In this document: piece after piece, positions 1 to 64,000 of the stretch
Numbering within the stretch: position 1 is the stretch's first letter
Layout of the letters: each line of letters opens with the position of its first letter
DNA from: Enorma burkinafasonensis
Lineage (GTDB): Bacteria; Actinomycetota; Coriobacteriia; Coriobacteriales; Coriobacteriaceae
DNA length: 64,000 nt
NCBI RefSeq assembly: GCF_902150035.1
Contig: NZ_LR597505.1
Span: forward strand, 1-64,000
Reading direction: 5' to 3'
Notes under the pieces: generated by a model
The model's input: the letters and a program-made list of their open reading frames with translations, nothing else
What the model was told of the DNA's origin: nothing
Databases searched by the model: none
Made by a program: the position numbers and the translations under genes

Positions 1-470
1 TCGTCTCTTCCCTGGCGAGGAGGGCGCGCTCCCGCGCATTCTCCCTCTCCCGCCTCGCGGTATCCGGTTCCCAAGGTACCCGCCTGCGCGGCTCGGCGCC
101 GCGCGGCAAGGAGATATATTGCCAGAAATCCTGAGGGCTGCAAGTGTCGATTGATGCCTTCACATTTCCGTCACATATCCTCTTCTTTGGGCTTTTCCTC
201 CGCTCGAACGTCTCTCTATATATGTTCGATCGTCTTGGCGGTGGCTCTTCGCTTCGCCCTCTTATATCTCTATGAGACCGATCTGCGATGAGCTGCACTT
301 TTCGCGGCTTTGCCCTTGCGGCAGACGAGTAACGCCCCACTCACCCACCGCCAAGAGACGCGAGGCCTTCTTCTTTCGGCCGCTTCAGGGCCCTCGATAT
401 GAAGGTCGCCGGTTCCGGGAGGCGTTCCGCCCTGATCAGCCCTCTTTTGCGGCTGCGTGCCGCTGCAATA
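1..470. other. Non-coding left edge, no gene recognised
   Basis: I see no convincing coding region here. The only long open frame, starting at about 272 on the plus strand, runs on through the antisense of rplT and has no recognisable product. The stretch contains scattered GC-rich inverted repeats and one AT-rich patch near 220-275, but nothing I can name. It probably separates the ribosomal protein operon from a gene outside the window. Confidence 0.5.
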
Positions 471-498
471 AAAAAGGCACCGGATCCCGGTGCCTTTT
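471..498 (-). terminator. Rho-independent terminator of infC-rpmI-rplT
   Basis: An 8-bp perfect stem (ggcaccgg/ccggtgcc) with a 3-nt loop is flanked by an A-run on one side and a T-run on the other. It can therefore work in both directions. It lies about 50 bp after the rplT stop and ends that operon. Confidence 0.85.
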
Positions 499-544
499 GA
501 ATCGGCCGCCCCACGGGGGCGCCGACGATACGCTGAGCGGAGCC

Positions 545-904
545 TTAGGCCTCGAGCGCCTTCTTGGCGATGGCGGCGAGCTCGTTGAAGCTCTCGATGT
601 CCTCGTAGGCCATCTGGGAGAGCACCTTGCGGTCGAGCTCGATGCCGGCGAGCTTCAGGCCGTGCATGAACTGGGAGTAGGAGATGTCGTTCATGCGGGC
701 GGCGGCGTTGATGCGGGTGATCCAGAGGCTGCGGATCTCGCGCTTCTTGTTGCGGCGATCGCGATACTGGTACTGGAGCGAGTGCTGGACCTGCTCCTTG
801 GCGTGCTTGTACGTACGGGAGGCAGCGCCGTAGTAGCCCTTGGCCTGCTTCATGATGGTGCGATGGTGCTTACGGGCGTTGAGAGCGCGCTTCACACGTG
901 CCAT
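545..904 (-). CDS. rplT: 50S ribosomal protein L20
   Basis: This 119-residue protein matches L20 in length and sequence. It starts MARVKRALNARKH and carries the conserved lysine/arginine-rich N-terminal helix that threads into 23S rRNA in early 50S assembly. The central YRDRRNKKREIR and WITRINAA stretches are typical of the family. It is the last gene of infC-rpmI-rplT, the usual bacterial order. In several bacteria L20 represses this operon by binding its leader mRNA, and a candidate leader structure is present upstream of infC here. A terminator follows. Confidence 0.98.
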   Translation of the reverse strand: MARVKRALNARKHHRTIMKQAKGYYGAASRTYKHAKEQVQHSLQYQYRDRRNKKREIRSLWITRINAAARMNDISYSQFMHGLKLAGIELDRKVLSQMAYEDIESFNELAAIAKKALEA

Positions 905-953
905 ATCTGATCAACTCCTAGTCTTGGTATCTAAAGGTCGGCGGGAGGTCGCG

Positions 954-1145
954 TTACGCGAGGCGCGAAGCGACGGTCTTGCGGTCAGCGGCGGAAACGG
1001 TGGTCTCCTGGCGGAAGCCGCGCTTGCGCTTGGTGGTCTTCTTGGTGAGGATGTGGCTCTTGTAGGCCTTGCCGCGGACCAGCTTGCCGGTACCGGTGAG
1101 ACGGAAGCGCTTCTTGGTTCCGCTGTGCGACTTCATCTTGGGCAT
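954..1145 (-). CDS. rpmI: 50S ribosomal protein L35
   Basis: The 63-residue basic protein begins [20 protein letters not shown], the standard L35 start, and has the family's usual length. L35 is a structural protein of the large ribosomal subunit. It lies between infC and rplT in the same direction with short gaps, so it is co-transcribed with them. A good Shine-Dalgarno (aaggagaa) precedes the ATG. No anomaly was seen. Confidence 0.97.
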
Positions 1146-1178
1146 GTTCTTCTCCTTAATCGCTTATACGACGTTTCG

Positions 1179-1739
1179 TTAGTCGTTCTTGCTCTCGTCG
1201 TTTTCGGGCTTCTCGTCGAAGGCGCCCTTGATCGGGGCGAGCAGCATGAGCATGTTGCGGCCCTCGAGCTTGGGCTGCGACTCGACGGTGGCGTAGGGCT
1301 TCAGGTCCTCGGCGAGGCGCTCGAGCACGTTGAGACCCTGCTCGGGATGCGCCATCTCGCGGCCGCGGAACATGATCGTGATCTTCACGCGCGCGCCCTT
1401 CTTGAGGAAGCGCAGCACATGCCCCTTCTTGGTCTCGTAATCGCCCACGTCGATCTTCGGCCGGAACTTCATCTCCTTGACCTCGACCTTGGACTGGTTC
1501 TTACGAGCCTGCTTGGCCTTCATCGCCTGCTGGTACTTGAACTTACCGTAGTCCATGACCTTGCAGACCGGCGGGTTCGCGTTCGGCGCGATCTCGACCA
1601 GGTCGAGACCCTGCTCGTCAGCGACACGCTGCGCATCGCGGATGCCGAAAAGGCCCAGCTGGGAGCCATCGACACCGATCAGGCGGCACGTGGTCGCGGT
1701 GATCTCGTCATTGATGCGGGTGTCATCGTGCTTAGCTAT
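1179..1739 (-). CDS. infC: Translation initiation factor IF-3 with an ATA start codon
   Basis: IF-3 binds the 30S subunit and rejects wrong start codons. Starting at the first ATG (1556) would give only 125 residues and lose the N-terminal domain. Reading the frame upstream gives RINDEIT, LIGVDG, GLFGIRDA and NPPVCKVMDYGK, all IF-3 hallmarks, back to an ATA codon at 1737-1739. That codon sits 8 nt after a strong GGAGG. From ATA the protein is 186 residues, the normal IF-3 length. Near-cognate starts (usually AUU) are a known infC feature that lets IF-3 control its own translation. An in-frame TGA upstream closes off other starts. rpmI and rplT follow. Confidence 0.93.
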   Translation of the reverse strand: MAKHDDTRINDEITATTCRLIGVDGSQLGLFGIRDAQRVADEQGLDLVEIAPNANPPVCKVMDYGKFKYQQAMKAKQARKNQSKVEVKEMKFRPKIDVGDYETKKGHVLRFLKKGARVKITIMFRGREMAHPEQGLNVLERLAEDLKPYATVESQPKLEGRNMLMLLAPIKGAFDEKPENDESKND

Positions 1740-1746
1740 TTTCGGT

Positions 1747-1792
1747 ACCTCCTTCGTAACGAAAAGCCCGGTGCCTCAACAGCGACCGGGCT
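1747..1792 (-). promoter_or_regulatory. infC leader: attenuator hairpin and ribosome binding site
   Basis: On the minus strand an 8-bp perfect stem (AGCCCGGT/ACCGGGCT, loop of 12) is followed at once by TTTTC. Then comes the AAGGAGGT Shine-Dalgarno at 1747-1754 and the ATA start of infC. A terminator-like hairpin directly before the infC ribosome binding site has the layout of an L20-type leader attenuator. The assignment rests on position and structure only. Confidence 0.65.
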
Positions 1793-1962
1793 CATCAACC
1801 TCAAACCGGGAGCGGCGATGCCCTCCCGAACGTTCAGTTGTGATGACCAGACAGCTGCCGAAGCGCCGAAAGGTGGGGGCTTGCGCCCCACTTTGGCATC
1901 GCTTGCGCGACGCGGAGTGCATGTTACCACACTTCGCATGCGTCCATGACATCATCATGGAA

Positions 1963-2049
1963 TGGTGCCCGAGGCGAGGATCGAACTCGCACGCTGTTGC
2001 CAGCGGCAGATTTTGAGTCTGCTGCGTCTGCCAATTCCGCCACTCGGGC
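1963..2049 (-). tRNA. tRNA-Leu (anticodon CAA)
   Basis: An 87-nt class II tRNA. The 7-bp acceptor stem GCCCGAG/CTCGGGC has discriminator A and an encoded CCA. The D-loop reads TGGCGGAATTGGCAGACGC, as usual for leucine tRNA. The anticodon loop CTCAAAA gives anticodon CAA, and there is a long variable arm and a GTTCGAT T-loop. It decodes UUG. Confidence 0.95.
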
Positions 2050-2101
2050 ATTATCGCGACACGACGATGCGCGGATTGCCGGGATATCGTATCACAAGGG
2101 C

Positions 2102-2311
2102 CTAGGGAAGCCAACGGCGATCGTCGTCGGCGTCGTCCCCTCGGCGGATGCTGATCTTGAGCTTGCCCATGGCGACGAGCACCACGAGCGCGATGAGGAC
2201 GAACGGGATCAGACGGAGCGCGCCGACGATCACCACGCCGAGGAACGACAGCACGAGCGAGATGACCGCAGCCGCGACGAGCATGACGATGAGCAGGTAG
2301 AACCAGTTCAT
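2102..2311 (-). CDS. Small hydrophobic membrane protein, unknown function
   Basis: A 69-residue protein that I do not recognise. Two hydrophobic stretches (about residues 3-28 and 31-48, rich in Leu, Val, Ile and Ala) could form two membrane helices. A charged C-terminal tail (KISIRRGDDADDDRRWLP) follows. A ribosome binding site (aggctc/aagg type) precedes the ATG only weakly. It sits alone between two leucine tRNA genes. Composition resembles its neighbours, with no sign of transfer. It is likely real because the hydrophobic pattern is protein-like, but no function can be given. Confidence 0.6.
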   Translation of the reverse strand: MNWFYLLIVMLVAAAVISLVLSFLGVVIVGALRLIPFVLIALVVLVAMGKLKISIRRGDDADDDRRWLP

Positions 2312-2335
2312 GTGGAGCCTTCCTGGGACCGGTAT

Positions 2336-2360
2336 GAAAAAGGCCCCGAGACCGGGGCCC
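2336..2360 (-). terminator. Terminator after tRNA-Leu(CAG)
   Basis: On the minus strand a stem of GGCCCCG pairing with CGGGGCC closes a short loop and is followed by TTTTT. It lies 10 bp downstream of the tRNA-Leu(CAG) gene and upstream of the small membrane protein, so it ends the tRNA transcript. Confidence 0.85.
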
Positions 2361-2370
2361 TATCATGCTA

Positions 2371-2457
2371 TGGTGCGGGCGAAAGGACTTGAACCTTCAC
2401 GGGGTTGCCCCCATATGGACCTGAACCATACGCGTCTGCCAATTCCGCCACGCCCGC
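2371..2457 (-). tRNA. tRNA-Leu (anticodon CAG)
   Basis: An 87-nt class II tRNA with acceptor stem GCGGGCG/CGCCCGC, discriminator A and an encoded CCA. It shares the TGGCGGAATTGGCAGACGC D-arm with the CAA isoacceptor 320 bp away. The anticodon loop TTCAGGT gives CAG, which reads the abundant CUG codon. A long variable arm closes on GGGG/CCCC. Confidence 0.95.
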
Positions 2458-2552
2458 GTAGCTTCGACTTCCGTCGAGAGCGCAGTTATCTTACCCTAGC
2501 ATCGCCCGTCGCGCAAGTGCCAATCTCGCGATTCTTGGCGACAGGTGCGGGG

Positions 2553-2837
2553 CTACTGCGCCATGACGGCGAGGATCTCCTGCTCGGCGGCGGGACGGCC
2601 CACGCCCGTGAGGAACGGCACGCCGCTCACGTAGGGGCAGGCGAGACCCTCGGGCGCGACGGTCGTGGCGACCAGCAGGTCGGCGTCGGCGCAGGTCTCC
2701 TTGGCCTCGGAGATCGCGCACTGGACGATCTCGTACTGGCCCTCGTAACCGTTATCGTTCAGCAGGGTGGACACCTTCTGCGCCACGGCGGTCGAGGTGG
2801 CGATACCGGAACCGCACGCAAGAACGATCTTCTTCAT
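2553..2837 (-). CDS. Orphan PTS EIIB component, galactitol-type
   Basis: A 94-residue protein starting MKKIVLACGSGIATST. The CGSGIATST loop with Cys8 is the phosphocysteine P-loop of galactitol/ascorbate-type EIIB domains, which pass phosphate from EIIA to the incoming sugar at the membrane EIIC. Length fits a free-standing EIIB. No EIIA or EIIC lies next to it; it stands alone between tRNA-Leu genes, so it must serve a permease elsewhere or be regulatory. A good ribosome binding site (aaaggag) precedes the ATG. The sugar cannot be told from this sequence. Confidence 0.85.
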   Translation of the reverse strand: MKKIVLACGSGIATSTAVAQKVSTLLNDNGYEGQYEIVQCAISEAKETCADADLLVATTVAPEGLACPYVSGVPFLTGVGRPAAEQEILAVMAQ

Positions 2838-2952
2838 GGGACAAGTCTCCTTTCGGGGATGCGAACCCGTTTAGTTTACTTCCCCGCCGCTGAATTTCCA
2901 AAGAGAAAATCGCGCGTTAAGAAAATGATGTTTGCTAGACTGTCCCATGGAC

Positions 2953-3037
2953 GGGGGCGTGGCGGAATTGGCATACGCAGGAGACTTAAAATCTCTCGCC
3001 TTCGGGATTGTGGGTTCGAGTCCCACCGCCCCTACCA
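2953..3037 (+). tRNA. tRNA-Leu (anticodon TAA)
   Basis: An 85-nt class II tRNA on the plus strand. The acceptor stem is GGGGGCG/CGCCCCT (the first pair is G-U), discriminator A, encoded CCA. The anticodon loop CTTAAAA gives TAA, which decodes UUA. It is the third leucine tRNA within about 1.1 kb and the only one facing the other way. Confidence 0.95.
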
Positions 3038-3058
3038 GTCCTTACGCCAGCCGGATTG

Positions 3059-4066
3059 CTACCGCGACAGCTCCGGCACCCAGCCGACCGTGGTCCGCGT
3101 GCCCGCAAGTACCTCGGCGACGGTCGCGCCGAGCCCCGCGAGGATGCTGTTCTCGCTCACGGTGAGCCGGTCGTAGCCCGCGGCGCGCATGAGCTCGCGC
3201 ACGATGACGGCGCCCGCCAGGATCACATGGGCCCGCTTGGGCTGGATCCCCTCAAGCTGCTTGATCTCCTCAACACGAAGGCCGCGCATCCGCTCGATGC
3301 AGCGGTCGATCTCTGCCGCGCGGAGCTCGTGGAGATGGACGAAGGCGGGGTCGTAGACCTGAAGCCCGTTCGCCATCGCGACGAGCGTGGTCACCGTACC
3401 GCCCACCGCGAGGAGCTTGGCGCCGCTCTGGGCGAGCGAGCCCCACACGGGCGCGAACTGGTCGTAGGCCCAGGCGGCCGCGCGGGCGATGTCGTCTGCC
3501 GAGGGCGGGTCGCCGTGCAGGAAGCGCTCGGTGACGCGGCGGCACCCGATATCGAGCGAGCGCGTGCGCTCGAGCTTGAGCAGGCCCGCCGCGGCGTCAT
3601 AGCATCCGACCGCGACCTCGGTCGAGCCGCCGCCCGAGTCGACGACGGCGATATGCTCGCCGGGAAGGTCGCGCGCCACGCCGAGAAACGTCAGGCGCGC
3701 CTCCACCTCACCCGGGATGACCTGCGGCACGAGGCCGATGCCGCGCAACCGCCCGAGCAGGACCTCGCCGTTCGCCGCATCGCGCGCGGCACTCGTGAGG
3801 GTCGTGCACACCGCGACCGCGCCGAACGCGCGGATCTCCTCCGCGAACCCCTCGCAGGCGGCGGCTACGCGCTCGATCGCACCGGGACTCAAGAGCCCCG
3901 TCGCGTCGACCCCCTCGCCCAGGTCGGTGATGACGGTGTGCTTGCGGACGGCGACGACGCGGTCCCCCTCGACCTCGGCGAGGGAGAGGCGCGACGACAC
4001 CGTCCCCAGGTCGATGGCCGCGATCGGGATGCCGCGCCCGGCTGCGCCAACGGAATCGGCCATCAT
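3059..4066 (-). CDS. Ppx/GppA family phosphatase
   Basis: Exopolyphosphatases and pppGpp phosphatases of the ASKHA fold. The 335-residue product has the three phosphate-binding motifs: IDLGTVSSRL near the N-terminus, DSGGGSTEV in the middle and AVGGTVTTLVAM further on. It is a short form without the C-terminal HD-like domain of E. coli Ppx. Start chosen at the ATG-ATG pair (4061-4066) because GAGAGGA lies 4 nt upstream and upstream frame sequence overlaps the divIC gene. The gene follows divIC by 13 bp, so both are probably co-transcribed. Whether it acts on polyphosphate or pppGpp cannot be decided here. Confidence 0.9.
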   Translation of the reverse strand: MMADSVGAAGRGIPIAAIDLGTVSSRLSLAEVEGDRVVAVRKHTVITDLGEGVDATGLLSPGAIERVAAACEGFAEEIRAFGAVAVCTTLTSAARDAANGEVLLGRLRGIGLVPQVIPGEVEARLTFLGVARDLPGEHIAVVDSGGGSTEVAVGCYDAAAGLLKLERTRSLDIGCRRVTERFLHGDPPSADDIARAAAWAYDQFAPVWGSLAQSGAKLLAVGGTVTTLVAMANGLQVYDPAFVHLHELRAAEIDRCIERMRGLRVEEIKQLEGIQPKRAHVILAGAVIVRELMRAAGYDRLTVSENSILAGLGATVAEVLAGTRTTVGWVPELSR

Positions 4067-4079
4067 GCGGTCCTCTCGC

Positions 4080-4916
4080 CTATTCGCCGGTCGAGGCGAC
4101 CGACTGCCCTTCGGCACCCTGGTAGAAGAAGAGCGCATCGAGCATCCTGATGTACCACGGCGCGTCCTCGACCACCGCCTGCTCGGCAGCCTCGACATCG
4201 GCCGAGGTCATCGGCTCGTCCTCGCCATCCTCGGCAGGCTGCTCCGCGGGGGCGGCGTCCTCTGCGGCATCGGCGTCCTGCGCCGCCTGGCCCTCCGCAT
4301 CCGCGTCCGTGTCCGCGGCGTCATCGCCCGCGGCGGCATCCTCCGCCGGGGCGTCCGACGTGTCCGCAGAGCCCTCGGCTGCGTTCGGCGCCGCATCGTC
4401 CTCGAGCCCCACGACATCGATGACGCGCTCGCCCGGCATGACGAGCCCCAGGTCCTCGCGCGCCGCGCGCTCGATGCCCTCGGTCGAGAGCAGGCCGTCG
4501 ACATGGGACTCGAGCCGCTCGTTGTACTCGTTGCGGATCTCGAGCTGCTGGTCGAGCACCATGCCCGTACGGTAGGCGGCATAGAGGTCGCGCACCGGGA
4601 AGTAGATGCTCACCAGCACGACCGCCGCGACCGCGGCATAGAAGATGGGCTTCGTGGAGCCGGTGGTGAGCGAGTAGATGAACTGGACGACGCGGTTGTC
4701 CGCCGCGTACCTCATGAACGAGGAGCGCTTGGCGGAAGATTTGGCCGCGGTGCCTCGCTTCGCGCCCGACGCGCCGCGCCCGGCGGCACCCGCCCGGCGC
4801 GCGCCGCCCGCGCCCAGCCTCGACGCGGCGGCGGAAAGGTCGCCCGTCGCGGCGGCGGAGCCGGCGCGCTCGCCCGCGCGCCCGCGAGAGGTCCGGTTGT
4901 CTCGATAGGTTCCCAT
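4080..4916 (-). CDS. DivIC/FtsB-like septum protein with long tails
   Basis: The 278-residue protein has a basic, Ala/Gly/Arg-rich cytoplasmic N-terminus (about 1-90), one membrane helix (about 90-107), then a coiled-coil-like stretch with GMVLDQQLEIRNEYNERL and a DLGLVMPGE motif. That order is the FtsB/DivIC signature; these proteins bridge FtsL and FtsQ at the division septum. A very acidic low-complexity segment (about 180-250, Asp/Glu/Ala) follows, which is much longer than usual. Start at 4916 fits an aagg ribosome binding site and ends the antisense-looking upstream frame. It lies downstream of eno, as divIC often does in actinobacteria. Confidence 0.85.
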   Translation of the reverse strand: MGTYRDNRTSRGRAGERAGSAAATGDLSAAASRLGAGGARRAGAAGRGASGAKRGTAAKSSAKRSSFMRYAADNRVVQFIYSLTTGSTKPIFYAAVAAVVLVSIYFPVRDLYAAYRTGMVLDQQLEIRNEYNERLESHVDGLLSTEGIERAAREDLGLVMPGERVIDVVGLEDDAAPNAAEGSADTSDAPAEDAAAGDDAADTDADAEGQAAQDADAAEDAAPAEQPAEDGEDEPMTSADVEAAEQAVVEDAPWYIRMLDALFFYQGAEGQSVASTGE

Positions 4917-5050
4917 AAGCGCCTTGTACGATTGAGGTGTGGTTATGCGCAGCCCTATCTTATACCAAGCGCAAGGCGGGCGGCGCCCTGAAGGGTCACC
5001 GCCCACCCAAAGATGCACCGCTTGCGCACAACCGGCTCCGAGCGGAGCCG

Positions 5051-6577
<1,527 letters not shown>

Positions 6578-8047
6578 CTACGCGATTCCGGTCATGAGCA
6601 GTACGACCCCACCTGCCGCCATGGCGCAAACCGCGGCGACCAGCAGGCGGTCCACACCCGAGAACACGCGGGTCTCGCCTGCGCTCCTATGCGCCCTGTA
6701 GTAGAACGGGATGCCGACCACCCACAGGATGCTGCAGAGCATGATGTAGGAGAAGCCGGAGACGAACATGGCGAACAGGTAGTATGCGAGGCCCACAATC
6801 CCCAAGACCAGATTCCTGGTCCGTCCAGGCGCCTCGGGATGGTCGAGAGTGTACCTGATCTGATACAGGTTGATGAACACCCACACGATCAGGATGGCAG
6901 ACGAGCTCAGACGGTAACCAAACTCATACGCATCGCTGGTGAAGTGCATCGAGATGTAGAGCAGCTGGCAGAGGAGCACGGTGATGAACAGCGAGAACGT
7001 CGCGACACCGTGCTTGTTCTTCCTCGCGAAGATCTCGGGCAGCGAGTGCTGGTCGGCAAGATAGGTTATGGACTCCGTCGGCATGAGGGTGTAGGCGATC
7101 CAGCAGCCGAATATCGAGATGATGAGGGCCGCCTGCACGAACGAGGCGCCGATCGGCCCTATGAAGTGAACGTAGAGCTGCCCGACCGACGGCTGGCCCA
7201 GCGCGACAAACTCCTCGGCCGGCATGATGCCGTAGGGCAGCACGGCGATGAGGAACTTCATGAGCGTCATGAGCGTGAGGCCCACGACCGTAGCGCTGCC
7301 CGCGACCTTGCGGTTCACCGCATGGCGCGAGAGCAGAGCGACGCTCTCGACCCCGATGAAGACCCAGATCAGGGAAAGCATGGAGTTGTTGACCTGGGAT
7401 GCCACGGAGCGAATATCGAAACCGCCTTCCGCCGCGGCCATGTTGCCGGCGTAGTTCGTCCAGAACCCCGTCGTGAAGACGCCGAAGTTGAAGCACGTGA
7501 CGGCAAGGACGATGAACAGGAGCAGCGGCACGATCTTTATGATGGTGATGACCGTGTTGACGCGCACGCTCTTCTCAACGCCCCGGCTCACCAGCGCGTA
7601 AAGCGTCCACATCACGATGCTCGCAACGATGATGGAAGGCCAGTTCGTACCGGTGTCGCCGAACACCTCGGGGAAGAACGTGCCCAGGGCGATCATCATC
7701 ATGGCGGCGAACGACACGTTCCCGACCCAGCCGCTGATCCAGTAGCCCCATGCGCTCATGTACTCCGCGAAGCCGCCGAGCGCGCGACGGGCGTAGCAGA
7801 ACAGGCCGTCGCCCTCGGGATCGCGCTCGAGCAGGTTCTTCAAACTGAAAGCGGATACGAGCGTCCCCACATAGCAGATGGCGAAGGCGATGATTGCGGC
7901 ACCCGGGGACGCGACCGTGCCGAGCTGGTAGGAGATGTCGTACACACCCGACCCGATCATCGATCCGAAGATGGTAAGCACAAGCGTCCAAAAGCCCAAG
8001 CCCCCTTGGCGGGATTCGCTCGCGGCAGGTGCAGCGGATTTGCCCAT
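6578..8047 (-). CDS. APC-family amino acid/polyamine antiporter (putative agmatine/putrescine)
   Basis: A 489-residue integral membrane protein with about 12 predicted helices. The first carries GSMIGSGVYDISYQLG, the substrate-site loop of APC antiporters of the ArcD/AguD type, which swap an imported amine or amino acid for its product. It is the last gene of the cluster after agmatine deiminase, so agmatine-putrescine exchange is the likely job; this is inferred from context. Start chosen at 8047 because AAAGGA lies 8 nt upstream; the ATG nine bases earlier sits on the ribosome binding site. Most likely under the TetR control described below. Confidence 0.85.
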   Translation of the reverse strand: MGKSAAPAASESRQGGLGFWTLVLTIFGSMIGSGVYDISYQLGTVASPGAAIIAFAICYVGTLVSAFSLKNLLERDPEGDGLFCYARRALGGFAEYMSAWGYWISGWVGNVSFAAMMMIALGTFFPEVFGDTGTNWPSIIVASIVMWTLYALVSRGVEKSVRVNTVITIIKIVPLLLFIVLAVTCFNFGVFTTGFWTNYAGNMAAAEGGFDIRSVASQVNNSMLSLIWVFIGVESVALLSRHAVNRKVAGSATVVGLTLMTLMKFLIAVLPYGIMPAEEFVALGQPSVGQLYVHFIGPIGASFVQAALIISIFGCWIAYTLMPTESITYLADQHSLPEIFARKNKHGVATFSLFITVLLCQLLYISMHFTSDAYEFGYRLSSSAILIVWVFINLYQIRYTLDHPEAPGRTRNLVLGIVGLAYYLFAMFVSGFSYIMLCSILWVVGIPFYYRAHRSAGETRVFSGVDRLLVAAVCAMAAGGVVLLMTGIA

Positions 8048-8123
8048 TGCAACCATCCTTTCTGGGGAGTCGCCACCCTGAGGCGGGCGACGCACCGCGC
8101 CGCCCGCCTACGTGTTGCCGGCG

Positions 8124-9359
8124 CTATTTCTGGATGTTCTTCGTAGCGCAGTGGATGCCGCCACCGCGGATGTTGAGCGCCATGGAGTTGATGGGGACCA
8201 CGGTACGGTCGGGGTAGGCCTCGCGCAGCACCGCCATGGCCTCCTCGTCACGCTGACGGATCGCATCGGGCTTTCCGGGGGCCCAGTAGCTCTGCGCCAC
8301 CACGACGTCGTTGCACACGAGATAGTTGATGTAGCTCATGGCGGGCATCATGACGATCTCGCCTTCCGGCATCGGCGTGCCGTCATCGAGGAGGGGCTCC
8401 TCGTTCTCGGCGAATCGCTTGCCCCACGTGCGGTTCGTCCAGTCCTCGGGCGTGGTCACCACATACTCGGGAACGGGGGCGGGGATGCGGATGATCTTGA
8501 TGGGGTTCCCCTCAGCATCCGTCTCGTTCTTGAGTACCTCGTACGCGGCGTCGCAGCGCTCCTTAGTGATGCGGGCGCTCTCGAGCTCGGCCGCCTCCTC
8601 GTCGCTCACCTCGAGAAGCAGGACCGTGTTCTTGTCCACGAAGCGCGCGAGCTCATCGATATGCCCGTTCGCGGACCCGGAGCGATACACCGGCTTGCCG
8701 TCGATGTAGTCGAGCACGCCGAGCGTCGAGGGCTCCTCCTCGTAATGGCACTGCGGGAGCCAGATGATCTTCTCGAGGTTGAAGACACGCTTGAACTCCT
8801 CCTCGACCTCTTCCTTGGTCATGGAGCCGTTACGCTTCGCGACCTCCGTCTCCTCGATGGCCATCATCACGCCGGCGCCGTTGAACTCCTTGTCACCGCC
8901 CTCGGAGATGAGGCAGGACTCGACGATGTCGTAGCAGCCCAGCTCTACCGCAGCATGCGGGGCGAACTTCTTGCAGAGGAGCGACATGTCGCTGTCCTCC
9001 TCGCCCATGCCGTACATGTCGAAACGGAAATGGACCAGGCGCTTCTCGCCCTCCTCGTTCTTGATGATGTCCGGGCCGTAATCGCGCATCCAGTGCATCA
9101 TGTCCGGGATCTGGGTGATGGTGACCTGATCGAGGTCGATCCCGCCTTCGGTCAGGATCTCACGGCAGCGGTCATAGGTTCCCGGCCAACCGCAATTGAT
9201 GACCAGGTTGTCCACATGGCCGAGCAGGGCTTTGACGACCTGGTGCATGACGGCCTCGGTGTACATGCCCTTGACCGGCTCGATGATGCGCGGCCAGCCG
9301 ACGATGACGGTTTCCTGCGGCTCGAACTCGCCGGCATAGCGATAGGTATTTGCTTCCAT
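8124..9359 (-). CDS. aguA: Agmatine deiminase family protein
   Basis: Converts agmatine to N-carbamoylputrescine and ammonia. The 411-residue protein belongs to the PAD_porph/agmatine deiminase fold: WPRI near the N-terminus, HWMRDYGPDII, GGDKEFNGAG, a GHIDELARFV histidine motif, and C-terminal GGGIHCATKN with the catalytic Cys. The ATG at 9359 has GGAGG 5 nt upstream; an upstream in-frame ATG lacks one. It lies between the NhaC-like carrier and the APC antiporter in the same direction. It is somewhat longer than the roughly 370-residue enzymes, with inserted acidic helices in the middle, so a related substrate such as a peptidyl or free guanidino compound is possible. Confidence 0.85.
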   Translation of the reverse strand: MEANTYRYAGEFEPQETVIVGWPRIIEPVKGMYTEAVMHQVVKALLGHVDNLVINCGWPGTYDRCREILTEGGIDLDQVTITQIPDMMHWMRDYGPDIIKNEEGEKRLVHFRFDMYGMGEEDSDMSLLCKKFAPHAAVELGCYDIVESCLISEGGDKEFNGAGVMMAIEETEVAKRNGSMTKEEVEEEFKRVFNLEKIIWLPQCHYEEEPSTLGVLDYIDGKPVYRSGSANGHIDELARFVDKNTVLLLEVSDEEAAELESARITKERCDAAYEVLKNETDAEGNPIKIIRIPAPVPEYVVTTPEDWTNRTWGKRFAENEEPLLDDGTPMPEGEIVMMPAMSYINYLVCNDVVVAQSYWAPGKPDAIRQRDEEAMAVLREAYPDRTVVPINSMALNIRGGGIHCATKNIQK

Positions 9360-9408
9360 GATGTCCTCCAAGTTCAAATGACGTTACGGATGCCCGCCAG
9401 CTCGTCGA

Positions 9409-10761
9409 TCAGGCGACGACGAAGCCGAGCGCCAGGTAGAAGACGAGCGTGATGGCGCCCGCGATGAGCGCATAGGGGCGCGCGCTCTTGGTGAGGTCCA
9501 CGGCGTTCGTGCCGAGCTCCTCGCCGATGAACATCACCAGCGCGCCGCGCGGCGACAGCACCGTGCCGAAGGTCGCGGCCGAGAAGAGCACGGCCGAGAG
9601 CACGAACGGGCTGATGCCGAGTGCATCGGTCACGGGCAGGCATGCCGCCATGAACAGCGAGGTGGCAGGCCAGAACATGCCCGTAAGGGTGCCGATGGCG
9701 GTCGCCGCGATGAAGAAGAACGCGAGCACCGCGCCGGGAACCAGGATGCCGGCGATGGCCTGGATGAGCTCGGGGAAGCCGATGAGCTTCAAGATCGTGG
9801 TGAACGTGAAGCCGACCATGAGGTACACCGTGGGCTTGAACGTCCCGAACATGCCCTTCCAGAAGCTGTCCATGAACTCGCCGAAGCTCATGATGCGGCG
9901 CGCCATGAACCAGACGCCCTCGAACACGATGACCACGAGGCACCCCATCGCGAAGTCTCCGTTGAGGTAGATGCCGACCGCGAGGAGCACGATGAGCGGG
10001 ATGATGAAGTCCATCGGACGGGCCTTGCTCGCTGAGCCGGCACCGGCGGTCTCCTCGCCGTAGCAGCCGAAGTCATACGTGCCGTCACTCTTCTTGGCGA
10101 TGGCGCCCTTGATGGAACCGAACGCGGGGATGATGCCGAGCGCGAAGAGGACCACGACCACGAGCAGGATAATCGGGAACACGAGCAGGGGCATGACCTG
10201 GGTTATGAAATCCCACGTCCCGTTCTGCGTGAAGCCGGAGGACTCCATGAGCTGCACGAAATAGACCGACCAGGTCGCCATGGGCGTCCAGGTGACCAGC
10301 GGAATGCACAGCGCGACGATGAGCATGCCGACGGTCTCGACGGGGATCTTGTTCTTGCGCCCGATGGTCTTGCCGTACGAATCGAGCACGGCGGCCTTCA
10401 GGAACTCGTCCGCATACACCACGATGCCGAGGATGATGATCGAGATGATCGACTTCTTCTCGTTGTTCGCGAACCGCGCGGTCACCCAATCGGTGAAGGC
10501 TCCGGTCGCGCCCGCATCGAAGAGGATTTGCGTGACCGCGCCGATGGCGAGCGTGAAGATGATGACCCACATGTTGCCCGGGTCGCTCGAGGTCTCGGCG
10601 AGGAAGTTGTAGAACAAGACGGGGATGTTCCAGTCGCCCGTCTGGGCCGAGTAGATCACGATCGCCGTCACGATGCCCAGGATGCACGATTCGAACGCGC
10701 GCTTGGACACCATGATCGCCACGAAGGCGACGACGATGGGGATAAGGCTTACGGCAAACAT
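9409..10761 (-). CDS. NhaC-type Na+/H+ antiporter-like carrier
   Basis: A 450-residue, very hydrophobic protein with 11-13 predicted membrane segments. It resembles the NhaC branch of the ion transporter superfamily, with the conserved YADEFLKAAVLDSYGK region after the third helices and an ending rich in FSAATFGTVLSPRGALVMFIG. Family members exchange Na+ for H+ or carry amino acids and amines. Placed between the carbamoyltransferase and agmatine deiminase genes, it may carry an amine substrate or balance pH during amine catabolism. Only 31 bp separate it from the gene before, so it is part of the operon. Confidence 0.8.
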   Translation of the reverse strand: MFAVSLIPIVVAFVAIMVSKRAFESCILGIVTAIVIYSAQTGDWNIPVLFYNFLAETSSDPGNMWVIIFTLAIGAVTQILFDAGATGAFTDWVTARFANNEKKSIISIIILGIVVYADEFLKAAVLDSYGKTIGRKNKIPVETVGMLIVALCIPLVTWTPMATWSVYFVQLMESSGFTQNGTWDFITQVMPLLVFPIILLVVVVLFALGIIPAFGSIKGAIAKKSDGTYDFGCYGEETAGAGSASKARPMDFIIPLIVLLAVGIYLNGDFAMGCLVVIVFEGVWFMARRIMSFGEFMDSFWKGMFGTFKPTVYLMVGFTFTTILKLIGFPELIQAIAGILVPGAVLAFFFIAATAIGTLTGMFWPATSLFMAACLPVTDALGISPFVLSAVLFSAATFGTVLSPRGALVMFIGEELGTNAVDLTKSARPYALIAGAITLVFYLALGFVVA

Positions 10762-10792
10762 ATTGACCTCCTATCAGTGGCCCACTTGGCGC

Positions 10793-11923
10793 CTACTCGA
10801 CGTCATCGCCCATGACCGCGTACGTCACGGCCTTGATGGTGTGCTGGCGGTTGCCGGCCTCCTGGAAGATGTAGCGCGCGTTCTGCTCGAACACCTCATC
10901 GGTGACCTCGAATCCCTTCGCGAGATACGCCCGAAACTCGGGATCGTCGATCTGGGCGATGAGGTTGCGCGCCGCGCTGTGCCCATCGTTATGGGTGGCG
11001 GGAAGCATATGGATGAAGATGGCGTTCGGGTTGCCGGTCCGCTCCATGAGCTCGCGGTTGACCTGGTAGGGCCGGTACTTGATGATGCCGGGCAGCCACG
11101 TGATGGCGCTGTTGGTGAAAAAGCCCCAGTTCTCAGTGGAGACGACATCCGTCCCCTCGATGGCGTCGACATCCTCGGTCTCGAGGAACGAGCAGTCCGG
11201 GTTGTACTTCGCATAGAGGTCCTGGATGACCTGCTTCTGCTCGTCGGGCAGCGCGCCCGACCAACCGTCGATCGTCGAGCCGGCGGGCACCTCGCGGCGG
11301 AAGAGCTCCTGCTCCTCCGGGGTGAGCTTGGAGACGGCCTCGTCGAGGGTCATGTAGGAGGTGATGAAGCGGAAGTTCATGCCGAGCATCGCGCACGCGA
11401 CGGCATAGGAATACGCGCAGCACGCCCCGCCGCGGCCGATATAGGTGAACGTCTTACCGCGATAGCCCTCGCGGCCGAACACCTCGTCGAGGGTCATGAA
11501 GTCGGCGAGCATCTGGGTCGGATGCTCATGCATCGTGTAGCCGTTGATGATGGGGATGTCGGACTCCGCCGCCATCTGGACGAGCTGCTCATGCTCCTTG
11601 CCCCGATAGGCGATCACGTCGTACATCTCCGAGAAGACGCGCATGGAGTCCTTGATGGTCTCCTTGGCCCCGAAATGCGAGTTGGACAGGTAGGTGGTGC
11701 CCATTCCCAAGTCCTGGGCAGAAGTCTCGAACGAGCAGCGGGTGCGGGTCGATTCCATCTCGAACAGCATCAGCATGTTCTGGCCGATGTTCTTCTGCTG
11801 GTTCACGCGCTCGCGCTTCTCCTTCTTGAGGCGGGCAGAGAGATCCAGCAGGTAGCGAAGCTCTTCGGGCGTGAAGTCCTCGAGCTGCAGGAAATGCCTC
11901 CCCTTAAACGACCCTTCCAACAT
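10793..11923 (-). CDS. Ornithine/putrescine carbamoyltransferase family protein, divergent
   Basis: A 376-residue transcarbamylase. The carbamoyl-phosphate loop STRTRCSFE and the HPTQMLADF motif are intact. Putrescine carbamoyltransferase would split N-carbamoylputrescine from AguA into putrescine and carbamoyl phosphate, which fits the neighbours. But the substrate-side motifs are unusual: the expected HCLP is HMLPATHNDG, and neither the SMG loop of ornithine enzymes nor the YGLYEA loop of putrescine enzymes is visible; TDVVSTENWGFF is there instead. It is also about 35 residues longer than most, with an insert around residues 190-235. ATG at 11923 has AAAGGAG 5 nt upstream. First gene of the operon, 23 bp from an operator. 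Confidence 0.8.
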   Translation of the reverse strand: MLEGSFKGRHFLQLEDFTPEELRYLLDLSARLKKEKRERVNQQKNIGQNMLMLFEMESTRTRCSFETSAQDLGMGTTYLSNSHFGAKETIKDSMRVFSEMYDVIAYRGKEHEQLVQMAAESDIPIINGYTMHEHPTQMLADFMTLDEVFGREGYRGKTFTYIGRGGACCAYSYAVACAMLGMNFRFITSYMTLDEAVSKLTPEEQELFRREVPAGSTIDGWSGALPDEQKQVIQDLYAKYNPDCSFLETEDVDAIEGTDVVSTENWGFFTNSAITWLPGIIKYRPYQVNRELMERTGNPNAIFIHMLPATHNDGHSAARNLIAQIDDPEFRAYLAKGFEVTDEVFEQNARYIFQEAGNRQHTIKAVTYAVMGDDVE

Positions 11924-11945
11924 AAGCACTCCTTTCATATTTCTA

Positions 11946-11965
11946 AACATACATGTATGTATGTT
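11946..11965. promoter_or_regulatory. Palindromic operator upstream of the agmatine operon
   Basis: AACATACAT-GT-ATGTATGTT is a perfect 9-bp inverted repeat around GT. It lies 23 bp upstream of the carbamoyltransferase start and just after the tetR stop. A near-identical palindrome sits upstream of tetR itself, so it is most likely the TetR binding site. Confidence 0.8.
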
Positions 11966-12000
11966 TTTCGGTAAGAGCAACGCCCAGCCTGGACACTTGG

Positions 12001-12603
12001 CTAGACCAGGCGCTGGAGCAGCAGATCGACTAGTATTTTGATTTCGTCTTCGGTGAAGAACGTGCCGTCGGGCCGAGGCGTCTCGGCAACGTTGTAGTTA
12101 TCGAACCCGAGCAGGGTCATATACAGCGAGAGTGTGAGCATACGCGAGCTGATGTCGGTCCTGAACTCCCCCCGCTCCTGCCCGCGGCGGATCTCGCCCT
12201 CGATAATCGCGGTGAAGTCGCGGTCGAGCCTCGATTGGATCTCGGTGAGCTCCGGGAGGCCATCGCTGAGCTCTACCTTGTAGAGCACGATCTTGATATA
12301 GGGGTTGTCGGCGTTCTTCTTTCCCAAGTCGACCTCAAGGAAGCTCTTGAGGGTCTCATACGCCGAGTCGTAGTGCGTGTAGCTCGTGTAGATATCCCGA
12401 TAGAACGCCTCGTAGCGGCGAAGGATCTCCTCGAGGATATCCTTCTTGCTGTTGAAGTTCCAATAGAAGGCGCCGCGCGTGAGGCCCACGCGCTTCACGA
12501 TATCCTCGAGGGTCGTGTGGCTGTAGCCTTTCTCGATAAACGTATCGATCGCCGAGGAGATGATGAGCTCGCGCGTCTCCGCGGAATTGTGCTGCCGTGC
12601 CAT
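12001..12603 (-). CDS. TetR/AcrR-family transcriptional regulator of the agmatine operon
   Basis: The 200-residue protein has the N-terminal TetR helix-turn-helix (about 10-55: AIDTFIEKGYSHTTLEDIVKR, then VGLTRGAFYWNFNSKKDIL) and a helical ligand-binding half. Such proteins usually repress until a small ligand binds; agmatine or a product would be logical, but this is inference. It is read in the same direction as, and just upstream of, the amine operon. Two matching palindromes flank it (11946-11965 and 12726-12747), which suggests it controls both itself and the operon. Confidence 0.9.
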   Translation of the reverse strand: MARQHNSAETRELIISSAIDTFIEKGYSHTTLEDIVKRVGLTRGAFYWNFNSKKDILEEILRRYEAFYRDIYTSYTHYDSAYETLKSFLEVDLGKKNADNPYIKIVLYKVELSDGLPELTEIQSRLDRDFTAIIEGEIRRGQERGEFRTDISSRMLTLSLYMTLLGFDNYNVAETPRPDGTFFTEDEIKILVDLLLQRLV

Positions 12604-12725
12604 CTCCCCTCCTCTCGTCGCGAACGGCTCCGACCAGGCCCTCGTTGCCGCGAAGAGCGATAGCCCGTGCCGATCGCGATCGCCGATGACTTCTGGTAGT
12701 TTGTACTATAGTCGAACCTAGGATT

Positions 12726-12747
12726 AAATACATACGTGTATGTATTT
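12726..12747. promoter_or_regulatory. Palindromic operator upstream of tetR
   Basis: AATACATAC-GT-GTATGTATT is a perfect 9-bp inverted repeat around the same GT centre as the site at 11946-11965 (one further A/T pair extends it on each side). It lies 122 bp upstream of the tetR start, in the promoter region, and fits autoregulation by TetR. Confidence 0.75.
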
Positions 12748-12751
12748 TACT

Positions 12752-12782
12752 GGCGAACGGTAGGAATGCCGCGGCGAACGTA
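12752..12782. repeat. Two GGCGAACG sites 21 bp apart
   Basis: GGCGAACGGT (12752-12761) is repeated as GGCGAACGTA (12773-12782), exactly 21 bp on. The complement, ACCGTTCGCC, resembles ACCGTT motifs that recur in 21- or 22-bp steps at 21042 and 30863-30980. Lies between tetR and mazG. A regulator site is possible. Confidence 0.4.
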
Positions 12783-12819
12783 CGGCATCCCACGCATCCG
12801 GACATCGGGCCCGCATGCC

Positions 12820-13704
12820 CTACTCCCCTGCCTTGACCTCGTTCCAGAGGCGGTTGAGCTCCTCGGTCGACAGGTCCTCGACAGCGCGGCCTGCCCGATG
12901 GGCCAGCTCCTCCATCGCGCTCCAGCGGGCGCGGAACTTGCGCGTGCTCGCCCGGAGCGCGCTCTCGGCGTCGATCCCCTCCCGGCGCGCGACGTTCACG
13001 AGCGCGAAGAGCAGGTCACCGAACTCGAGCTCGCGCTCCGGGCTGCCCGGGGCCTCCGCCTCGAACTCGGCGCGCTCCTCGGCGACCTGGCGCCAGATAT
13101 CGTCGACGGTCTCCCACTCGAACCCGGCTTTCGCGGCGCGCTTGGAGACTTTCTCGGCCTGCATGAGCGCGGGAAGCGAATGCGGGACGGAATCGAGCAG
13201 GCCCGCGGGGCGCTCGGGAGCGGCAGCGGCGCCCTCGCCGTCCGCTGACGCGCGCCCCTCGCGCTCGGCGCGCTTCACCTGGTCCCAGATGTCGAGCACC
13301 TGGGCGGCGTCCTTGGCGCCCGTGACGTCGCCGAACACATGAGGGTGCCGGCGGATGAGCTTCTCGTCGAGGTCGCTCACCACATCGGCGATCGTGAACT
13401 CGCCCGCGTCCGCGGCGATCTGGGCATGGAGCATGACCTGCATGAGCACGTCGCCGAGCTCCTCGCGCAGATGCGCGCTCTCCCCCGCCTCGATGCACTC
13501 GACCGCCTCGTAGGCCTCCTCGAGCATGTTCTTCGCGATGGACCCATGCGTCTGCACGCGGTCCCACGGGCAGCCGTCGGGCTGGCGCAGCCGCCAGATC
13601 GTCTCGGTGAGGCGGTCGAAGGCGTCGCGCGCGTCGGGGCGGGTCGAGCGGTCGCGCGCCGGCTCCGTGCCCTCCCCGGCGCGCATCCCGGAAACGTCGG
13701 CCAT
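12820..13704 (-). CDS. mazG: Nucleoside triphosphate pyrophosphohydrolase MazG
   Basis: Hydrolyses (d)NTPs to the monophosphate and PPi, a house-cleaning role. The 294-residue protein has the two MazG repeats: the first with CPWDRVQTHGSIAKNMLEEAYE, then LREELGDVLMQVMLHA (Mg-binding EExxE and ExxD), and a weaker second copy near the C-terminus ending WNEVKAGE. An Ala/Arg-rich linker joins them. Directly downstream of the phosphoesterase gene with a 3-bp gap, so co-transcribed. Start at 13704 is the most upstream ATG before the stop of the preceding gene. Confidence 0.93.
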   Translation of the reverse strand: MADVSGMRAGEGTEPARDRSTRPDARDAFDRLTETIWRLRQPDGCPWDRVQTHGSIAKNMLEEAYEAVECIEAGESAHLREELGDVLMQVMLHAQIAADAGEFTIADVVSDLDEKLIRRHPHVFGDVTGAKDAAQVLDIWDQVKRAEREGRASADGEGAAAAPERPAGLLDSVPHSLPALMQAEKVSKRAAKAGFEWETVDDIWRQVAEERAEFEAEAPGSPERELEFGDLLFALVNVARREGIDAESALRASTRKFRARWSAMEELAHRAGRAVEDLSTEELNRLWNEVKAGE

Positions 13705-13707
13705 CGC

Positions 13708-14277
13708 CTACGCCTCCTCGAGCACGACGTGGCGGAACGCCTCGGCGAGCGGCAGGCCGCTCTCGTAGATGCCGTAGCTGTGCGTCCCGTCCTTGGGGAT
13801 GCTCGCGCTGCCGGGGTTGAACGCCCAGATCCCCGGATGACCCGGGACCGCCTCGTTCACCTTGACGTGCGTGTGCCCGTAGACGATCGCCGACCCCTCC
13901 GCGAGCGGGGGCAGGTTGTCGACGCTGTTGTGGAAGCCGGCGCCGAAGATGTGCCCGTGCGTGAGGAAGAGCGCGCGGCCGCCCTCGTCCATAAGCACGG
14001 CGTAGTCGGCCATGCACGGGAAGTCGAGCACCATCTGGTCGACCTCCGCCTCGCAGTTGCCGCGCACGGCGATGAGCCTACCCGTCTCGGCAAGCCCGTT
14101 CACCAGCGGGATCACGCGCTTGGGATCGTAGTCGCGCGGCAGGTCGTTGCGCGGGCCGTGGTAGAGCACGTCACCCAGCAGCACGATGCGGTCGGGCTGC
14201 TCGCGGTCGATGGCGTCCGCGAGACGCCCCGCCCAGTACGCCGACCCGTGGATATCCGATGCGATGAGGACCTTCAT
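13708..14277 (-). CDS. YfcE/MJ0936-type metallophosphoesterase
   Basis: A 189-residue calcineurin-like phosphodiesterase. The metal-binding motifs are SDIHG at the N-terminus, LGDVLYHGPRN, VRGNCE, THGHIFG and YGHTHV. This set and size match E. coli YfcE, a phosphodiesterase with loosely known substrates. The ATG at 14277 lies 2 bp after the stop of the aldo/keto reductase gene, so translation is coupled. Upstream sequence in this frame is the shadow of that gene. Confidence 0.92.
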   Translation of the reverse strand: MKVLIASDIHGSAYWAGRLADAIDREQPDRIVLLGDVLYHGPRNDLPRDYDPKRVIPLVNGLAETGRLIAVRGNCEAEVDQMVLDFPCMADYAVLMDEGGRALFLTHGHIFGAGFHNSVDNLPPLAEGSAIVYGHTHVKVNEAVPGHPGIWAFNPGSASIPKDGTHSYGIYESGLPLAEAFRHVVLEEA

Positions 14278-14279
14278 GG

Positions 14280-15425
14280 CTAGTTCCCTTCCTTGTCGAA
14301 CAGCCCCGCGGCATCGCGGAGCACCTCGATGATGGGCAGATGCTGCGGGCAGGCGGCCTCGCACTGGCCGCACGCGATGCACGCGGACGCCCGGGCCGAG
14401 CCCGCGTCGAGCGCGTGCGTGTACATGATATCGGAGCGGCCGTCCTGGTAGCGGCGCTGGGTGTTGAGCGCGGCGATGATGGCGGGGATGTCGATGCCCT
14501 GGGGGCAGCCGGGCGTGCAGTAGCGGCAGGCGGTGCACCCCACGGTCTCGACCGAGGTGAAGACCTCGGCGACCCGGACGAGCAGCGCGCGGTCAGTGTC
14601 GTCGAGCGACTTGAATCCGGCGGGGTCCAGAAGGTCGAGGTTCTCGGCCATCTGCGCCTCGTCGGACATGCCCGAGAGCACGACCTTCACATTGGGCAGC
14701 GACGCCGCGAAGCGCAGCGCCCACGACGCCTGCGTGGCCGCGGGGTCCGCCTCGGCAAGGAGGGCTGCCGCGTCATCCGGCAGCTTGGCGAGCGTGCCGC
14801 CCTTGACGGGCTCCATCACCACCACGGGCACGCCGTGGCGCTCGGCCGTCTCGTAGCATGCCCGCGCCTGCACCGCCTCGTGCTCCCAGTCGAGGTAGTT
14901 GAGCTGCAGCTGCACGAACTCCGCCTCGGGGTGCTCGGTAAGCAGCCGATCAAGCACGTCGGCGGTATCGTGGCACGAGAAGCCCAGGTGGCGGATGAGG
15001 CCCTCGTCCTTCATGCGGCGCGCCCACTCCCAGCAGCCGAAGTCCTCGTACATCTTGATCTGGTCGCCGGCGACGTTGTGCATGAGGTAGTAGTCGAAGT
15101 ACCCCGCGCCCGTGCGCTCGAGCTGCTCGGCGAAGATGCGCTCCACATCGCCCGGCTCCTTGAGCAGCCAGCCCGGCATCTTGGTGGCGAGCGTGAAGCT
15201 GTCGCGCGGGTAGTGGTCGACCAGCGCCTCCTTGGCGATGCGCTCCGAGGCCCCGTCATGGTAGACGTAGGCCGTGTCGAAATAGGTGAAGCCGCGGGCC
15301 ATGAAGGCGTCGACCATGCCCTTCACGCGCTCGACATCGACCGGCGCCCCCTCGCCCTCGCCCGCTAGCGGCAGACGCATGAGCCCGAAGCCCAGCTTGC
15401 CCTCTACCTCATCGAATGCAGCCAT
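14280..15425 (-). CDS. Aldo/keto reductase with C-terminal 2x[4Fe-4S] ferredoxin domain
   Basis: A 381-residue protein. Residues 1 to about 290 form an AKR TIM barrel: GFGLMRLP, FDTAYVYHDG with the catalytic Tyr region, LATKMPGW with the catalytic Lys, and YYLMHN. The C-terminal part has two cysteine clusters, CTACRYCTPGCPQGIDIP and CIACGQCEAACPQHLP, typical of two [4Fe-4S] clusters. Such enzymes are common in anaerobes and probably use ferredoxin-linked electrons; the substrate is unknown. Start at 15425 is preceded by GAGGGGAG. First gene of a trio with the phosphoesterase and mazG. Confidence 0.93.
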   Translation of the reverse strand: MAAFDEVEGKLGFGLMRLPLAGEGEGAPVDVERVKGMVDAFMARGFTYFDTAYVYHDGASERIAKEALVDHYPRDSFTLATKMPGWLLKEPGDVERIFAEQLERTGAGYFDYYLMHNVAGDQIKMYEDFGCWEWARRMKDEGLIRHLGFSCHDTADVLDRLLTEHPEAEFVQLQLNYLDWEHEAVQARACYETAERHGVPVVVMEPVKGGTLAKLPDDAAALLAEADPAATQASWALRFAASLPNVKVVLSGMSDEAQMAENLDLLDPAGFKSLDDTDRALLVRVAEVFTSVETVGCTACRYCTPGCPQGIDIPAIIAALNTQRRYQDGRSDIMYTHALDAGSARASACIACGQCEAACPQHLPIIEVLRDAAGLFDKEGN

Positions 15426-15501
15426 GCGACCACGCTCCCCTCGGCATGCGAAAACCGGCACCCGCAGGCGCCCTCTCCCCGCTTGTACCCCAACGCGACG
15501 C

Positions 15502-15538
15502 AAAACGACACGGCCCCGGGAGTCCCGTCGGGGCCGTG
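15502..15538 (-). terminator. Terminator downstream of the GPH symporter gene
   Basis: A 10-bp perfect stem (CACGGCCCCG/CGGGGCCGTG) with a 10-nt loop, followed on the minus strand by TCGTTTTG. It ends the GH3-symporter transcript before the aldo/keto reductase gene. Confidence 0.75.
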
Positions 15539-15645
15539 CCGTCGGTATCCGCCGTGCCACCGCGTGACTTGTCGCACGGCTCCTTGCAACAGCTGCGCGA
15601 TTCGGGGAGAGAGGTTCCGGCGGCAGCGGCTGTAGGGCTATGAGG

Positions 15646-15680
15646 CCCCTGCGGCAGCGGAGTGCGTGCCCCCGCAGGGG
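15646..15680. other. Hairpin just after the symporter gene
   Basis: CCCCTGCGG (15646-15654) pairs with CCGCAGGGG (15672-15680), a 9-bp perfect stem with a 17-nt loop, 28 bp after the symporter stop. No T-run follows, so it may stabilise the mRNA end or assist the terminator 110 bp further on. Confidence 0.5.
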
Positions 15681-15708
15681 AGGTACAAGGAGGGACGATG
15701 GATCGGCG

Positions 15709-17115
15709 CTACGCCTCCATGTGCTTCTTGGCGAGATCCGCCTCCATCTCGTCCATGGTCTTCTTGTCCAGGTTGTAGATGAACTTGATCGACACGTACT
15801 CGAGCAGGGCGGCGACCAGATAGCCGGCGGCGACCATGTAGCGCATGTTGAGCGCGACGTCGACGGGCTGGGCGGCGCCGAGCGCCTCGTTGTACCCGAG
15901 CCAGACCATGATCACGAGGCCGAGCGACGGGGCGAGGCCGTTGGTGAGCTTGCGGAAGAAGACGTAGAGCGAGTACGTGGTGCCCTCGTCGCGGCGGCCG
16001 CTCTTCCACTCGCTGTAGTCGATCGCGTCGGCGATGAGCGCGTACATGGTGCACATGAAGATGCCGAGGCCGGCGCCGTAGATGATCATGAGCACGAAGA
16101 AGATCGCGATACCCGTGGCATCCGGCGTGATGGGGGCGATAAGCATGATGGCGCTCGCGGCGATGCTCACGAGAATGCCCGCGGCGGCGCTCTCCTTCTT
16201 GCCCCAACGCGCCACGATCTTGCCGACGAAGGGGATGAACAGGAACATGGGGACCTGCGTGCACAGGTTCAGCAGGCCGGAGACCTGGGCGTTGTGGAAG
16301 TACGACTGGAACATCACGGTGCCGGCGGTCGACACGCCGAACATGCCGAGGAACATGGCGACGGCGGGCAGGGTGGCGCCGATGGCGGCGCGGTTGTGGA
16401 TGAAGTTCTTGAGCGCCGCGAGATAGTTGAACTTCTGCTGCTTCTCGGCGGGCGCGGTCTGCACGCGCTCCACCGTGGTGGCGATGCAGAACTGGATCAC
16501 GACGAAGCCGATGGCACCGAGCACGAGCGCGGCGATGAAGAGCCTTTCGCCCATGAGCTCGTTGTTGGCGTCATAGATGATGATGGGCAGCAGCGAGCCG
16601 GCGATGAGCGTCGCGAGGAAGGAGCCCACCTGGCGCGCGGACGAGAGCGTGGTGCGCTTGCCCGGGTCGGACGTGATGGCGGCAAGGAGCGAGCCGTACG
16701 GTACGTTCACGAGCGTGTAGGCGCAGTCGTAGAGCATGTAGCCCACGATGCAGAGGATGATCTTCGCCATATCGGGCGCACCGGGCACCGGCAGGAAGCA
16801 CAGCAGGCCGGAAATGAACAGAAGGAAGCTGCCGTAGAACATGAAGGTGCGGAACTTGCCGCGCTTGAAGTCGCGGTGCGTGGAGTCCATGATGCCGCCG
16901 ATGAGCGGGTCGTTCACGGCGTCCCAGATCTTCAGGAACACCATGATGCCCGCGAAGACGAGCGAGTTGATGCCCATGTACTGGGTGAAGAAGATCGTGA
17001 AGTACGAGCCGGCGAGCGTGAAGGCCATGTTGCAGCCGAAGTCGCCCGCGGCATAGGAGATGTAGTCGAGAAAGCCGACCTTCTCGCGGTTTTTCGGTAT
17101 CGTTGTCGTTGCCAT
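15709..17115 (-). CDS. GPH-family sugar:cation symporter
   Basis: A 468-residue MFS-type protein with about 12 membrane helices. The N-terminus reads YISYAAGDFGCNMAFTLAGSYFTIFFTQY, and the loop after helix 2 has KIWDAVNDPLIGGIMDS, both hallmarks of glycoside-pentoside-hexuronide:cation symporters (MelB type). Its place directly after a GH3 glucosidase-type gene suggests import of a glycoside or the released disaccharide. Start chosen at 17115 with AAAGGAC upstream. Same transcript as the GH3 gene and controlled by the LacI upstream. Confidence 0.92.
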   Translation of the reverse strand: MATTTIPKNREKVGFLDYISYAAGDFGCNMAFTLAGSYFTIFFTQYMGINSLVFAGIMVFLKIWDAVNDPLIGGIMDSTHRDFKRGKFRTFMFYGSFLLFISGLLCFLPVPGAPDMAKIILCIVGYMLYDCAYTLVNVPYGSLLAAITSDPGKRTTLSSARQVGSFLATLIAGSLLPIIIYDANNELMGERLFIAALVLGAIGFVVIQFCIATTVERVQTAPAEKQQKFNYLAALKNFIHNRAAIGATLPAVAMFLGMFGVSTAGTVMFQSYFHNAQVSGLLNLCTQVPMFLFIPFVGKIVARWGKKESAAAGILVSIAASAIMLIAPITPDATGIAIFFVLMIIYGAGLGIFMCTMYALIADAIDYSEWKSGRRDEGTTYSLYVFFRKLTNGLAPSLGLVIMVWLGYNEALGAAQPVDVALNMRYMVAAGYLVAALLEYVSIKFIYNLDKKTMDEMEADLAKKHMEA

Positions 17116-17185
17116 ATCCGTGTCCTTTCTCATCGGTATGGTAGCCCGGGGCGGCCGCTACCCGCTCCGGGCGCGATCGCTGATG

Positions 17186-19618
17186 CTAGGCGACGGTCAC
17201 CGTCGCGGTGTAGGAGCGCTTGCCCATGACGTCGACGGCGTCGCCCGCGAGCTCCGCCTGGCCGGCGAGCGGTAGGTCGTGCGCGCTCGTGCCCACCATG
17301 ACGCGCAGGGTACCCGGCTCCACCACGAAGCGCATGTCCTCGTTGTAGTAGGCGAGCTGCGAGAGCTCGACCTCGAAGGAGACACGCTTCTCCTCGCCCG
17401 GGGCGAGCTCGACGCGCTTGAAGGCCGCAAGCTGCTTGTTCGGACGGGTCACGTGCGCACCGTCGAAGCGCGTGTAGAGCTGCACGACCTCGGCACCCGC
17501 CATCTCACCCGTGTTCCTCACGGTGCAGCTCGCGCGGAGCGTCCCGCCGCACGGCAGCTCGGCGTCCTCGATCTTGAGGTCAGAGACCTCGAAGGTCGTG
17601 TAGGACAGGCCGTGGCCGAAGGGGAAGAGCGGGTCTGCCGGGCAGTTGGTGTAGCCACCGGAGAAGATCGCCGCCGCGGTCCCCGCATCGGCACCGTCCG
17701 TGTAGCCGCTTCCGGTCTTATGGTTGTAGTAGATGGGGATCTGGCCCGTCTCGCGCGGGATGGTGACGGGGAGCTTGCCCGAGGGGTTGAGCTCGCCCGC
17801 GAGGATGCGCGCGACGACGTCGCCTGCGTACTGGCCGGGCATCCACGCTTCGAGGATGGCCGCGGTGTGCTCCGCCGCCCACGAGGTCGAGAAGATCCCG
17901 GGACCGTAGAGCACCACGATGACCGGCTTGCCCGTGGCGGCGACCGCCTCGAGCAGCTGCTCCTGCACGCCCGGGAGCTCCAGGCTCGCGCGGTCCTTGC
18001 CCTCGCCGCCGGTCACGTTGAACCAGCCGCAGTTGCCGCCGAGCGCCATTACGACCACATCGGCGCCCTCGGCCGCCTGGACGGCGTCGTCGAAGCCCGA
18101 GGTGTCGGGATCCACGATCTTGCAGCCCTCGACGCAGGTGACATCGAAACGGCGTTCGAGCTCCTCGGCGAGCGTCGTCGCGCCCATGCCGCGCAGGACC
18201 TCGTTCATGTTGGAGACCTTGGCGAGCGACGTGGGCGAGACCGCGGTGAACATGGCGTCGAACGGACCGGCGGGCTTCTTCTGAGCCGCCTCGTCGCCGA
18301 TACCGCCGAAGGTGCCGGCGTCGCCCGCCATGAGGCCCTCGGCCATCTCGATGTACGCGGGATAGGTATAGCCGCTCACGGGATACCTAAGGCTCTGGGC
18401 GTGCGGGCCGATGAGCGCAACCTTGGAACCAGAGCGCAGCGGCAGGACTCCGTCGTTCTTGAGCAGGACGACGGAACGCTCGGCGATGTGGTGGCTGAGC
18501 CCCTGCTTTTCCGCGTTCGTCAGAGCGGCGCGCACGCCGTCGACGTCGACATAGGGGTGCTCGAACAGGCCGTAGGCGAACTTGATCGTAAGGATGCGGC
18601 GCACCGACTCGTCGATGCACGCCTCGTCGAGCTTGCCGGCACGGACGTACTCGGGCAGTTGGCGGAAGCCCGCGCCAACGGGGATCTCGGTGTCGCAGCC
18701 GGCCTTCTTGGCGAGGTAGGCAGCCTCCCCGTAGCTGTTCGCGACATGATAGAAGCCGAAGAGGCGCTGCACGCCGCCGCCATCGGAGGTGAGCATGCCC
18801 TTGAAGCCCATGGCGTCGCGCAAGAGCGTCTTGGAGATCTTGGGGTTCACGAGGACGTTCTGGCCGTCGATCTCGCCGTAGTTGGCCATGACGCCGGACA
18901 CGTCGGCGAGCTTCGCCGCCGCCTCGAACGGGGTCGCGAAGACCTCGTAGAGCTCGCGGTCGTTGATGCGCGCAGCCGCGCAGTTGAGGCCGCCCTGGGT
19001 CTCGGAGTAGCCGAGGAAGTGCTTGGCGATGCACGCCGTGCCCTCCTTGTGCTCGCCCTGCATACCCTGGATGTAGTTCACGCCCATCTGGGTCACCAGG
19101 TAGGTGTCCTCGCCGAACGTCTCGTACGTGCGGCCCCAGCGCGGATCGCGCGAGACGTCGATCACCGGGCTCATGGACGAGCTGATGCCGACGGCGCGCG
19201 CCTCCTGCCCGATGACGCCCGCCATGTTCTTGGCGAGCTCGGGCTCCCACGTCGCCGCTACGTTCGTCATCGACGGGAAGAGCGTGCCGCCCGCCGCAGG
19301 GTACCCGCACAGGTCCTCCGACTGGAGCGCGACCGGGATGCCCAGCCGCGTCTCCTCCACGAAGTAGTGCTGGATCTCGTTGGTGATGTTCGCGATGTCC
19401 TCGGGGTCGGCGATACCGAGCAGGGAGTACTGCGTGAACCGCCCGTGCCCGTCAGGGAACCTCTCCTTCAGCGCTTCTCGGTCGACCTTGCCGGCATGCA
19501 CGACGCTGAACGGCAGGTCGCCGCAGAGCTGGGCGACCTTCTCCTCGAGCGTCATGCGCCCGAGCAGGTCCTCCACGCGCTCCTCGATCGGCGCGTTTGC
19601 GTCCTTGTAGAGCTCCAT
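17186..19618 (-). CDS. Glycoside hydrolase family 3 beta-glycosidase
   Basis: An 810-residue enzyme without a signal peptide, so probably cytoplasmic. The GH3 N-terminal barrel contains RDPRWGRTYETFGED, KHFLGYSETQGGLN and the nucleophile region GFKGMLTSDGG, with the Asp in SDGG. A second alpha/beta domain has VVLLKNDGVLPL, and the fibronectin III-like C-terminal domain ends the protein. Most GH3 members cut beta-glucosides or beta-xylosides from the non-reducing end; the exact sugar is unknown. SDGGG is unusual where SDW or SDY is common. Two LacI-type palindromes precede it (19706, 19785), and the symporter gene follows. Confidence 0.92.
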   Translation of the reverse strand: MELYKDANAPIEERVEDLLGRMTLEEKVAQLCGDLPFSVVHAGKVDREALKERFPDGHGRFTQYSLLGIADPEDIANITNEIQHYFVEETRLGIPVALQSEDLCGYPAAGGTLFPSMTNVAATWEPELAKNMAGVIGQEARAVGISSSMSPVIDVSRDPRWGRTYETFGEDTYLVTQMGVNYIQGMQGEHKEGTACIAKHFLGYSETQGGLNCAAARINDRELYEVFATPFEAAAKLADVSGVMANYGEIDGQNVLVNPKISKTLLRDAMGFKGMLTSDGGGVQRLFGFYHVANSYGEAAYLAKKAGCDTEIPVGAGFRQLPEYVRAGKLDEACIDESVRRILTIKFAYGLFEHPYVDVDGVRAALTNAEKQGLSHHIAERSVVLLKNDGVLPLRSGSKVALIGPHAQSLRYPVSGYTYPAYIEMAEGLMAGDAGTFGGIGDEAAQKKPAGPFDAMFTAVSPTSLAKVSNMNEVLRGMGATTLAEELERRFDVTCVEGCKIVDPDTSGFDDAVQAAEGADVVVMALGGNCGWFNVTGGEGKDRASLELPGVQEQLLEAVAATGKPVIVVLYGPGIFSTSWAAEHTAAILEAWMPGQYAGDVVARILAGELNPSGKLPVTIPRETGQIPIYYNHKTGSGYTDGADAGTAAAIFSGGYTNCPADPLFPFGHGLSYTTFEVSDLKIEDAELPCGGTLRASCTVRNTGEMAGAEVVQLYTRFDGAHVTRPNKQLAAFKRVELAPGEEKRVSFEVELSQLAYYNEDMRFVVEPGTLRVMVGTSAHDLPLAGQAELAGDAVDVMGKRSYTATVTVA

Positions 19619-19705
19619 CGTCTGTATCCCTCCTTCTCCGCAATAGCGCGGTGGTCAATCGTGTCCTGCAGAAATGGTCGTTGCGAGTGAGCTTGCACCC
19701 TTGTT

Positions 19706-19717
19706 TTAATCGATTAA
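19706..19717. promoter_or_regulatory. LacI-type operator 1 upstream of the GH3 gene
   Basis: TTAATCGATTAA, a perfect 12-bp palindrome with the central CG of LacI-family sites. It lies 88 bp before the GH3 start. The same 12-mer recurs at 19785. Confidence 0.8.
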
Positions 19718-19784
19718 GTTCTGTTACCCTGCCATTCTCTCGCCCTCTGCCTTCCTGGATTGCTCATTGGTTCATCGCGAATAA

Positions 19785-19796
19785 TTAATCGATTAA
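19785..19796. promoter_or_regulatory. LacI-type operator 2 upstream of the GH3 gene
   Basis: A second copy of TTAATCGATTAA, 79 bp from operator 1. Both are followed by GTTCT or GTTCTG. Two identical sites in one promoter suggest cooperative binding or a small DNA loop. Confidence 0.8.
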
Positions 19797-19837
19797 GTTC
19801 TTGATCGAAATCGCCTTATCTTCTCTTGCCGTGATCG

Positions 19838-20914
19838 CTAGATGTCGCTGAGGAACTCTGATGGCTGGCAACGCAGCGGAAGCACGGTCGCCTCAGGCGG
19901 ACGTCCCCCGATCTGCCCGACCAGCTGGGTGACGCATGCCTCGCCCGCCTCGTAGTTGGGCATGACGGCATAGGCGTCCGCGGAAAACGCACTCGAGGTG
20001 CTGCTCGCGAGGTCACCAAACAGTGAGAGCAGGTAGCCGCTTACCTGGCGCATGATGCCCGACCAGCCCGCCCAGCTGCATATGATCAGGTCTCCGTCGC
20101 GCACCCCATCGGCTAACGACGCATGCACCATATAGGCAAGCTGGGAGTAATCGGTGCGCGTGATGTCGGCGGTGGTGACCTGCCCGGCGGCATCCTGTGC
20201 AGGGCGGTCGGCGTCGTAGCTCGCAAGTGCGCTGCGCCCGATCGGCACATACCCGACGAACGGCTCGGGAGCACCGAGATCGGTGCATGCGGCGCGCACA
20301 CCCTCCTCGCGCAGGCGCTCCTGGGCGGTATCCACCTCGGGTCGGATATAGGCGACGCAGCCGGCCTTGCGCTTGAGCAGATACTCCGTGACCGCATACG
20401 CTCCGCCGCGGTAGTCGAAATCGACGGTTCCGAACGGCGCTTCATCGAGCTGGCAATCGAGCGCGACGAACGGGATCCGGTCGCGCTCGACGCGCTGGAC
20501 GGTCTCGGCATCGGGACCCACGTTATCGGTACCGACGAACACGATGCCGTCCACCAAACGCTCGTAGTACATGGATAGGTATTCCATCATGCCGTTATCG
20601 GCCATGCGATCGCGGCAGATGGTGATGTGGTATCCAAGCCGGGCGGCCGCCTGTACCATGCCCTGCAGCGCCCATGCGTAGCGCGGCGTGGCGAGGTTCT
20701 TCTCGATGGCGACACCGATAGTCTTGCTCTCCCGGCGACGAAGGGATTTCGCCGCCATATCGGGAACGTACCCGAGCTCGCGGGCCGCGTCGAGGACGCG
20801 CTGGCGCGTCGCATCGGAAACGGACACCTTGTCGGAACCGGAGAGCACATAGGAAACGGTCGCGGCGGTTACGCCCGCGCGCGCGGCGACGTCCTTGCCG
20901 GTAACCCGCTTCAT
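19838..20914 (-). CDS. LacI-family regulator of the GH3-symporter operon
   Basis: A 358-residue protein. The N-terminal helix-turn-helix reads TGKDVAARAGVTAATVSYVL, then the hinge helix DMAAKSLRRRESKTIGV, and a periplasmic-binding-protein-like effector domain follows. It is a clear paralogue of the LacI at 29629: both share NVGPD, DFDYRGGA and SWxGW. Start at 20914 has GAGGAGG 4 nt upstream. The same palindrome is found upstream of this gene and of the GH3 gene downstream, so it probably represses both until a sugar binds. Confidence 0.92.
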   Translation of the reverse strand: MKRVTGKDVAARAGVTAATVSYVLSGSDKVSVSDATRQRVLDAARELGYVPDMAAKSLRRRESKTIGVAIEKNLATPRYAWALQGMVQAAARLGYHITICRDRMADNGMMEYLSMYYERLVDGIVFVGTDNVGPDAETVQRVERDRIPFVALDCQLDEAPFGTVDFDYRGGAYAVTEYLLKRKAGCVAYIRPEVDTAQERLREEGVRAACTDLGAPEPFVGYVPIGRSALASYDADRPAQDAAGQVTTADITRTDYSQLAYMVHASLADGVRDGDLIICSWAGWSGIMRQVSGYLLSLFGDLASSTSSAFSADAYAVMPNYEAGEACVTQLVGQIGGRPPEATVLPLRCQPSEFLSDI

Positions 20915-20943
20915 GCGCCCTCCTCTCGTCATCTTCTAACGAT

Positions 20944-20972
20944 ACTTAAACGATTAAGTTAATCGTTTAAGT
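20944..20972. promoter_or_regulatory. Double LacI operator upstream of lacI (autoregulation)
   Basis: Two half-overlapping sites, CTTAAACGATTAAG and TTAATCGTTTAAG, form one larger palindrome of two 14-bp arms around a single G. It lies 30 bp upstream of the lacI start, and each half resembles the GH3 operators. It fits tight autorepression. Confidence 0.75.
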
Positions 20973-21041
20973 AGATTGTGCTCCTATCCTGCTCCGCATG
21001 CAATATAAACCCGAGCGTTTGCCATTCGCCCGGCCAATCCG

Positions 21042-21069
21042 ACCGTTCACCGCCATCCCAAGGCCCGTT
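21042..21069. repeat. CCGTTCACC direct pair, 22 bp apart
   Basis: ACCGTTCACC at 21042 recurs as CCCGTTCACC at 21064 upstream of lacI. The same ACCGTT core appears in phased pairs in the other lacI promoter region (30863-30980) and near tetR (12752). Function unknown. Confidence 0.4.
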
Positions 21070-21104
21070 CACCATAATTCTTCAACGCTTCTACGATGAC
21101 CGAC

Positions 21105-21256
21105 ATGGGGTGCACGCTCGAATGCGTTGAGTGCAGGCTCGAATGCGTTAGGTGCATCCTCAAACACGTTAGGTGCATACCCACTGGGAAACGCCGAATA
21201 GAACTCGTCTATTTCGCAGGGATTTTGCACCTAACACGAAATGCACCGCACCTAAC
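21105..21256. repeat. Phased GTTAGGTGCA array A (left flank)
   Basis: Direct cores stand at 21105 (degenerate atggggtgca), 21126 (gttgagtgca), 21147 and 21168 (gttaggtgca), each exactly 21 bp on. After a 48-bp spacer come inverted cores tgcacctaac at 21226 and cgcacctaac at 21247, again 21 bp apart. The 21-bp units also share sequence between cores (GCTCGAATGC). The spacer holds AACGCCGAAT and TCTATTTC, which reappear in inverted order in array B. The inner 110 bp (21147-21256) have the same geometry as array B. The steps equal two helix turns, so bound proteins would share one face. Confidence 0.85.
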
Positions 21257-21581
21257 GTCTGGGCCCCGCTCGATGAAGCACGCGCGGCACCTATCGCCCA
21301 ATCAAGCGGGTTTTCACCTTGGCCTTTGGTCGCTCGCGCTGCCGCTGGCGGGGCGTGCCGTGCCCTATGTCCGGCGGGCGGATATGTATATCGAATGGTC
21401 TCTGACGGGCGCCCGCCGCGAACTTGTTCACCGCGAGGCAGCCCCCTCCCCCTCTACCCTCGGGCGGTGCAAATGCGGGGAGACCGCCGTGAGCAACCGG
21501 TTGGAACGCCGTGAGGTTTCGGGCAGCGATCGGCAAGACGTTGCGTCTACGCTGGAGCCGCATCGACGAAAGGAGGTCTCG

Positions 21582-22571
21582 ATGCCGGCGAGAAGACTGT
21601 CAACCGAATCATACCTCGACGAATGCGAGCGGGCGGGGCGCCTCGCGACGCCACGCACGAGACGCGAGAACGAGCTGCTCAGGCGCCATCTGGCAACCGG
21701 GCGTCTCAGCATGCCCTTCGAGGGGTTCTTCTTGCGCACATCCGCGCTTGAGCAACTCGACCCGACGACGATCTACCTACATCTCATCAGGGCGGTGGCG
21801 CATCTCCATCCCCACTGGACGTTCTGCTCCTTCACGGCGGCGGTGCTCTATGGCCTCCAGGTGCCGCGCCCGCTCCTGAAACGTCTCCATATCGCCGTCC
21901 CGCCCAACGGAAACCGACGCCGATTGCCCGGGATTGCCGTCTGCCATCCCGTGCCGGACAACAGCCATACGTGGCAGCTGGGCATCAACGTCTGCCCCAT
22001 ACTCCCCACTCTTCTATCCTGCATGTGCCAGGCCGACTTCCGGTACGGTCTCGCCATCGTCGACTCGGCGCTTCGATGGCAGCTCGTCGACCGCGAGGAG
22101 CTCCGCGCGTATCTCCGCGAACACGGGAGGGGCCGGCACGGGATCGCGAGAGCCCGCAGAACCGTGGCCTATGCCGATGGACGGAGCGAGAACGGAGGGG
22201 AATCGATTGCGCGCGGCATCATGATCGATCTGGGCTTCGCCCTCCCCGAGCTCCAGGCGGAGATCGAGGACCCCCTCTGTCCTGGAGCCATGAAGCGCGT
22301 CGACTACCTCTGGCGGAGGGACGATGGGAAGGTCATCATCGCCGAGCTGGATGGTATGGGGAAATATCAACCTCAGAATTCCAGAGGTGGCGGGGGCCTC
22401 GACCATGCGGTCAGCGTACTCGCCGCGGAGCGGCGGCGCGAGTCGCGTATCAACCTGACCGGCGCCACCGTCGTCAGGTTCTCCCTCGCCGAAGCGCTGG
22501 ATGAAGGCTACTTCTTCCGGCTTCTCTCGGAAGCCGGGGTGCCCCTGGACGCGATGGGCGCACGAAGCTGA
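21582..22571 (+). CDS. AbiEi/DUF559-like protein with PD-(D/E)XK-type C-terminus, flanked by repeat arrays
   Basis: A 329-residue protein with no membrane segment. The N-terminal two-thirds look like the AbiEi-type proteins of actinobacteria (HWTFCSFTAAVLYGLQVPRP, HIAVPPN, AIVDSALR). The C-terminal part has E207, D241 in RVDYLW, then E255 and D257 in IIAELDGMGKY with K261: the pattern of Vsr/DUF559-like PD-(D/E)XK nucleases. Start at 21582 is preceded by AAAGGAGG; frame sequence before it runs through the repeat array and is not protein-like. It stands alone on the plus strand between lacI and larC and is bracketed by arrays A and B. No partner toxin is seen. Nuclease activity and any link to the repeats are inference. 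Confidence 0.75.
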   Translation: MPARRLSTESYLDECERAGRLATPRTRRENELLRRHLATGRLSMPFEGFFLRTSALEQLDPTTIYLHLIRAVAHLHPHWTFCSFTAAVLYGLQVPRPLLKRLHIAVPPNGNRRRLPGIAVCHPVPDNSHTWQLGINVCPILPTLLSCMCQADFRYGLAIVDSALRWQLVDREELRAYLREHGRGRHGIARARRTVAYADGRSENGGESIARGIMIDLGFALPELQAEIEDPLCPGAMKRVDYLWRRDDGKVIIAELDGMGKYQPQNSRGGGGLDHAVSVLAAERRRESRINLTGATVVRFSLAEALDEGYFFRLLSEAGVPLDAMGARS

Positions 22572-22647
22572 TGAAGGGCCTTGGATGACACCGCCGCTTG
22601 TAGACAAAAGACGCCGCATGCGGCCTCGCCTAAGCGAGCACGTTGAC

Positions 22648-22757
22648 GTTGCGTGCACAAAAAAGAGCGTTAGGTGCAGAGCGGCAGGGAAATAGAATTC
22701 GGCGTTCCGCCATCCCCCTGCGGTTCTGCACCTAACGATAAAACGGATGCACCTAAC
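22648..22757. repeat. Phased GTTAGGTGCA array B (right flank)
   Basis: Direct cores gttgcgtgca (22648) and gttaggtgca (22669) are 21 bp apart. A 48-bp spacer follows, then inverted cores tgcacctaac at 22727 and 22748, 21 bp apart. Total 110 bp, the same as the inner part of array A. Read on the opposite strand, the spacer contains GGAACGCCGAAT and TCTATTTC as in A, so the two arrays are related and stand in inverted orientation around the gene. The spacer can also fold (CGGCAGGG with CCCTGCGG). Confidence 0.85.
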
Positions 22758-22795
22758 AGCGCGAGCGCACCCGGTTACGCGACGATGCGGGGCGG

Positions 22796-24190
22796 CTACC
22801 GTCCCAGCGCCGCCGCGGCGGCGTCCTGCACGGCGCGCAGACTGATGCCCTCGCGCTCGGCGAGCGCGGCGCAATCGTCGAACTCCGGCTTCTCGTGACG
22901 GGTCCCGTCGGGGAGGGTGACCGCCTTGGTCCGGACGGTGCCCCACGGCGTCTCGGCCGTCCCCGTCTCGCGCCGGAGCACGCTGCGCTCGCACGGCCAG
23001 CGGCGGATGCCGATGGTAGCGGTCTCCGCGAAGATGATGGCCTCCAGGCGGTCGACGTCCTCGGCCGTGCAGATGACCTGGAGCTGCCAAGCGGGACGCC
23101 CCTTCTTGGTGAAGACGGGGACCCAATGCACCTCGCGCGCACCGGCGGCGCGCAGGGCGTCGGCGGCATAGCCGAGCTGCTCGCCCGTCGCGTCGTCGAT
23201 GTCGCACTCCAGGCGCACGATGCGGTCCTGGGGGACCGGGGTGGCGTCCTCGATCACGAGCGCGCGCAGGACAGACGGCGTCTCGTAGGCGCGCTTGCCC
23301 GCGCCGAGCCCGACGGCCTTCACCGTGAAGCGCGCCGGCAGCTCGCGCTCGGCGTCGAGCGCGGCGACGATGGCGGCGCCGGTGGGCGTGACGAGCTCGC
23401 CCTCGGTGTCACCGATCGTGAGCGGCAGCCCCTGCTGCTCGACGATGTTGAGCGTGGCAGGCACCGGCACCGGGATGATGCCGTGCTGGCAGCGAATGGT
23501 CCCGTGCCCGTCGACGAGGCGCGGCACGATCACGCGGTCGATATCGAGGTCGTCGATGAGCACCGCCACCGAGACGATGTCGACGATCGAGTCGACGGCG
23601 CCGACCTCGTGGAAATGCACCTCGTCGAGGGGGACGCCGTGGGCCTTGGCCTCGGCCGCGGCGATGATGGCGACCATGCGGTGCGCGAGATCGCGGGCAC
23701 GCGGGGCGAGCTGCCCCGCATCGATGATGCGGTCGATGTCCGCCGGGCCGCGGTGCTCGTGATGGTGGTGGCCATGGGTATGCCCATGATCGTGGTCGTG
23801 CTCGTGGACATGATCGTGGTCGTGCACGTGGTCGTGGCCGTGCCCATGCTCGTGGGCGTGCTCGTGGTCGTGGCGATGCCCGCCATCGTAGGCGTGCCCA
23901 TGGCCGTGCACGTGCCCCTCATGGCAGCTTCCCGCCCCGGCGTCCATCCCGTGCAGGTAGGCCATGTCGTGGTCGTGGTTCTCGTGCGCGGGGTCGAGCA
24001 CCACGTCGAAGTCGCAGCAATCGAGGCCGGCTTTCGCGACGCGCGACACCCGCACCTCGTACCCGTCGACCGGAAGCGACGCCAGCGCATCGCGCAGGCG
24101 CGCCTCGTTGCCCCCGAGGTCGAGCAGGGCGGCAACGGTCATGTCACCGCTGATGCCGCAGGTGCAGTCCAGATAGAGCGTCTTGCTCAT
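22796..24190 (-). CDS. larC: Nickel-pincer cofactor nickel insertase LarC
   Basis: LarC inserts nickel into the pyridinium dithiocarboxylate cofactor used by LarA-type racemases. The 464-residue product begins with DCTCGISGDMTVAALLDLG and has EVHFHEVGAVDSIVDI and the C-terminal domain with ECDIDDATGEQLGYA. Residues about 69-147 are a histidine-rich insert (runs such as HGHGHDHVHDHDH), a probable nickel store. In Lactobacillus the gene is split into larC1/larC2 and needs a frameshift; here it is a single frame. A terminator separates it from the PTS IIB gene upstream, so it may have its own promoter. larB (36137) and a LarA-like gene (25943) are nearby. Confidence 0.93.
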   Translation of the reverse strand: MSKTLYLDCTCGISGDMTVAALLDLGGNEARLRDALASLPVDGYEVRVSRVAKAGLDCCDFDVVLDPAHENHDHDMAYLHGMDAGAGSCHEGHVHGHGHAYDGGHRHDHEHAHEHGHGHDHVHDHDHVHEHDHDHGHTHGHHHHEHRGPADIDRIIDAGQLAPRARDLAHRMVAIIAAAEAKAHGVPLDEVHFHEVGAVDSIVDIVSVAVLIDDLDIDRVIVPRLVDGHGTIRCQHGIIPVPVPATLNIVEQQGLPLTIGDTEGELVTPTGAAIVAALDAERELPARFTVKAVGLGAGKRAYETPSVLRALVIEDATPVPQDRIVRLECDIDDATGEQLGYAADALRAAGAREVHWVPVFTKKGRPAWQLQVICTAEDVDRLEAIIFAETATIGIRRWPCERSVLRRETGTAETPWGTVRTKAVTLPDGTRHEKPEFDDCAALAEREGISLRAVQDAAAAALGR

Positions 24191-24244
24191 GGTGGTATCC
24201 CTCTCCCGCGACCCAGCCGAGCGCCGGCCAGTCGCCCTGTAACG

Positions 24245-24273
24245 AAAAGCGGGGACGCACCAGGCGCCCCCGC
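24245..24273 (-). terminator. Terminator between the PTS IIB gene and larC
   Basis: On the minus-strand RNA, GCGGGGGCGC pairs with GCGUCCCCGC (one G-U pair) and is followed by UUUUCG. It lies 22 bp after the IIB stop and would end or attenuate the sugar operon before larC. Confidence 0.8.
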
Positions 24274-24295
24274 GATCGTGCGTATCGTCCCGTCG

Positions 24296-24595
24296 CTAGG
24301 CGAGCTCGCGGTTGATCTGCGCGATGATGGCCTCGGCGTCCATGTTGGCGAACGCGTCGGCGGAGAGCACCGCGATCTTGGTGTCGGGGCAGCTCATCTT
24401 CACGACATCGAGCTTGAACTCGACCTGCGGGGTCAGAAGCAGCAGGTCGGCGTCGTTCGCAGCCTCCTCGAGCGACGAGATCGCGGCGGCGGAGACCTTC
24501 ATCTCAAGGCCGAGGCGGTCGGCGGTCTCCTGGACCTTGGCGGCCAGCATCGTCGTCGACGTACCGGCAGCGCACAGCAGCTTTACATTCTTCAT
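24296..24595 (-). CDS. PTS EIIB component, lactose/cellobiose-type
   Basis: A 99-residue protein starting MKNVKLLCAAGTSTTMLAAKVQ. The CAAGTSTTML loop with Cys8 is the phosphorylation site of lactose/cellobiose-family EIIB. No EIIA or EIIC is present in the cluster, so this is a second orphan IIB in the window. It follows the GPI-like gene by 17 bp, so it is co-transcribed with the LacI-controlled sugar operon. It may energise a permease encoded elsewhere or act as a phosphorylation sensor. Confidence 0.85.
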   Translation of the reverse strand: MKNVKLLCAAGTSTTMLAAKVQETADRLGLEMKVSAAAISSLEEAANDADLLLLTPQVEFKLDVVKMSCPDTKIAVLSADAFANMDAEAIIAQINRELA

Positions 24596-24612
24596 GTGGG
24601 GGTTTCCTCTCT

Positions 24613-25875
24613 CTACTTTCCCAGAGCCTGGAACATCAGGCGCTTATATGCCTCCACGCCGGGCTGGTCAAACGGGTTGACGCCCAGCAGCTCGCCCGAA
24701 AGATAGCAGGCGAACGCGAACCAGTAGAACATCATACCCATATGTTCCGCATCGAGGTGGTCCAACTCCAAGGTCATCACAGGAAGTACCTCAGCGTGCG
24801 CGGCGCGCGTCGCCGAGAAGCTCGCCTTATTGATGTCCCAGAAGTCCTTGCCGTCCAGATACCCGAAGGCATCGGCGACGTCGGTCCCGCCGAGCACGAG
24901 GCTGTCGCCCTCGCCGGGGTTCAAAAGGTCGATGAAGGTCTCGAACAGCTGGTGGGTGCCGTCCTGGGCGTACTGGCCGAGCGAGTGCATCTCCTCGGAG
25001 CACTCGATGGACGACGGGAAGATGCCGCGCCCGTCCTTGCCCTCGCTCTCGGCGAAGAGCTGCTCCCACCACTTCGAGAACCAGCGGAAGCGCGGCTCGA
25101 AGAAGCCGAGCAGCTCGACGCGATACCCGCGGTCCCACAGGATGTTGCGCAGGCACGCGTAGCGCCAGGCGGAGTTCGCCGTGCCCGAGATGCCGCGGCA
25201 GATGCCCTGCATCTCCTTGGCGCCCGCGACGAGGCCGCGGATGTCCGCGCCGGCGACGGCGAGCGGCAGCAGGTGCACCTCGGTGAGCGCGGTGTAGCGG
25301 CCGCCCACGTTGGTCGCGAACGGCACGAAGGTGTAGCCCTCCGCGCGGCAGAGGTCCTCGAGCGGCGAGCCGATGGTGCCGGTGCACACGATGCGGCGCG
25401 CCGCCTCCTCGGTGCCGTAGCGCTCGACGAGGTACTGGCGGAGCAGGCGGAACGAGGAGCCGGGCTCCAGGGTCTCGAAGTTCTTGGCGATGCAGTCGAT
25501 CACGACGTCGTGCCCGTCGAGCTCGCGCAGGACGCGGTTGAGCTCGAAGGCGGACAGGGTGTTGCCCGCGTAGACGATGCGCGCGCCCTCGGGCGCCAGG
25601 GCCTTGATGACGGCGCGTGCCGAGTTGTTCGAGCCGCCGACGCCGATGATCACGAACGTGTCGGCGATGCCGCGGATCTTGCGCGCGAGCTCCTCGATGC
25701 GCGCGAGGGTCTCCTCCCCCGCCCACTCATCGACATCGAGCCATCCCTGCGAGTCGGCATAGCGCTCCTCGCCCGCTTGGCAGCGCGCGAGCACGTCCGC
25801 GTGCGCGGCGGCATAGGCCTCGAGCTCGTCGCGCGCGACGAACTTCTCGGCGAAGGTGATATTCAGGTCGAGCAT
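24613..25875 (-). CDS. Glucose-6-phosphate isomerase-like protein with altered phosphate loop
   Basis: A 420-residue member of the bacterial GPI family. It keeps the GVGGSNNSAR loop (78-87), VGGRYTALTEVHLLPLA, EMHSLGQYAQDG and the C-terminal GVNPFDQPGVEAYKRLMF with the conserved Lys. The phosphate-binding loop, normally SKSGTTTEP or SKTFTTxET, is here AKNFETLEP (130-138), losing the Ser and one Thr and gaining a Glu. Binding of a 6-phosphate looks weakened, so the substrate may not be glucose 6-phosphate. It sits in the LacI operon with PFK- and TIM-like genes; a housekeeping pgi would be expected elsewhere. Confidence 0.8.
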   Translation of the reverse strand: MLDLNITFAEKFVARDELEAYAAAHADVLARCQAGEERYADSQGWLDVDEWAGEETLARIEELARKIRGIADTFVIIGVGGSNNSARAVIKALAPEGARIVYAGNTLSAFELNRVLRELDGHDVVIDCIAKNFETLEPGSSFRLLRQYLVERYGTEEAARRIVCTGTIGSPLEDLCRAEGYTFVPFATNVGGRYTALTEVHLLPLAVAGADIRGLVAGAKEMQGICRGISGTANSAWRYACLRNILWDRGYRVELLGFFEPRFRWFSKWWEQLFAESEGKDGRGIFPSSIECSEEMHSLGQYAQDGTHQLFETFIDLLNPGEGDSLVLGGTDVADAFGYLDGKDFWDINKASFSATRAAHAEVLPVMTLELDHLDAEHMGMMFYWFAFACYLSGELLGVNPFDQPGVEAYKRLMFQALGK

Positions 25876-25897
25876 AAATCAGCTCCCATCGGGATAG

Positions 25898-25931
25898 CAA
25901 AAGCCCGGGCAGGGCGCGAGCCCCGCCCGGG
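25898..25931 (-). terminator. Intra-operon terminator or attenuator before the GPI-like gene
   Basis: On the minus strand CCCGGGC pairs with GCCCGGG within a longer GC-rich stem and is followed by TTTTG. It lies between the LarA-like gene and the GPI-like gene, so it probably lowers transcription of the distal genes. Confidence 0.7.
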
Positions 25932-25942
25932 TGCCGGGATCG

Positions 25943-27439
25943 CTAGCAGCCGCAGGGATGCGCCGGGGCGTCATCCATGAAGGTGCTGTTCTGGGACGGG
26001 TCCTTCATGCACAGGTGCGGCACGGCGCGGTTGTACGCGTGCGGCAGCGCCAGGATATTGGGGTTGCCGTCGGTGTACTTGCGCGTGGCGTCGGCGATGG
26101 CCTCCTCGAAGGTCGGACGCGTCTTGAGGCCCATGGTGCGGGCGATACCGGGCTTCTGGGCGCCCACGATGTAGGTGGCCGCGAGGTACTTCTCGGCGAG
26201 GTTGCCGCAGGTCATCATGCTGAAGCCGTGGAACGGGTGGAAGGCGTTGGCGAAGCGGTACTTGCGGATGTACTCCTCGTTGGTGGCGAAGTACTCGCCG
26301 TACTTGATCATCTCGTCGAGGGTGTTCATCTTGTCGGACTGCCACAGCTCCCACTGCTCGCGCAGGTACGGCCAGCGCTCGTCGTGGAACCAGCCGTTGC
26401 AGTAGCTCGCGATCACGAAGACACAGTGGTCGGAGAGGATGCGCTTGTGGCGGATGACCTGGGCCGAGACGGCCTGCATCATCTGGATGGGGTTCGTGCC
26501 CATACCGTCGCCGTAGTGGAAGTTCGTGGGCATGCCCATGACCACGATGTCGTACTTCTTCTCGGCCCAGTGCACGTAGGTGCGCTTGTCGGCCACGGCC
26601 CAGGAGACGGGCTGCATCTCGGCGGCGTAGCCCGAGAAGATGGCGATCTGGCGGCTCCAGGTGTCGAGCACCGCATCGCAGCAGAAGAACTTCTTGCCCA
26701 TCTTCTCTTCCATGAACATGCCCTGCTGGTCGAACTTGTCGCGCATGAGCGAGGACGTGGACACGGGCACGAAGTCGGGGCGGCTCATGACGCGCGGCAC
26801 GTGGTGCGCGCTGATGGAGCGCCAGTGGGTGATGCCGGTGGCGCAGTGCTTGTAGCCGCCCGAGTAGCCGCCGTAGGGGTTGCCCTGCGTGTGGCCGATG
26901 AGGATGGCGATGTCGGCGTCGTAGACGTACTTGTTCATGATCACGTGGTCGCCCTGCGGCGTGAAGCCGAGGTCGACGAGGTGGTCGTAGTCCTCGGAGT
27001 CGTGGCTCGTGATCTGGCCGGTGCCCTCGAACTCGTTGTAGAGCTCCTCGCCGAGGATCTGCTTGGCCTCGGCGGTGGAGGTGCGGGGGTGCAGGCCGTT
27101 GGAGAACAGCAGCAGCACGTCATCGTGCTTGACGCCCTGGGCGAAGAGCTCGTCCAGGCAGGCGCGGATGGCGACCTTGCGGTGCGCGGTGGGCTGCGTG
27201 CCGCCCTTCACGATGTCGGGGATGACGATGACGACCTTCGCGCCCGGGTGCGCGTAGGAGGCCAGCGGGTCCATGCCGATGGGGTTGCGGATGCTCTCGA
27301 GCGTCGCGTTGTAGAGGCTGTCCCAGTCCTGCGGCAGGCACTCGGGGTCCTTGACGGTCTCGCCGGTGACGAAGACGTCGGTCGTGTCGGGGAGCTCGGC
27401 TCCCATCATGCCGGTGCCCCACTCGAAATCAAGATGCAT
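25943..27439 (-). CDS. LarA-like (DUF2088) nickel-pincer racemase/epimerase homologue
   Basis: A 498-residue protein, longer than LarA (about 425). By hand alignment with Lactobacillus LarA it keeps the cofactor-linking Lys (K197 in GGYSGGYKHCATG), one catalytic His (H117 in SNGLHPRTS) and the His at the H200 position (H213). The second catalytic His (H174) aligns with Asn187 in TQGNPYGGY, and the DHTRP substrate motif is DIVKGG. It is therefore a divergent LarA homologue, probably acting on another 2-hydroxy acid or a sugar derivative. It is in the LacI operon between the TIM-like and GPI-like genes, with larC and larB nearby, which supports a nickel-pincer cofactor. LarE was not found. Confidence 0.8.
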   Translation of the reverse strand: MHLDFEWGTGMMGAELPDTTDVFVTGETVKDPECLPQDWDSLYNATLESIRNPIGMDPLASYAHPGAKVVIVIPDIVKGGTQPTAHRKVAIRACLDELFAQGVKHDDVLLLFSNGLHPRTSTAEAKQILGEELYNEFEGTGQITSHDSEDYDHLVDLGFTPQGDHVIMNKYVYDADIAILIGHTQGNPYGGYSGGYKHCATGITHWRSISAHHVPRVMSRPDFVPVSTSSLMRDKFDQQGMFMEEKMGKKFFCCDAVLDTWSRQIAIFSGYAAEMQPVSWAVADKRTYVHWAEKKYDIVVMGMPTNFHYGDGMGTNPIQMMQAVSAQVIRHKRILSDHCVFVIASYCNGWFHDERWPYLREQWELWQSDKMNTLDEMIKYGEYFATNEEYIRKYRFANAFHPFHGFSMMTCGNLAEKYLAATYIVGAQKPGIARTMGLKTRPTFEEAIADATRKYTDGNPNILALPHAYNRAVPHLCMKDPSQNSTFMDDAPAHPCGC

Positions 27440-27490
27440 TGCGGTTCCTTTCTGTCAAACCGTATGGTGCCCTGCGTTGCGGCTTTCGAT

Positions 27491-28333
27491 CTACACGCCC
27501 AGGTACAGGCGGACGATCTCGAAGTACTCCTCCGGGTAGAAGCCGATCTCGCCGGTGAAGCGCGTGAGCGCGATGAGGCCGCCGTCGATCGCGTCGATGC
27601 TGGCGAGCATCTCGGCGTTGTCGCTCTTGAGGCCGCCGCCGTAGACGACGGGCAGGCCGCCCGATGCCTGCTTGGCGAGCTCGGCCACACGCGTGATGTG
27701 CTCCTTGCCCGCCGGCGTCTTGCCCGGGCCGATGCTCCACACCGGCTCGTAGGCGAGGGCGACCTTGGAGGTGTCGACGCCCGCCAGTCCGCGCTCGATC
27801 TGCGCCGAGATCACGTCGTGCCACGCGTCGGCCTCCTCCTCGCGCTCGCCGATGCAGAACAGCACGTCGAGCCCGGCGTCCACGGCGCATTTGAGCTCCT
27901 CGTTGAGCAGGCGGTCGACCGCGGGCGCGGCGTCGGTGCCCTCGACGCCCACGGCGGCCATGACCTCGCGCAGGGCGTTGCGCTCCTCGCAGTGGCCGAC
28001 GAGCACGCTGTCGACGCCCAGCTGCACCATGGCGGAGGCGGGGCGCAGGCTCGTGAAGGCGCCGAAGTTGCCGCCCGGGGCGGTCGTGGCGCGGTGGATG
28101 CCCTGGCAGCCCACGTGCAGCGCCGAGCCCTCCTTGAGCGCGCCGGTCGCCGGGATCAGATGGGACTCGGGCAGAAACGCCGCGAAATGCGCCTTGTCGG
28201 CGAGCTCCGTCACGCCGTCCTGCAGCGCCTCGACGACGGCGGTACCCCACGTGCGCGGGTCGGCGAGGCGGTTGACGCCGCCGAGCTCGGGCTTCACGTC
28301 GAAGCGCTTGAGGTTGAGGTAGATCCGTTTCAT
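27491..28333 (-). CDS. Triose-phosphate isomerase-like protein
   Basis: A 280-residue TIM-barrel isomerase. The N-terminal NLK pair, the catalytic His in LVGHCEERN, the catalytic Glu in YEPVWSIGPGK and the phosphate-binding GGGLKSDNAE are present. It is about 30 residues longer than a normal TpiA and the segment before the His (GGNFGAFTSLRPASAM) differs from the usual GAFTGE pattern, so it may be a paralogue for another aldose/ketose phosphate. Start at 28333 is chosen because AAGGAG lies 8 nt upstream; the ATG six bases earlier is too close. Between the PFK- and LarA-like genes. Confidence 0.85.
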   Translation of the reverse strand: MKRIYLNLKRFDVKPELGGVNRLADPRTWGTAVVEALQDGVTELADKAHFAAFLPESHLIPATGALKEGSALHVGCQGIHRATTAPGGNFGAFTSLRPASAMVQLGVDSVLVGHCEERNALREVMAAVGVEGTDAAPAVDRLLNEELKCAVDAGLDVLFCIGEREEEADAWHDVISAQIERGLAGVDTSKVALAYEPVWSIGPGKTPAGKEHITRVAELAKQASGGLPVVYGGGLKSDNAEMLASIDAIDGGLIALTRFTGEIGFYPEEYFEIVRLYLGV

Positions 28334-28391
28334 ATGCATCGCTCCTTCTAGGTCGCTTGAAGCCTTACGGGTGGCAGGCGCCGGGCGCGCG

Positions 28392-29564
28392 CTACGCGAA
28401 GCTCACGAGGCGCGGCAGGGGCTCGCCGATGAGCGGGCGGCACCAGGTGCGGAAGGCCTCGGTGACGCCGTTGCCCCGCTCGTTGATGAACTCGTCGGGC
28501 AGGTGCTGCTCGTCGAGCATCACCTGCTCGATGGGGATGCGCACGCAGCGGACAGCGTAGTCCGCGCCGCCCTCGCGCTCGAAGCCGATCATCTTGCCCG
28601 AGTCGCCCTCGAGCGCCGCGCGCACGGCCTCGCTGCCGGCGCGGATGGCCTCGTCGCGGTCGACCGAGCTCTGGTAGGCGATCGAGGCGCGGCCCACGAG
28701 GCCCGGCTTCTCGGAGCGCGCCTTGTAGCCGAGCTTCTTGATGATGAGGTTCGCGAGGTGCGCGGAGACGTCGCCGAAGTACGTCGCGCGGCCGACCGTC
28801 ATGACCGGCTCGACGATGGGCGTGCCGTCGGCGTAGTGCAGGCCCTCGCTCGCCACCACCACGCCGGAGCGCTTCTCGTCGATGAGCGCCTGGACGTCTG
28901 CCAAAAACTCGTCCTCGTTGAAGGCGCGCTCGGGCATGTAGATGAGGTCGGGCCCGGCGATGCCCGCGTCGGCGGCGAGCGCGGACGACGCCGCTACCCA
29001 GCCCGCCGAGCGGCCCATGACCTCGAGGACCACGATATGGATGGGAAGGCCCTTCACGTCGCAGCAGACCTCGGAGGTCGTCTGCGCCACGAAGCGCGCG
29101 GCGCTGCCGAAGCCCGGCGCGTGGTCGGTCACGGCGATGTCGTTGTCCATCGTCTTGGGGATGCCCATGACGCCCACGTCGACGCCCGCCTCGCAGCACG
29201 CGTGGTAGATCTTGCCGCAGGTGTCCATCGAGCCGTTGCCGCCCGTCATGAGCACCCAGCGGATGCCGTGCCGGGCGATTGCCTCAGCGAGGCGGCGGTA
29301 CCCCTCCTCGTCCACGGCGTCGCGCCCGGTGCCGATCGCCGAGGACGGCGTGGACGGCAGCAGGGCGAGGTCGCTCTCGGGCACCGCGCGGAAATCGACG
29401 AAGTCGCCCGCGGCAAGTCCCGCCACGCCCCCGCGGGCGCCGAGGACCGCACCCACGCCGGGCGCGCCGAGCGCGGTGCGCACCGCGCCGTAGAGCGACG
29501 CGTTGATGACCGCCGTCGGCCCCCCTCCGTGGATGACCAGCAGGTTATCGCCTTGCGTTGCCAT
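28392..29564 (-). CDS. PPi-type phosphofructokinase-like protein
   Basis: A 390-residue PFK-family protein. It starts with HGGGPTAVINASL, typical of PPi-linked enzymes. MGIPKTMDND (133-142) has Lys in place of the Gly found in ATP enzymes, the mark of PPi dependence, and MGRSAGWVA follows. The GGDGS metal loop reads GGNGS, with Asn110 replacing the Mg-binding Asp. It would phosphorylate fructose 6-phosphate or a related ketose phosphate at C1. First structural gene after lacI in the operon, followed by the TIM-like gene. Start at 29564 with AAGGTGG upstream. Confidence 0.85.
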   Translation of the reverse strand: MATQGDNLLVIHGGGPTAVINASLYGAVRTALGAPGVGAVLGARGGVAGLAAGDFVDFRAVPESDLALLPSTPSSAIGTGRDAVDEEGYRRLAEAIARHGIRWVLMTGGNGSMDTCGKIYHACCEAGVDVGVMGIPKTMDNDIAVTDHAPGFGSAARFVAQTTSEVCCDVKGLPIHIVVLEVMGRSAGWVAASSALAADAGIAGPDLIYMPERAFNEDEFLADVQALIDEKRSGVVVASEGLHYADGTPIVEPVMTVGRATYFGDVSAHLANLIIKKLGYKARSEKPGLVGRASIAYQSSVDRDEAIRAGSEAVRAALEGDSGKMIGFEREGGADYAVRCVRIPIEQVMLDEQHLPDEFINERGNGVTEAFRTWCRPLIGEPLPRLVSFA

Positions 29565-29628
29565 GTTCGACCACCTTACCTGAGACGTGCCCCGAAGGGC
29601 TCCCTACCGTACCTGGCTGCTTCCCCCG

Positions 29629-30720
29629 TCATAGCACCTCGCCCGCGGGCCCCGCGTCGCGGCGCGGTCGGCGCCCCGCCGAGGGGCTCATGATATTGGT
29701 GAGGCGCATCAGCCGCGCCGAGGCGGGCTTGCCCTCGATGCGCGACAGGATCTCATCCGCGCAGGCGACGCCCGCGTCGAAGTTGGGCATGCGCGTGTAG
29801 TAATCGGGATGGAACTGGCTCTCGCCGTTGTTCGCGAGCTCGGCGGTGATCACGCCGCGGTAGCGGAACAGGTGCCTGATGGGCTCGGTCCACCCCGACC
29901 AGCTCGCTATGAAGGCGTCGCCGGGCTCCAAGGGCTCGCTCGCGCGGCGCAGCGTGTCCATGAAGGCGTCGGTCAGCCGCTCGCCCTCGTCGGTGATGCC
30001 CACCGAGTAGCGCAGATCCCAGGTGTCGAGGTTGCCGAGCGTGATGGGCGCCTCGACCTCGATGAGCTCGATGGCGGGATAGCCGTCGAAGACGTCGTGC
30101 AGACCGGCGCTTCGCTGCTCCTCCTGCGCGGTCGCCATCTGCGGCTTGACGTAGAGGACGCGGCGCGGGGCGCGCGCGGCGACCCGCTCGGCAAGCAGGC
30201 GCGCGCCGCCGCGGTAGTCGAAGTCCACCGAGCTGAAGGCGTCGGAGGACTGCTGGCAGTCGAAGGTGACGAAGGGAATCCCGTCGCGCTCGATGCGCTC
30301 GACGCTCGCCTCGTCCGGGCCGACGTTGTCCTTGCCCAGAAAGATCACGCCGTCGACGCGGCCCTCGTAGTAGGCGAGCAGGTAGTCCGAGAGCCCTCCG
30401 TCCTTCATCTTGTTGGTGCAGAGCAGGACCATGAGGCCGTTGCGCTCGAGTTCGCTCTGGATGCCCTGGATCGTCTGGCTGAAGCGGGGCACCGCGAGGT
30501 TCTTCTTCGCGACCACGCCCACGCACCCCGTGCGCTTGCGCCTGAGGGCGCGGGCGGCGCTGCTGGGGATGTAGTGGAGCTCGCGCGCGGCGCGCAGGAC
30601 GCGCTTGCGCGTCTCGGGCGCGATCTTCTGCCCGGGGGTGTCGTTGATGACATACGAGACGGTCGCGGTGGTCACGTTCGCGGCCTGAGCGATGTCCTTG
30701 AGCGTGACGCGCTTGCCCAT
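29629..30720 (-). CDS. LacI-family regulator of the divergent sugar regulon
   Basis: A 363-residue protein with helix-turn-helix TLKDIAQAANVTTATVSYVI, hinge PSSAARALRRKRTGCVGV and a sugar-binding-type effector domain. It is a paralogue of the LacI at 19838. Start at 30720 follows AAGGAG by 5 nt. Related palindromes lie on both sides of the intergenic region: one 74 bp upstream of this gene, the other 46 bp before the plus-strand ABC operon. It therefore probably controls both the minus-strand enzyme operon and the plus-strand transporter-nagBA operon. Confidence 0.92.
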   Translation of the reverse strand: MGKRVTLKDIAQAANVTTATVSYVINDTPGQKIAPETRKRVLRAARELHYIPSSAARALRRKRTGCVGVVAKKNLAVPRFSQTIQGIQSELERNGLMVLLCTNKMKDGGLSDYLLAYYEGRVDGVIFLGKDNVGPDEASVERIERDGIPFVTFDCQQSSDAFSSVDFDYRGGARLLAERVAARAPRRVLYVKPQMATAQEEQRSAGLHDVFDGYPAIELIEVEAPITLGNLDTWDLRYSVGITDEGERLTDAFMDTLRRASEPLEPGDAFIASWSGWTEPIRHLFRYRGVITAELANNGESQFHPDYYTRMPNFDAGVACADEILSRIEGKPASARLMRLTNIMSPSAGRRPRRDAGPAGEVL

Positions 30721-30793
30721 CTCCACTCCTTCCCCAGCCCGATGATGCCCGCACACAGGCATCCACGTTTCGCGATACCACCCATAGCATATA

Positions 30794-30809
30794 ACTTATA
30801 CGTTTAAGT
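30794..30809. promoter_or_regulatory. LacI operator on the lacI side
   Basis: ACTTATACGTTTAAGT, the exact reverse complement of the site at 31048-31063. It differs in a few bases from the operators of the paralogous LacI (CTTAAACGATTAAG), keeping the central CG. Confidence 0.8.
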
Positions 30810-30862
30810 AAGAAGCACCATTTTCATATTCCTCAACACAGGCTGACGAGAGCTGGAATTTG

Positions 30863-30980
30863 ACCGTTTGCCCCCCGTTCTCAACCGTTCGCGGATTGCA
30901 GCCCCCGCGGCAAGGGTAGCGTCCAATGCTATCTACCTGCTGATTGAGGTTTGAACGGTCGTTCTCGCCCGCTGAACGGT
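30863..30980. repeat. Phased ACCGTT array C in the divergent promoter region
   Basis: ACCGTT occurs at 30863 and 30884, 21 bp apart, and its reverse complement AACGGT at 30954 and 30975, again 21 bp apart. The two pairs face each other across 64 bp. The layout (direct pair, spacer, inverted pair, two-turn steps) is like arrays A and B but with another motif. It lies between the two LacI operators, so it may bind a second regulator. Confidence 0.6.
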
Positions 30981-31046
30981 AGGTCAACACCCCTACCAAT
31001 TCGTTTTACAGAACTTTAAACTTTGGTTACCTGAGTTTTGCGCGTC

Positions 31047-31064
31047 CACTTAAACGTATAAGTG
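31047..31064. promoter_or_regulatory. LacI operator on the ABC-transporter side
   Basis: CACTTAAACGTATAAGTG, nearly palindromic around CG, the inverse of the site at 30794. It lies 46 bp before the permease start and likely overlaps its promoter. Confidence 0.8.
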
Positions 31065-31109
31065 AACACGGAGACACTCTGGAACCGCGTGAGGAAGGAG
31101 TCCCATACG

Positions 31110-31886
31110 ATGGATCAAAAGAAAGTGCCAATCTGGGCGAAGATCCCCAACATGGTTTGGGTGCTGATCTCATTCGCCTGCGCCATCGCGCTCTGGCTGG
31201 TCGCCTCCAGCCAGATGCCCGCGGTGTTCGCGCCTCCCGCCGAGGTCCTGGATGCCCTCGTGACCCAGTGGAACAGCGGCCGCCTCGTGCAGCACATCGC
31301 CGCGTCCCTCTCGCGCGTGCTCATCGGCTTCGGCATCGCCTTCGTGACCTCCATCCCGGTCGCGTTCCTCATGGCGTGGTACGAGCCCATCCGCCACATC
31401 ATCGAGCCGTGGATCCAGTTCGTGCGCAACATCCCGCCGCTGGCCTACGTCTTCCTGCTCATCGCCTGGCTGGGCATCGGCAACGAGTCCAAGATCGCGG
31501 TCATCTTCATCGCGGCCTTCCTCGTGCAGGTGGTCACCATCTACCAGGGCGTCAAGGGTGTCGACACCACGCTCATCAAGGCCGCCCGCGTGCTCGGCGC
31601 CAAGCAGCGTGACATCTTCTTCAAGGTCACCATCCCCGCGACGACCCCGTTCATCCTCGTCGCCGCGCGCCTGGGCCTGTCCACCTCGCTCACGACGCTC
31701 ATGGCTTCCGAGATCGTCGGCGGCGACCGCGGCCTCGGCATGATGATCCAGCAGGCGAGCGGTTACTACGACATGGCTACCGTGCTGCTGGGCATCATCC
31801 TGCTCGGCGTCATCGGCATCTGCTTCGAGAAGATCGTTCGCTTCCTTGAAAGGAGGTTCACCGGATGGCAGGAAACGATGCAGTAA
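31110..31886 (+). CDS. TauC/SsuC-type ABC transporter permease
   Basis: A 258-residue inner-membrane protein with about six helices. The EAA-type loop GVDTTLIKAARVLGAKQRD contacts the ATPase. The set resembles permeases for taurine, sulfonates, nitrate or pyrimidine precursors. ATG at 31110 is preceded by AAGGAG; the upstream ATG at 31062 overlaps the LacI operator and is unlikely. Its end overlaps the ATPase gene by 22 bp. First gene of the plus-strand operon, an odd partner for sugar enzymes. Confidence 0.92.
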   Translation: MDQKKVPIWAKIPNMVWVLISFACAIALWLVASSQMPAVFAPPAEVLDALVTQWNSGRLVQHIAASLSRVLIGFGIAFVTSIPVAFLMAWYEPIRHIIEPWIQFVRNIPPLAYVFLLIAWLGIGNESKIAVIFIAAFLVQVVTIYQGVKGVDTTLIKAARVLGAKQRDIFFKVTIPATTPFILVAARLGLSTSLTTLMASEIVGGDRGLGMMIQQASGYYDMATVLLGIILLGVIGICFEKIVRFLERRFTGWQETMQ

Positions 31887-32653
31887 AGGTCAAGATCGAC
31901 CATGTGGTGAAGAAGTTCCAGACGCGCAAGGGCGAGATGACCGCGCTCAACGGCGTCGACCTCGATATCCACGAGAACGAGTTCATCACGGTCGTCGGCC
32001 CGTCCGGCTGCGGCAAATCCACGCTTCTGAACATCATCGGCGGCCTCGAGACCCCCACCGAGGGTCAGGTCCTCGTCGACGGCAAGCCCGTCGACGGCCC
32101 GAGCCCCGAGCGCGGTATCGTGTTCCAGCAGTACGCGCTCTTCCCGTGGCTCACGGTCATCAAGAACGTCATGTTCGGCCTGAAGCTCCAGGGCAAGTCC
32201 AAGGAGGAGGCCGAGGAGATCGCCCACAAGTACCTCAAGATGGTCGAGCTCGAGGACTTCGCCAACCACTACCCCAAGGAGCTCTCGGGCGGCATGAAGC
32301 AGCGCGTCGCCATCGCCCGCGCCTACGCCACCAACCCCAAGGTCCTGCTCATGGACGAGCCCTTCGGCGCCCTCGACGCCCAGACCCGCACCCAGCTCCA
32401 GCAGGAGCTCATCGAGACCTGGGAGAAGGAGCGCAAGACCTGCTTCTTCATCACCCATGACGTCGAGGAGGCCATCATCCTGGGCCAGCGCTGCGTGATC
32501 ATGAGCGCGCGTCCCGGCCGCGTGAAGGACATCATCGACATCGACATCCCCTACCCGCGCGACCAGGCCACCAAGATGAGCCCGCGCTTCCTGGAGCTCA
32601 AGAACGAGATCTGGAGCCAGGTCTACCAGGAGTACCTGTCCGTCCGCAAGTAA
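31865..32653 (+). CDS. TauB/SsuB-type ABC transporter ATPase
   Basis: A 262-residue nucleotide-binding protein with Walker A GPSGCGKST, Q-loop QQYALFPW, signature LSGGMKQR, Walker B VLLMDEPFGALD and switch His in FITHD. It belongs to the nitrate/sulfonate/taurine class. The ATG lies after AAAGGAGG inside the permease gene, so translation is coupled. It powers import of the solute caught by the lipoprotein encoded next. Confidence 0.95.
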   Translation: MAGNDAVKVKIDHVVKKFQTRKGEMTALNGVDLDIHENEFITVVGPSGCGKSTLLNIIGGLETPTEGQVLVDGKPVDGPSPERGIVFQQYALFPWLTVIKNVMFGLKLQGKSKEEAEEIAHKYLKMVELEDFANHYPKELSGGMKQRVAIARAYATNPKVLLMDEPFGALDAQTRTQLQQELIETWEKERKTCFFITHDVEEAIILGQRCVIMSARPGRVKDIIDIDIPYPRDQATKMSPRFLELKNEIWSQVYQEYLSVRK

Positions 32654-32667
32654 CGGATGAGACCCGT

Positions 32668-32698
32668 CCCGCATCGCATCGCCCCGGTGCGATGCGGG
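32668..32698 (+). other. Intercistronic hairpin before the substrate-binding protein
   Basis: An 11-bp perfect stem (CCCGCATCGCA/TGCGATGCGGG) with a 9-nt loop and no T-run, between the ATPase and binding-protein genes. Such hairpins often protect the 5' end of the binding-protein mRNA so that it is made in excess. Confidence 0.65.
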
Positions 32699-32758
32699 TA
32701 TCACTAAGGTAATCATGCGTTCCCGATCCGCGGGACGCACGAAGAGAAGGAGTGCCTT

Positions 32759-33826
32759 ATGAAGTACCTCAACGATCTCATGGTCAGCCGCCGCGGCATG
32801 CTCGCCGGCACCGCCGGTCTCGGCGTCGCCGCCGCGCTCGCCGGCTGCACCGGTGGCACCACGACCGGCGGCAGCACCGCCGGCAGCGCCGCCGCCGAGT
32901 CGAGCTACGAGCCCGTCACCCTGCGCGTGGCCTACATGCCCAACCTCGGTTCCGCCTCCTCCCTCTTCACGGCCATCGACCAGGGCTACTTCGAGGAGGT
33001 CGGCATCACCGTCGAGCCGCAGCAGTTCGAGGCCGGCCCGGCCGAGATCACCGCTATGCAGTCCGGTGACATCGACATCGCCCAGATCGGCCACGGCGCC
33101 CACTCGCTGTGCATCGGCGGCGACGCCGTCGTGTTCCAGTTCGACCAGCTCTCCCAGGCCGACGCCGTCGTCGTCGACAAGAGCCGCGTCGCCTCCGCCG
33201 AGGAGCTCGCCGGCAAGACCGTCGGCGTGTCCTCCGGCACCTCGTCCGAGATCATCCTGCAGTACGTGCTGCGTGACGCCGGCCTGACCATGGACGACAT
33301 CAACCCCGTCGAGATGCAGGTCTCCGGCATGACCACCGCTCTGCTCTCCGGCCAGATCGACGCCGCCGCCACCTGGTCGCCCAACACCGTGACCATCGCC
33401 AACGAGCTCGGCGACAACTACCTCGTCCTCGGCACCAACACCGACTACTCCGACGAGGTCGCCTTCCCCTCGAGCTTCGTCTGCCTGCCCGACTACGCCG
33501 AGGAGAACGCCGAGGTCCTGGCCCGCTTCGGCGCCGCCATCGAGAAGGCGCAGGTCTACCGCGCCGAGAACATCGAGGAAGTCGCCACGCTGCTCGCTGA
33601 CGAGCTCGGCGTGCCCGAGGACACCCTCCAGCAGGCCACGGGCGAGGGCGACTGGCAGGGTGCCGCCGACGCCATCGGCGACAACGAGACCATCCTCGGC
33701 TACTACAGCGCCCAGCAGAAGGTCTTCCTCGACAACGGCACCGTCGAGGCGGAGGTCCCCGTCGAGGACTACGTCAAGACCGATGTCATGGACCAGGCCT
33801 ACGAGATCTACCAGACCATCGCGTAA
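32759..33826 (+). CDS. ABC transporter substrate-binding lipoprotein (NMT1/SsuA-like)
   Basis: A 355-residue protein. The signal has a twin-arginine-like SRRGML, a hydrophobic core and lipobox LAGC at about residues 28-31, then a Thr/Gly/Ser linker. So it is probably exported by Tat and lipid-anchored. The mature part begins VTLRVAYMPN and has the LFTAIDQGYFEEVGI pattern of the sulfonate/taurine/thiamine-precursor binding family. The ligand is unknown; regulation by a sugar-type LacI and linkage to NagA/NagB suggest an amino-sugar-like or hydroxy-acid compound. AAGGAG lies 6 nt before the ATG. Confidence 0.9.
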   Translation: MKYLNDLMVSRRGMLAGTAGLGVAAALAGCTGGTTTGGSTAGSAAAESSYEPVTLRVAYMPNLGSASSLFTAIDQGYFEEVGITVEPQQFEAGPAEITAMQSGDIDIAQIGHGAHSLCIGGDAVVFQFDQLSQADAVVVDKSRVASAEELAGKTVGVSSGTSSEIILQYVLRDAGLTMDDINPVEMQVSGMTTALLSGQIDAAATWSPNTVTIANELGDNYLVLGTNTDYSDEVAFPSSFVCLPDYAEENAEVLARFGAAIEKAQVYRAENIEEVATLLADELGVPEDTLQQATGEGDWQGAADAIGDNETILGYYSAQQKVFLDNGTVEAEVPVEDYVKTDVMDQAYEIYQTIA

Positions 33827-33875
33827 CGCCCACGCGTACAACCTGGTGGCTCAGGTCTGACCTGTAGCGACGAAC

Positions 33876-33914
33876 GACAGCCGGACCATGCGACCAACGC
33901 AGCGTCCGGCTGTC
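33876..33914 (+). other. Intercistronic hairpin before the nagB-like gene
   Basis: An 11-bp perfect stem (GACAGCCGGAC/GTCCGGCTGTC), loop of 17, followed by TTATAT. It lies between the binding-protein gene and the nagB-like gene. It is a possible partial terminator that lowers expression of the enzymes relative to the transporter. Confidence 0.6.
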
Positions 33915-33934
33915 TTATATCGAGAGGAGAACCC

Positions 33935-34756
33935 ATGATCCACGACTACTACCGCATCCCGGCCGACAAGCTCGGCGAGGGTGCGAAGATCCCGCTGATG
34001 GTGCTCGGCGACTCCGGCGAGGTGTTCTACGAGATGGCCCTCGAGATGGTGAACGCCATCGAGGAGCACAACGCCCGCGGCGAGAAGACCGTCTTCATCT
34101 GCCCGGTGGGCCCCACGGGCCACTACCCCATCTTCGTCCGCCTCGTGAACGAGCGGAAGCTCTCGCTCAAGGACTGCTGGTTCATCAACATGGACGAGTA
34201 CCTGACCGATGACGGCGAATGGATCGACCACGACGACCCGCTGTCGTTCCGCGGCTTCATGGACCGCGAGGTCTACGGCAAGATCGCGCCCGAGCTGCTC
34301 ATGCCCGAGAGCCAGCGCGTCTTCCCCGACCCCAACGACCCCGCCCACGTGCCCGCCCTCATCGACGAGCTCGGCGGCGTCGACATCGCCTTCGGCGGCA
34401 TCGGCATCACGGGGCACCTGGCCTTCAACGAGCCGCAGCCCGAGCTTTCGGCCGACGAGTTCGCCGAGCTCAAGACCCGCGCCCGCGAGATCCTCCCCGA
34501 GACCCGCGCCGTCAACGCCATGAACGACTCGGGCGGCGTCCTCGAGGATATGCCGAGCCGCTGCGTGACCATCGGCATGCACGAGATCCTGCATGCCCGC
34601 AAGGTGCGCTTGGGCGTCTTCCGCGTGCTGCACCGCGCCGTCGTGCGCCGCGCGGCCTACGGCGACGTCACGGCCGCCTTCCCCGTCACCATCCTGCAGA
34701 ACCACCCCGACGCGCTCATCTACGTGAACGCCGTCGCCGCCGAGCAGCCGCTCTAG
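33935..34756 (+). CDS. NagB-like sugar-phosphate isomerase/deaminase, active-site variant
   Basis: A 273-residue protein of the glucosamine-6-phosphate deaminase family, which turns GlcN6P into Fru6P and ammonia. It keeps the MDEY motif (D87, matching E. coli D72), H161 and E166 in GHLAFNEP. The Asp that opens the sugar ring in E. coli (D141, in VDGHIAFNEP) is replaced by Thr159 (ITGHLAFNEP). So either the reaction or the substrate differs from canonical NagB. It lies between the ABC operon and the NagA-like gene. ATG at 33935 follows GAGAGGAG. Confidence 0.85.
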   Translation: MIHDYYRIPADKLGEGAKIPLMVLGDSGEVFYEMALEMVNAIEEHNARGEKTVFICPVGPTGHYPIFVRLVNERKLSLKDCWFINMDEYLTDDGEWIDHDDPLSFRGFMDREVYGKIAPELLMPESQRVFPDPNDPAHVPALIDELGGVDIAFGGIGITGHLAFNEPQPELSADEFAELKTRAREILPETRAVNAMNDSGGVLEDMPSRCVTIGMHEILHARKVRLGVFRVLHRAVVRRAAYGDVTAAFPVTILQNHPDALIYVNAVAAEQPL

Positions 34757-34779
34757 CCACCGCGTGAAAGGACGTTTCC

Positions 34780-35940
34780 ATGGATAGGTCCCTGTACATC
34801 ACCGGTGGCAACGTGCTCACGCCCGACGGCATCGAGCGGCGCGACGTGGTGGTCGAGGACGGCCGCATCGTCGGCCTCCCCTGCTCCTACGCGAACCTCC
34901 ACGGCCTGCCCGAACTCGACGCCTCGGGCCTCACAGTGCTCCCCGGCTTCATCGACGTGCACACGCACGGCGCCGCAAACGTCGACGTCAACGCCGCCGA
35001 CGAGGAGGGCCTGCGCACCATCGGCCGCTTCTTCGCGAGCCAGGGCGTGACCGGCTGGCTGTGCTCGGTGCTCACCGACACGCCCGAGCAGACGCTCTGG
35101 TGCATGGAGCAGGCCCGCAAGGTCATCGAGGGCGGCCCGTACGACGGCGCCGCGCTCCTGGGCATCCACCTGGAGGGCCCGTGCCTCTCGAGCGAGTACA
35201 AGGGCGCCATGCCCGAGCACCTGCTCATGCACGAGGCGAGCGTGGAGCTCTTCCGCCAGTACCAGGAGGCCTCGGGCGGGCACGTGCGCTACACGACCCT
35301 CGCGCCCGAGGTCCCCGGCGTCGAGAAGCTCATCCCCGAGCTCAACGCCATGGGCATCACCTGCGCGATCGGCCACAGCGGCGCGGGCTACGACCAGTCG
35401 ATGGCCTGCGTGAGGGCCGGTGCCGCGAGCGCCACGCACCTCGGCAACGCCATGCGCCTCTTCCACCAGCACGACCCCGCCATCTGGGGCGTCGCGCTCG
35501 AGACCGACCTCTTCGTCGAGGCGATCTGCGACGGGCGCCATCTGCATCCGGGCAGCGTGCGCCTCTACCTCAAGGCGAAGGGCTTCGACCGCGTCGTGGC
35601 GATCACCGACTCCATCATGGCGGCCGGCCTCCCCGACGGCAACTACAAGCTCGGCGTGAACGACGTCGTGGTGGAGGACGGCGACGCCAAGCTCGCCACC
35701 ACCGGCGTGCGCGCCGGCTCCACGCTGACGCTCGCCCAGGCGCTCCGCAACATCGTGAAGTTCGCCGACACGGATGTCGAGCACGCAGCGCGCCTCATGA
35801 CCGCCAACCCCGCGAAGCTCATCGGCCTGCCCACCAAGGGCAGCGTCGCCCGCGGCTTCGACGCCGACCTCACGCTCGTCGACGGCGACCTCGAGGTCGC
35901 GCGCACGATCGTGGGCGGCCAGACGGTCTACACGCGCTAG
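34780..35940 (+). CDS. NagA-like N-acetyl-amino-sugar-phosphate deacetylase
   Basis: A 386-residue amidohydrolase. It has PGFIDVHTHG, HLEGP with the metal-binding Glu, IGHSGA and ATHLGNAM with metal His residues, CDGRHLHP and the catalytic Asp in AITDS. NagA removes acetate from GlcNAc6P. ATHLGNAM replaces the more usual ATHLFNAM and CLSS follows LEGP, so the substrate may be a variant. It follows the nagB-like gene by 23 bp; together they suggest de-acylation then deamination of an imported amino sugar. A strong hairpin follows. Confidence 0.88.
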   Translation: MDRSLYITGGNVLTPDGIERRDVVVEDGRIVGLPCSYANLHGLPELDASGLTVLPGFIDVHTHGAANVDVNAADEEGLRTIGRFFASQGVTGWLCSVLTDTPEQTLWCMEQARKVIEGGPYDGAALLGIHLEGPCLSSEYKGAMPEHLLMHEASVELFRQYQEASGGHVRYTTLAPEVPGVEKLIPELNAMGITCAIGHSGAGYDQSMACVRAGAASATHLGNAMRLFHQHDPAIWGVALETDLFVEAICDGRHLHPGSVRLYLKAKGFDRVVAITDSIMAAGLPDGNYKLGVNDVVVEDGDAKLATTGVRAGSTLTLAQALRNIVKFADTDVEHAARLMTANPAKLIGLPTKGSVARGFDADLTLVDGDLEVARTIVGGQTVYTR

Positions 35941-35982
35941 AAGCGCGCGGGCGCCGGGCACGCGGCCGGCGCTCAGACGCAT

Positions 35983-36040
35983 GGGACGGCCCCACGGACC
36001 GGCACGCCTCGAAGAGGCTGCGGTATCGTGGGGCCGTCCC
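35983..36040 (+). terminator. Terminator after the nagA-like gene (also facing larB)
   Basis: A 13-bp perfect stem (GGGACGGCCCCAC/GTGGGGCCGTCCC) encloses a 32-nt loop with its own small hairpin. Followed by CCCGTTTCATT on the plus strand. It lies between two convergent genes and probably ends both transcripts. Confidence 0.7.
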
Positions 36041-36136
36041 CCGTTTCATTCGGTGCGGGAGCGACGGGGCCCATCCGGTATCCGCCGGGGGCGGGGGCGT
36101 CGCGACATCCCACGGGCGGCCGCGGCGCCAAGACGC

Positions 36137-36901
36137 CTAGGCTTGCCTGCCCGGCAGATGGTTGATGAGCGACGCCTGGAAGGCCGCCCCGAAGCCGTTG
36201 TCGATGTTCACGACCGAGATGCCGCTCGCGCAGCTGTTCACCATCGCAAGCAGCGTGGTGAGCCCGCCGAGGTTCGCGCCGTAGCCCACGCTCGTGGGCA
36301 CCGCGATCACGGGGCACGAGGCGAGCCCGCCCACCACGCTCGGCAGCGCGCCCTCCATGCCGGCGATCGCGATGATCACCTGGGCGCGTGCGATCTCGTC
36401 GCCGTGCCTGAGCAGGCGGTGGATGCCTGCCACGCCCGCGTCGTGCACGCAGGTCACGCGGTTGCCCAAAAAGCGCGCCGTGAGCGCGGCCTCCTCGGCG
36501 ACCGGGACATCGCTCGTGCCCGCCGTGAGCACCAGGATCTCGCCGTTGCCGTCCGGCTCGGGGAGCTCCCCCACCACGCCGGCGCGCGCGACCGCGTGGT
36601 AGGTGAAGGCGCAGCCGAGCCGCTCGAGCTCGGCGGCCTTGTCGGCATCGAGGCGGGTGATGAGCACGCGCCGCTGGCCGGCTTCGCGCATGGCGCCCAC
36701 GATGCCCGCGATCTGCTGGGCCGTCTTGCCCGCGCCGTAGATGATCTCCGAGACGCCGCAGCGCACGCCGCGCTCGGTATCCACCTGGGCGTATTCCAGC
36801 TCGGCCACGGAATCGATGCGCACCCGCTCGACGAGCTCGCGCGGGGCGAGCCTCCCGTCGGCCACCGCCTGCGCCAGCTGCTCCAACTCGGTCGCGTCCA
36901 T
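36137..36901 (-). CDS. larB: Nickel-pincer cofactor biosynthesis protein LarB
   Basis: LarB carboxylates and hydrolyses nicotinic acid adenine dinucleotide, the first step to the LarA cofactor. The 254-residue protein has a short N-terminal helical region, a YGAGKT motif and a PurE-like C-terminal domain with GTSDVPVAEEA, PTSVGYGANLGG and VNIDNGFGA. It is on the minus strand, facing the nagA-like gene. With larC and the LarA-like gene it makes three of the four lar functions; larE is not in the window. Confidence 0.92.
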   Translation of the reverse strand: MDATELEQLAQAVADGRLAPRELVERVRIDSVAELEYAQVDTERGVRCGVSEIIYGAGKTAQQIAGIVGAMREAGQRRVLITRLDADKAAELERLGCAFTYHAVARAGVVGELPEPDGNGEILVLTAGTSDVPVAEEAALTARFLGNRVTCVHDAGVAGIHRLLRHGDEIARAQVIIAIAGMEGALPSVVGGLASCPVIAVPTSVGYGANLGGLTTLLAMVNSCASGISVVNIDNGFGAAFQASLINHLPGRQA

Positions 36902-37023
36902 GTCCCGCCTTTCCGTTCGTTTTCCGACTTCTATGGTACCCGCTTTGCGCGCGAGAGGGGATGCACTATCCTGAGGGGAACTGGAGCGCCCGCCGCGCGC
37001 GGGCAGGACGGAAGGCGGTTCGC

Positions 37024-37368
37024 ATGGGCGAGCTCGACAGGAACACGGCAGACGGGACCTATGAGGGCACGGGTGCCAGGCACCGCGCCGCCACCCCGGC
37101 AGGGCCCGCCCTCCCCATCGCCGCGCTCGCGCTCTGCGTCGTCGGGGCGGCGGTCGGCTACTTCGCCAGCTGGCCGGTCGGCGCCGTCCTCGTCATCGCG
37201 AGCATCGTCTGCGCGATCCTGGCCATCCGCAAGCGCGCCGCGCTGCGCTGGCTCGCCATCCTGGCGCTCGCGCTCGACATAGCGTGCATCGTCGCCGTGG
37301 GCGCCGTCATCGCGATGCTCCTGAACCAGATCAACCAGATGAACGAGCTCATGGGGACGATCTCGTAG
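37024..37368 (+). CDS. DUF4190-like small membrane protein
   Basis: A 114-residue protein with a polar N-terminus (about 1-28) followed by three closely spaced hydrophobic segments (about 30-55, 57-65, 75-100). Its tail is NQINQMNELMG. The pattern resembles small actinobacterial membrane proteins of unknown role; I do not recognise a family with certainty. Start at 37024 is chosen for a GGAAGG upstream; an earlier ATG at 36961 overlaps the larB promoter region. It is divergent from larB and convergent with the arsC-like gene. Confidence 0.6.
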   Translation: MGELDRNTADGTYEGTGARHRAATPAGPALPIAALALCVVGAAVGYFASWPVGAVLVIASIVCAILAIRKRAALRWLAILALALDIACIVAVGAVIAMLLNQINQMNELMGTIS

Positions 37369-37418
37369 CAGCCCCGATGCGCGGGCGCGCCGGCGTCGGC
37401 GAGCCCGGTGCGCGCTCG

Positions 37419-37790
37419 CTAGAGCAGCGCCGCCTCCCATTCCTTCTCGCGAAAGCCCACGAGCACCGTGTCGCCCGCGACGACGATCGGGCGCTTGACG
37501 AGCATGCCGTCGGTCGAGAGCAGGGCGCGCGCGTCGTCCTCTGACATGCCGGCATCGAGCTGTGCCTTAACGCCGAGTTCGCGGTACTTGACCCCGCTCG
37601 TGTTGAAGAAGCGGCGCAGGGGCAGGCCGGATGCCCGCTGCCAGGCGGCGATCTCGTCTGCGCGGGGATGGTCCTCGACGATATGGCGGTCGGTGTGGGC
37701 GATGCCGTGGTCGTCGAGCCAGCGCTTGGCCTTCTTGCAGGTCGAGCAGGGCGGGTACTCGATGAAGAGCACCGAATCGCTTGTGGCCAT
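37419..37790 (-). CDS. ArsC/Spx-family thioredoxin-fold protein
   Basis: A 123-residue protein with N-terminal CSTCKKA (CxxC) and a thioredoxin-like fold. RFFNTSGVKYRELG and LVKRPIVVAGD match the ArsC/Spx/YffB group (FNTSGxxYR, KRPI). Without further arsenic genes around, an arsenate reductase role is doubtful; many members are redox or Spx-like proteins. ATG at 37790 follows AAGGAGG. Single gene, convergent with the upstream small membrane gene. Confidence 0.85.
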   Translation of the reverse strand: MATSDSVLFIEYPPCSTCKKAKRWLDDHGIAHTDRHIVEDHPRADEIAAWQRASGLPLRRFFNTSGVKYRELGVKAQLDAGMSEDDARALLSTDGMLVKRPIVVAGDTVLVGFREKEWEAALL

Positions 37791-37902
37791 GGGGTCCTCC
37801 TTCGGAATCGGTCGACGATGCCAGTATGCCCAAAAGCGCCCGCGCATGACACGCGCCGGCGCGGTACCATACCGTCATGCCCAGCACTGCGAAGGAGCGC
37901 CC

Positions 37903-38796
37903 ATGAGCGACCGCACGCCGCCCCTCATCGACTGCCACACCCACACGGGCTTCTCGGACGGCACCTCCACGTTCGAGGAGAACGTCCGGGCCGCCGCCGC
38001 GCGCGGCTGCCGCGTCATGGTCGCGAGCGACCACCTCACGCTGCCCGCCTCCATGGACCCGCTCTGCGAGGCGTCGGTCGCCGAGGCGGACCTTCCCGCC
38101 CACCGCGCCGCGTTCGAGGCGGCACGCGCGCTCGCCGCCGAGCTCCAGCCCGCGCTCGAGCTCGTCTACGGCTTCGAGTGCGACTGGTACGAGGGCTGCG
38201 AGGGGTACGTCGAGCGCTGGGCCGCGGGAGCCGCGGTGCGCCTGGGGAGCGTGCACTGGCTCGGCCCGGCGGGCATCGGCGGAGCCACCGGCGCCCCCGC
38301 GGGCGACATGGCGGGCGCGCCGCACGGCTGGATCGACGACAGCGGTGACATGCATCTCTGGGAGGAGCTGGGCGCGGACGGCATCTGGCGCCGCTATGCC
38401 GCCACGTGGTGCCGCGCGTGCGAGAGCCCGCTCGCCTTCGACGTCATGGCCCACCCCGACCTGCCCGCCCGCTTCTCCCGCGAGGGATGGGCGCCCACGG
38501 GCGACCTCGCGCCCCTCTGGGACGAGATGGCCGCCTGCGCGCGCGATACCGGCCGGCGCATCGAGCTCTCGACGGCGGCGCTGCGCAAGGGTATTGGCGA
38601 CTACTACCCCTCCGCGGGGCTGCTCGAGCGCTTCGTCCGCGCCGGGGTGCCCGTCACCTTCGGGTCCGACGCGCACCGTGCCCAGGATGTCTGCCACGGC
38701 ATCGAGGAGGCGCGGCGGCACGCGTGGCGCGCGGGCTACCGCACATTCGACATGCCGCACGCGGACGGCTCGTGGGAGACGGTCGCGCTCGGTTGA
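37903..38796 (+). CDS. hisK: PHP-family histidinol-phosphatase
   Basis: Dephosphorylates histidinol phosphate in histidine synthesis. The 297-residue protein has PHP metal motifs: DCHTHTGFSDG, ASDHL, the GFECDWYEG region, VMAHPD and FGSDAHRAQDVC. It is the HisK/HisJ type found in Gram-positive bacteria, complementing the hisB here, which has only the dehydratase. Sits convergent to hisE, so the pathway is complete across both strands. ATG at 37903 follows GAAGGAG. A Gly/Ala-rich insert around residues 116-130 is unusual. Confidence 0.88.
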   Translation: MSDRTPPLIDCHTHTGFSDGTSTFEENVRAAAARGCRVMVASDHLTLPASMDPLCEASVAEADLPAHRAAFEAARALAAELQPALELVYGFECDWYEGCEGYVERWAAGAAVRLGSVHWLGPAGIGGATGAPAGDMAGAPHGWIDDSGDMHLWEELGADGIWRRYAATWCRACESPLAFDVMAHPDLPARFSREGWAPTGDLAPLWDEMAACARDTGRRIELSTAALRKGIGDYYPSAGLLERFVRAGVPVTFGSDAHRAQDVCHGIEEARRHAWRAGYRTFDMPHADGSWETVALG

Positions 38797-38831
38797 TTGA
38801 ACTCAGGCTCGCCCGACTGATCGCGCCCGGG

Positions 38832-39149
38832 CTACCTCATGCGCGCGTCGAGCTCGCCCGCGAGCTCCTCGACCGTGACGCCGTAGCGCTCGAGCACCAC
38901 GAGCAGGTGGTAGACGAGGTCCGCCGCCTCGTAGCGGATATGGTCGTGGTCGCGGTCCTTGGCCGCCATGACCACCTCGCCCGCCTCCTCGATGACCTTC
39001 TTGAGGAGGCTGTCCTCCTTGCCCGTGAGCAGGCGCGCCGTGTAGCTCCGCTCGGGCGACGCGTCGCGGCGCGCATGGATCGTCGCGGCCAGGCCGCCTA
39101 TGGTGGCGCCGATGTCCCCGTCGTGCACGTGGGCGGTTCTCTCCCCCAT
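38832..39149 (-). CDS. hisE: Phosphoribosyl-ATP pyrophosphatase
   Basis: Second step of histidine synthesis: PRATP to PRAMP and PPi. The 105-residue protein has the MazG-like fold of HisE with RSYTARLLTGKEDSLLKKVIEEAGEV, and DRDHIRYEAADLVYHLLVVL-like residues carrying the metal-binding Glu/Asp (KKVIEEAGE, EAADLVYH). HisE is separate from HisI here; in many bacteria they are fused. The ATG at 39149 follows AAGGGGG. Last gene of the operon. Confidence 0.95.
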   Translation of the reverse strand: MGERTAHVHDGDIGATIGGLAATIHARRDASPERSYTARLLTGKEDSLLKKVIEEAGEVVMAAKDRDHDHIRYEAADLVYHLLVVLERYGVTVEELAGELDARMR

Positions 39150-39223
39150 GGTTCCCCCTTGCTGATGGCGGCGCGGTGAGGGCCCTGTCGAGCGGCCCCG
39201 GCGCGCCGGGATGTGACATGTCC

Positions 39224-39544
39224 TTAAGCGTCGAGCCGCCTGAAGAAGCAGCTGCGGTTGCCGGTATGGCAGGCAGGGCCCGGCGAGTCGACCTTCACGA
39301 GCAGCGTGTCGCCGTCGCAGTCGGCCCAAAGCTCGACCACCCGCTGCATGTTGCCGCTCGTCGCCCCCTTGTTCCAGAGCTCCTGGCGGCTGCGGCTCCA
39401 GAACCATGTGGTCCCGGTCTCGAGCGTGAGGCGGAGCGATTCGGCGTTCATCCAGGCGACCATGAGTACCTCGCCGGTGTCGTGCTGCTGGACCACCGCC
39501 GGGATGAGGCCGGCCGCGTCGAACGTGAGCTTGTCGAGATCCAT
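39224..39544 (-). CDS. hisI: Phosphoribosyl-AMP cyclohydrolase
   Basis: Third step: opens the ring of PRAMP. The 106-residue protein has the HisI markers [38 protein letters not shown] and [21 protein letters not shown], with the zinc-binding Cys residues in ADCDGD and CHTG. ATG at 39544 follows AAAGGA. It lies between hisF and hisE, 53 bp after the hisF stop. Confidence 0.95.
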
Positions 39545-39597
39545 CGGCGTCCTTTCGACCGGGGCGGGCGCCATTCGGCGGCCCCGCGCGCTGAAAG

Positions 39598-40380
39598 CTA
39601 GAAATCGAGGCGCATGGGGATGCCCTGCGCCGCCATGTACTCCTTGACCTGGCGGATGCTGAACGTGCCGAAGTGGAACACGCTCGCGGCGAGCACCGCG
39701 TCCGCCTCGCCCTCGATGATGCCCTCGGCGAAGTGCTCGAGTGTGCCCACGCCGCCGGAGGCGATGACCGGGATGCCCACCGCGCGGGCGACCGAGCGGG
39801 TGAGCGCGAGGTCGAACCCCTCCTTGGTGCCGTCGCGGTCCATGCTCGTGAGCAGAATCTCGCCGGCGCCGCGGCGCGCGGCCTCCTCGGCCCAGGCGAC
39901 GGCGTCGATGCCCGTCGGCGTGCGGCCACCCGCGACGTAGACCTCCCAGCGGTCGGCACCGGGCGCACCGGGCGCGCCCACGCGCTTGGCATCGATGGCG
40001 CAGATGACCGCCTGGCTGCCGAAGGCCTGGGCCGCAAGGGTGATGAGGCCCGGATCGCGCACCGCCGCGGAGTTGAGCGAGATCTTGTCGGCGCCGGCGG
40101 CGACCATGCGGCGCATGCCCGCCAGGTCGCGAAAGCCGCCGCCCACGGTGTAGGGGATCGAGAGCTCCTCCGCCGCGTGCGCGGCCATGTCGATGGTCGT
40201 CGCGCGGTCGTCGCTCGTCGCCGTGATGTCGAGGAACACGACCTCGTCGGCGCCCGCGGCATCGTAGGCCGCGGCGAGCTCGACCGGGTCGCCCGCGTCG
40301 CGCAGCTCGACGAAGTTCACGCCCTTCACGACGCGCCCGTTCTTCACGTCAAGGCAGGGTATGACCCGTTTGGTAAGCAT
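39598..40380 (-). CDS. hisF: Imidazole glycerol phosphate synthase subunit HisF
   Basis: The cyclase half of the enzyme; it uses ammonia from HisH to make IGP and AICAR. The 260-residue TIM barrel begins [20 protein letters not shown], with the catalytic Asp in CLDVKN and the second in [15 protein letters not shown]-like [11 protein letters not shown] and the C-terminal GIPMRLDF are typical. The ATG follows AAAGGAG. Ten bp after hisA. Confidence 0.97.
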
Positions 40381-40390
40381 GGGGCTCCTT

Positions 40391-41128
40391 TCAGCGCGCG
40401 GCGGCCGCGAGCGCGGCGGCAAGGGTGAAGGCGCCCTCGTAGAGGGCTCGCCCGGTGATGGCGCCCTCGATCGCCTGGGGGCCCGCCGCGGCGAGCGCGC
40501 GGATGTCGGCGAGCGACGAGATGCCGCCCGATGCGACCACGGGGAAGCCGGCGACCTCGGCGATGTGGCGGTAGGCGTCCACATCGATACCCGTCTGCAT
40601 GCCGTCGCGCGAGATGTCGGTGAAGACCAGGTGCTTAAAGCCCAGGCCGGCGAGCTCGCCGACCACGTCGTCGGCCGAGCGCGAGACCCCCTCGCGCCAG
40701 CCGTTGACCTTCACCTCGCCGTCGCGCGCGGCGACGTCGGCCACGAGCAGCTCGCCGAACGCGCGGGCGGCCACCTCGGCGAAGCCCGGCTCGCGCACGA
40801 GCACCGTGCCGAGGGCGATGCGCTCGGCGCCGAGCGCGGCGAGCTCGTCGATGCGCGCGAGCGAGCGCACGCCGCCGCCGACATCGACCCGGATGCCCTC
40901 CACGTCGCAGATCGCGCGGATGGCGGCCGTGTTCGCCGCCCGGGCGTCATCGTCTTCCTCGAGCGCGGCAGAGAGGTCCACGACGTGGACCCACGTGGCG
41001 CCTTGCTCGGCGAAGCCGCGCGCGACGGCCGCCGGGTCGTCCGCGTAGACCTTCATGCGGGCGCGCTCGCCCCGCTCGAGGCGGACGACCCTGCCGCCCA
41101 CGAGGTCGATGGCCGGAAAGAGTATCAT
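40391..41128 (-). CDS. hisA: Phosphoribosylformimino-5-aminoimidazole carboxamide ribotide isomerase
   Basis: Amadori rearrangement of ProFAR to PRFAR. The 245-residue half-barrel enzyme begins [21 protein letters not shown], with catalytic Asp in PAIDL and the second in [23 protein letters not shown] binds phosphate. Its ATG overlaps the hisH stop in ATGA, so translation is coupled. Confidence 0.97.
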
Positions 41129-41856
41129 GCGCGCAACCCCCTCTTGCGCTCGACGATGCCCACGAAGTTCCTCAGGATCTCATGGCCATGATGCGAAGAC
41201 TTCTCCGGGTGGAACTGGCAGCCGTAGATGTCGCCGTGCCACACCACCGACCCGAAGTTGCGCCCGTAGTGCGTGAGGGCGGCGATATCGCCGGGAGCGA
41301 CATCGTCGTCCAGGGCGTACGAGTGGGTGAAGTACACGTTCGTGCCCTCGGCGAAGCCCTGAAGCAGCGGGCACGAGCGGCCGCGCTCGGTCAGGTGCAC
41401 CTGGTCCCAGCCCACGTGCGGGACCTTGAGGCGGCGCGCGGGCAAAACCGTGCAGGAGCCGGGAAGCACCCCGAGGCCGCGGACCCACATGCGCCCGTCC
41501 GCGGAGAACACCTCCCCGGGGGCGCCGGTAACACCGGCAGGGGCCGCCTCGTCGGCGGGCACGCCCTCGTCGCCGCGCTCGAACAGGAGCTGGAGTCCCA
41601 GGCAGATACCCAAAAAGGGCGTCCCCTCGCCGGCAGCCACGGCGTCTCTCACCGCGACGTCCTGCCCATGGTCGCGCATGAACGCGATGGCGTCGTAGAA
41701 CGAGCCCACGCCCGGCAGCACGATGCCGTCCGCGGCGCGGATGCGCTCCGGGTCGTCGGTGACAAGCGCCGTGGCACCCGCGCGCGCGAGGCCGCGCGCC
41801 ACGCTCGACAGGTTGCCCTTGTGGTAGTCGACCACCGCGACGACGGGACGGTCCAT
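41125..41856 (-). CDS. hisH: Imidazole glycerol phosphate synthase subunit HisH
   Basis: The glutaminase half that feeds ammonia to HisF. The 243-residue protein has the class I amidotransferase nucleophile in GICLGLQLL and the His-Glu pair in CQFHPEKS. VVDYHKGNLSSVARGL begins it. It is about 40 residues longer than usual, with an Ala/Pro-rich insert around residues 100-130. Start at 41856 follows GGGAGG; the earlier ATG overlaps the hisB end. Confidence 0.95.
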   Translation of the reverse strand: MDRPVVAVVDYHKGNLSSVARGLARAGATALVTDDPERIRAADGIVLPGVGSFYDAIAFMRDHGQDVAVRDAVAAGEGTPFLGICLGLQLLFERGDEGVPADEAAPAGVTGAPGEVFSADGRMWVRGLGVLPGSCTVLPARRLKVPHVGWDQVHLTERGRSCPLLQGFAEGTNVYFTHSYALDDDVAPGDIAALTHYGRNFGSVVWHGDIYGCQFHPEKSSHHGHEILRNFVGIVERKRGLRA

Positions 41857-41878
41857 ACCAGCCTCCCTTGCGCCCATG

Positions 41879-42592
41879 CTAGAGCGACCCCTTGGTCGAG
41901 GGGACGCCCGTCACGCGCGGGTCGAGCTCGCAGGCGTAGCGCATCGCGCGGCCCACGGCCTTGAACGCCGCCTCGATGATGTGGTGCGAGTTGGCGCCCG
42001 CGAGCTCGCGCACGTGGAGCGTGATGCCCGCGTCGCGCGCGAAGGCGTAGAAGAACTCGACGGCGAGCTCGGTATCGAAGGCGCCGACGCGCTCGGTGGG
42101 GCACGGCAGGTCGCAATACGCCTGGCCGCGGCCGGAGATGTCGATGGCCGCCATCACGAGCGTCTCGTCCATGGGCACCGCCACGTCGGCGAAGCGCGTG
42201 ATGCCGCGCTTGTCGCCGAGCGCCTGGGCGAAAGCCTGACCGAGCACGATGCCCGTGTCCTCGACCGTGTGGTGGGCGTCGACCTCGGTGTCGCCTAGGG
42301 CCTCGACCTTGAGGTCGAAGAGGCCGTGGCGCCCGAAGGCGTTCAGCATGTGATCGAAGAAGGGCACGTCGGTCGCGATGTCGCAGTGACCGGTGCCGTC
42401 GAGCCCGAGCGTGAGCGAGATGTCGGTCTCGCCGGTCACGCGGTGCACGCTCGCCGTGCGCGGCTCGCCGATGGACAGGCTCGACCCCTTGAAGAGCGAG
42501 GTCAAGCCGGCGCTCTGGCGCGCGGTGCTCTCCGCCACCGTGGCCTGCGACGTCTCCTCGAGGTTGCGGGGCTGCTTCTTGTAGATGGTCAT
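41879..42592 (-). CDS. hisB: Imidazoleglycerol-phosphate dehydratase
   Basis: Dehydrates IGP. The 237-residue protein has the two metal motifs [11 protein letters not shown] and [14 protein letters not shown], plus [14 protein letters not shown]. Only the dehydratase is present, so the phosphatase comes from the facing hisK gene. An N-terminal extension of about 45 residues ([19 protein letters not shown]...) precedes the normal start near RTASVHRVT. The ATG overlaps the hisC stop in ATGA, with GAGGAGG upstream. Confidence 0.96.
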
Positions 42593-43695
42593 CGTGCCTC
42601 CTCCTCGATCAGGGCCGCAAGCGCGGCGATGACCTCGTCGTTCTCCTCAGGTGTGCCCACGGTGATGCGCAGGCAGTCCGCAAGGCCGGGCGCGTAGCTG
42701 AAGTCACGCACGAGGATCGAGCGCTCGTCGCGCAGGCGCTCGCGGATGCGGCTCGCGTGCGGAAGGCGCACCAGGATGAAGTTGCCCTCGCTCGGCCAGG
42801 TGCGCGCGGGCGCGGGGAGCCCGGCGACCAGCCTGGAGACGACCTCGTGCAGCCGCGCGCGCTCGCGCCGAATCGTCTCGATGACGGGCGCGAAGTCGTC
42901 GCGGTGCCTGAGCGCGGCAAGCGCCGCCGCCTGGGTGAGCGCGCCCACCGAGTAGATCTGGCGCACGGCGGCGTAGACGTCGATGATGTCGGGTGCCGCC
43001 ACCACGTAGCCGCAGCGCACGCCCGCCTCGGCGAAGGCCTTGGAGAACGTCCGCAGCACGACGAGGTTGTCGTGCTCGGGCAGCAGCGCGAGCGCCGAGG
43101 TGCCGGGTTCGGCGAACTCCATGTACGCCTCGTCGATCATGACGAGGCCCGGGCACGCGTCGCAGAGCCGACCGACGAGCTCGAGCGGCATGAGGTCGCC
43201 CGTGGGGTTGTTGGGCGAGGTGAGGATCGCGAGGTCGGCGCGCGCGACGGCGGCGACAAGCGCGTCCGCGTCGGGAAGCATCGTGTCGGGATCGCGGAAC
43301 ACCTGCTCGACCGCCGTCTGGGTGAGGCCGGCGAACTGGGCGTACTCGCTGAAGTCGGGCGGGCAGGTGACGAGCGTGCGGCCCGCCCCGCCGAAGGCGA
43401 ACAGGAAGTTGAAGATCCCCTCGTCGCCGCCGTTGCCCACGCAGATCTGCGCGCGGTCGAGCCCCAACCAGGACGCGAGCTCATCGCGGAGCGGGTTGGC
43501 CATGGCATCCGGGTAGCGGTTGAGCACGGACGCGGAGAGCGCCTCGTCCACGGCGCCGCGGGCCGCGGGCGGCAGGCCGTAGGTGTTCTCGTTCGCGGAC
43601 AGGTTGATGCGCGTGGGCGAGAACATGGGGTCGTAGGGCTCGGTATCCACCAGATGCGCCTGGACGAGGGCGCGCATGCGATCGGAGAGCTGCAT
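42589..43695 (-). CDS. hisC: Histidinol-phosphate aminotransferase
   Basis: PLP-dependent aminotransferase class I/II. The 368-residue protein has [27 protein letters not shown], the TSPNNPTGD loop, DEAYMEF and the PLP-Lys in [17 protein letters not shown], with the C-terminal Arg in [12 protein letters not shown]. Two bp separate it from hisD. No anomaly. Confidence 0.95.
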
Positions 43696-43697
43696 CG

Positions 43698-45155
43698 TTA
43701 CGCCTCACCGCCTTCCGCGCTGCCCCGTTGGGCGTCGCTCGCGGGGCCCGCGGGCGCACCCGCCCCGATGGTCCGTGCGTCGTCTGAGGGCCAGGCGATC
43801 GCCGTGAGGTCGGCGTCGGCGAGGCGCGCGGCATCGAGCGGCTCCCCGGGCCTCTCAAGCATGCGGCGGCGCAGCCCGGCCGAGAGGGCGTGCGCCCAGA
43901 GCCCCTCGCCCTGGGCGAGCGTCTGGGTCGCCGGGGCATCGGCCATGAGGCCCTCCGGGGTGTAGCAGATCACCGACGAGCGCTTCTGGAAATCGGATAC
44001 CGAAAGCGGGCTCGAGAAGCGCGCCGTGCCGCCGGTCGGCAGGGTGTGGTTGGGCCCGGCGACGTAGTCGCCGAGCGGCTCGGAGCTCCAGGCGCCCACG
44101 AAGATGGCGCCGGCGTTGCGGATCTGCCCCAGAAGGCCGATCGCGTCGGCGCAGTGGAGCTCCAGGTGCTCCGGCGCGACGGTGTTCACGGCATCCACAG
44201 CGCAGGAGAGGTCGGGGGCGATGACGATCGTGCCCTCGTTATCCAGCGAGGCGCGCGTGATGTCCGCGCGCGGGCTCTGGGCGCAGAAGAGCGCGAGCGC
44301 CCGCTCGACCTCGGCGGCGAGGCCCGCATCGCAGGTGATGAGGTAGCATGCGGCGAGCGGGTCGTGCTCCGCCTGCGCCATGAGGTCGGCGGCGACCACG
44401 GCGGGCTCGGCCGAGGCGTCGGCGAGCACGCAGACCTCGGACGGCCCGGCGATCATGTCGATGCCCACGTCGCCCGACACGAGCTGCTTGGCCGCCGCCA
44501 CGTAGGCGTTGCCGGGCCCGGTGATGACGTCCACCGGGGCGATCGACTCGGTGCCGTAGGCGAGCGCGGCGACCGACTGCGCGCCGCCCACGGTGTAGAT
44601 CTCGTCCACGCCCGCCACGGCCGCGGCGGCGAGCGTGTAGGGCGAGAGCCCGCCCGTCTCGCTCGCCTGGGCGTCCTTCTGGGGCGGCGTGACCATGACG
44701 ATGCGCTCCACGCCCGCGACCTTGGCCGGCAGGGCGTTCATGAGCACGGTCGAGGGGTACTGCGCGCGCCCACCGGGCACGTAGATGCCCGCGGCGGCCA
44801 CGGGTGTGACCTTCACGCCGAGGAGCGTCCCGTCGGCGCGCGTGGTGAACCAGGACTGCTCGAGCTCGCGCTCGTGGAAGGCGCGGATCTGGCGCGCGGC
44901 GCGCTCGAGGGCTGCGCGGAAGGCGTCGTCGACGAGGTCGAGGGCGCGTTCCAGCACCGTGCGCGGCAGGCGCAGGCTCGAGAGCTCGACGCCGTCGAAG
45001 CGGGCGCTGTAGTCGCGCAGGGCCGCGTCGCCGCGGGCGCGGACGTCGGCCACGATCTCGCGCGCCGAGGCGACGACGGCCTCGGGCAGCACGCCCTTGC
45101 GGATGAGCTGCGCGCTCCGGAGCCGCTCGCCGGGTTCGAGGACGATGGTCTTCAT
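43698..45155 (-). CDS. hisD: Histidinol dehydrogenase
   Basis: NAD-dependent, zinc-containing enzyme for the last two steps from histidinol to histidine. The 485-residue protein has YVPGGRAQYPSTVLMNALPAKVAG-like features (AAGIYVPGG, YPSTVLMNALPA), DMIAGPSEVCVLAD, QAEHDPLAACYLIT with zinc ligands and NHTLPTGGTARFSSPL. About 50 residues at the C-terminus (Ala/Gly/Asp-rich) are extra. ATG at 45155 follows a GGAG. Second gene of the operon. Confidence 0.96.
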   Translation of the reverse strand: MKTIVLEPGERLRSAQLIRKGVLPEAVVASAREIVADVRARGDAALRDYSARFDGVELSSLRLPRTVLERALDLVDDAFRAALERAARQIRAFHERELEQSWFTTRADGTLLGVKVTPVAAAGIYVPGGRAQYPSTVLMNALPAKVAGVERIVMVTPPQKDAQASETGGLSPYTLAAAAVAGVDEIYTVGGAQSVAALAYGTESIAPVDVITGPGNAYVAAAKQLVSGDVGIDMIAGPSEVCVLADASAEPAVVAADLMAQAEHDPLAACYLITCDAGLAAEVERALALFCAQSPRADITRASLDNEGTIVIAPDLSCAVDAVNTVAPEHLELHCADAIGLLGQIRNAGAIFVGAWSSEPLGDYVAGPNHTLPTGGTARFSSPLSVSDFQKRSSVICYTPEGLMADAPATQTLAQGEGLWAHALSAGLRRRMLERPGEPLDAARLADADLTAIAWPSDDARTIGAGAPAGPASDAQRGSAEGGEA

Positions 45156-45226
45156 GCGGGAGGTCTCCCCTCTAGGATGGCCGGCGGGCGCCGCGGGCGC
45201 GCCCGCAACATCCACTCAGCCCGAAA

Positions 45227-45251
45227 GGGCGCACGGCGAAACCGTACGCCC
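45227..45251 (-). promoter_or_regulatory. Hairpin between hisZG and hisD
   Basis: In minus-strand RNA, GGGCGUACGG pairs with CCGUGCGCCC (one U-G pair) around a UUUCG loop, then UUUCGGGCU follows. It sits in the 216-bp gap between the fusion gene and hisD, and looks like an internal attenuator or processing site. Confidence 0.5.
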
Positions 45252-45371
45252 CAAGCTGCGATTCTCGGGTCAACTTTAGCATGATAAAGCGTCCCGCACA
45301 AACCGCGGGGGCTCCCGTAACACGCCCGTCACCGTCCGGGCCGGGTGCGCGGGCCGGCGCGCGCCTGCGGT

Positions 45372-47093
45372 CTAGCGGCCGTCGAGCGCGGCCTCCAGGC
45401 GCCGTGCGAGCGCGAGCACGCGTGGGTCCAGGCGCGCGCGGCCGGGGTTGGCGAAGAAGCGCGCCGTGCACTCCATGATCTCGCCGGTGACGACCAGGTC
45501 GTTCTCGGCGAGCGTCGTGCCCGTCGCCGTGATGTCGACGATGCGGTCGGTCATCCCCACGATGGGGCCGAGCTCGATGTTGCCGTGGAGCGTCACGATA
45601 TCGGCGGCGACACCGCGCCGCTCGTACCACGCGCGCGCGATGCGCGGGTACTTCGTGGCCACGCGCAGCGTCCCGCGGCGGTCGTCGGCGCGCTCGGCGG
45701 CGCCCGCGCGCCCCGCCGGCTCCGCCTCGATGAAGCGGCAGGCGCCGTAGCCCATGTCGATGAGCTCGAGCAGCTTGAGGTCCGCCTCGATGAGCGAGTC
45801 CCTCCCGCAGAAGCCGCAGTCCGCCCCGCCGCCGGCGACGAAGGCGGGCGCGTCGGTCGCGCGGACGATGACGAACTCGACGTCGCCCACCGCGTCCGGC
45901 CCCATGCCGTCGCGCCTGTCGGCACCGCGCACGATGAGCCGCCTGCCGGGATCGCGCAGCTCGGACGCATCGAAGCCCGCGGCCTCGAGCGCCTCGACGG
46001 TCCCGCCCTTGAGCGAGCCCTTGGGCACCGCGATGCGCAGCAGCGCACGCGGGGCCGTGCCCGCGGCCGCGCCCACCGCCGTACCCGCGTCCCCGCCGGA
46101 CGTGCAGGCGTCGGCCAGCCGCTCGAGCGAGAACGCGAAACCGGCTGCCGGCACGCACGGCGCGGCGGCGAGCGCGCCGTCGAAGGTGGCGTCGTAGCGG
46201 CCGCCCGAGCCCACCGGGTCGGCGGACCCGGCCGCATAGGCCTTGAACACGAGGCCGGTGTAGTAGTCGAACGAGTTCATGAGAGAGAAGTCGAAGCGGA
46301 TCGCCTCGTCCACGGCGGGCGCGCCGGCAGAAGAGCGGGCCGCCGCGGACGACATCCCGTCCAGAAGCGCGCGGAGCTCGGCGGTCTGCGACTCCTCGAT
46401 ACCGGCCCCGGCCGTGAGCTCGTCCACCCGATCGAGCGTCTCCCGGCCGCCCGAGAGGCGCGGCAGCGCGGAGAGCGCGCGGCGCAGCGGTTCGGGCACG
46501 GCGCTCTTCGCGAGGCGGGCATCCAGGTCGACGAAGTTGTTGGCGTGCACGAGCGCGAGCGCGTCGCGCGCGAGGGCGTCGTCCGCGCAGCGCGCCAAGA
46601 GCTCCAGAAACGGGCGGACGCTCCCGCACACGATGCGCCACGAGGGCAGCTCGAGCGCGCGGAGCACGTCGGCGACGAGCGAGACCATCTCCACATCGCC
46701 CGCGGCGCCGCCGCACCCGATGAGCTCGAACCCGAGCTGCGTGAACTGGCGGGCGGCCCCGCTGTCGCGCGCCTGCGCGCGCACCACGGGGGCCTCGTAG
46801 CGCAAGCGGAGCGGAAGCTCGGCGGCGCTGAGGCGCGTCGCGACCAGGCGCGCGATCGGCGGCGTGTTGTCGGGCCTCACCACGAGCAGGCGCCCGTCGT
46901 CGTCGAACAGCTTGAAGGGCGCATCCACCTCGCGGCCCTCGGTGTCCAGAGATGAGGGGTCCTCGATGAGCGGCGTCTCGACGGGAAGGTAGCCATGGTC
47001 CCGCATGTGCGCGCGGAACGCCTCCTGGATCCGCTCGCGCACGAGCGCCTCTTCCGGCAGGATGTCCCTGAAACCCCACGGCGTCGCCTTCAT
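45372..47093 (-). CDS. HisZ-HisG fusion (ATP phosphoribosyltransferase regulatory plus catalytic)
   Basis: First step of histidine synthesis. The 573-residue protein begins with a HisRS-like HisZ domain (about 1-330: WGFRDILPEEA, VVRPDNTPPIARLVATRL, MNSFDYYTGLVFKAY, GSGGRYD). An Ala/Gly linker (331-348) follows, then a short-form HisG domain (about 350-573: LLRIAVPKGSLKGGTVEAL, VEFVIVRATDAPAFV, VDITATGTTLAEN). HisZ and short HisG are normally separate subunits of a hetero-octamer; here they are one chain. The reading frame is continuous and both halves keep their motifs. Start at 47093 follows GGGAAGG. First gene of the his operon. Confidence 0.92.
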   Translation of the reverse strand: MKATPWGFRDILPEEALVRERIQEAFRAHMRDHGYLPVETPLIEDPSSLDTEGREVDAPFKLFDDDGRLLVVRPDNTPPIARLVATRLSAAELPLRLRYEAPVVRAQARDSGAARQFTQLGFELIGCGGAAGDVEMVSLVADVLRALELPSWRIVCGSVRPFLELLARCADDALARDALALVHANNFVDLDARLAKSAVPEPLRRALSALPRLSGGRETLDRVDELTAGAGIEESQTAELRALLDGMSSAAARSSAGAPAVDEAIRFDFSLMNSFDYYTGLVFKAYAAGSADPVGSGGRYDATFDGALAAAPCVPAAGFAFSLERLADACTSGGDAGTAVGAAAGTAPRALLRIAVPKGSLKGGTVEALEAAGFDASELRDPGRRLIVRGADRRDGMGPDAVGDVEFVIVRATDAPAFVAGGGADCGFCGRDSLIEADLKLLELIDMGYGACRFIEAEPAGRAGAAERADDRRGTLRVATKYPRIARAWYERRGVAADIVTLHGNIELGPIVGMTDRIVDITATGTTLAENDLVVTGEIMECTARFFANPGRARLDPRVLALARRLEAALDGR

Positions 47094-47127
47094 CCGGCAT
47101 GCCCCTTCCCTCGCGGCCGCTCTTCCG

Positions 47128-47287
47128 CGCCATCGCCGTCCCGGCGATGGCGGGCCCACCCAGTTGGCAGTCGAACTACTTTACCACAGTGGAGTGTTCC
47201 GTCGGCGGCAACGGACCGTTCCGTTCATCGAGATACAGCGGGATGGACGGTTCTCGAAAAATGATCATGATCAGTGTCCATATCCAT
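47128..47287 (-). promoter_or_regulatory. his operon leader region: hairpin, T-box-like segment and possible short ORF
   Basis: Between the fba terminator and hisZG lies about 260 bp without a gene. Reading on the minus strand, 47225-47287 could encode MDMDTDHDHFSRTVHPAVSR (three His), with GAGG upstream. Further on comes CTGGGTGGGCCCGCC (47149-47167), slightly like a T-box GGGTGGnACCGCG, then a 10-bp perfect stem (47128-47137 with 47143-47152). No T-run follows. It could sense histidine, but each element alone is weak. Confidence 0.35.
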
Positions 47288-47353
47288 GTACCTCGATGAA
47301 TCGGCTGACGCAGAGGGAGGGCTCGATGCGGCCACAGGTCGCCGCCTACGAAA

Positions 47354-47383
47354 ACGGGCCCCGAAGTCGCCTTCGGGGCCCGT
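47354..47383 (-). terminator. Terminator after fba
   Basis: A 13-bp perfect stem (ACGGGCCCCGAAG/CTTCGGGGCCCGT) with a TCGC-type tetraloop; on the minus strand it ends in CGTTTTCG. It lies 47 bp after the fba stop. Confidence 0.9.
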
Positions 47384-47430
47384 TCCAAAGCCGGGTGGCT
47401 ATCGGTCGACCGCGAGAGCGGCAACGTGCT

Positions 47431-48297
47431 CTACGCCTTGTTGACGGAGCCGAACTCCTCCATGAGGGCCTTGGTCTTCTCGACGATGGCGTCACGACCG
47501 GGCTTGAGCACCTTGCGCGGGTCGAAGCCCTTGCCCTCGAGGTCCTTGCCGGCCTCGATGTAGGCGCGGGTGGCGGCGGAGAAGACGAGCTGGAGGTCGG
47601 TGTTCACGTTGATCTTCGCGACACCCTGCGAGATGGCCTTCTTGATCTGGTCCTCGGGGATGCCCGAGCCGCCGTGGAGCACGAGCGGCAGGTCGCCGAC
47701 CTCGGCCTTGATCTCGGCGAGGCGCTCGAAGGAGAGACCCTGCCAGTCGGCCGGGTACACGCCGTGGATGTTGCCGATGCCGCAGGCCAGGAAGTCGACG
47801 CCGAGCTCGGCGATCTGCTTGCACTCGGCGGGGTCGGCGAGCTCGCCCGCGGAGGTCACGCCGTCCTCGGTGCCGCCGATGCCGCCGACCTCGGCCTCGA
47901 TGGAGAGGCCCTTGGCGTGGGCGAGCTCCACGAGCTCCTTGGTGCGGTCGAGGTTGAGCTGGAAGGTCTCCTCATGGGAGCCGTCGTACATGATGGAGGT
48001 GAAGCCCGCCTCGATGGCCTTGAAGCAGTCCTCGTACGAGCCGTGATCGAGGTGCAGCGCCACGGGGACGGTCACGCCGCTGGCCTCGACGCAGGCCTTG
48101 ACCATGTCGGCCACGACCTTGAAGTTGCCCATCCACTTGGCGGCGCCGGCGGTCGCCTGGATGATGAGCGGGGACTTGGCCTCCTCGGCGGCCTGGAGCA
48201 GCGCGAGGGTCCATTCCAGGTTGTTGGTGTTGAAGGCACCGAGGGCGTAGTGGCCGGCCTCGGCCTTCTTGAGCATGTCGGCAGCGTTGACGAGCAT
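47431..48297 (-). CDS. fba: Class II fructose-bisphosphate aldolase
   Basis: Splits fructose 1,6-bisphosphate to DHAP and G3P in glycolysis. The 288-residue zinc enzyme has ALHLDHGSYEDC with metal His and catalytic Asp, EAEVGGIGGTEDG, GIGNIHGVYP with a metal His, LVLHGGSGIP and INVNTDLQ. The size fits the GatY/FbaA type, which also contains tagatose-bisphosphate aldolases; the exact sugar is not certain. Start at 48297 follows TTGGAGG. Stands alone with its own terminator. Confidence 0.93.
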   Translation of the reverse strand: MLVNAADMLKKAEAGHYALGAFNTNNLEWTLALLQAAEEAKSPLIIQATAGAAKWMGNFKVVADMVKACVEASGVTVPVALHLDHGSYEDCFKAIEAGFTSIMYDGSHEETFQLNLDRTKELVELAHAKGLSIEAEVGGIGGTEDGVTSAGELADPAECKQIAELGVDFLACGIGNIHGVYPADWQGLSFERLAEIKAEVGDLPLVLHGGSGIPEDQIKKAISQGVAKINVNTDLQLVFSAATRAYIEAGKDLEGKGFDPRKVLKPGRDAIVEKTKALMEEFGSVNKA

Positions 48298-48418
48298 GTG
48301 AACCTCCAAGCGATTGGATGTGCCGATTACGCCATAAGGATACCACGCCAGGCGTCGGCGGGGCTAAACGTTGGCGCAAGCGCCCGGCACGTGCCGGGGA
48401 TATGCCGCAGGGGCGAGG

Positions 48419-49111
48419 CTAGCCGTTCTTGAGCGCGAGCTGCATGAACGGGTTGGTCTCGCGCTCGCGGGCAATGGTCGTCACCGGGCCGTGCCCCGCG
48501 CAGACGAGGGTGTCCACCGGGAGCATCCGGCCGAGCTTGCCGAGCGACGCCATGATGGCGGTGTCGTCGCCGCCGTCGAGGTCGGTGCGGCCGTGGCTCC
48601 CCGGGAAGAGCGTGTCGCCCACGAAGGCGGTGTCGCCGTCTCGCGTGGCCGCGAAGAGCACGATGCCGCCGCGCGTGTGCCCGGGCGTCTCGATGACCTG
48701 GAGCCGGACCGAGCCGACCTCCACCACGTCGCCCTCATGGAGCAGGCGGTCGGGCGCGGGCGGCTGCTCGACGTTGAGCCCCCAGCCCCGCATGTGGGTC
48801 ACCGCGGCCTCGAGGTAGGGCGCGTCGATGGCCGAGATGACGAAGGGCACCCCGTCGCCGAGCTCGCGGCGCATGCCGGCCACACCGCCCACATGGTCGC
48901 CGTGGCAGTGCGTGCACACGATGGCGCGGATACGCACGTCGGGGTGCTCCTCGGCGATGCGGGCGCAGATCCGCTCGCCCTTCCAGGCGGGGTCGATCAC
49001 GATGGCCTCGCCCTCGGACATGACGAGGTAGGTGTTCGTGGAGAGCGGGCCCTCCTCATGGCTCTCGACCTGCATGGAGCCGGTCGGCGTGAGATCGAGT
49101 TCAAACGGCAT
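48419..49111 (-). CDS. Metallo-beta-lactamase-fold hydrolase (glyoxalase II-like)
   Basis: A 230-residue cytoplasmic protein. The zinc motif CTHCHGDHVGG (HxHxDH) is followed by ETPGHTRGGIV, FVGDTLF with the bridging Asp, and CAGHGPVTT. This is the pattern of small hydroxyacylglutathione-hydrolase-like enzymes of Gram-positive bacteria (YqgX type). The substrate is unknown. The gene follows rel by 63 bp on the same strand and may share its transcript; ATG with AAAGGAAG upstream. Confidence 0.9.
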   Translation of the reverse strand: MPFELDLTPTGSMQVESHEEGPLSTNTYLVMSEGEAIVIDPAWKGERICARIAEEHPDVRIRAIVCTHCHGDHVGGVAGMRRELGDGVPFVISAIDAPYLEAAVTHMRGWGLNVEQPPAPDRLLHEGDVVEVGSVRLQVIETPGHTRGGIVLFAATRDGDTAFVGDTLFPGSHGRTDLDGGDDTAIMASLGKLGRMLPVDTLVCAGHGPVTTIARERETNPFMQLALKNG

Positions 49112-49174
49112 GCGTCTTCCTTTCCAGCACGCGGCGCCCGCGCGGCCGCGAGCGGCAGGCGGGACCCGCGGCGT

Positions 49175-51526
49175 CTACGCGATGGGTTTCAGGGTCTTGT
49201 TGCCCTCGCCCGGCATGAGGCGGCGCGCGTCGTAGACGCTCTCCACCCTGCCGATCGTCGCGAGCAGCGGGTCGAGGCCGCTCGCGTCGGAGATCTCGAC
49301 CAGGAAGCGCAGGATGGCCCCGCCCTCGCCGTCGGTCGAGGTGCTCGCCGAGAGGATGTTGCCGCCCGCGTCGCCGATCGCGATGGTCACGTCCTTGAGC
49401 AGGCCCATGCGGTCGAGGCACTCGACGACGATCTCGACCTGGAAGGTCGCGTCGGCGGCGTTGTCCCACTCGACGTCGATCATACGCTCGGCATGCTCCA
49501 TGAGGCCCTTCACGTTGGGGCAGTTCGCCCGGTGCACCGAGACGCCGCGGCCGCGCGTGATGAAGCCCACGATCTCGTCGCCCGCGACCGGGTTGCAGCA
49601 GTGGGCCAGGCGCACGAGCAGGCCGTCGCCCGACTGCCCCTTGACGATGACGCCCGAGTTGCGGCGCTGCCGGCGCTGCGGCTTGCGGTTCGAGCCGCGG
49701 GCGGGCTGCTGCGGGGCCTCAGCGGGCTGCGGGCGGGGCGCGTCGATCGGCTTGGGGTCGAGGATCTGCTCCACGCGGTTGCCCACCATGCGCGGCGGCA
49801 CCCTGCCCGAGCCGATCGCGGCGAACAGGTCCTCGATCGTGCGGTAGTTGAGCTGCTCGCACACGGTGCCGAGAGCGCGCGTGGACCGGGGCGTGGAGAT
49901 GCCGTACCCGCGCTTGCGCAGGTCCTTGGCCAGGATGTCGCGGCCCGCGGCGGCGTCCTCGTCCTTGGTCGCGGCTGAGAAGTAGCGCTTGATCTTGGAG
50001 CGCGCGGACGGCGTCTTCACGATGTTCAGCCAGTCGCGCGACGGCTTGGCGTTCTTGTTGGTGAGGATCTGCACCTGGTCGCCCGTGAGCAGCACGTGGG
50101 TGAGCGGCGCCACCGCGCCGTTGACCTTGGCGCCGATGCAGTGGTTGCCCACCTCGGTATGGACGGCGTAGGCGAAGTCGAGCGGCGTAGCGCCGGCGCG
50201 CAGGCTCATGACCTCGCCCTTGGGCGTGAAGACGAAGATCTCCTGATCGTAGAGGTCGACCTTGAGGGAGTGGAGGAACTCCTTGGGGTCGTCGATCTCG
50301 TCGGAGGCTGCCCAGTCGAGCGAGTGCTTGAGCATGTTGATCTGGTCGTCCAGGCGCTGGGCGTCCGTGGACTTGGTGGCGGTGGAGCCGCCGGACTTCT
50401 TGTACAGCCAGTGCGCGGCGATGCCGTACTCGGCCTGCTCGTGCATCTCGTACGTGCGGATCTGGATCTCGAGCGGGCGCGCCGTGGGGCCGATGACCGT
50501 CGTGTGGAGCGACTGGTAGTTGTTGGACTTGGGCATGGCGATGTAGTCCTTGAAGCGCCCCGGCATGGGGTGCCACAGCGAGTGGACCGCGCCGAGCGCC
50601 GAGTAGCAGTCGCCCACGGACCGGCAGATGACGCGGAGCGCCACCAGGTCGTAGATCTCGGAGAACTCCTTGCCCTTGCGCTTCATCTTCTGGTAGATGG
50701 ACCAGTAGTGCTTGGAGCGGCCGTTGACTTGGAAGCCCTCCATGCCCAGGTCGTGAAGCTCGTCGGTGAGCACGCGGATCGTCTCGGCGAGGAAGCGCTC
50801 GCGGACCTCGCGGCTCTCGGCGACCATGCGCGCGATGCGCTGGTACGCCTCGGGCTCGAGGTAGAAGAACGAGAGGTCCTCGAGTTCCCACTTGATGGAG
50901 CTCATGCCCAGGCGGTCGGCGAGCGGCGCGTAGACATCCATGGTCTCGCGGGCCTTGAACAGGCGCCGGTCCTCGCGCAGCGCCGCGAGCGTGCGCATGT
51001 TGTGCAGGCGGTCGGCGAGCTTGACGATGATGACGCGCATGTCCTTCGACATGGCGAGGAACATCTTGCGCAGGTTCAGCGCCTGCTTCTCGTCCATGTT
51101 GTCGACTTCGATGTTGGTGAGCTTCGTGACGCCGTCGACGAGCTCGGCGACCGTCTCGCCGAAGATCCCAGCCACGTCGGCGAGCGAGGTCTCGGTGTCC
51201 TCGACGGTGTCGTGCAGAAGGGCCGCGCACACCACGTCGCAGTCCATGTTGAGCTCCGCCAGGATGATGGCAACCTCGACCGGGTGGTTGATGTAGAGCT
51301 CGCCCGAGCGGCGCTTCTGGGCCGAGTGCTTCTCGGCGGCGAAGCAGTACGCGCGCTCGACCATGGCGCTGTCGGCGTCGCTCATGTACTTGCCGCACAG
51401 CTGCTGCAGGCGGTCGAAGTTGTCGGCGCAGATCTCGGGCGGGAGGTCGTCGGCAGAGGTGTAGTGCACCATCTGCGAGAACGAGGTGAGCGACGCGTCG
51501 TGCGCCGCGCGAGTTGCAGCATCCAT
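49175..51526 (-). CDS. rel: Bifunctional (p)ppGpp synthetase/hydrolase (RSH family)
   Basis: Makes and degrades the stringent-response alarmone. The 783-residue protein has the HD hydrolase domain (about 50-200: YINHPVEVAIIL, ALLHDTVEDT, LADRLHNMRTL), the synthetase domain (about 250-370: GRSKHYWSIYQKMKRKG, YDLVALRVI, MPKSNNYQSLHT), a TGS domain (FTPKGEVMSLRAGATPLDFAY), an Arg/Gln-rich linker, a zinc-finger-like LAHCCNPVAGD and a C-terminal ACT domain. Both catalytic domains look intact, so it is a Rel-type long enzyme. The gene begins 8 bp after recJ-recQ, so they are co-transcribed. Confidence 0.97.
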   Translation of the reverse strand: MDAATRAAHDASLTSFSQMVHYTSADDLPPEICADNFDRLQQLCGKYMSDADSAMVERAYCFAAEKHSAQKRRSGELYINHPVEVAIILAELNMDCDVVCAALLHDTVEDTETSLADVAGIFGETVAELVDGVTKLTNIEVDNMDEKQALNLRKMFLAMSKDMRVIIVKLADRLHNMRTLAALREDRRLFKARETMDVYAPLADRLGMSSIKWELEDLSFFYLEPEAYQRIARMVAESREVRERFLAETIRVLTDELHDLGMEGFQVNGRSKHYWSIYQKMKRKGKEFSEIYDLVALRVICRSVGDCYSALGAVHSLWHPMPGRFKDYIAMPKSNNYQSLHTTVIGPTARPLEIQIRTYEMHEQAEYGIAAHWLYKKSGGSTATKSTDAQRLDDQINMLKHSLDWAASDEIDDPKEFLHSLKVDLYDQEIFVFTPKGEVMSLRAGATPLDFAYAVHTEVGNHCIGAKVNGAVAPLTHVLLTGDQVQILTNKNAKPSRDWLNIVKTPSARSKIKRYFSAATKDEDAAAGRDILAKDLRKRGYGISTPRSTRALGTVCEQLNYRTIEDLFAAIGSGRVPPRMVGNRVEQILDPKPIDAPRPQPAEAPQQPARGSNRKPQRRQRRNSGVIVKGQSGDGLLVRLAHCCNPVAGDEIVGFITRGRGVSVHRANCPNVKGLMEHAERMIDVEWDNAADATFQVEIVVECLDRMGLLKDVTIAIGDAGGNILSASTSTDGEGGAILRFLVEISDASGLDPLLATIGRVESVYDARRLMPGEGNKTLKPIA

Positions 51527-51534
51527 CGAGATCC

Positions 51535-54500
51535 CTACCCTTCACGACCTTCCGCGAGCCGCCCCGGCCGCGGGACGATCGGACGGTTTACCTGTGCAAG
51601 CATATCACGAGCGGACGCGGTGAGCGCCCAGCTGCGGAACGACGTGAACGCCGAGCGCGTGCGCAGGCCCTCGAGGTACCTGATCGAGCGCGTGAGCGCC
51701 ATGTGCCCCGGCTGCTCGGCCATGCTGATGCGCCGGGTGCCCGAGCGGTCGCGCACCTCGGCGAAGCCGAGCTCCTCGAAGATCGCGATGCCGCTCGAGA
51801 CCGACCGCTCGTCCACCGGCGTGCGCGCGTCGATGGCGAGGCACATGTTCGCGATGTCCACATCGCTCGCCGGGAAGCTCTGCTCGCCGGTCTTGCCGCG
51901 GTGCGCGCGCCACATGGTCTGCAGCGCCCGGTAGAGCGTCACGAGCTCCTCGCGCTCGGGGGCGGCCGCATCGAGCATGCGCTCGTTGATGCGCGCGTCG
52001 CGCGTGGAGTAGAGCAGGTGTATGCACGCGGGCTCGCCGTCGCGGCCGGCGCGGCCGCTCATCTGGTTGAACTCGGTCGCCGAGAACGGCATGTGGTAGA
52101 GGACCACGTGCCTGATGTCGGGCAGGTTCACGCCCTCGCCGAACGCTGAGGTCGACACGATGCAGGTGAGCGCGCTCGCGCGGAAGGCCTCCTCGACGCG
52201 GGAGCGCTCCTCGCGCGAGAGCCCGGCGTGGTAGAAGGCGATGCGCCCGGCGAGCTCGGGCACGCGCTTGCGCAGGGTCCTGACGAGCGCCACCGACTGG
52301 TCGCGCGAGTTCACGTACACGACGCACTTCTCGCAGGTCGCCACGATCGACACGAGGCGCATCTCGCGCGCCGCGGAATCGCGGTCGTCCTCGAGCTCGA
52401 GGTTCTCGCGCACCGTGCCGTCGACGACCGTCCGCTCGATGCCGAGCAGCCGGCCGATCTCGTCGGCGCAGGCCGCGTCGGCCGTCGCCGTGACGGCGAG
52501 GACGGTCGGGTTCCTGAGGGCGCGGATCACCTCGGGCAGGTCGAGGTAGGCGGAGCGCTCGCCGGCGCGGGCGCGTGCGGCGTGGTGCGCCTCGTCGATG
52601 ACGAGGAAGCCCGTGCGCCCCGCGCCCACGAAGCGGACGCGGTGGATCGAGAGGAACTCCGGCGTGGTGAGCACGATGTCGAGCTTGCCGGCGGCATAGG
52701 CCGAGAAGGCCCGCTCGCGGGCGGCGTCGACCGTCTCGCCAGTGAGCACGGCCGCCCGGATCCCCAGGCGCGCGCACGACGAGACGAGGTGGAACGCCTG
52801 GTCCGCCACGAGCGCGCGCAGCGGGTAGACGAGGATGCTCCCCCGATGGCGCGCGATGGCCTCGCGCGCGGCGTGCACCTGGAAGATAAGCGACTTGCCG
52901 CGCCCGGTCCCCATGACCGCGAGCGTGCTCTCGCCCGCCGCGAGCGCGTCGAGCGCCTCGCGCTGGGCGGGATGCGGGGAGGCCTGGCCTATGAACTCAT
53001 GGAGCAGGGTGCGGGTGAGCTCGTCGTAGGAGAGCGTCTCGAGGAGCGCGCGACGGCGTGCCGCGGCATCGGGGCCGTCTGCAGCCGACGGCGGGAGCGG
53101 GGCGTCCTCGAGCACGGGGTCGCCGCCGTCGGCGCCAAGCGGGGCGCCGTCGGATTCGGCGAAGGCGTCGCGGTCGGACGCCGCCCCGTCGTCCCCGGGG
53201 TCCGTCGGGGCGCCGTCGCCGGCGGTACGGCAGAGGATGTCCCTCACCATGAGCTTGGGCTTGACGCGGCCCTGCCAGTGCTCGGCGACCGCCTCGAACA
53301 CGAGGTCGACCACCGAGTCGCACGCGCAGAGCGCATCGACGTCGGGGGCGCGGAACATGATGGCCGCCACGCTCGCCACCCCGTCCGTCGCCGTGAAGCG
53401 CATGTGGTCGCCGGTCTTGCCCACGCAGAACCGGTCGGTCATCGAAACGCCCGTCGCCGCGAGCAGGGGCACCTTGTTCCCCTGGCCGAAGGGCTCGAGC
53501 AGCGAGATCTTCTCGATGGTCTCGACATCGAGCTCGGAGAGCCTCACCGTCGCGGCGACCTCGCCGGTGTCCTCGAACGCCTCCTCGGGAAGCTCCGAGA
53601 GCACCGCGTCGAGCCGCGAGCGCAGCTCGTCGAGGCGGTCGGCGGGCAACGTGACGCCCACGGCGTCCGCGTGCCCGCCGAAGCGCGTGAGCAGATCCGA
53701 GCAGCGCTCGACGGCATCGAACAGGTTGACGGCGCCCACCGAGCGCCCCGAGCCGCGCGCGACACCGTCCTCGATCGAGAAGAGGAGCGCCGGCACGTGG
53801 TAGCGGTTGACGAGCCTGCTCGCGACGATGCCCTTCACGCCCTCGTGCCAGCCCTCGCCGCCCACCACGATCACGCGGCCGCCGGTATAGGTCTCCTCCA
53901 CGCGGCGGGCGGCGTCCTCGGTGAGAGCCGCCTCGATGTCGCGCCGCTCCTGGTTGATGGCCTCGAGCTCGGAGGCGAGCCGTCCCGCCTCGATGGGGTC
54001 GCGCTCGAGCAGGAGGTCGAGCGCCAGGGTGGGGTCGGCCATGCGGCCCGCGGCGTTGAGGCGCGGGATGAGCGAGAACGAGAGCGCATCGGCCGTGATG
54101 GTCGCGAGGTCGGTGCGGGTGAGCGCCGCGAGCGCGATGAAGCCGGGCCGCTCGGTCGCGCGCATCTGCGCGATGCCCTCGGCCACGAGCGCCCGGTTCT
54201 CGGGCGTGAGCAGCATCATGTCGGACACGGTGCCGAGCGCCGCCACCTCGAGGTAGCGCCGCCACAGGTCCGGAGCGCCCAGCGCGGCGCCGAGCGCCTG
54301 CACGAGCTTGAGCGCCACGCCCGCGCCCGCGAGCTCGTGCGAGGGGCCGTCGGCGACGAGCTTGGGGTCGGTCAAGGGAATGCCCTCGGGGACCATGTCC
54401 GCCGGCTCGTGATGGTCGGTCACCACCAGGTCGACCCCGCGCTCGCGCAGATGCGCCACCTCGTCGCGGGCCGCGATGCCGTTGTCCACGGTCACCACGA

Positions 54501-54930
54501 GCGACGGGTCGCACTCCGCCGTCACGCGGTCGAGCGCCGCCGCGGAGAGGCCGTAGCCCTCATCGAAACGGTGCGGGATGATGGGATGGACCGAGGCCCC
54601 GAGCTCCCGGAGCGCCTCGGTGAGCAGGCAGGTCGAGGTGATGCCGTCCACGTCGAAATCGCCGAACACCGCAATGCGCTCGCCGTCGCGCACGGCCCGC
54701 GCCACGCGCTCGACCACCTGGGGCATGCCCGGGATGGCGAGCGGGTCCGCCCAGTCGCGCTCGAGCGAGGGGGTGAGGAAGGCGCGCCCCTCCTCCACCG
54801 AGGAGATGCCGTGCGCGACCATGATGCGCGCCACAAGCGAGGGCACGCCGAGCCCCACGGCGAGGTCGTCGGCGAGACGGGGGTTCTCGGGCGCCACAGC
54901 CCAACGGTGACTCGTCCTAAGCGATGCCAT
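51535..54930 (-). CDS. RecJ-RecQ fusion: single-strand exonuclease plus helicase
   Basis: An 1131-residue protein made of two recombination enzymes. Residues 1 to about 560 are RecJ: VFGDFDVDGITS (about 90), TVDNG, VVTDHHEP (about 172), PRLNAAGRM and GGHADAVG. After an acidic Asp/Gly/Ala linker (about 565-610) comes a RecQ-like superfamily 2 helicase: HPAQREALDALA, Walker A MGTGRGKSL (about 673), IDEAHH (about 778), VTATAD and QMSGRAGRDGE. RecJ normally digests ssDNA 5' to 3' after RecQ unwinds it in RecF repair, so the fusion joins two steps in one chain. The frame is continuous. A Cys-rich RecQ zinc domain is not obvious. Confidence 0.9.
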   Translation of the reverse strand: MASLRTSHRWAVAPENPRLADDLAVGLGVPSLVARIMVAHGISSVEEGRAFLTPSLERDWADPLAIPGMPQVVERVARAVRDGERIAVFGDFDVDGITSTCLLTEALRELGASVHPIIPHRFDEGYGLSAAALDRVTAECDPSLVVTVDNGIAARDEVAHLRERGVDLVVTDHHEPADMVPEGIPLTDPKLVADGPSHELAGAGVALKLVQALGAALGAPDLWRRYLEVAALGTVSDMMLLTPENRALVAEGIAQMRATERPGFIALAALTRTDLATITADALSFSLIPRLNAAGRMADPTLALDLLLERDPIEAGRLASELEAINQERRDIEAALTEDAARRVEETYTGGRVIVVGGEGWHEGVKGIVASRLVNRYHVPALLFSIEDGVARGSGRSVGAVNLFDAVERCSDLLTRFGGHADAVGVTLPADRLDELRSRLDAVLSELPEEAFEDTGEVAATVRLSELDVETIEKISLLEPFGQGNKVPLLAATGVSMTDRFCVGKTGDHMRFTATDGVASVAAIMFRAPDVDALCACDSVVDLVFEAVAEHWQGRVKPKLMVRDILCRTAGDGAPTDPGDDGAASDRDAFAESDGAPLGADGGDPVLEDAPLPPSAADGPDAAARRRALLETLSYDELTRTLLHEFIGQASPHPAQREALDALAAGESTLAVMGTGRGKSLIFQVHAAREAIARHRGSILVYPLRALVADQAFHLVSSCARLGIRAAVLTGETVDAARERAFSAYAAGKLDIVLTTPEFLSIHRVRFVGAGRTGFLVIDEAHHAARARAGERSAYLDLPEVIRALRNPTVLAVTATADAACADEIGRLLGIERTVVDGTVRENLELEDDRDSAAREMRLVSIVATCEKCVVYVNSRDQSVALVRTLRKRVPELAGRIAFYHAGLSREERSRVEEAFRASALTCIVSTSAFGEGVNLPDIRHVVLYHMPFSATEFNQMSGRAGRDGEPACIHLLYSTRDARINERMLDAAAPEREELVTLYRALQTMWRAHRGKTGEQSFPASDVDIANMCLAIDARTPVDERSVSSGIAIFEELGFAEVRDRSGTRRISMAEQPGHMALTRSIRYLEGLRTRSAFTSFRSWALTASARDMLAQVNRPIVPRPGRLAEGREG

Positions 54931-55162
54931 GGCGCATCACCTCGACGGGCGTAAGGCTTACGGGTACGGGAGATAGGGGTGCACGGGCACGGTCGCGAAC
55001 ACGGCGACCGCACGCACCGGGGATGCGTTTCATGGCGACGTCCTTGTGAGATGCGCCCGCTGCGGCGGGCTAGGCTGTTGTCCGCTATCCAGTATACGCG
55101 GCGCGCGGACAAAGAAGGCGGACGCATCGGCCGACGGTCATACGGCCCGGTCGCGCATGTCC

Positions 55163-56530
55163 CTAGGAGCGCGCCTGAAGATAGCGAACCCCGTACGGGG
55201 GGAGCTCGAGCGCACCCGTGAGCTCCACCGGCGCGCCCCCGTCGAAAAGATCGGCAAAGACGCCCACAAGCTCGGCCGCCTCGATACGCGCCGGCTCCCG
55301 CGAGGCGTTCACCGCGATGAGCACCCGCACGCCGTCCAGAGCGCGCTCGAAGAGCAGCTGCTCGCTCGCGATGACCACGTTGCGGTAGCCGCCATACGCA
55401 AGCGCGGCGGCCGCCGGCGCAAGGGCGCCCGTCTGGGGATCGCGCGCGGTGCGCGCCGCGATGAGGCGCTCGATGAAGGCGGTGAGGTCGGTGCGTTCCG
55501 GCATGTCGAGCGCCGGCCTGAGCGACCAGTCACTGCCCGCGCCCTTGACGCCTTCCATGCCCCACTCGCTGCCGTAATACAGGCAAGGGATCCCCGGCAT
55601 GCCGAAGAGCGCGCCGTATGCGCAGGGTATGTGCCCGGGGTCCGCGAGGATGCTCGCGAGGCGGGTCACGTCGTGGTTGTCGGCGAACGAGAGCAGGTGC
55701 AGCCCCCGGTAGATGCACCAGGGGTCGCTCCCGAACTGCCGATGCAGCGAATGGGCGATCTCGAACATGTTATGGGAGTTGAAGCTCGAGTACAGGCCCT
55801 TATAGCACTCGTAGTTCGTGCACGAGTGCAGCATGCCGTCGCGCACGAGCTGGCTGTAGTCGCCGTGGAGCGTCTCGCCGATGAGCGCGAACTCCCGGCC
55901 GGGGCCGCCTTGGGCGCCGAACTCGTCGGCAAGGCCGCGCAGGCGCCCCATGAAGCCTCGGTCGAGCGAATAGGCCACGTCGAGCCTGAGGCCGTCGATA
56001 TCGAAGGCCTCACGCCAGAAGCGCACACAATCCAGCAGGTAACCGGCCACCTCGGGGTTGGCGAGGTTGAGCTTCACGAGCTCGAAGTGCCCCTCCCAGC
56101 CCTCGTACCAGAACCCGTCGCCATACGGGGAGTCGCCATCGAAGTTCGTGATGAACCACTCGCGGTAGCGCGCGTCCCACCCGTGGGCCTTAAGGTCCTG
56201 GAACGCCCAGAAGCCGCGGCCCACATGGTTGAAGACCGCATCGAGGACCACGCGGATCCCCCGGTCATGCAGGGCGCGCACCACATACGCCAGATCCTCG
56301 TTCGTGCCGAGGCGGCAATCGACGCGCCGCAGGTCGCAGGTGTCGTAACCGTGCGTCCCCGACTCGAAGACGGGGTTGAGCAGCACCGCGCCGATCCCCA
56401 GCTCATGCAGATAGTCCGCCCAGTCGGCGATATGGCGCACGCGCGGCACGCAAACGCCGTCGTTTACCTGCGGTGCCCCGCACATACCGAGCGGGAAGAT
56501 CTGGTAGAAAACGCTCTCATATGCCCACAT
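55163..56530 (-). CDS. GH13 alpha-amylase-family glycosidase
   Basis: A 455-residue cytoplasmic enzyme (no signal peptide) that acts on alpha-glucans. The GH13 motifs are present: DAVFNHVG (region I), GLRLDVAY with the nucleophile Asp (II), LIGETLHGD with the acid/base Glu (III) and FADNHDV (IV). MWAYESVFYQIFPLGMCG at the start resembles neopullulanase/maltodextrinase-like enzymes acting on short oligosaccharides. Start at 56530 follows GAGGGGG. It stands between the recJ-recQ promoter and the repeat array D. Confidence 0.92.
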   Translation of the reverse strand: MWAYESVFYQIFPLGMCGAPQVNDGVCVPRVRHIADWADYLHELGIGAVLLNPVFESGTHGYDTCDLRRVDCRLGTNEDLAYVVRALHDRGIRVVLDAVFNHVGRGFWAFQDLKAHGWDARYREWFITNFDGDSPYGDGFWYEGWEGHFELVKLNLANPEVAGYLLDCVRFWREAFDIDGLRLDVAYSLDRGFMGRLRGLADEFGAQGGPGREFALIGETLHGDYSQLVRDGMLHSCTNYECYKGLYSSFNSHNMFEIAHSLHRQFGSDPWCIYRGLHLLSFADNHDVTRLASILADPGHIPCAYGALFGMPGIPCLYYGSEWGMEGVKGAGSDWSLRPALDMPERTDLTAFIERLIAARTARDPQTGALAPAAAALAYGGYRNVVIASEQLLFERALDGVRVLIAVNASREPARIEAAELVGVFADLFDGGAPVELTGALELPPYGVRYLQARS

Positions 56531-56794
56531 GGCGCCCCCTCGCGACCGCATCCAAGACGCTCCGCCTCCCCCGCCGGGCTCCGCACCCGCGGCTCCCCGG
56601 ATCGGACGGTTCGTGCGCCCTATTTTGACGCTTCATCAACAAGGTCTCAAGCGCCCGCATCGACCGCGCCCCGACGGCACAATCGGAGCCGTGATCCATG
56701 TATGCCGTTCCCCCTACGGACGCTCAAGAGACCGCAACGGTCCTGCGCCCCCAAATCCACCGTCGTATCATGCGGATTATGCCTACCGCATTAC
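56531..56794. other. Non-coding GC-rich stretch upstream of the amylase gene
   Basis: No convincing gene here. The open frames on the plus strand are antisense continuations rich in Pro and Arg. The region should hold the amylase promoter. It passes from GC-rich to strongly AT-rich at about 56790, where array D starts. Confidence 0.4.
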
Positions 56795-57079
56795 TATCGT
56801 AAGATTTCTTCATTCTCAAAAAAAGATTCGCACTGTTTCTGCATTCTGAATTTCACTATCGTAATGTTTATGCATTCATGAAATTCTATCGTACGATTAA
56901 TGCATTCTGAGATTGACTATCGTACATTTTCTGCATTTCTACCAATCCTATCGTAAGATAAATTCAGAAGTTTATTAGATTTTACATATTAATTACGATG
57001 ATACTGATGGAATGCAGAATTCGTACGATACCAGTGGTTCATCTGCATGATTCGTACGACGATGCGCGTTCTTACGACA
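56795..57079. repeat. AT-rich phased array D (31-bp period)
   Basis: TATCGTA (or a near match) begins at 56795, 56826 (attcgca), 56857, 56887, 56918 and 56949: steps of 30-31 bp, three helix turns. Each is followed 5-8 bp later by TGCATTC or a close variant. Then the reverse complement appears: TACGATG at 56994, TACGATA at 57024, TACGACG at 57055 and TACGACA at 57073, with TGCAG before two of them. So a six-fold direct block faces a three- or four-fold inverted block. GC content is far below the surroundings. No gene overlaps it. Same architecture as arrays A-C, different motif. Confidence 0.8.
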
Positions 57080-57195
57080 CCAACCCCGGGATGCATCATC
57101 CACCTGGCCGCCAGCACCTCTCCCCATGCCATCGATAGACCGCCCCAGAAGGTAAACCGACATATCGCACCGCTTCGCCCGGGCGCGAGACGAAC

Positions 57196-57223
57196 AAGGG
57201 CCGCGAGCGAACTCGCGGCCCTT
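57196..57223 (-). terminator. Terminator after rubredoxin
   Basis: A 12-bp perfect stem (AAGGGCCGCGAG/CTCGCGGCCCTT) with CGAA loop, followed on the minus strand by GTTCGTC. It lies 37 bp after the rubredoxin stop. Confidence 0.8.
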
Positions 57224-57259
57224 CGCTAGACAGCCGATCCTTCGTGGATGCGGAGCGAT

Positions 57260-57400
57260 CTACTCCTCGACCAGCTCGAACTGATCGGGACCGACGCCGC
57301 AGACGGGGCACACGAAGTCCTCGGGCAGCTCGGGCGTATCGACCTCGACCTCGTAGCCGCAGACGACGCACACGAACTTGTAGGTCTTCTCGTCAGCCAT
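57260..57400 (-). CDS. Rubredoxin
   Basis: A 46-residue protein. [11 protein letters not shown] and [14 protein letters not shown] contain the two CxxCG knuckles that bind one iron. A start at 57400 follows AAAGGA. Rubredoxins carry electrons, often to oxygen- or peroxide-reducing enzymes in anaerobes. It lies 144 bp after the flavin reductase gene on the same strand. In Hrb-type proteins these two domains are fused, which suggests a partnership. It is slightly shorter than the usual 52-54 residues. Confidence 0.93.
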
Positions 57401-57544
57401 GGGGACCATCCTTTCATAGGCGATGAACTTACCGGTAGTATATCCACCCCGACCGTTCTCAAACCTATCGAGCGCCGATCAGGGAATCTTAAACATTTAG
57501 GACACATTCTCGATAAGATATGCGCGGAGCAGCTCCGAGACGGC

Positions 57545-58051
57545 CTACGATGCCTGGTACGAGGATGCCTTGGGCGGTGTCTTCCCCTTGAGCACGGCAT
57601 GGTAGTAGCCGTACGTGAGGGGCTCCTCGTCCGAGAGCACCTGCGCGTCGGCGACCTCGCCGATGAAGAGGTAGTGCGTGCCCACATCGACGGTATCGAT
57701 GAGACGGCAGGCGAGCAGGGCGCAGACGTGCTCGGGCGAGTAGGGGCTGCCCACCGTCGACGTCTCGCAGCCGTACTTCTCGAACTTGTCGTAGGTGTCG
57801 CTCGAACGGAAGCCGAAGTTGCCGATATAGGGCATGTCGGCCGTCTTGTCGATGACCGTGACCGTGAAGGCGCCCGCCGCGGCGATCACACCCGCGGTGA
57901 CGTTCTCCTTGTTCACCGCCACCGAGACGCGCGGCGGCTCCGCCGTGACCTGGACGGCCGTGTTCACCACGCAGCCGGCGCGCCTGCCGTCGGCCTCGGC
58001 CGAGACGACGTACAGGCCGTAGCTCATCTTGAAGAATGCTGTGAGGTCCAT
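57545..58051 (-). CDS. Flavin reductase-like (FMN-binding split-barrel) protein
   Basis: A 168-residue protein of the flavoredoxin/flavin reductase family. MSYGLYVVSAE, AGCVVNTAVQVTAEPPRVSVAVNKEN and GNFGFRSSDTYDKFE are typical FMN-binding features. TYGYYHAVLKGKTPPKA ends it, as in Hrb flavin domains. Start at 58051 follows GAAGGAG. With rubredoxin next door it may form a small electron chain to NAD(P)H. Confidence 0.9.
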   Translation of the reverse strand: MDLTAFFKMSYGLYVVSAEADGRRAGCVVNTAVQVTAEPPRVSVAVNKENVTAGVIAAAGAFTVTVIDKTADMPYIGNFGFRSSDTYDKFEKYGCETSTVGSPYSPEHVCALLACRLIDTVDVGTHYLFIGEVADAQVLSDEEPLTYGYYHAVLKGKTPPKASSYQAS

Positions 58052-58165
58052 GGGGCTCCTTCCCATCGGGTGGGACCGGGTAGTTGCCCGTATGGTACCC
58101 ATTGCGGCCCCCTACGCGCAGGGGGATTCTGCGAACGCGACGCGCCGAGCCGCGGAACATGCCGG

Positions 58166-58636
58166 CTAGCGGTTGCGCTCCTTGAGGGCGCGCTCGATCT
58201 CGCGCTGCATGTCGCGCTTGGCCATGTCCTCGCGCTTGTCGTAGAGCTTCTTGCCGCGGCCGAGGCCCAGCAGGAGCTTCACCCGGCCGTTCGCGTCGAA
58301 GTAGAGCTCAAGCGGCACGAGCGCGTAGCCGCGCGTGCGCAGCTTGGCGTCGAGATGGTCGATCTCCTTGCGGTGCAGCAATAGCTTGCGGCGCCGGTCG
58401 GGATCGCGGTTGAAGATGGTGCCGTGGCTGTAGGGATGGATGTGCACCCCCACGAGCCAGCACTCGCCGCCGCGGATGAGGGCGAAGGTGTCGGTGATCT
58501 GGCAGGCGCGCTCGCGCAGGCTCTTCACCTCGGTGCCGGTGAGCGACACGCCGCACTCGTAGGTCTCCTCGATGAAGTACTCGTGCCGGGCGGAGCGGTT
58601 CTTGGCGATGGTCTTGCGCTCCCTACGCGTGGGCAT
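58166..58636 (-). CDS. smpB: SsrA-binding protein SmpB
   Basis: Partner of tmRNA in rescue of stalled ribosomes. The 156-residue protein has KTIAKNRSARHEYFIEETYE, GVSLTGTEVKSLRE, PYSHG and the basic tail KLYDKREDMAKRDMQREI. The ATG at 58636 overlaps the end of the TPR gene by 14 bp. The tmRNA gene itself is not in the window. Length is normal. Confidence 0.97.
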   Translation of the reverse strand: MPTRRERKTIAKNRSARHEYFIEETYECGVSLTGTEVKSLRERACQITDTFALIRGGECWLVGVHIHPYSHGTIFNRDPDRRRKLLLHRKEIDHLDAKLRTRGYALVPLELYFDANGRVKLLLGLGRGKKLYDKREDMAKRDMQREIERALKERNR

Positions 58637-59510
58637 CGGCGCTCGCCTCCTCGGGGTCGTCGCCGCGCTCGGCGGCGAGCTCGGCATCGGATTCGCGGAC
58701 GAGCTGGATGAGCGCCCGCACGGCGTCCTCCCCCACCAGGTCGCGAGCGCGGAGCGTCAGGCGCGCCGCCTCGTCGCGGTCGCCCGCCTGCGAGGCATCG
58801 GTCGCGCACATGATGAGGCAGATGGCGATCTCGGCATTGGGGTCGGTCGGGACGCCCTGGGCGGCGAGAGCCGAGGTCGCCTCGTCGTCGGAGAGCTCGG
58901 CGGCGTCGGGCGCCTCGTCCATGAGGCGGGCGAGCAGCCGGCGCGTATGGCCGTCCGTGGGCGCGAAGCGGGCGGCACGGCGCGCGCATCCGGCAGCCGC
59001 GGCGCCCTCTCCCTCGTCGAGGAAGAACTCACCGAGCGCGGCGTAGGCGCGGCCGACATGCGCGGCGTCCGCGGCGCGCTCGAGCACCGAGAACGACAGC
59101 GACGCCCACTCCTGCCGGTCGCCGAGCATATGGAAGAGCTCCGCCAGGTCGAGCCTGTACGCGCAGTTCATGGGGTCCCAGCGCACCGCCTGCATGAGGG
59201 CGTCGCGCGCGAGCGCGTGCTCCTGCTGGCTGATGTAGGCGAAGGCCAGATCGGCGTACACGCGGTCGAAGGGTGCCCCCACCTGCACGAGCGTGCGCGG
59301 GTCGCCCTCGACGCGCCGGTACGCGAGGCGCTCGAAGGCGTCGGCGAAGCAGAAGTACTGCACCTCATCGCTCGCCGGGCACGCGGTGGCGGCATAGTCC
59401 TCGACGGCGTCGCGCAGCTCCAGCAGGGCGGGAAGGGCGGCCTCGGTGTCCCCTTGCCCCAGGAAGTTCTCTATGCGGTTGAGGTCGTTCTCGTCGAACG
59501 GCAGGTCCAT
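58623..59510 (-). CDS. TPR-repeat protein, function unknown
   Basis: A 295-residue soluble protein with helix-turn-helix repeats like TPR: FAYISQQEHALARDALMQAVRWDP, LAELFHMLGDR, GRAYAALGEFFLDEGEGAA, each with small residues at TPR spots. The C-terminal tail (about 215-295) is acidic and Ala-rich. I do not recognise a specific family. ATG at 59510 follows AGGAGGG. It lies between rnr and smpB, all one direction, so it may be tied to RNA quality control, but that is only a neighbourhood guess. Confidence 0.75.
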   Translation of the reverse strand: MDLPFDENDLNRIENFLGQGDTEAALPALLELRDAVEDYAATACPASDEVQYFCFADAFERLAYRRVEGDPRTLVQVGAPFDRVYADLAFAYISQQEHALARDALMQAVRWDPMNCAYRLDLAELFHMLGDRQEWASLSFSVLERAADAAHVGRAYAALGEFFLDEGEGAAAAGCARRAARFAPTDGHTRRLLARLMDEAPDAAELSDDEATSALAAQGVPTDPNAEIAICLIMCATDASQAGDRDEAARLTLRARDLVGEDAVRALIQLVRESDAELAAERGDDPEEASADAHA

Positions 59511-59533
59511 GGCCCCTCCTATCGTCAAGGCTA

Positions 59534-61600
59534 TCAGTGTAGCGTACGCGGGCCCGCGACGAGCGCGAGATCGAGATGCCCGCGCAGGACGTCGCAACGC
59601 CGCACCTCGACGATCACCCGATCGCCCGGGCGGACCGTACGGCCGGTCGCCGCCCCGGTGTAGGTGAGGGCGCGCTCGTCGAGCTCGAACCATTCGTCGC
59701 CCAGGTCGCGCACGTGGATGAGGCCCTCTGCCTCCGACCCCTCCAGGCGCACGAACGCGCCGAGCTGGTCCACCCAAGTCACGGTGCCCCTCAGGCGCTC
59801 GCCCACGCGGCGGGAGAAGTAGCGCGCCACCTCGACCTTCTGGGAGGCGCGGCCCGCCGCGTCCGCGATGCGCTCGCGGTCGCTCGAGGAGCGGCAGAGG
59901 GCGGGCGCGATGCGCTCCAGGCACTCGCGGCCCTGGCCGGTGAGCGCGCGCATGCGCTCGCGGGCCGCCCGCTCGCCCAGGCGCTCACGGGCGAGCGCGA
60001 CCTTGAGGGCACGGTGCACAAGGAGGTCCGGATAGCGGCGGATCGGGCTCGTGAAATGGCAGTACGCACTCGCCGCGAGCGCGTAGTGGCCCGCGTTCTC
60101 CGGCCGGTAGACCGCCCGCTGCATCGCGCGCAGGAGCAGCGCGTTCACGAGCTCGGCAGACGGCGTGCCGGCAGCGCGCGCGAGCACGGCGCGCATGGCC
60201 GCCTGACTGCCGAGCGAGATCTCCGCTGCCTCCTGCCGGCTCACGATACCGAGCTCCGCGAGGGTCGCCGCCGCGTCGTGCAGATGGTCCGGCGAGGGAC
60301 GGTCGTGGACGCGGTACGCGCAGACGATGTCGCGCGCGGAGAGCCACTCCGCCACGAACTCGTTGGCGGCGAGCATGGCCTCCTCGATGAGGCCGGTGGC
60401 CTCGGTGCGGTGCCGGCTCGCGAGCTCGTAGGGCCAGCCCTCCTCGTCGAGCAGGGCATGGACCTCGACGGTGTCGAAGTCGACCGCGCCGCGCTCGAAC
60501 CGCAGCCGCCTGCGCAAGCGCGCGAGCTCGGCGGCGTCCGCAAGGAAGGCCGCGAGGTCGACGCCCGCGGCCGCCGCGGTGCGCAGCTCCTCGGTCGCCG
60601 TAGAGGCATCCCCCTCGAGCACGGCATCGGCCTGGTCGTAGGAGAGGCGCACCCGCGAGCGCATGGCGCTCGGGAAGGCCTCGCCCCCGCGCAGGCGCCC
60701 CCGCCCATCGAAGCGCATCGCGACCGTGAACGCCAGGCGGTCCTCGCCGGGCCGCAGCGAGCAGAGGTCGCACGAGAGCCTCTCGGGCAGCATGGGCAGC
60801 ACGCGGTCCGCAAGGTAGACCGAGGTCGCCCGGCGGCGCGCCTCGAGGTCAATCGCGTCCTCCCAGGCGACGAAGTGCGACACGTCCGCGATATGGACCA
60901 TGAGGTCGAAGCCGCCGTCCGCGCGGCGCGCGATCGATATGGCGTCGTCGAAGTCGCGCGCGTCGACGGGGTCGATGGTCAGGGCGAACGCGTCGCGGAC
61001 GTCGCGGCGGAGCGGGTCCGCGAGCGCGCCCTCGATATCGAGCGCGAGGCCCTCCGCCGCGCGGAGCGCTGGCTCGGGATAGCCGTCCTCGAGGTCGTAG
61101 CGCGCCATGATGCAGCGGATGCCCAAATCGGGCGCATCGGCGTCGCCCAGCCGCCGCTCGATGGTCACCACGCCCGACTCGTAGCGCGAAGGGTAGCTCT
61201 CGATGCGCGCGCTCACCACGTCGCCCTCGCGCACGCCGAGCTCCTGGGCGGAGCGGTCGCGCGGAAGAACGAAGAAATCGGCCTTGAGGCGCGTGTCCAG
61301 GGGGCGCACGCAACCCAAGGGGCCCGCCGGCGCGAAGGTGCCCACGACTGTGGTCGCCGCGCGCTCGATGACGCCCTCGACGACCGCGCGCCGCTCGCCG
61401 CGGTTGCCGCGGTGCGTGCTGATGGCGACGGTATCGCCCGCCATGACCTCGCGGAGCGACCTGCCCGCGAGCCTGAAGGTCCCCTCGGCCGTCTCGACCG
61501 TACCGCCCGCCTCGGTGAGCCGCACGGTGCCGGTGAGGCTCGGCCGGCGCTGGCCGCGGGTCGGCTTGCGGCGGTTCGCCGCATGTCGCTTGCGTCCCAT
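59534..61600 (-). CDS. rnr: Ribonuclease R (RNase II family exoribonuclease)
   Basis: A 3' to 5' exoribonuclease that degrades structured RNA. The 688-residue protein has a basic N-terminus (MGRKRHAANRRKPTRG), a cold-shock-like domain, the RNB catalytic core (DPVDARDFDDAISI with the Asp cluster, YCHFTSPIRRYPDLLVHRAL) and a C-terminal S1 domain (GTVTWVDQLGAFVRLEGSEAEGLI). RNase R works with SmpB-tmRNA, and smpB is two genes downstream. ATG at 61600 follows AAGGAGG. Confidence 0.95.
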   Translation of the reverse strand: MGRKRHAANRRKPTRGQRRPSLTGTVRLTEAGGTVETAEGTFRLAGRSLREVMAGDTVAISTHRGNRGERRAVVEGVIERAATTVVGTFAPAGPLGCVRPLDTRLKADFFVLPRDRSAQELGVREGDVVSARIESYPSRYESGVVTIERRLGDADAPDLGIRCIMARYDLEDGYPEPALRAAEGLALDIEGALADPLRRDVRDAFALTIDPVDARDFDDAISIARRADGGFDLMVHIADVSHFVAWEDAIDLEARRRATSVYLADRVLPMLPERLSCDLCSLRPGEDRLAFTVAMRFDGRGRLRGGEAFPSAMRSRVRLSYDQADAVLEGDASTATEELRTAAAAGVDLAAFLADAAELARLRRRLRFERGAVDFDTVEVHALLDEEGWPYELASRHRTEATGLIEEAMLAANEFVAEWLSARDIVCAYRVHDRPSPDHLHDAAATLAELGIVSRQEAAEISLGSQAAMRAVLARAAGTPSAELVNALLLRAMQRAVYRPENAGHYALAASAYCHFTSPIRRYPDLLVHRALKVALARERLGERAARERMRALTGQGRECLERIAPALCRSSSDRERIADAAGRASQKVEVARYFSRRVGERLRGTVTWVDQLGAFVRLEGSEAEGLIHVRDLGDEWFELDERALTYTGAATGRTVRPGDRVIVEVRRCDVLRGHLDLALVAGPRTLH

Positions 61601-61718
61601 GGAGCCCTCCTTCTCGCAATCCTCGTACCCATCTGGTGTCGTGCCCCACCGCTCGCAGGGCCCGCGCATCTCACGCCCCGCCGCCTCGACACCCCGCCCA
61701 TCGCCCCGATAGAGCAAA

Positions 61719-61784
61719 GGGCCGGCCACCCCCGCCTGCGCGCGACCGGGTCGCGGGAATCGCAGCACCGAGGATGGCCGGCCC
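61719..61784 (-). terminator. Terminator after ftsX
   Basis: GGGCCGGCCA pairs with TGGCCGGCCC (10 bp), with a large internal stem-loop, and on the minus strand is followed by CTTTGC. It lies 20 bp after the ftsX stop, separating the division genes from rnr. Confidence 0.6.
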
Positions 61785-61804
61785 CTGACGAGGTCAGCGG
61801 TACG

Positions 61805-62722
61805 CTACACCTTGAGGTAGCGCCTCATGGCGATCGCGGAGCCGAACAGGCCGATCACGATGCCCACGACCACGAGCGCGCCGTACGTCATGAGGAAGAT
61901 GTCGAGCGGCACGTCGAACGACAGCCAGCTCACCATCGTATGCAGGCGCGGCATGAGCAGGTTGCGGATGAGCTCGAGCACGCCGATGGAGAGGGCGGCA
62001 CCGAGCAGGGCCTGCAGCACGCCCTCCGTGATGAACGGCCCGCGAATGAAGCCGTTCGAGGCGCCCACGAGGCGCATGATGGCGATCTCGCGGCGACGCG
62101 CCGTGATGGAGAGGCGGATGGTGTTGTTGATGAAGATGAAGGCGATGAAGGTCAAGAGCGCCACGAGCACGATGAGCGCGACGCGGATGTAGCCGGTGAT
62201 CTGGAAGAGGCGGCCGACCTCCTCCTGGCTGTAGAGGACGCTGCCGTCGACGTCGCCGCCGTCGGCGATCGCCTGGAAGCCGGGGTCCTCCTTGATGCGG
62301 TCGGCCATGGCCTCGACCTGCGAGGAGTCCTCCATCTCGATCACGAACGAGCGCGGCAGCGGGTTCTCGCCGTCGAGCGCGGAGAGCGTGGAGTCGGCGT
62401 TATCGGTCATGCCCTGCCAGGCCTCGAGCGCCTCATCCTTGGAGCGGAAGTCGACGTTCGCGACGTTGTCCCAGCTCTCAAGCGTGGCGCGGAACGCCTC
62501 GACGTCCTCGTCGGACGCCTCGTCCGAGATGAACGCGTTGATGGTGACCGAGTCCTCGATCGTGCCGATGGCCGAGGTGATCATGGCGGAGCCGATGATG
62601 AACAGGCCGATGATGAACAGCGACAGGAAGATGGTGATGACCGCGCCGACCGACGTGGTCCAGTTGCGGCCGAAGTGGCTGAAGGCCTCGCGCAGCGAGT
62701 AGCCGAGGTTAGAAGGCGCCAT
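61805..62722 (-). CDS. ftsX: Cell division protein FtsX
   Basis: The membrane half of the FtsEX complex, which activates cell-wall hydrolases at the septum. The 305-residue protein has one N-terminal helix (VGAVITIFLSLFIIGLFIIG), an extracellular domain (about 50-160, acidic, with SWDNVANVDFRSKDEAL) and three C-terminal helices, with RREIAIMRLVGASNGFIRGPF before the second. Start at 62722 is preferred because the ATG at 62761 would overlap ftsE by 53 bp; 62722 overlaps by 14 bp. Confidence 0.93.
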   Translation of the reverse strand: MAPSNLGYSLREAFSHFGRNWTTSVGAVITIFLSLFIIGLFIIGSAMITSAIGTIEDSVTINAFISDEASDEDVEAFRATLESWDNVANVDFRSKDEALEAWQGMTDNADSTLSALDGENPLPRSFVIEMEDSSQVEAMADRIKEDPGFQAIADGGDVDGSVLYSQEEVGRLFQITGYIRVALIVLVALLTFIAFIFINNTIRLSITARRREIAIMRLVGASNGFIRGPFITEGVLQALLGAALSIGVLELIRNLLMPRLHTMVSWLSFDVPLDIFLMTYGALVVVGIVIGLFGSAIAMRRYLKV

Positions 62723-63869
62723 AGTTACCGTAGCCTCCCCTCTCCTGGTCGCGGATGACATGGCCTGCCTCGAGCGCGATCACGCGCCGGTGCATGGAGT
62801 CGACCATCTCGCGGTCATGGGTGGCCACGATGACCGTGGTACCCGTACGGTTGATGCGCTCCAAGAGCTTCATGATGCCCAGCGAGATCGCCGGGTCGAG
62901 GTTGCCCGTGGGCTCGTCGCAGATGAGCAGCGGCGGTCGGTTGACCATCGCGCGCGCGACGTTCACGCGCTGCTGCTCGCCGCCGGAGAGCTGGTCGGGG
63001 CGCGACTTCATCTGGTCACCGAGACCCACGAGGCGCAGCACCTCGGGCACCTGGGAGCGGATGACGCCGCGCGGCTTGCCGATGCACTCGAGGGCGAAGG
63101 CCACGTTCTCGTACGCGGTCTTGTTGGGCAGCAGGCGGAAGTCCTGGAACACGATGCCCATCTGGCGGCGCAGGTAGGGCACCTTGCGGTTGCGGATGCG
63201 GGTGAGGTCCTGGCCCGCCACGATCACGCGGCCGGACGTGGGCTTGACCTCGCGCATGATGGTGCGCAGCAGGGTCGACTTGCCGGAGCCGGAATGGCCC
63301 ACCAAAAAGACGAACTCACCCGGGTAGATCTCGATGTTGACGTCCTCGAGCGCGGGCTTGTTCGGCTGCGCCGGGTAGACCTTGGTCACGTGCTCCATGA
63401 GGATGACGGGCTCGACGCCGGCCTCGCGCGCCATCTTCTTGCGCGAGTCGCCGACCGGCGCGAACACGGACGTGAAGTCCGAGCTCTCGAGCGCGCTGTC
63501 GAGGGAGGCGACCTCGTCGGCCTGGTCGGCGGTCACCGCGGGCACCGCGGGCGCGGTGACGTCCGGCACGCGGACGCCGGCGCTCGCCATGAACGCGCCG
63601 GTGTCGCTCGGCGACACGGCAGGCGCCGCGGGCGCGGGCACGTTGAGGATGGGGTTGAGCGGCGCCTGGGCCGCCGCATCGTCAATGGATGGGTGATAGG
63701 CGAACGGATCCTGCGCCGCATCGGCGTCGAGGGACGGTGCCGCAGACGACGGGTTCAGCGAAGGCTGCTGAGCCGGTTCCGAGGAGTACGCGAAGTGCGA
63801 AGCAGGCTGCGTTTCCTGATGCAGCGGAGCATCCTGCCCGTCACTCGGCTTGCGAAAGTGGCTTCCCAC
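62709..63869 (-). CDS. ftsE: Cell division ATPase FtsE with about 155-residue N-terminal extension
   Basis: The ATPase half of FtsEX. The C-terminal 230 residues form a normal FtsE: VTKVYP, Walker A GHSGSGKST, FQDFRLLPNKTAYENVA, LSGGEQQRV, ICDEPTGNLDP and VATHDREMVD. Before it lies an unusual, Ala/Pro/Asp-rich, disordered-looking segment of about 155 residues. The start is most likely GTG at 63869, because AAGGAG lies 5 nt upstream and the ATG further up has none. From GTG the protein has 386 residues, versus about 230 in most FtsE. Overlaps ftsX by 14 bp. Confidence 0.92.
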   Translation of the reverse strand: MGSHFRKPSDGQDAPLHQETQPASHFAYSSEPAQQPSLNPSSAAPSLDADAAQDPFAYHPSIDDAAAQAPLNPILNVPAPAAPAVSPSDTGAFMASAGVRVPDVTAPAVPAVTADQADEVASLDSALESSDFTSVFAPVGDSRKKMAREAGVEPVILMEHVTKVYPAQPNKPALEDVNIEIYPGEFVFLVGHSGSGKSTLLRTIMREVKPTSGRVIVAGQDLTRIRNRKVPYLRRQMGIVFQDFRLLPNKTAYENVAFALECIGKPRGVIRSQVPEVLRLVGLGDQMKSRPDQLSGGEQQRVNVARAMVNRPPLLICDEPTGNLDPAISLGIMKLLERINRTGTTVIVATHDREMVDSMHRRVIALEAGHVIRDQERGGYGNYGAF

Positions 63870-63950
63870 AGAGGCTCCTTCAAGTCGTGCGATTGAACTA
63901 CAGACCTGCCTATTGTAGCAGGAACGACCCATATGCACAGAAACAGCAAC

Positions 63951-63983
63951 GGACGCCGCCGCCCGCTCGGGGCGACGGCGTCC
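63951..63983 (-). terminator. Hairpin of the gene upstream (off window)
   Basis: GGACGCCG pairs with CGGCGTCC within a longer GC-rich imperfect stem; on the minus strand GTTGCTGTTTCTG follows. It probably ends a minus-strand gene to the right of the window, before ftsE. Confidence 0.5.
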
Positions 63984-64000
63984 GACGGTCGCATGTATAC

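Follow-up and report, generated by a model that had tools for sequence, protein, structure and literature searches.

RecQ and RecJ are described as cooperating in resection (excerpts of PMC4846377 and PMC11442139), and the coordination of RecJ with RecQ and SSB is called unclear in the excerpt of PMC11442139. In E. coli and D. radiodurans these are separate proteins, and in two Bacteroidota we found recJ and recQ back to back; by inference, such pairs supply the same two activities as the protein analysed here, as two proteins instead of one chain. A nuclease and a helicase do share one chain in DinG of Bacillota, which combines a 3'-5' exonuclease with an SF2 helicase that runs 5'-3' according to the excerpted PMC12345164; these polarities are the reverse of those expected for our protein, and the nuclease family differs as well. 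RecJ of D. radiodurans carries a different C-terminal domain, which binds SSB (PMC4846377, excerpt), while the C-terminal domain of S. aureus RecJ is termed nonconserved and its predicted structure lacks an SSB pocket of the D. radiodurans type (PMC11442139, excerpt). Among the matches listed for open-licence PMC articles, we recognised neither a RecJ-helicase fusion nor an explanation of PF10141 (ssDNA-exonuc_C), the C-terminal family of Bacillota RecJ.

The stretch of DNA analysed here, hereafter the window, comprises 64,000 nucleotides and encodes a protein in which a RecJ is followed by a helicase:

51535..54930, minus strand: open reading frame of the RecJ-helicase fusion (P0001), 1131 aa, ATG start, without internal stop
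54229..54678, minus strand: DHH domain, fusion residues 85-234 (Pfam PF01368)
53596..53880, minus strand: DHHA1 domain, fusion residues 351-445 (Pfam PF02272)
53239..53553, minus strand: RecJ_OB domain, fusion residues 460-564 (Pfam PF17768)
53035..53235, minus strand: acidic, Ala-rich linker, fusion residues 566-632 (67 residues)
52474..52971, minus strand: helicase lobe 1 (RecA1, DEAD), fusion residues 654-819 (Pfam PF00270)
52891..52911, minus strand: Walker A / motif I GTGRGKS, fusion residues 674-680
52582..52596, minus strand: motif II DEAHH, fusion residues 779-783
52036..52341, minus strand: helicase lobe 2 (RecA2, Helicase_C), fusion residues 864-965 (Pfam PF00271)
51559..51960, minus strand: winged-helix-like C-terminal tail, fusion residues 991-1124
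49175..51526, minus strand: putative relA/spoT-type gene, named from a reading of the sequence, 8 bp directly downstream of the fusion

In order, the chain thus consists of a full RecJ (DHH, DHHA1, OB), an SF2 helicase core that is complete, and a tail resembling a winged helix, and each of the five domains DHH, DHHA1, RecJ_OB, DEAD and Helicase_C scores above its Pfam cut-off. An earlier note had read this gene as a RecJ fused to a complete helicase core, which the Pfam domains and the single 1131-aa frame prove right. The motifs it quoted are found at residues 673-681 (MGTGRGKSL), 779-783 (DEAHH) and from 958 onwards (SGRAGRDGE), with motif VI, QMSGRAGRDG, forming the end of lobe 2. Its acidic linker also holds, with 15 D/E against 5 K/R in residues 566-632, and where it had allowed for helicase motifs going missing on alignment, motifs I-VI are all present. 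An assembly chimera or a pseudogene can be ruled out, because the same part order recurs in other genomes, with conserved motifs.

The N-terminal half is a full RecJ. With 472.7 bits, the fusion exceeds the cut-off of NCBIfam recJ TIGR00644 (396.9), which together with the Pfam domains bears out the DHH-type RecJ motifs seen earlier. In 26 aligned sequences, residues D91, D93, D95, D149, D172-H173-H174 and D237 of the DHH domain as well as GGH 418-420 of DHHA1 are invariant, and the RecJ metal and active-site residues are conserved across DHH, DHHA1 and OB. The fusion thus keeps the three domains and the catalytic residues of RecJ as defined by TIGR00644 and by the proteins from D. radiodurans (5f54) and S. 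aureus (8y30). By analogy to these enzymes, this half would act as a 5'-3' ssDNA exonuclease. Among solved structures, the fusion profile likewise matches RecJs best; none of the RecJs among the matches listed aligns over the helicase region.

The C-terminal half shares with RecQ (TIGR00614/TIGR01389; 4q48, 1oyw) the SF2 core, motifs I-VI and the best solved matches in sequence and fold. The best solved match of the helicase model is RecQ of D. radiodurans (Z 25.1); three of the eight rows in the underlying alignment are RecQs from Bacteroidota or viral contigs, so that the RecQ-type fold of the model is not independent of RecQs. 8y30 is absent among the best 50 rows for this model, which is uninformative either way.

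Unlike RecQ, the fusion remains below the family cut-offs, with 178.4 bits against 219.8 (TIGR00614) and 192.6 against 640.2 (TIGR01389). Canonical RecQs contain the stretch DEAHCxSxWGxDFRP, which we take to be what is called the aromatic-rich loop. It is present in 12/12 canonical RecQ ORFs, which were chosen by the pattern DEAHC[IVLA]S (14 loci were taken; L394 had no such ORF and L398 was left out), and absent in 50/50 fusions from the class (Coriobacteriia), where a loop with conserved R and Y follows DEAHH in its place. Zinc-binding/RQC and HRDC domains gave no Pfam match in the whole fusion (E 0.001) or in its three C-terminal pieces (E 10), and the fusion tail does not match RecQ (score 17.4). 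In the helicase tree, a branch with SH-aLRT 100 separates 29 fusion-type helicases from 12 RecQs. The "RecQ-like" of the earlier note therefore stands for the fold, and an identity as RecQ fails by cut-offs, loop, accessory domains and tree; the motor is RecQ-like yet no RecQ. At least 25 loci on viral contigs encode relatives of the helicase half, none of them close (22-32% identity in the best segments). The lack of RecQ's aromatic-rich loop and accessory domains is counted against a helicase-nuclease reading.

By analogy to separate RecQ and RecJ, we propose the following polarity, unwinding, coupling and substrate for the fusion. At an end, gap or fork, the RecQ-like motor (both SF2 lobes with the winged-helix tail) would bind the strand ending in 3' and move 3' to 5'. 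The 5'-ended strand displaced in this way would pass to RecJ within the same chain, to be digested 5' to 3', with 3' single-stranded DNA left for RecA loading. We give this single-chain helicase-nuclease, together with an old RecJ-HIRAN-helicase chain as the wider evolutionary explanation, a probability of roughly 0.7.

The same missing loop and accessory domains would fit a motor that works as a translocase or remodeller, stripping SSB or RecA or reversing forks while RecJ trims 5' ends, as would relatives that carry HIRAN, a domain of the fork-remodelling HLTF (PMC4666394, excerpt). The complete motifs I to VI and the RecQ-family helicases as best solved fold matches speak against such a remodeller, which we consider unlikely. 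HIRAN (PF08797) itself is absent from the window fusion, both in the whole protein (E 0.001) and in residues 560-1131 (E 10). Fusions beyond the class often have it in place of the acidic linker, and it occurs at the linker position in some relatives from other orders of the class, family f27 and Bacillota. Pfam places it between RecJ and helicase in L309, L073, L317, L053, L055, L058 and L059, and also finds it in the free-standing helicase L362.

The genome offers alternatives to the proposed helicase-nuclease. Of the separate genes that the earlier note suggested looking for, a canonical recQ is present on contig C19 (419.8 bits); on the DHH side there are two shorter frames, one of 340 aa and one of 460 aa. 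The genome also encodes RecO and AddAB-like proteins, and the fusion therefore need not be the only resection route. Given the separate RecQ and the AddAB-like proteins, the fused motor may even serve a different task.

How widely the fusion occurs was surveyed within and beyond the class, as the earlier note had suggested. A fusion-type frame, defined as at least 1096 aa with a sub-cut-off RecQ-family match, is found in 89/99 class genomes, and fusions occur well beyond the class. Among 198 genomes of the phylum, full-length fusions are encoded by 16 of the 17 class members and by 4 of the 181 others; all four belong to family f27, a count of carriers found and not a share of f27 genomes. A Bacillota phylum contributes 18/199 genomes with full-length fusions, one of these cut at a contig end. 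TGRGKS and DEAHH are conserved in 50/50 class ORFs including that of the window, which were chosen from genomes with a match in a long frame and are no frequency sample, and both halves show little or no variation at their catalytic residues (alignments of n=50 and n=26). No RecQ-family match above cut-off is present in 38 of the 89 class genomes with a fusion-type frame, and the fused motor is therefore the sole RecQ-like one found there.

This distribution bears on a simpler view, in which the halves are fused for co-expression only, without mechanical coupling. The long, acidic linker of the window fusion would agree with it, as would the Bacillota genome G495, where a RecJ with a decayed helicase is accompanied by an intact free-standing copy. 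Against it stand the fusion-type frames in 89/99 class genomes with full-length fusions in two phyla, and the 38/89 class genomes in which no RecQ-like motor other than the fused one was found, and we regard mere co-expression as very unlikely. A second free-standing helicase, in G061, was considered as a case of gene fission and dropped, since both pieces lie at contig ends. The recJ-relA neighbourhood seen in the window occurs with intact and decayed fusions alike, and relA adjoins recJ in many relatives; none was seen in the short flanks of the four f27 fusion loci.

Decayed relatives of the helicase were found in other RecJs. HMM modules reveal several stages in Bacillota: both lobes with their motifs erased, lobe 2 plus tail, and tail only. 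Motif erasure was traced residue by residue, and the winged-helix tail is the part retained longest. The second RecJ of Halonatronum saccharophilum, which lacks lobe 1 and motifs V and VI, is a bridging case whose tail matches the fusion profile with E 3.3e-41. Of the RecJ ORFs in a named sample, 11/14 that carry a long extension give a match (E<0.05), against 0/101 that lack one (incomplete ORFs included).

PF10141 aligns weakly, and in collinear order, with lobe 2 and tail of the fusion. Three pieces of the window fusion reach 11.4-14.5 bits, below the cut-off of 26.4; an intact relative (L058) again matches weakly and collinearly (E 0.0038), and the decayed L369 has a match to PF10141 (7.3e-5) and a weak one to Helicase_C (0.018), arranged in order. 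The aligned Bacilli RecJ tails differ from the fusion in lacking helicase motifs and lobe 1. We compared four sets of RecJ tails with lobe 2 plus tail of the fusion by hhalign and obtained scores of 67.8 for Bacilli (96.3%), 94.1 for other Actinomycetota, and 126.2 and 337.0 for two other Bacillota sets. Reversed or column-shuffled controls reached 8 to 20 (11-18 in ten shuffled and one reversed control for Bacilli). In a comparison with 12 canonical RecQs, scores were 14.0-15.2 for three sets and 116.5 for the fourth.

For Bacilli, most of this signal comes from the winged helix, which alone scores 57.4 (probability 95.8%). Lobe 2 alone is weak (22.3, 3.3%); the joint alignment extends over it. 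Taken alone, it is also weak in the other Actinomycetota (33.6, 39.1%) and in the Bacillota tails that are short (25.5, 8.3%). Directly compared, Bacilli and other Actinomycetota tails score 36.4 (46.9%), and Bacilli tails score 90.5 against the decayed Bacillota set. Single Bacilli tails match weakly (L214, E 0.017; L301, 0.057; L216, 0.31) or gave no hit (L078, L082). In Foldseek, the Bacillus-type tail model has 8y30 as its sole match passing E 0.001, followed by helicase matches at E 3.2e-3; the model resembles helicase lobes at Z 6-8 (8.1 or less). A profile of tails without Bacilli (A6; 27 rows, six of them intact fusions) has lobe 2 of RecQ as its top-ranked solved structure, with 8y30 not among the best 60 of 324 matches, which supports the lobe-2 identity of that set and does not reach Bacilli. 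By profile comparison, the Bacilli tails appear to share ancestry with the winged-helix tail of the fusion, which carries most of their tie to the fused helicase. The RecJ tail of many other bacteria, probably also that of Bacillus, seems to be what is left of a worn-down fused motor.

Trees were used to place these remains. RecJ-core trees reject the grouping of all intact fusions in one clade (p-AU 8.5e-6), and repeated loss is therefore the simplest reading. It competes with several independent origins of intact fusions, in which other RecJ tails are unrelated or have only the winged helix in common. Such origins would account for the scatter of intact fusions on the RecJ tree (7 changes; 112 rows, a quick tree in which 38/109 inner branches are open), for a lobe 2 that alone is not significant in Bacilli and some others, and for the weakest tails lacking single matches. 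They are hard to reconcile with the grouping of 29/29 fused-type helicases apart from 12 RecQs (support 100), with tails that match the fused clade and, in 3/4 sets, not RecQ, with the graded intermediates, and with 12/25 splits common to RecJ and helicase trees (no more than 2 in any of 200 label shuffles). We therefore hold independent origins to be improbable. An ancestral one-chain RecJ-HIRAN-helicase resection motor, old in Bacillota and Actinomycetota, is the likely alternative: it would have stayed whole in the class, f27 and scattered Bacillota, and the motor would have been lost many times, as motifs eroded, as lobe 1 disappeared or, in two species of a single genus, as the entire helicase was cleanly lost.

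A natural single-chain version of RecQ-like motor and RecJ would be a 1:1 enzyme of defined composition, and inactivating one half or the other would put coupling to the test. From the decay series, the unexplained RecJ C-terminal domain of Bacillus and its relatives would gain an origin and also a role that can be tested: it would be a remnant of the motor, retained as a scaffold, a DNA-binding winged helix or a docking site. An ATP-driven motor would thus have turned repeatedly into a passive domain, with the intermediates still readable.

The RecJ-helicase fusion and its downstream neighbour are encoded as follows:

51535-54930, minus strand: RecJ-helicase fusion ORF, 1131 aa; it begins with ATG and is free of internal stops
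Downstream of the fusion, 8 bp from its stop: relA/spoT-type gene

The Pfam matches of the fusion protein fall into two blocks, DHH, DHHA1 and RecJ_OB within residues 85-564 followed by DEAD and Helicase_C within residues 654-965. NCBIfam assigns the first half to recJ above cut-off and gives the second half sub-threshold scores for RecQ models. RecQ ranked first when the second half was compared with solved structures by phmmer (E 1.1e-34), and the alignments span motifs I to VI. Based on the domains in both halves and the aligned motifs, RecJ is indeed fused to a complete helicase core, as the earlier note had proposed. When the helicase half was modelled (mean pLDDT 67.0; built from 8 rows, three of them RecQs), the predicted fold resembled RecQ-family structures most, with D. 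radiodurans RecQ at Z 25.1, rmsd 4.0 and 358 aligned residues. However, DEAHCxSxWGxDFRP is common to the 12 canonical RecQs read, whereas the fusions carry DEAHH followed by a different loop. Pfam found none of the zinc/RQC and HRDC domains of RecQ in the window protein. In the helicase tree, where L369, L347 and L364 are very long-branched rows, a branch with a support of 100 separates 29 fusion-type rows from 12 RecQs. The description of this half as RecQ-like holds for its fold and its best matches, but its RecQ model scores, its loop, the missing accessory domains and its position in the tree show that the fused motor is not a RecQ.

To describe conservation within the class, we read 50 ORFs, one per genome and including the window protein; 30 came from the top of the match list and 20 were chosen for diversity, with a match in a long frame required. 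TGRGKS and DEAHH are present in all 50. Both in this alignment and in one of 26 sequences, the RecJ motifs FGDxDxDG, DHH and GGH and the helicase motifs TGRGKS, DEAHH, TAT, TSAFGEG and GRxGR show no or hardly any variation. Because the catalytic motifs of both halves are conserved to this degree, both look selected for activity. By analogy to RecQ plus RecJ (PMC4846377, PMC11442139), the fused motor would track 3′ to 5′ and hand the displaced 5′ strand to the RecJ half. It might act by unwinding, by translocation only or in an SSB-dependent manner.

Besides the fusion, two further and shorter frames of the genome (340 and 460 aa) match DHH, making three matches in all. A search for a separate recQ, suggested in the earlier note, returned one canonical RecQ above cut-off. 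RecO is also encoded, and two PDDEXK_1 matches on one contig (frames of 1030 and 1251 aa, two stops lying inside the second match) are read as putative AddB and AddA. The suggested survey of the class was run on 99 genomes, taking a sub-cut-off RecQ-family match within a frame of at least 1096 aa as a fusion. Among the matches listed, 89 genomes carry such a frame, 54 of the 99 have a RecQ-family match above cut-off, and 38 of the 89 fusion-type genomes have none above cut-off. As for the remaining ten, a RecQ-family match at E 1e-40 is absent from G007, G011, G032, G041 and G091, short frames hold the match in G025, G061 and G092, and G013 and G087 show no fusion-type row among the matches listed. 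Above-cut-off RecQ-family helicases also occur at G010:C2:2097-3245 and G013:C7:8034-9182, in frames of 1173 and 1195 aa that are distinct from the RecJ fusion.

A scan of 198 genomes from the phylum gave full-length matches for 16 of the 17 class members; outside the class 4 of 181 genomes have one, all four from family f27. The f27 figure covers positive genomes, as the listing leaves out 57 genomes without a match. Full-length matches are also found in 18 of 199 genomes of the Bacillota phylum, sampled around L239 (from a MAG titled Bacillota bacterium), one match being truncated by a contig end. GTGRGKS is present in 10 of the 11 Bacillota fusions read from these 18; L364, a long-branched Bacillota fusion, has a different TGxGKS, and one of the four f27 proteins (L070) has GTSRGKS. 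Pfam detects a HIRAN domain that separates RecJ from the helicase in L309 and L317 of Bacillota, in L073 of f27 and in L053, L055, L058 and L059 from other orders of the class, and finds none in the window protein or in L028 and L044 of its order. The acidic linker of the window protein thus occupies the place held by HIRAN in these relatives, and most simply HIRAN was lost in its lineage.

A relA gene adjoins recJ at 49 of the 50 class loci; elsewhere in the phylum the figure is 13 of 20, with 0 of 4 for f27. In Bacillota, 10 of 10 fusion loci show this arrangement, as do 24 of the 39 remaining RecJ loci retrieved from that phylum. Of 120 named loci 14 have it, and all but one of the 14 are Bacillota. 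Absence of relA means little, since flank lengths differ between loci. Within genus g32, G003 and G005 retain the fusion, and in G007 and G091 RecJ ends right beside relA and the helicase is absent there; the respective RecJ frames (L401 and L402) measure 571 and 584 aa. In a Tannerella MAG (L195:145-3816) and a Bacteroidales MAG (L278:1894-5531), recJ directly adjoins a RecQ gene on the same strand, the two being separated by a few bases or overlapping slightly, an operon-level counterpart of the fusion. The fusion itself is real and old, and is built of known parts.

Separate models for each helicase lobe and for the tail, built from 40 fusions and run on 236 ORFs including the sequences used for model building, revealed a series of decayed forms. 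Both lobes are degraded in six RecJs (L363, L347, L348, L368, L369 and L371); L363 reads TAVVDIS at the position of GTGRGKS in the intact form. Others have lost lobe 1 and retain lobe 2 and the tail, e.g. L319 (3e-48), L354 (4e-40) and L349 (2e-35), or retain mainly the tail, e.g. L242 and L254. L319, the second RecJ of Halonatronum saccharophilum, has motifs V and VI erased when set beside the intact L309, and Pfam still detects Helicase_C in it. The two RecJ genes of this organism (G331), L207 and L319, have differently decayed tails. In L369, PF10141, the C-terminal domain of Bacillota RecJ, (7.3e-5) and a weak Helicase_C match (0.018, below cut-off) occur in order; a set of 27 tails, which includes six from intact fusions, yields Helicase_C in 13 and PF10141 in 7 at E 0.01. 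G495 combines the decayed fused helicase of L363 with a free-standing intact HIRAN-helicase (L362), its sister in the helicase tree (support 96), and here the motor seems to have been retained elsewhere during decay of the fused copy. The 873-aa RecJ frame of an Akkermansia MAG (L246) has its extra length before motif I, with 484 residues after it, unlike other long RecJs.

On an unrooted tree of 112 RecJ cores (38 of 109 inner branches unresolved), the intact state has to change 7 times, and well-supported branches force at least 3 of these changes; for the two-lobe-decayed state 6 changes are needed, of which at least 4 are forced. A single clade of intact fusions was rejected on a 54-row subset (p-AU 8.5e-6). 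In these trees relics were assigned liberally, by lobe 2 plus tail at E<1e-6 or tail at E<0.1 with a length >640. RecJ and helicase trees have 12 of 25 splits in common, whereas 200 shuffles never gave more than 2, and shared taxonomy contributes to this agreement. Most simply, the motor was lost repeatedly and some genes were transferred, because rebuilding a whole motor from a decayed one is unlikely.

Tails of RecJs were then compared with the fusion by hhalign.

Hhalign values of RecJ tail sets against parts of the fusion (set; rows; lobe 2 + tail; lobe 2 alone; winged helix)
Bacilli; 5; 67.8; 22.3; 57.4
Other Actinomycetota; 13; 94.1; 33.6; 65.1
Short Bacillota; 10; 126.2; 25.5; 107.0
Decayed Bacillota and kin; 17; 337.0; 192.2; –

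Reversed and 10-fold column-shuffled controls gave 8 to 20. Lobe 2 alone is clear only in the decayed Bacillota set and weak in the other three, in which the winged helix carries the signal. Against a RecQ profile, these three reach 14.0-15.2 and the decayed set 116.5. The Bacilli tails score 90.5 with the decayed set and only 36.4 with those of other Actinomycetota. In the named sample, 14 RecJ ORFs have a long extension, and 11 of them match at E<0.05 (7 even at 1e-3), compared to 0 of 101 without one, incomplete ORFs included. Single tails are frequently weak (L214 0.017, L216 0.31, L301 0.057), and L078 and L082 gave no match to the fusion models in the run on 236 ORFs.

For a model of the Metabacillus tail (12 sequences, mean pLDDT 74.6), the top match and the sole Foldseek match below E 0.001 is the C-terminal domain of S. 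aureus RecJ 8y30 (7.5e-13; Z 14.3, rmsd 12.5, 184 aligned), followed by the helicase Hel308 (3.2e-3). By Z, the rows after 8y30 are mostly helicase-type ATPase lobes, including Chd1 (Z 8.1, rmsd 21.9, 151 aligned), ISWI (Z 8.0, rmsd 4.3, 101 aligned) and RecQ 1oyy (Z 7.1, rmsd 12.9, 174 aligned), along with some winged-helix proteins. These middling values from a predicted structure only agree with a helicase origin of the tail. We did not find this reading of the RecJ C-terminal domain in the literature searched. Taken together, there is a strong case that this domain is a fossil helicase in the decayed Bacillota forms, and a good one, based mainly on the winged helix and the intermediates, that the tails of Bacillus-type RecJs are fossil helicases as well.

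Follow-up and report, generated by a model that had tools for sequence, protein, structure and literature searches.

A head-to-head 31-bp array in an actinobacterial genome, probably an orphan site of an AbiEi-like protein with a putative nuclease part

Known systems closest to the array and its gene

The closest known arrangement to the one described here is RAYT/REPIN, in which a gene lies between copies of its own short repeat, inverted doublets are dispersed among the genes, the motif is gene-specific and several independent families occur per genome (PMC2817692, PMC3116915). A similar layout is seen in the genome analysed here, in which a gene on contig C38 (the C38 gene) is likewise flanked; as a gene with its own dispersed repeats, the system is of a known kind. 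However, the partner here is an AbiEi-like protein with a putative PD-(D/E)XK nuclease part, not an HUH tyrosine transposase, and the sites are phased units, apparently double-stranded and often in multi-unit arrays, whose arms do not covary. Neither of the two chemically defining features of RAYT/REPIN, the HUH transposase and the hairpin repeats, was found: the C38-type protein is unrelated, with no match to an HUH/Y1 (IS200/IS605-like) tyrosine transposase in searches against Pfam and NCBIfam, and the repeats did not pass the hairpin test. The 2010 RAYT paper reported no RAYT homologs outside proteobacteria (sources for RAYT/REPIN: PMC2817692, PMC3116915), and the present system is found in Actinobacteria.

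The N-terminal part of the protein is similar in sequence to AbiEi antitoxins, such as S. agalactiae AbiEi and M. tuberculosis Rv2827c, which bind 23-bp inverted repeats in their own promoters (PMC7319586). The sites are of similar length (21 bp here) and facing pairs lie upstream of the gene, as is the case for the C38 gene, while the members of a pair are 13 bp apart for Rv2827c and 10 bp apart here (PMC7319586). Unlike in these antitoxins, the AbiEi-like part here belongs to a fusion with a putative nuclease; no AbiEii toxin was seen beside it, and the sites are also found downstream of the gene and scattered over the genome in long 31-bp arrays.

Two further kinds of system share some features with the present one. 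DUF559 (PF04480) and REase_MTES_1575 (PF18741) match the C-terminal part of one distant homolog (L195; the former above and the latter below cut-off), and the pattern of E, D, E-x-D and K extends across the set, whereas for the Coriobacteriia members neither Pfam nor NCBIfam has a model that reaches threshold. To our knowledge, no dispersed cognate arrays are known for DUF559 or REase_MTES_1575 proteins. MITEs and Tn7-type ends also have arrayed binding sites and non-autonomous copies, but here no target-site duplication is found, the gene encodes no DDE transposase, and both ends bear complete facing arrays.

The window array and the copies of its motif

The window is the whole stretch of 64,000 nucleotides that was analysed (bases 1-64000 of contig C25), taken from a draft genome of 2.23 Mb in 48 contigs. 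By our reading, its kinship and a match to Collinsella aerofaciens place it in Coriobacteriales. A gene-free gap of the window contains an array of 21-bp units, about three of which are inverted and face six direct ones (Table 1). The genes on either side, both on the minus strand and named by reading the sequence, are alpha-amylase-like (55163-56551) and rubredoxin-like (57260-57400). The unit steps are 30-31 bp and the register is kept through the centre. The original prediction had described the six direct units and their steps correctly; of its three or four inverted units about three stand, one of them weak and one perfect, while the fourth (about 57060-57080) is degenerate and off the 31-bp register. 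Inverted units 2 and 3 are joined by the spacer GAACCACTGG, which is common to other arrays.

Table 1. Features of the window, with coordinates in the window
Feature	Positions	Strand	Sequence or description
Array A	21105..21256 (about)	.	GTTAGGTGCA, 21-bp period, head to head, upstream of 21582 gene
21582 gene	21582..22571	+	329 aa; AbiEi-like N-terminal part, PD-(D/E)XK-like C-terminal part
Array B	22669..22757	.	GTTAGGTGCA, 21-bp steps, downstream of 21582 gene
Head-to-head array, orphan	56795..57082	.	Motif TATCGTA-N7-TGCA, 31-bp period
Direct unit 1	56795..56815	+	TATCGTAAGATTTCTTCATTC
Direct unit 2, degenerate	56826..56846	+	ATTCGCACTGTTTCTGCATTC
Direct unit 3	56857..56877	+	TATCGTAATGTTTATGCATTC
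Direct unit 4	56887..56907	+	TATCGTACGATTAATGCATTC
Direct unit 5	56918..56938	+	TATCGTACATTTTCTGCATTT
Direct unit 6, left half of centre	56949..56969	+	TATCGTAAGATAAATTCAGAA
Central spacer, 10 bp, between two facing units	56970..56979	.	GTTTATTAGA
Inverted unit 1, weak, right half of centre	56980..57000	-	CATCGTAATTAATATGTAAAA
Inverted unit 2, perfect	57010..57030	-	TATCGTACGAATTCTGCATTC
Inverted unit 3	57041..57061	-	CGTCGTACGAATCATGCAGAT

The window array is a genuine array and not a product of chance. Its self-match at lag 31 is 0.405, a value reached by none of 1,000 dinucleotide shuffles, and TRF reports a period of 31 at the array. The window contains six matches of the motif pattern, whereas 1.3 are expected and none of 100 shuffles reaches six. 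As first described, the array is AT-rich (34% GC vs 68% for the whole window). It folds somewhat better than shuffles (z -3.7), as is expected of any facing array, and no pairing is seen by eye in the spacers. Besides, several other readings were rejected. For a centromere or an iteron origin, no replication or partition gene was seen near the array and the motif occupies eight chromosomal sites; no support was found for the centromere, replication or silencing role proposed at the outset. CRISPR does not fit units that vary and arrays that face each other, and for a transcription terminator, the rubredoxin gene already has its own hairpin at 57196-57223.

When the genome was searched with TATCGTA-N7-TGCATTC, further arrays were found. 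The 31-bp pattern with at most two mismatches gave 20 matches in this genome (reversed control, 0) and no match in the 66 other genomes of the family, so the search for the motif, suggested together with the array, succeeded within the genome and not among its relatives. A facing-centre pattern matched in exactly eight places of the whole genome (reversed control, 0), which are located on C13, C16, C31, C25 (56951, the window array, 81124 and 134237) and C38 (two sites). All eight sites fall in gaps between genes, and six of them have no accompanying gene. The seven arrays read comprise 44 units; among 37 steps, 31 are of 31 bp, 5 of 30 bp and 1 of 32 bp. TCGTA and TGCA are nearly invariant across the 44 units and the remaining positions are free. 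The smallest site is a single facing pair around TTATATATAA. Five of the seven arrays read lie between convergent gene ends according to crude gene calls, and the copies other than the window array adjoin unrelated genes, mostly at their ends. In wider searches, the pattern scan of GTDB gave only a chance match inside a coding-type stretch of Rubritalea, no DNA similar to the array was found in phages and plasmids, IMG/VR contained one pattern match (L063), and Rfam gave sub-threshold chance matches only. With a spacing of 8 N, which does not fit the units, the motif had only chance-like matches.

The gene, its paralogs and its homologs in other actinobacteria

Arrays A and B bracket the 21582 gene. 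They show the same head-to-head design with another motif, as had been recognised from the letters, and further copies of GTTAGGTGCA lie at C29:3205, C19:73790, C16:67812 and C27:52689. A low-complexity tandem repeat rich in histidine and aspartate (23790-23917) is located nearby, within the gene at 22796-24190. The 21582 gene has two paralogs on C22, one on C29 (broken) and one on C38, and all five genes, including the broken one, have their own inverted repeats alongside; the motifs of the other paralogs are likewise scattered as orphan copies within this genome. The C38 paralog is a 1.1-kb gene between ppc and rplM, bracketed by two TATCGTA sites: downstream lies an array of six units (4702-4877), and upstream a facing pair that is degenerate (6045-6092). 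A gene related to the 21582 gene thus accompanies the motif elsewhere in this genome, a point that had been raised as a check in other strains. Because two of the eight TATCGTA sites bracket the C38 paralog, the window array is most simply an orphan of this family, and it is probably an orphan site of the C38-encoded protein. The design common to the window array and arrays A and B apparently reflects membership in a single class, in which every array is cognate to one of the paralogs of the 21582 gene.

In the broken paralog (L066, C29:67500-74500) the frame is split and contains an internal TGA; both flanking repeats persist and its motif occurs as about eight scattered orphans, the arrays outlasting the gene.

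The N-terminal part of the protein is matched by PADLOC AbiEi models (E 2.2e-8 for the C38 protein and 4.4e-7 for the 21582 protein), and PF13338 is above cut-off in two distant homologs (L185 and L193). In the C-terminal part, E207, D241 and E255 are invariant in all 57 Coriobacteriia members and all 16 distant homologs, K261 is present in 57 of 57 and 14 of 16, respectively, and D257 is nearly invariant too; the acidic/lysine constellation of a PD-(D/E)XK active site is therefore present. Together with the DUF559 and REase_MTES_1575 matches in one distant homolog, these conserved residues suggest a putative PD-(D/E)XK-type nuclease. A profile search of the Protein Data Bank gave no match, and an AlphaFold model from single sequence was unusable (pLDDT 36.7). 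By reading, the neighbours are housekeeping genes (at the C38-type locus, ppc and rplM), and no adjacent DUF1814 nucleotidyltransferase toxin gene was seen among them; the loci read showed neither a partner gene nor a defence-island context. Phages and IMG/VR gave no relatives of the protein, and among plasmids there was one, on a 0.9-Mb Collinsella replicon.

Homologs are found in 62 of 67 genomes of the family. The upstream flanks of the homologs were compared with the downstream ones. Similarity of at least 35 bits was found at 30 of 60 Coriobacteriia loci, which include a few duplicates of one gene (e.g. L072 and L097), and at 13 of 16 distant actinobacterial homologs, vs 1 of 44 control genes. 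Several flank pairs are 90-99% alike across 60-145 bp, while the flank comparison gave no clear repeats at the ppc locus of G001 and G003, at L079 and at L081. The flank repeats of four relatives recur many times within the respective genomes (e.g. ~14 copies of one G001 family and ~20 of one G004 family) and have no copy in this genome (G000). For several families, the orphans within the home genome number about 5-30. Among eight distant genomes, many orphans were found in six, and two (G245 and G445) have flanking copies only. The C38 gene is syntenic with homologs in four relatives, and the gene at the ppc-rplM locus is common to five species, being 41-57% identical to the C38 gene with a different motif. 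The arrangement of a gene and scattered arrays is thus general in many actinobacteria, each with a different motif. Lack of conservation in relatives had been named as the mark of chance decay; the motif is indeed not conserved in them, but the design is.

Spread of the arrays and its possible explanations

The gap between the amylase and rubredoxin genes is 718 bp here vs 107 bp in G004, 121 bp in G002 and 199 bp in G003, while in G001 it is 639 bp and contains a repeat of another motif; the gap at C25:81122 is 323 bp here vs 50-110 bp in all four relatives, and in both gaps the extra DNA here exceeds the array itself, so that the comparison does not fix exact insertion edges. The suggestion that the array is a relic of an element that lost its gene is right in that the array stands without a gene. 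But because six of the eight sites are geneless and the matching gap is short and array-free in three of the four relatives, the window array is probably a dispersed copy rather than a full element that decayed.

The 10-bp spacers such as the one between inverted units 2 and 3 recur among arrays (32 pairs at at least 8/10 vs 0.1 expected), a recurrence that binding by itself need not require. The G001 orphans L161 and L164, located 5 kb apart, have in common a 72-bp block with sharp edges and unrelated flanks, which includes an unconstrained 16-bp centre that is variable elsewhere. The shared spacers and this sharply bounded 72-bp copy suggest that arrays spread by being copied. A target-site duplication was looked for at 20 orphans from two families, and none was seen. 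Arm covariation in the L100 family was reached by 133 of 500 shuffles, with no compensatory change beyond shuffles, and because the arms do not covary, the sites look like double-stranded protein sites rather than hairpins.

We consider it rather probable that the window array is an orphan docking site for the C38 AbiEi-nuclease, and that the gene and its arrays form an intragenomic family working like RAYT/REPIN, in which we infer the binding of the array, the driving of copying by the nuclease and any service to the host. The C38 protein would probably bind each 21-bp unit on one helix face, 31 bp (three turns) apart, and the bound units would form two runs facing each other. The gene would keep its fixed locus and be inherited vertically, while short facing-pair units would occasionally be copied into intergenic gaps that tolerate them, a step in which the nuclease domain most likely assists; copied facing pairs may then grow by adding 31-bp units. 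By analogy with AbiEi, the protein is also likely to repress its own gene via the upstream pair.

It is unlikely that the arrays are instead architectural or regulatory sites serving the host, with a domesticated AbiEi-nuclease acting at gene ends as organiser or insulator of specific sites and units at fixed positions changing in step with the protein. The convergent gene ends and the keeping of the gene at one locus across species would agree with such a role, as would the arrays of different motifs that sister species have in the same gaps: the ABC-F gap with the C16 array here holds a repeat of its own L107 family in G004 and another repeat in G001, and the metE-DUF711 gap holds an array in G000 and a repeat of the L103 family in G003. 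However, insertion-tolerant gaps (hot spots) and sites that persist while motifs turn over could both explain the latter, and the empty gaps at two clean loci, the copied unit with sharp edges, the shared spacers and the invariance of putative nuclease residues, which an architectural protein does not need, argue against it. Still less probable is a DNA antidote, in which the free nuclease is toxic and the bound arrays (upstream, downstream and orphan) keep it inactive, making a one-protein toxin-antitoxin-like or defence unit. AbiEi derives from type IV toxin-antitoxin systems (PMC7319586), and the PADLOC matches, the stand-alone gene with its conserved putative nuclease and the many sites per genome are in line with this, but no partner genes or defence islands were seen around the loci read, phages, IMG/VR contigs and plasmids gave nothing except the one Collinsella replicon, and G245 and G445 show flanking copies only.

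An ordinary operator, by which some regulator controls the neighbouring amylase gene, is very improbable: the array does lie upstream of this gene, ~240 bp from its start, yet the other copies are beside unrelated genes and relatives retain the amylase and rubredoxin genes without the array. As for chance AT-rich decay or a simple tandem repeat, the region is AT-rich, but the shuffles and the eight head-to-head centres genome-wide, against none for the control pattern, refute it.

Beyond the docking site itself, it is an evenly balanced question whether such systems make up an unrecognised class of intragenomic repeat populations in Actinobacteria, independent of RAYT/REPIN, with a vertically inherited AbiEi-nuclease founder bracketed by phased facing arrays, nuclease-dependent spread of double-stranded units and a motif that changes with the protein between species. 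No description of such a gene-plus-arrays system was found in the open-access literature; subscription journals and preprints were outside this scope and priority is uncertain. If the class is real, the large group of poorly annotated "AbiEi/DUF559" genes of Actinobacteria would gain a concrete target, and the flanks of each gene would reveal its DNA motif, making binding, cutting and spreading directly testable. It would also mean a second solution to the RAYT/REPIN lifestyle with unrelated chemistry, supply naturally paired DNA-binding domains and motifs from which recognition rules could be learned, and explain many unexplained intergenic palindromes in these genomes.

Other repeats were met in the relatives as well. 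Three G001 loci (L138, L143 and L147) carry several-copy repeat families without an identified partner gene. In G004, a perfect 34-bp inverted repeat with a 38-bp centre (CATGTAAAATAACCCCAGCGACTTTTTTACATTG) lies near +549 from the gene end at L108 and is unlike the gene's own motif, and in G002 long GC-rich nested inverted repeats of >70 bp are located beside a DUF711 gene (L153 34-260). Besides, a second repeat (GTGGGACTC..GAGACCTGGTG) adjoins several L107-family orphans of G004 (L172, L174, L176, L177 and L179), and some G004 gaps thus collect repeats from different families.
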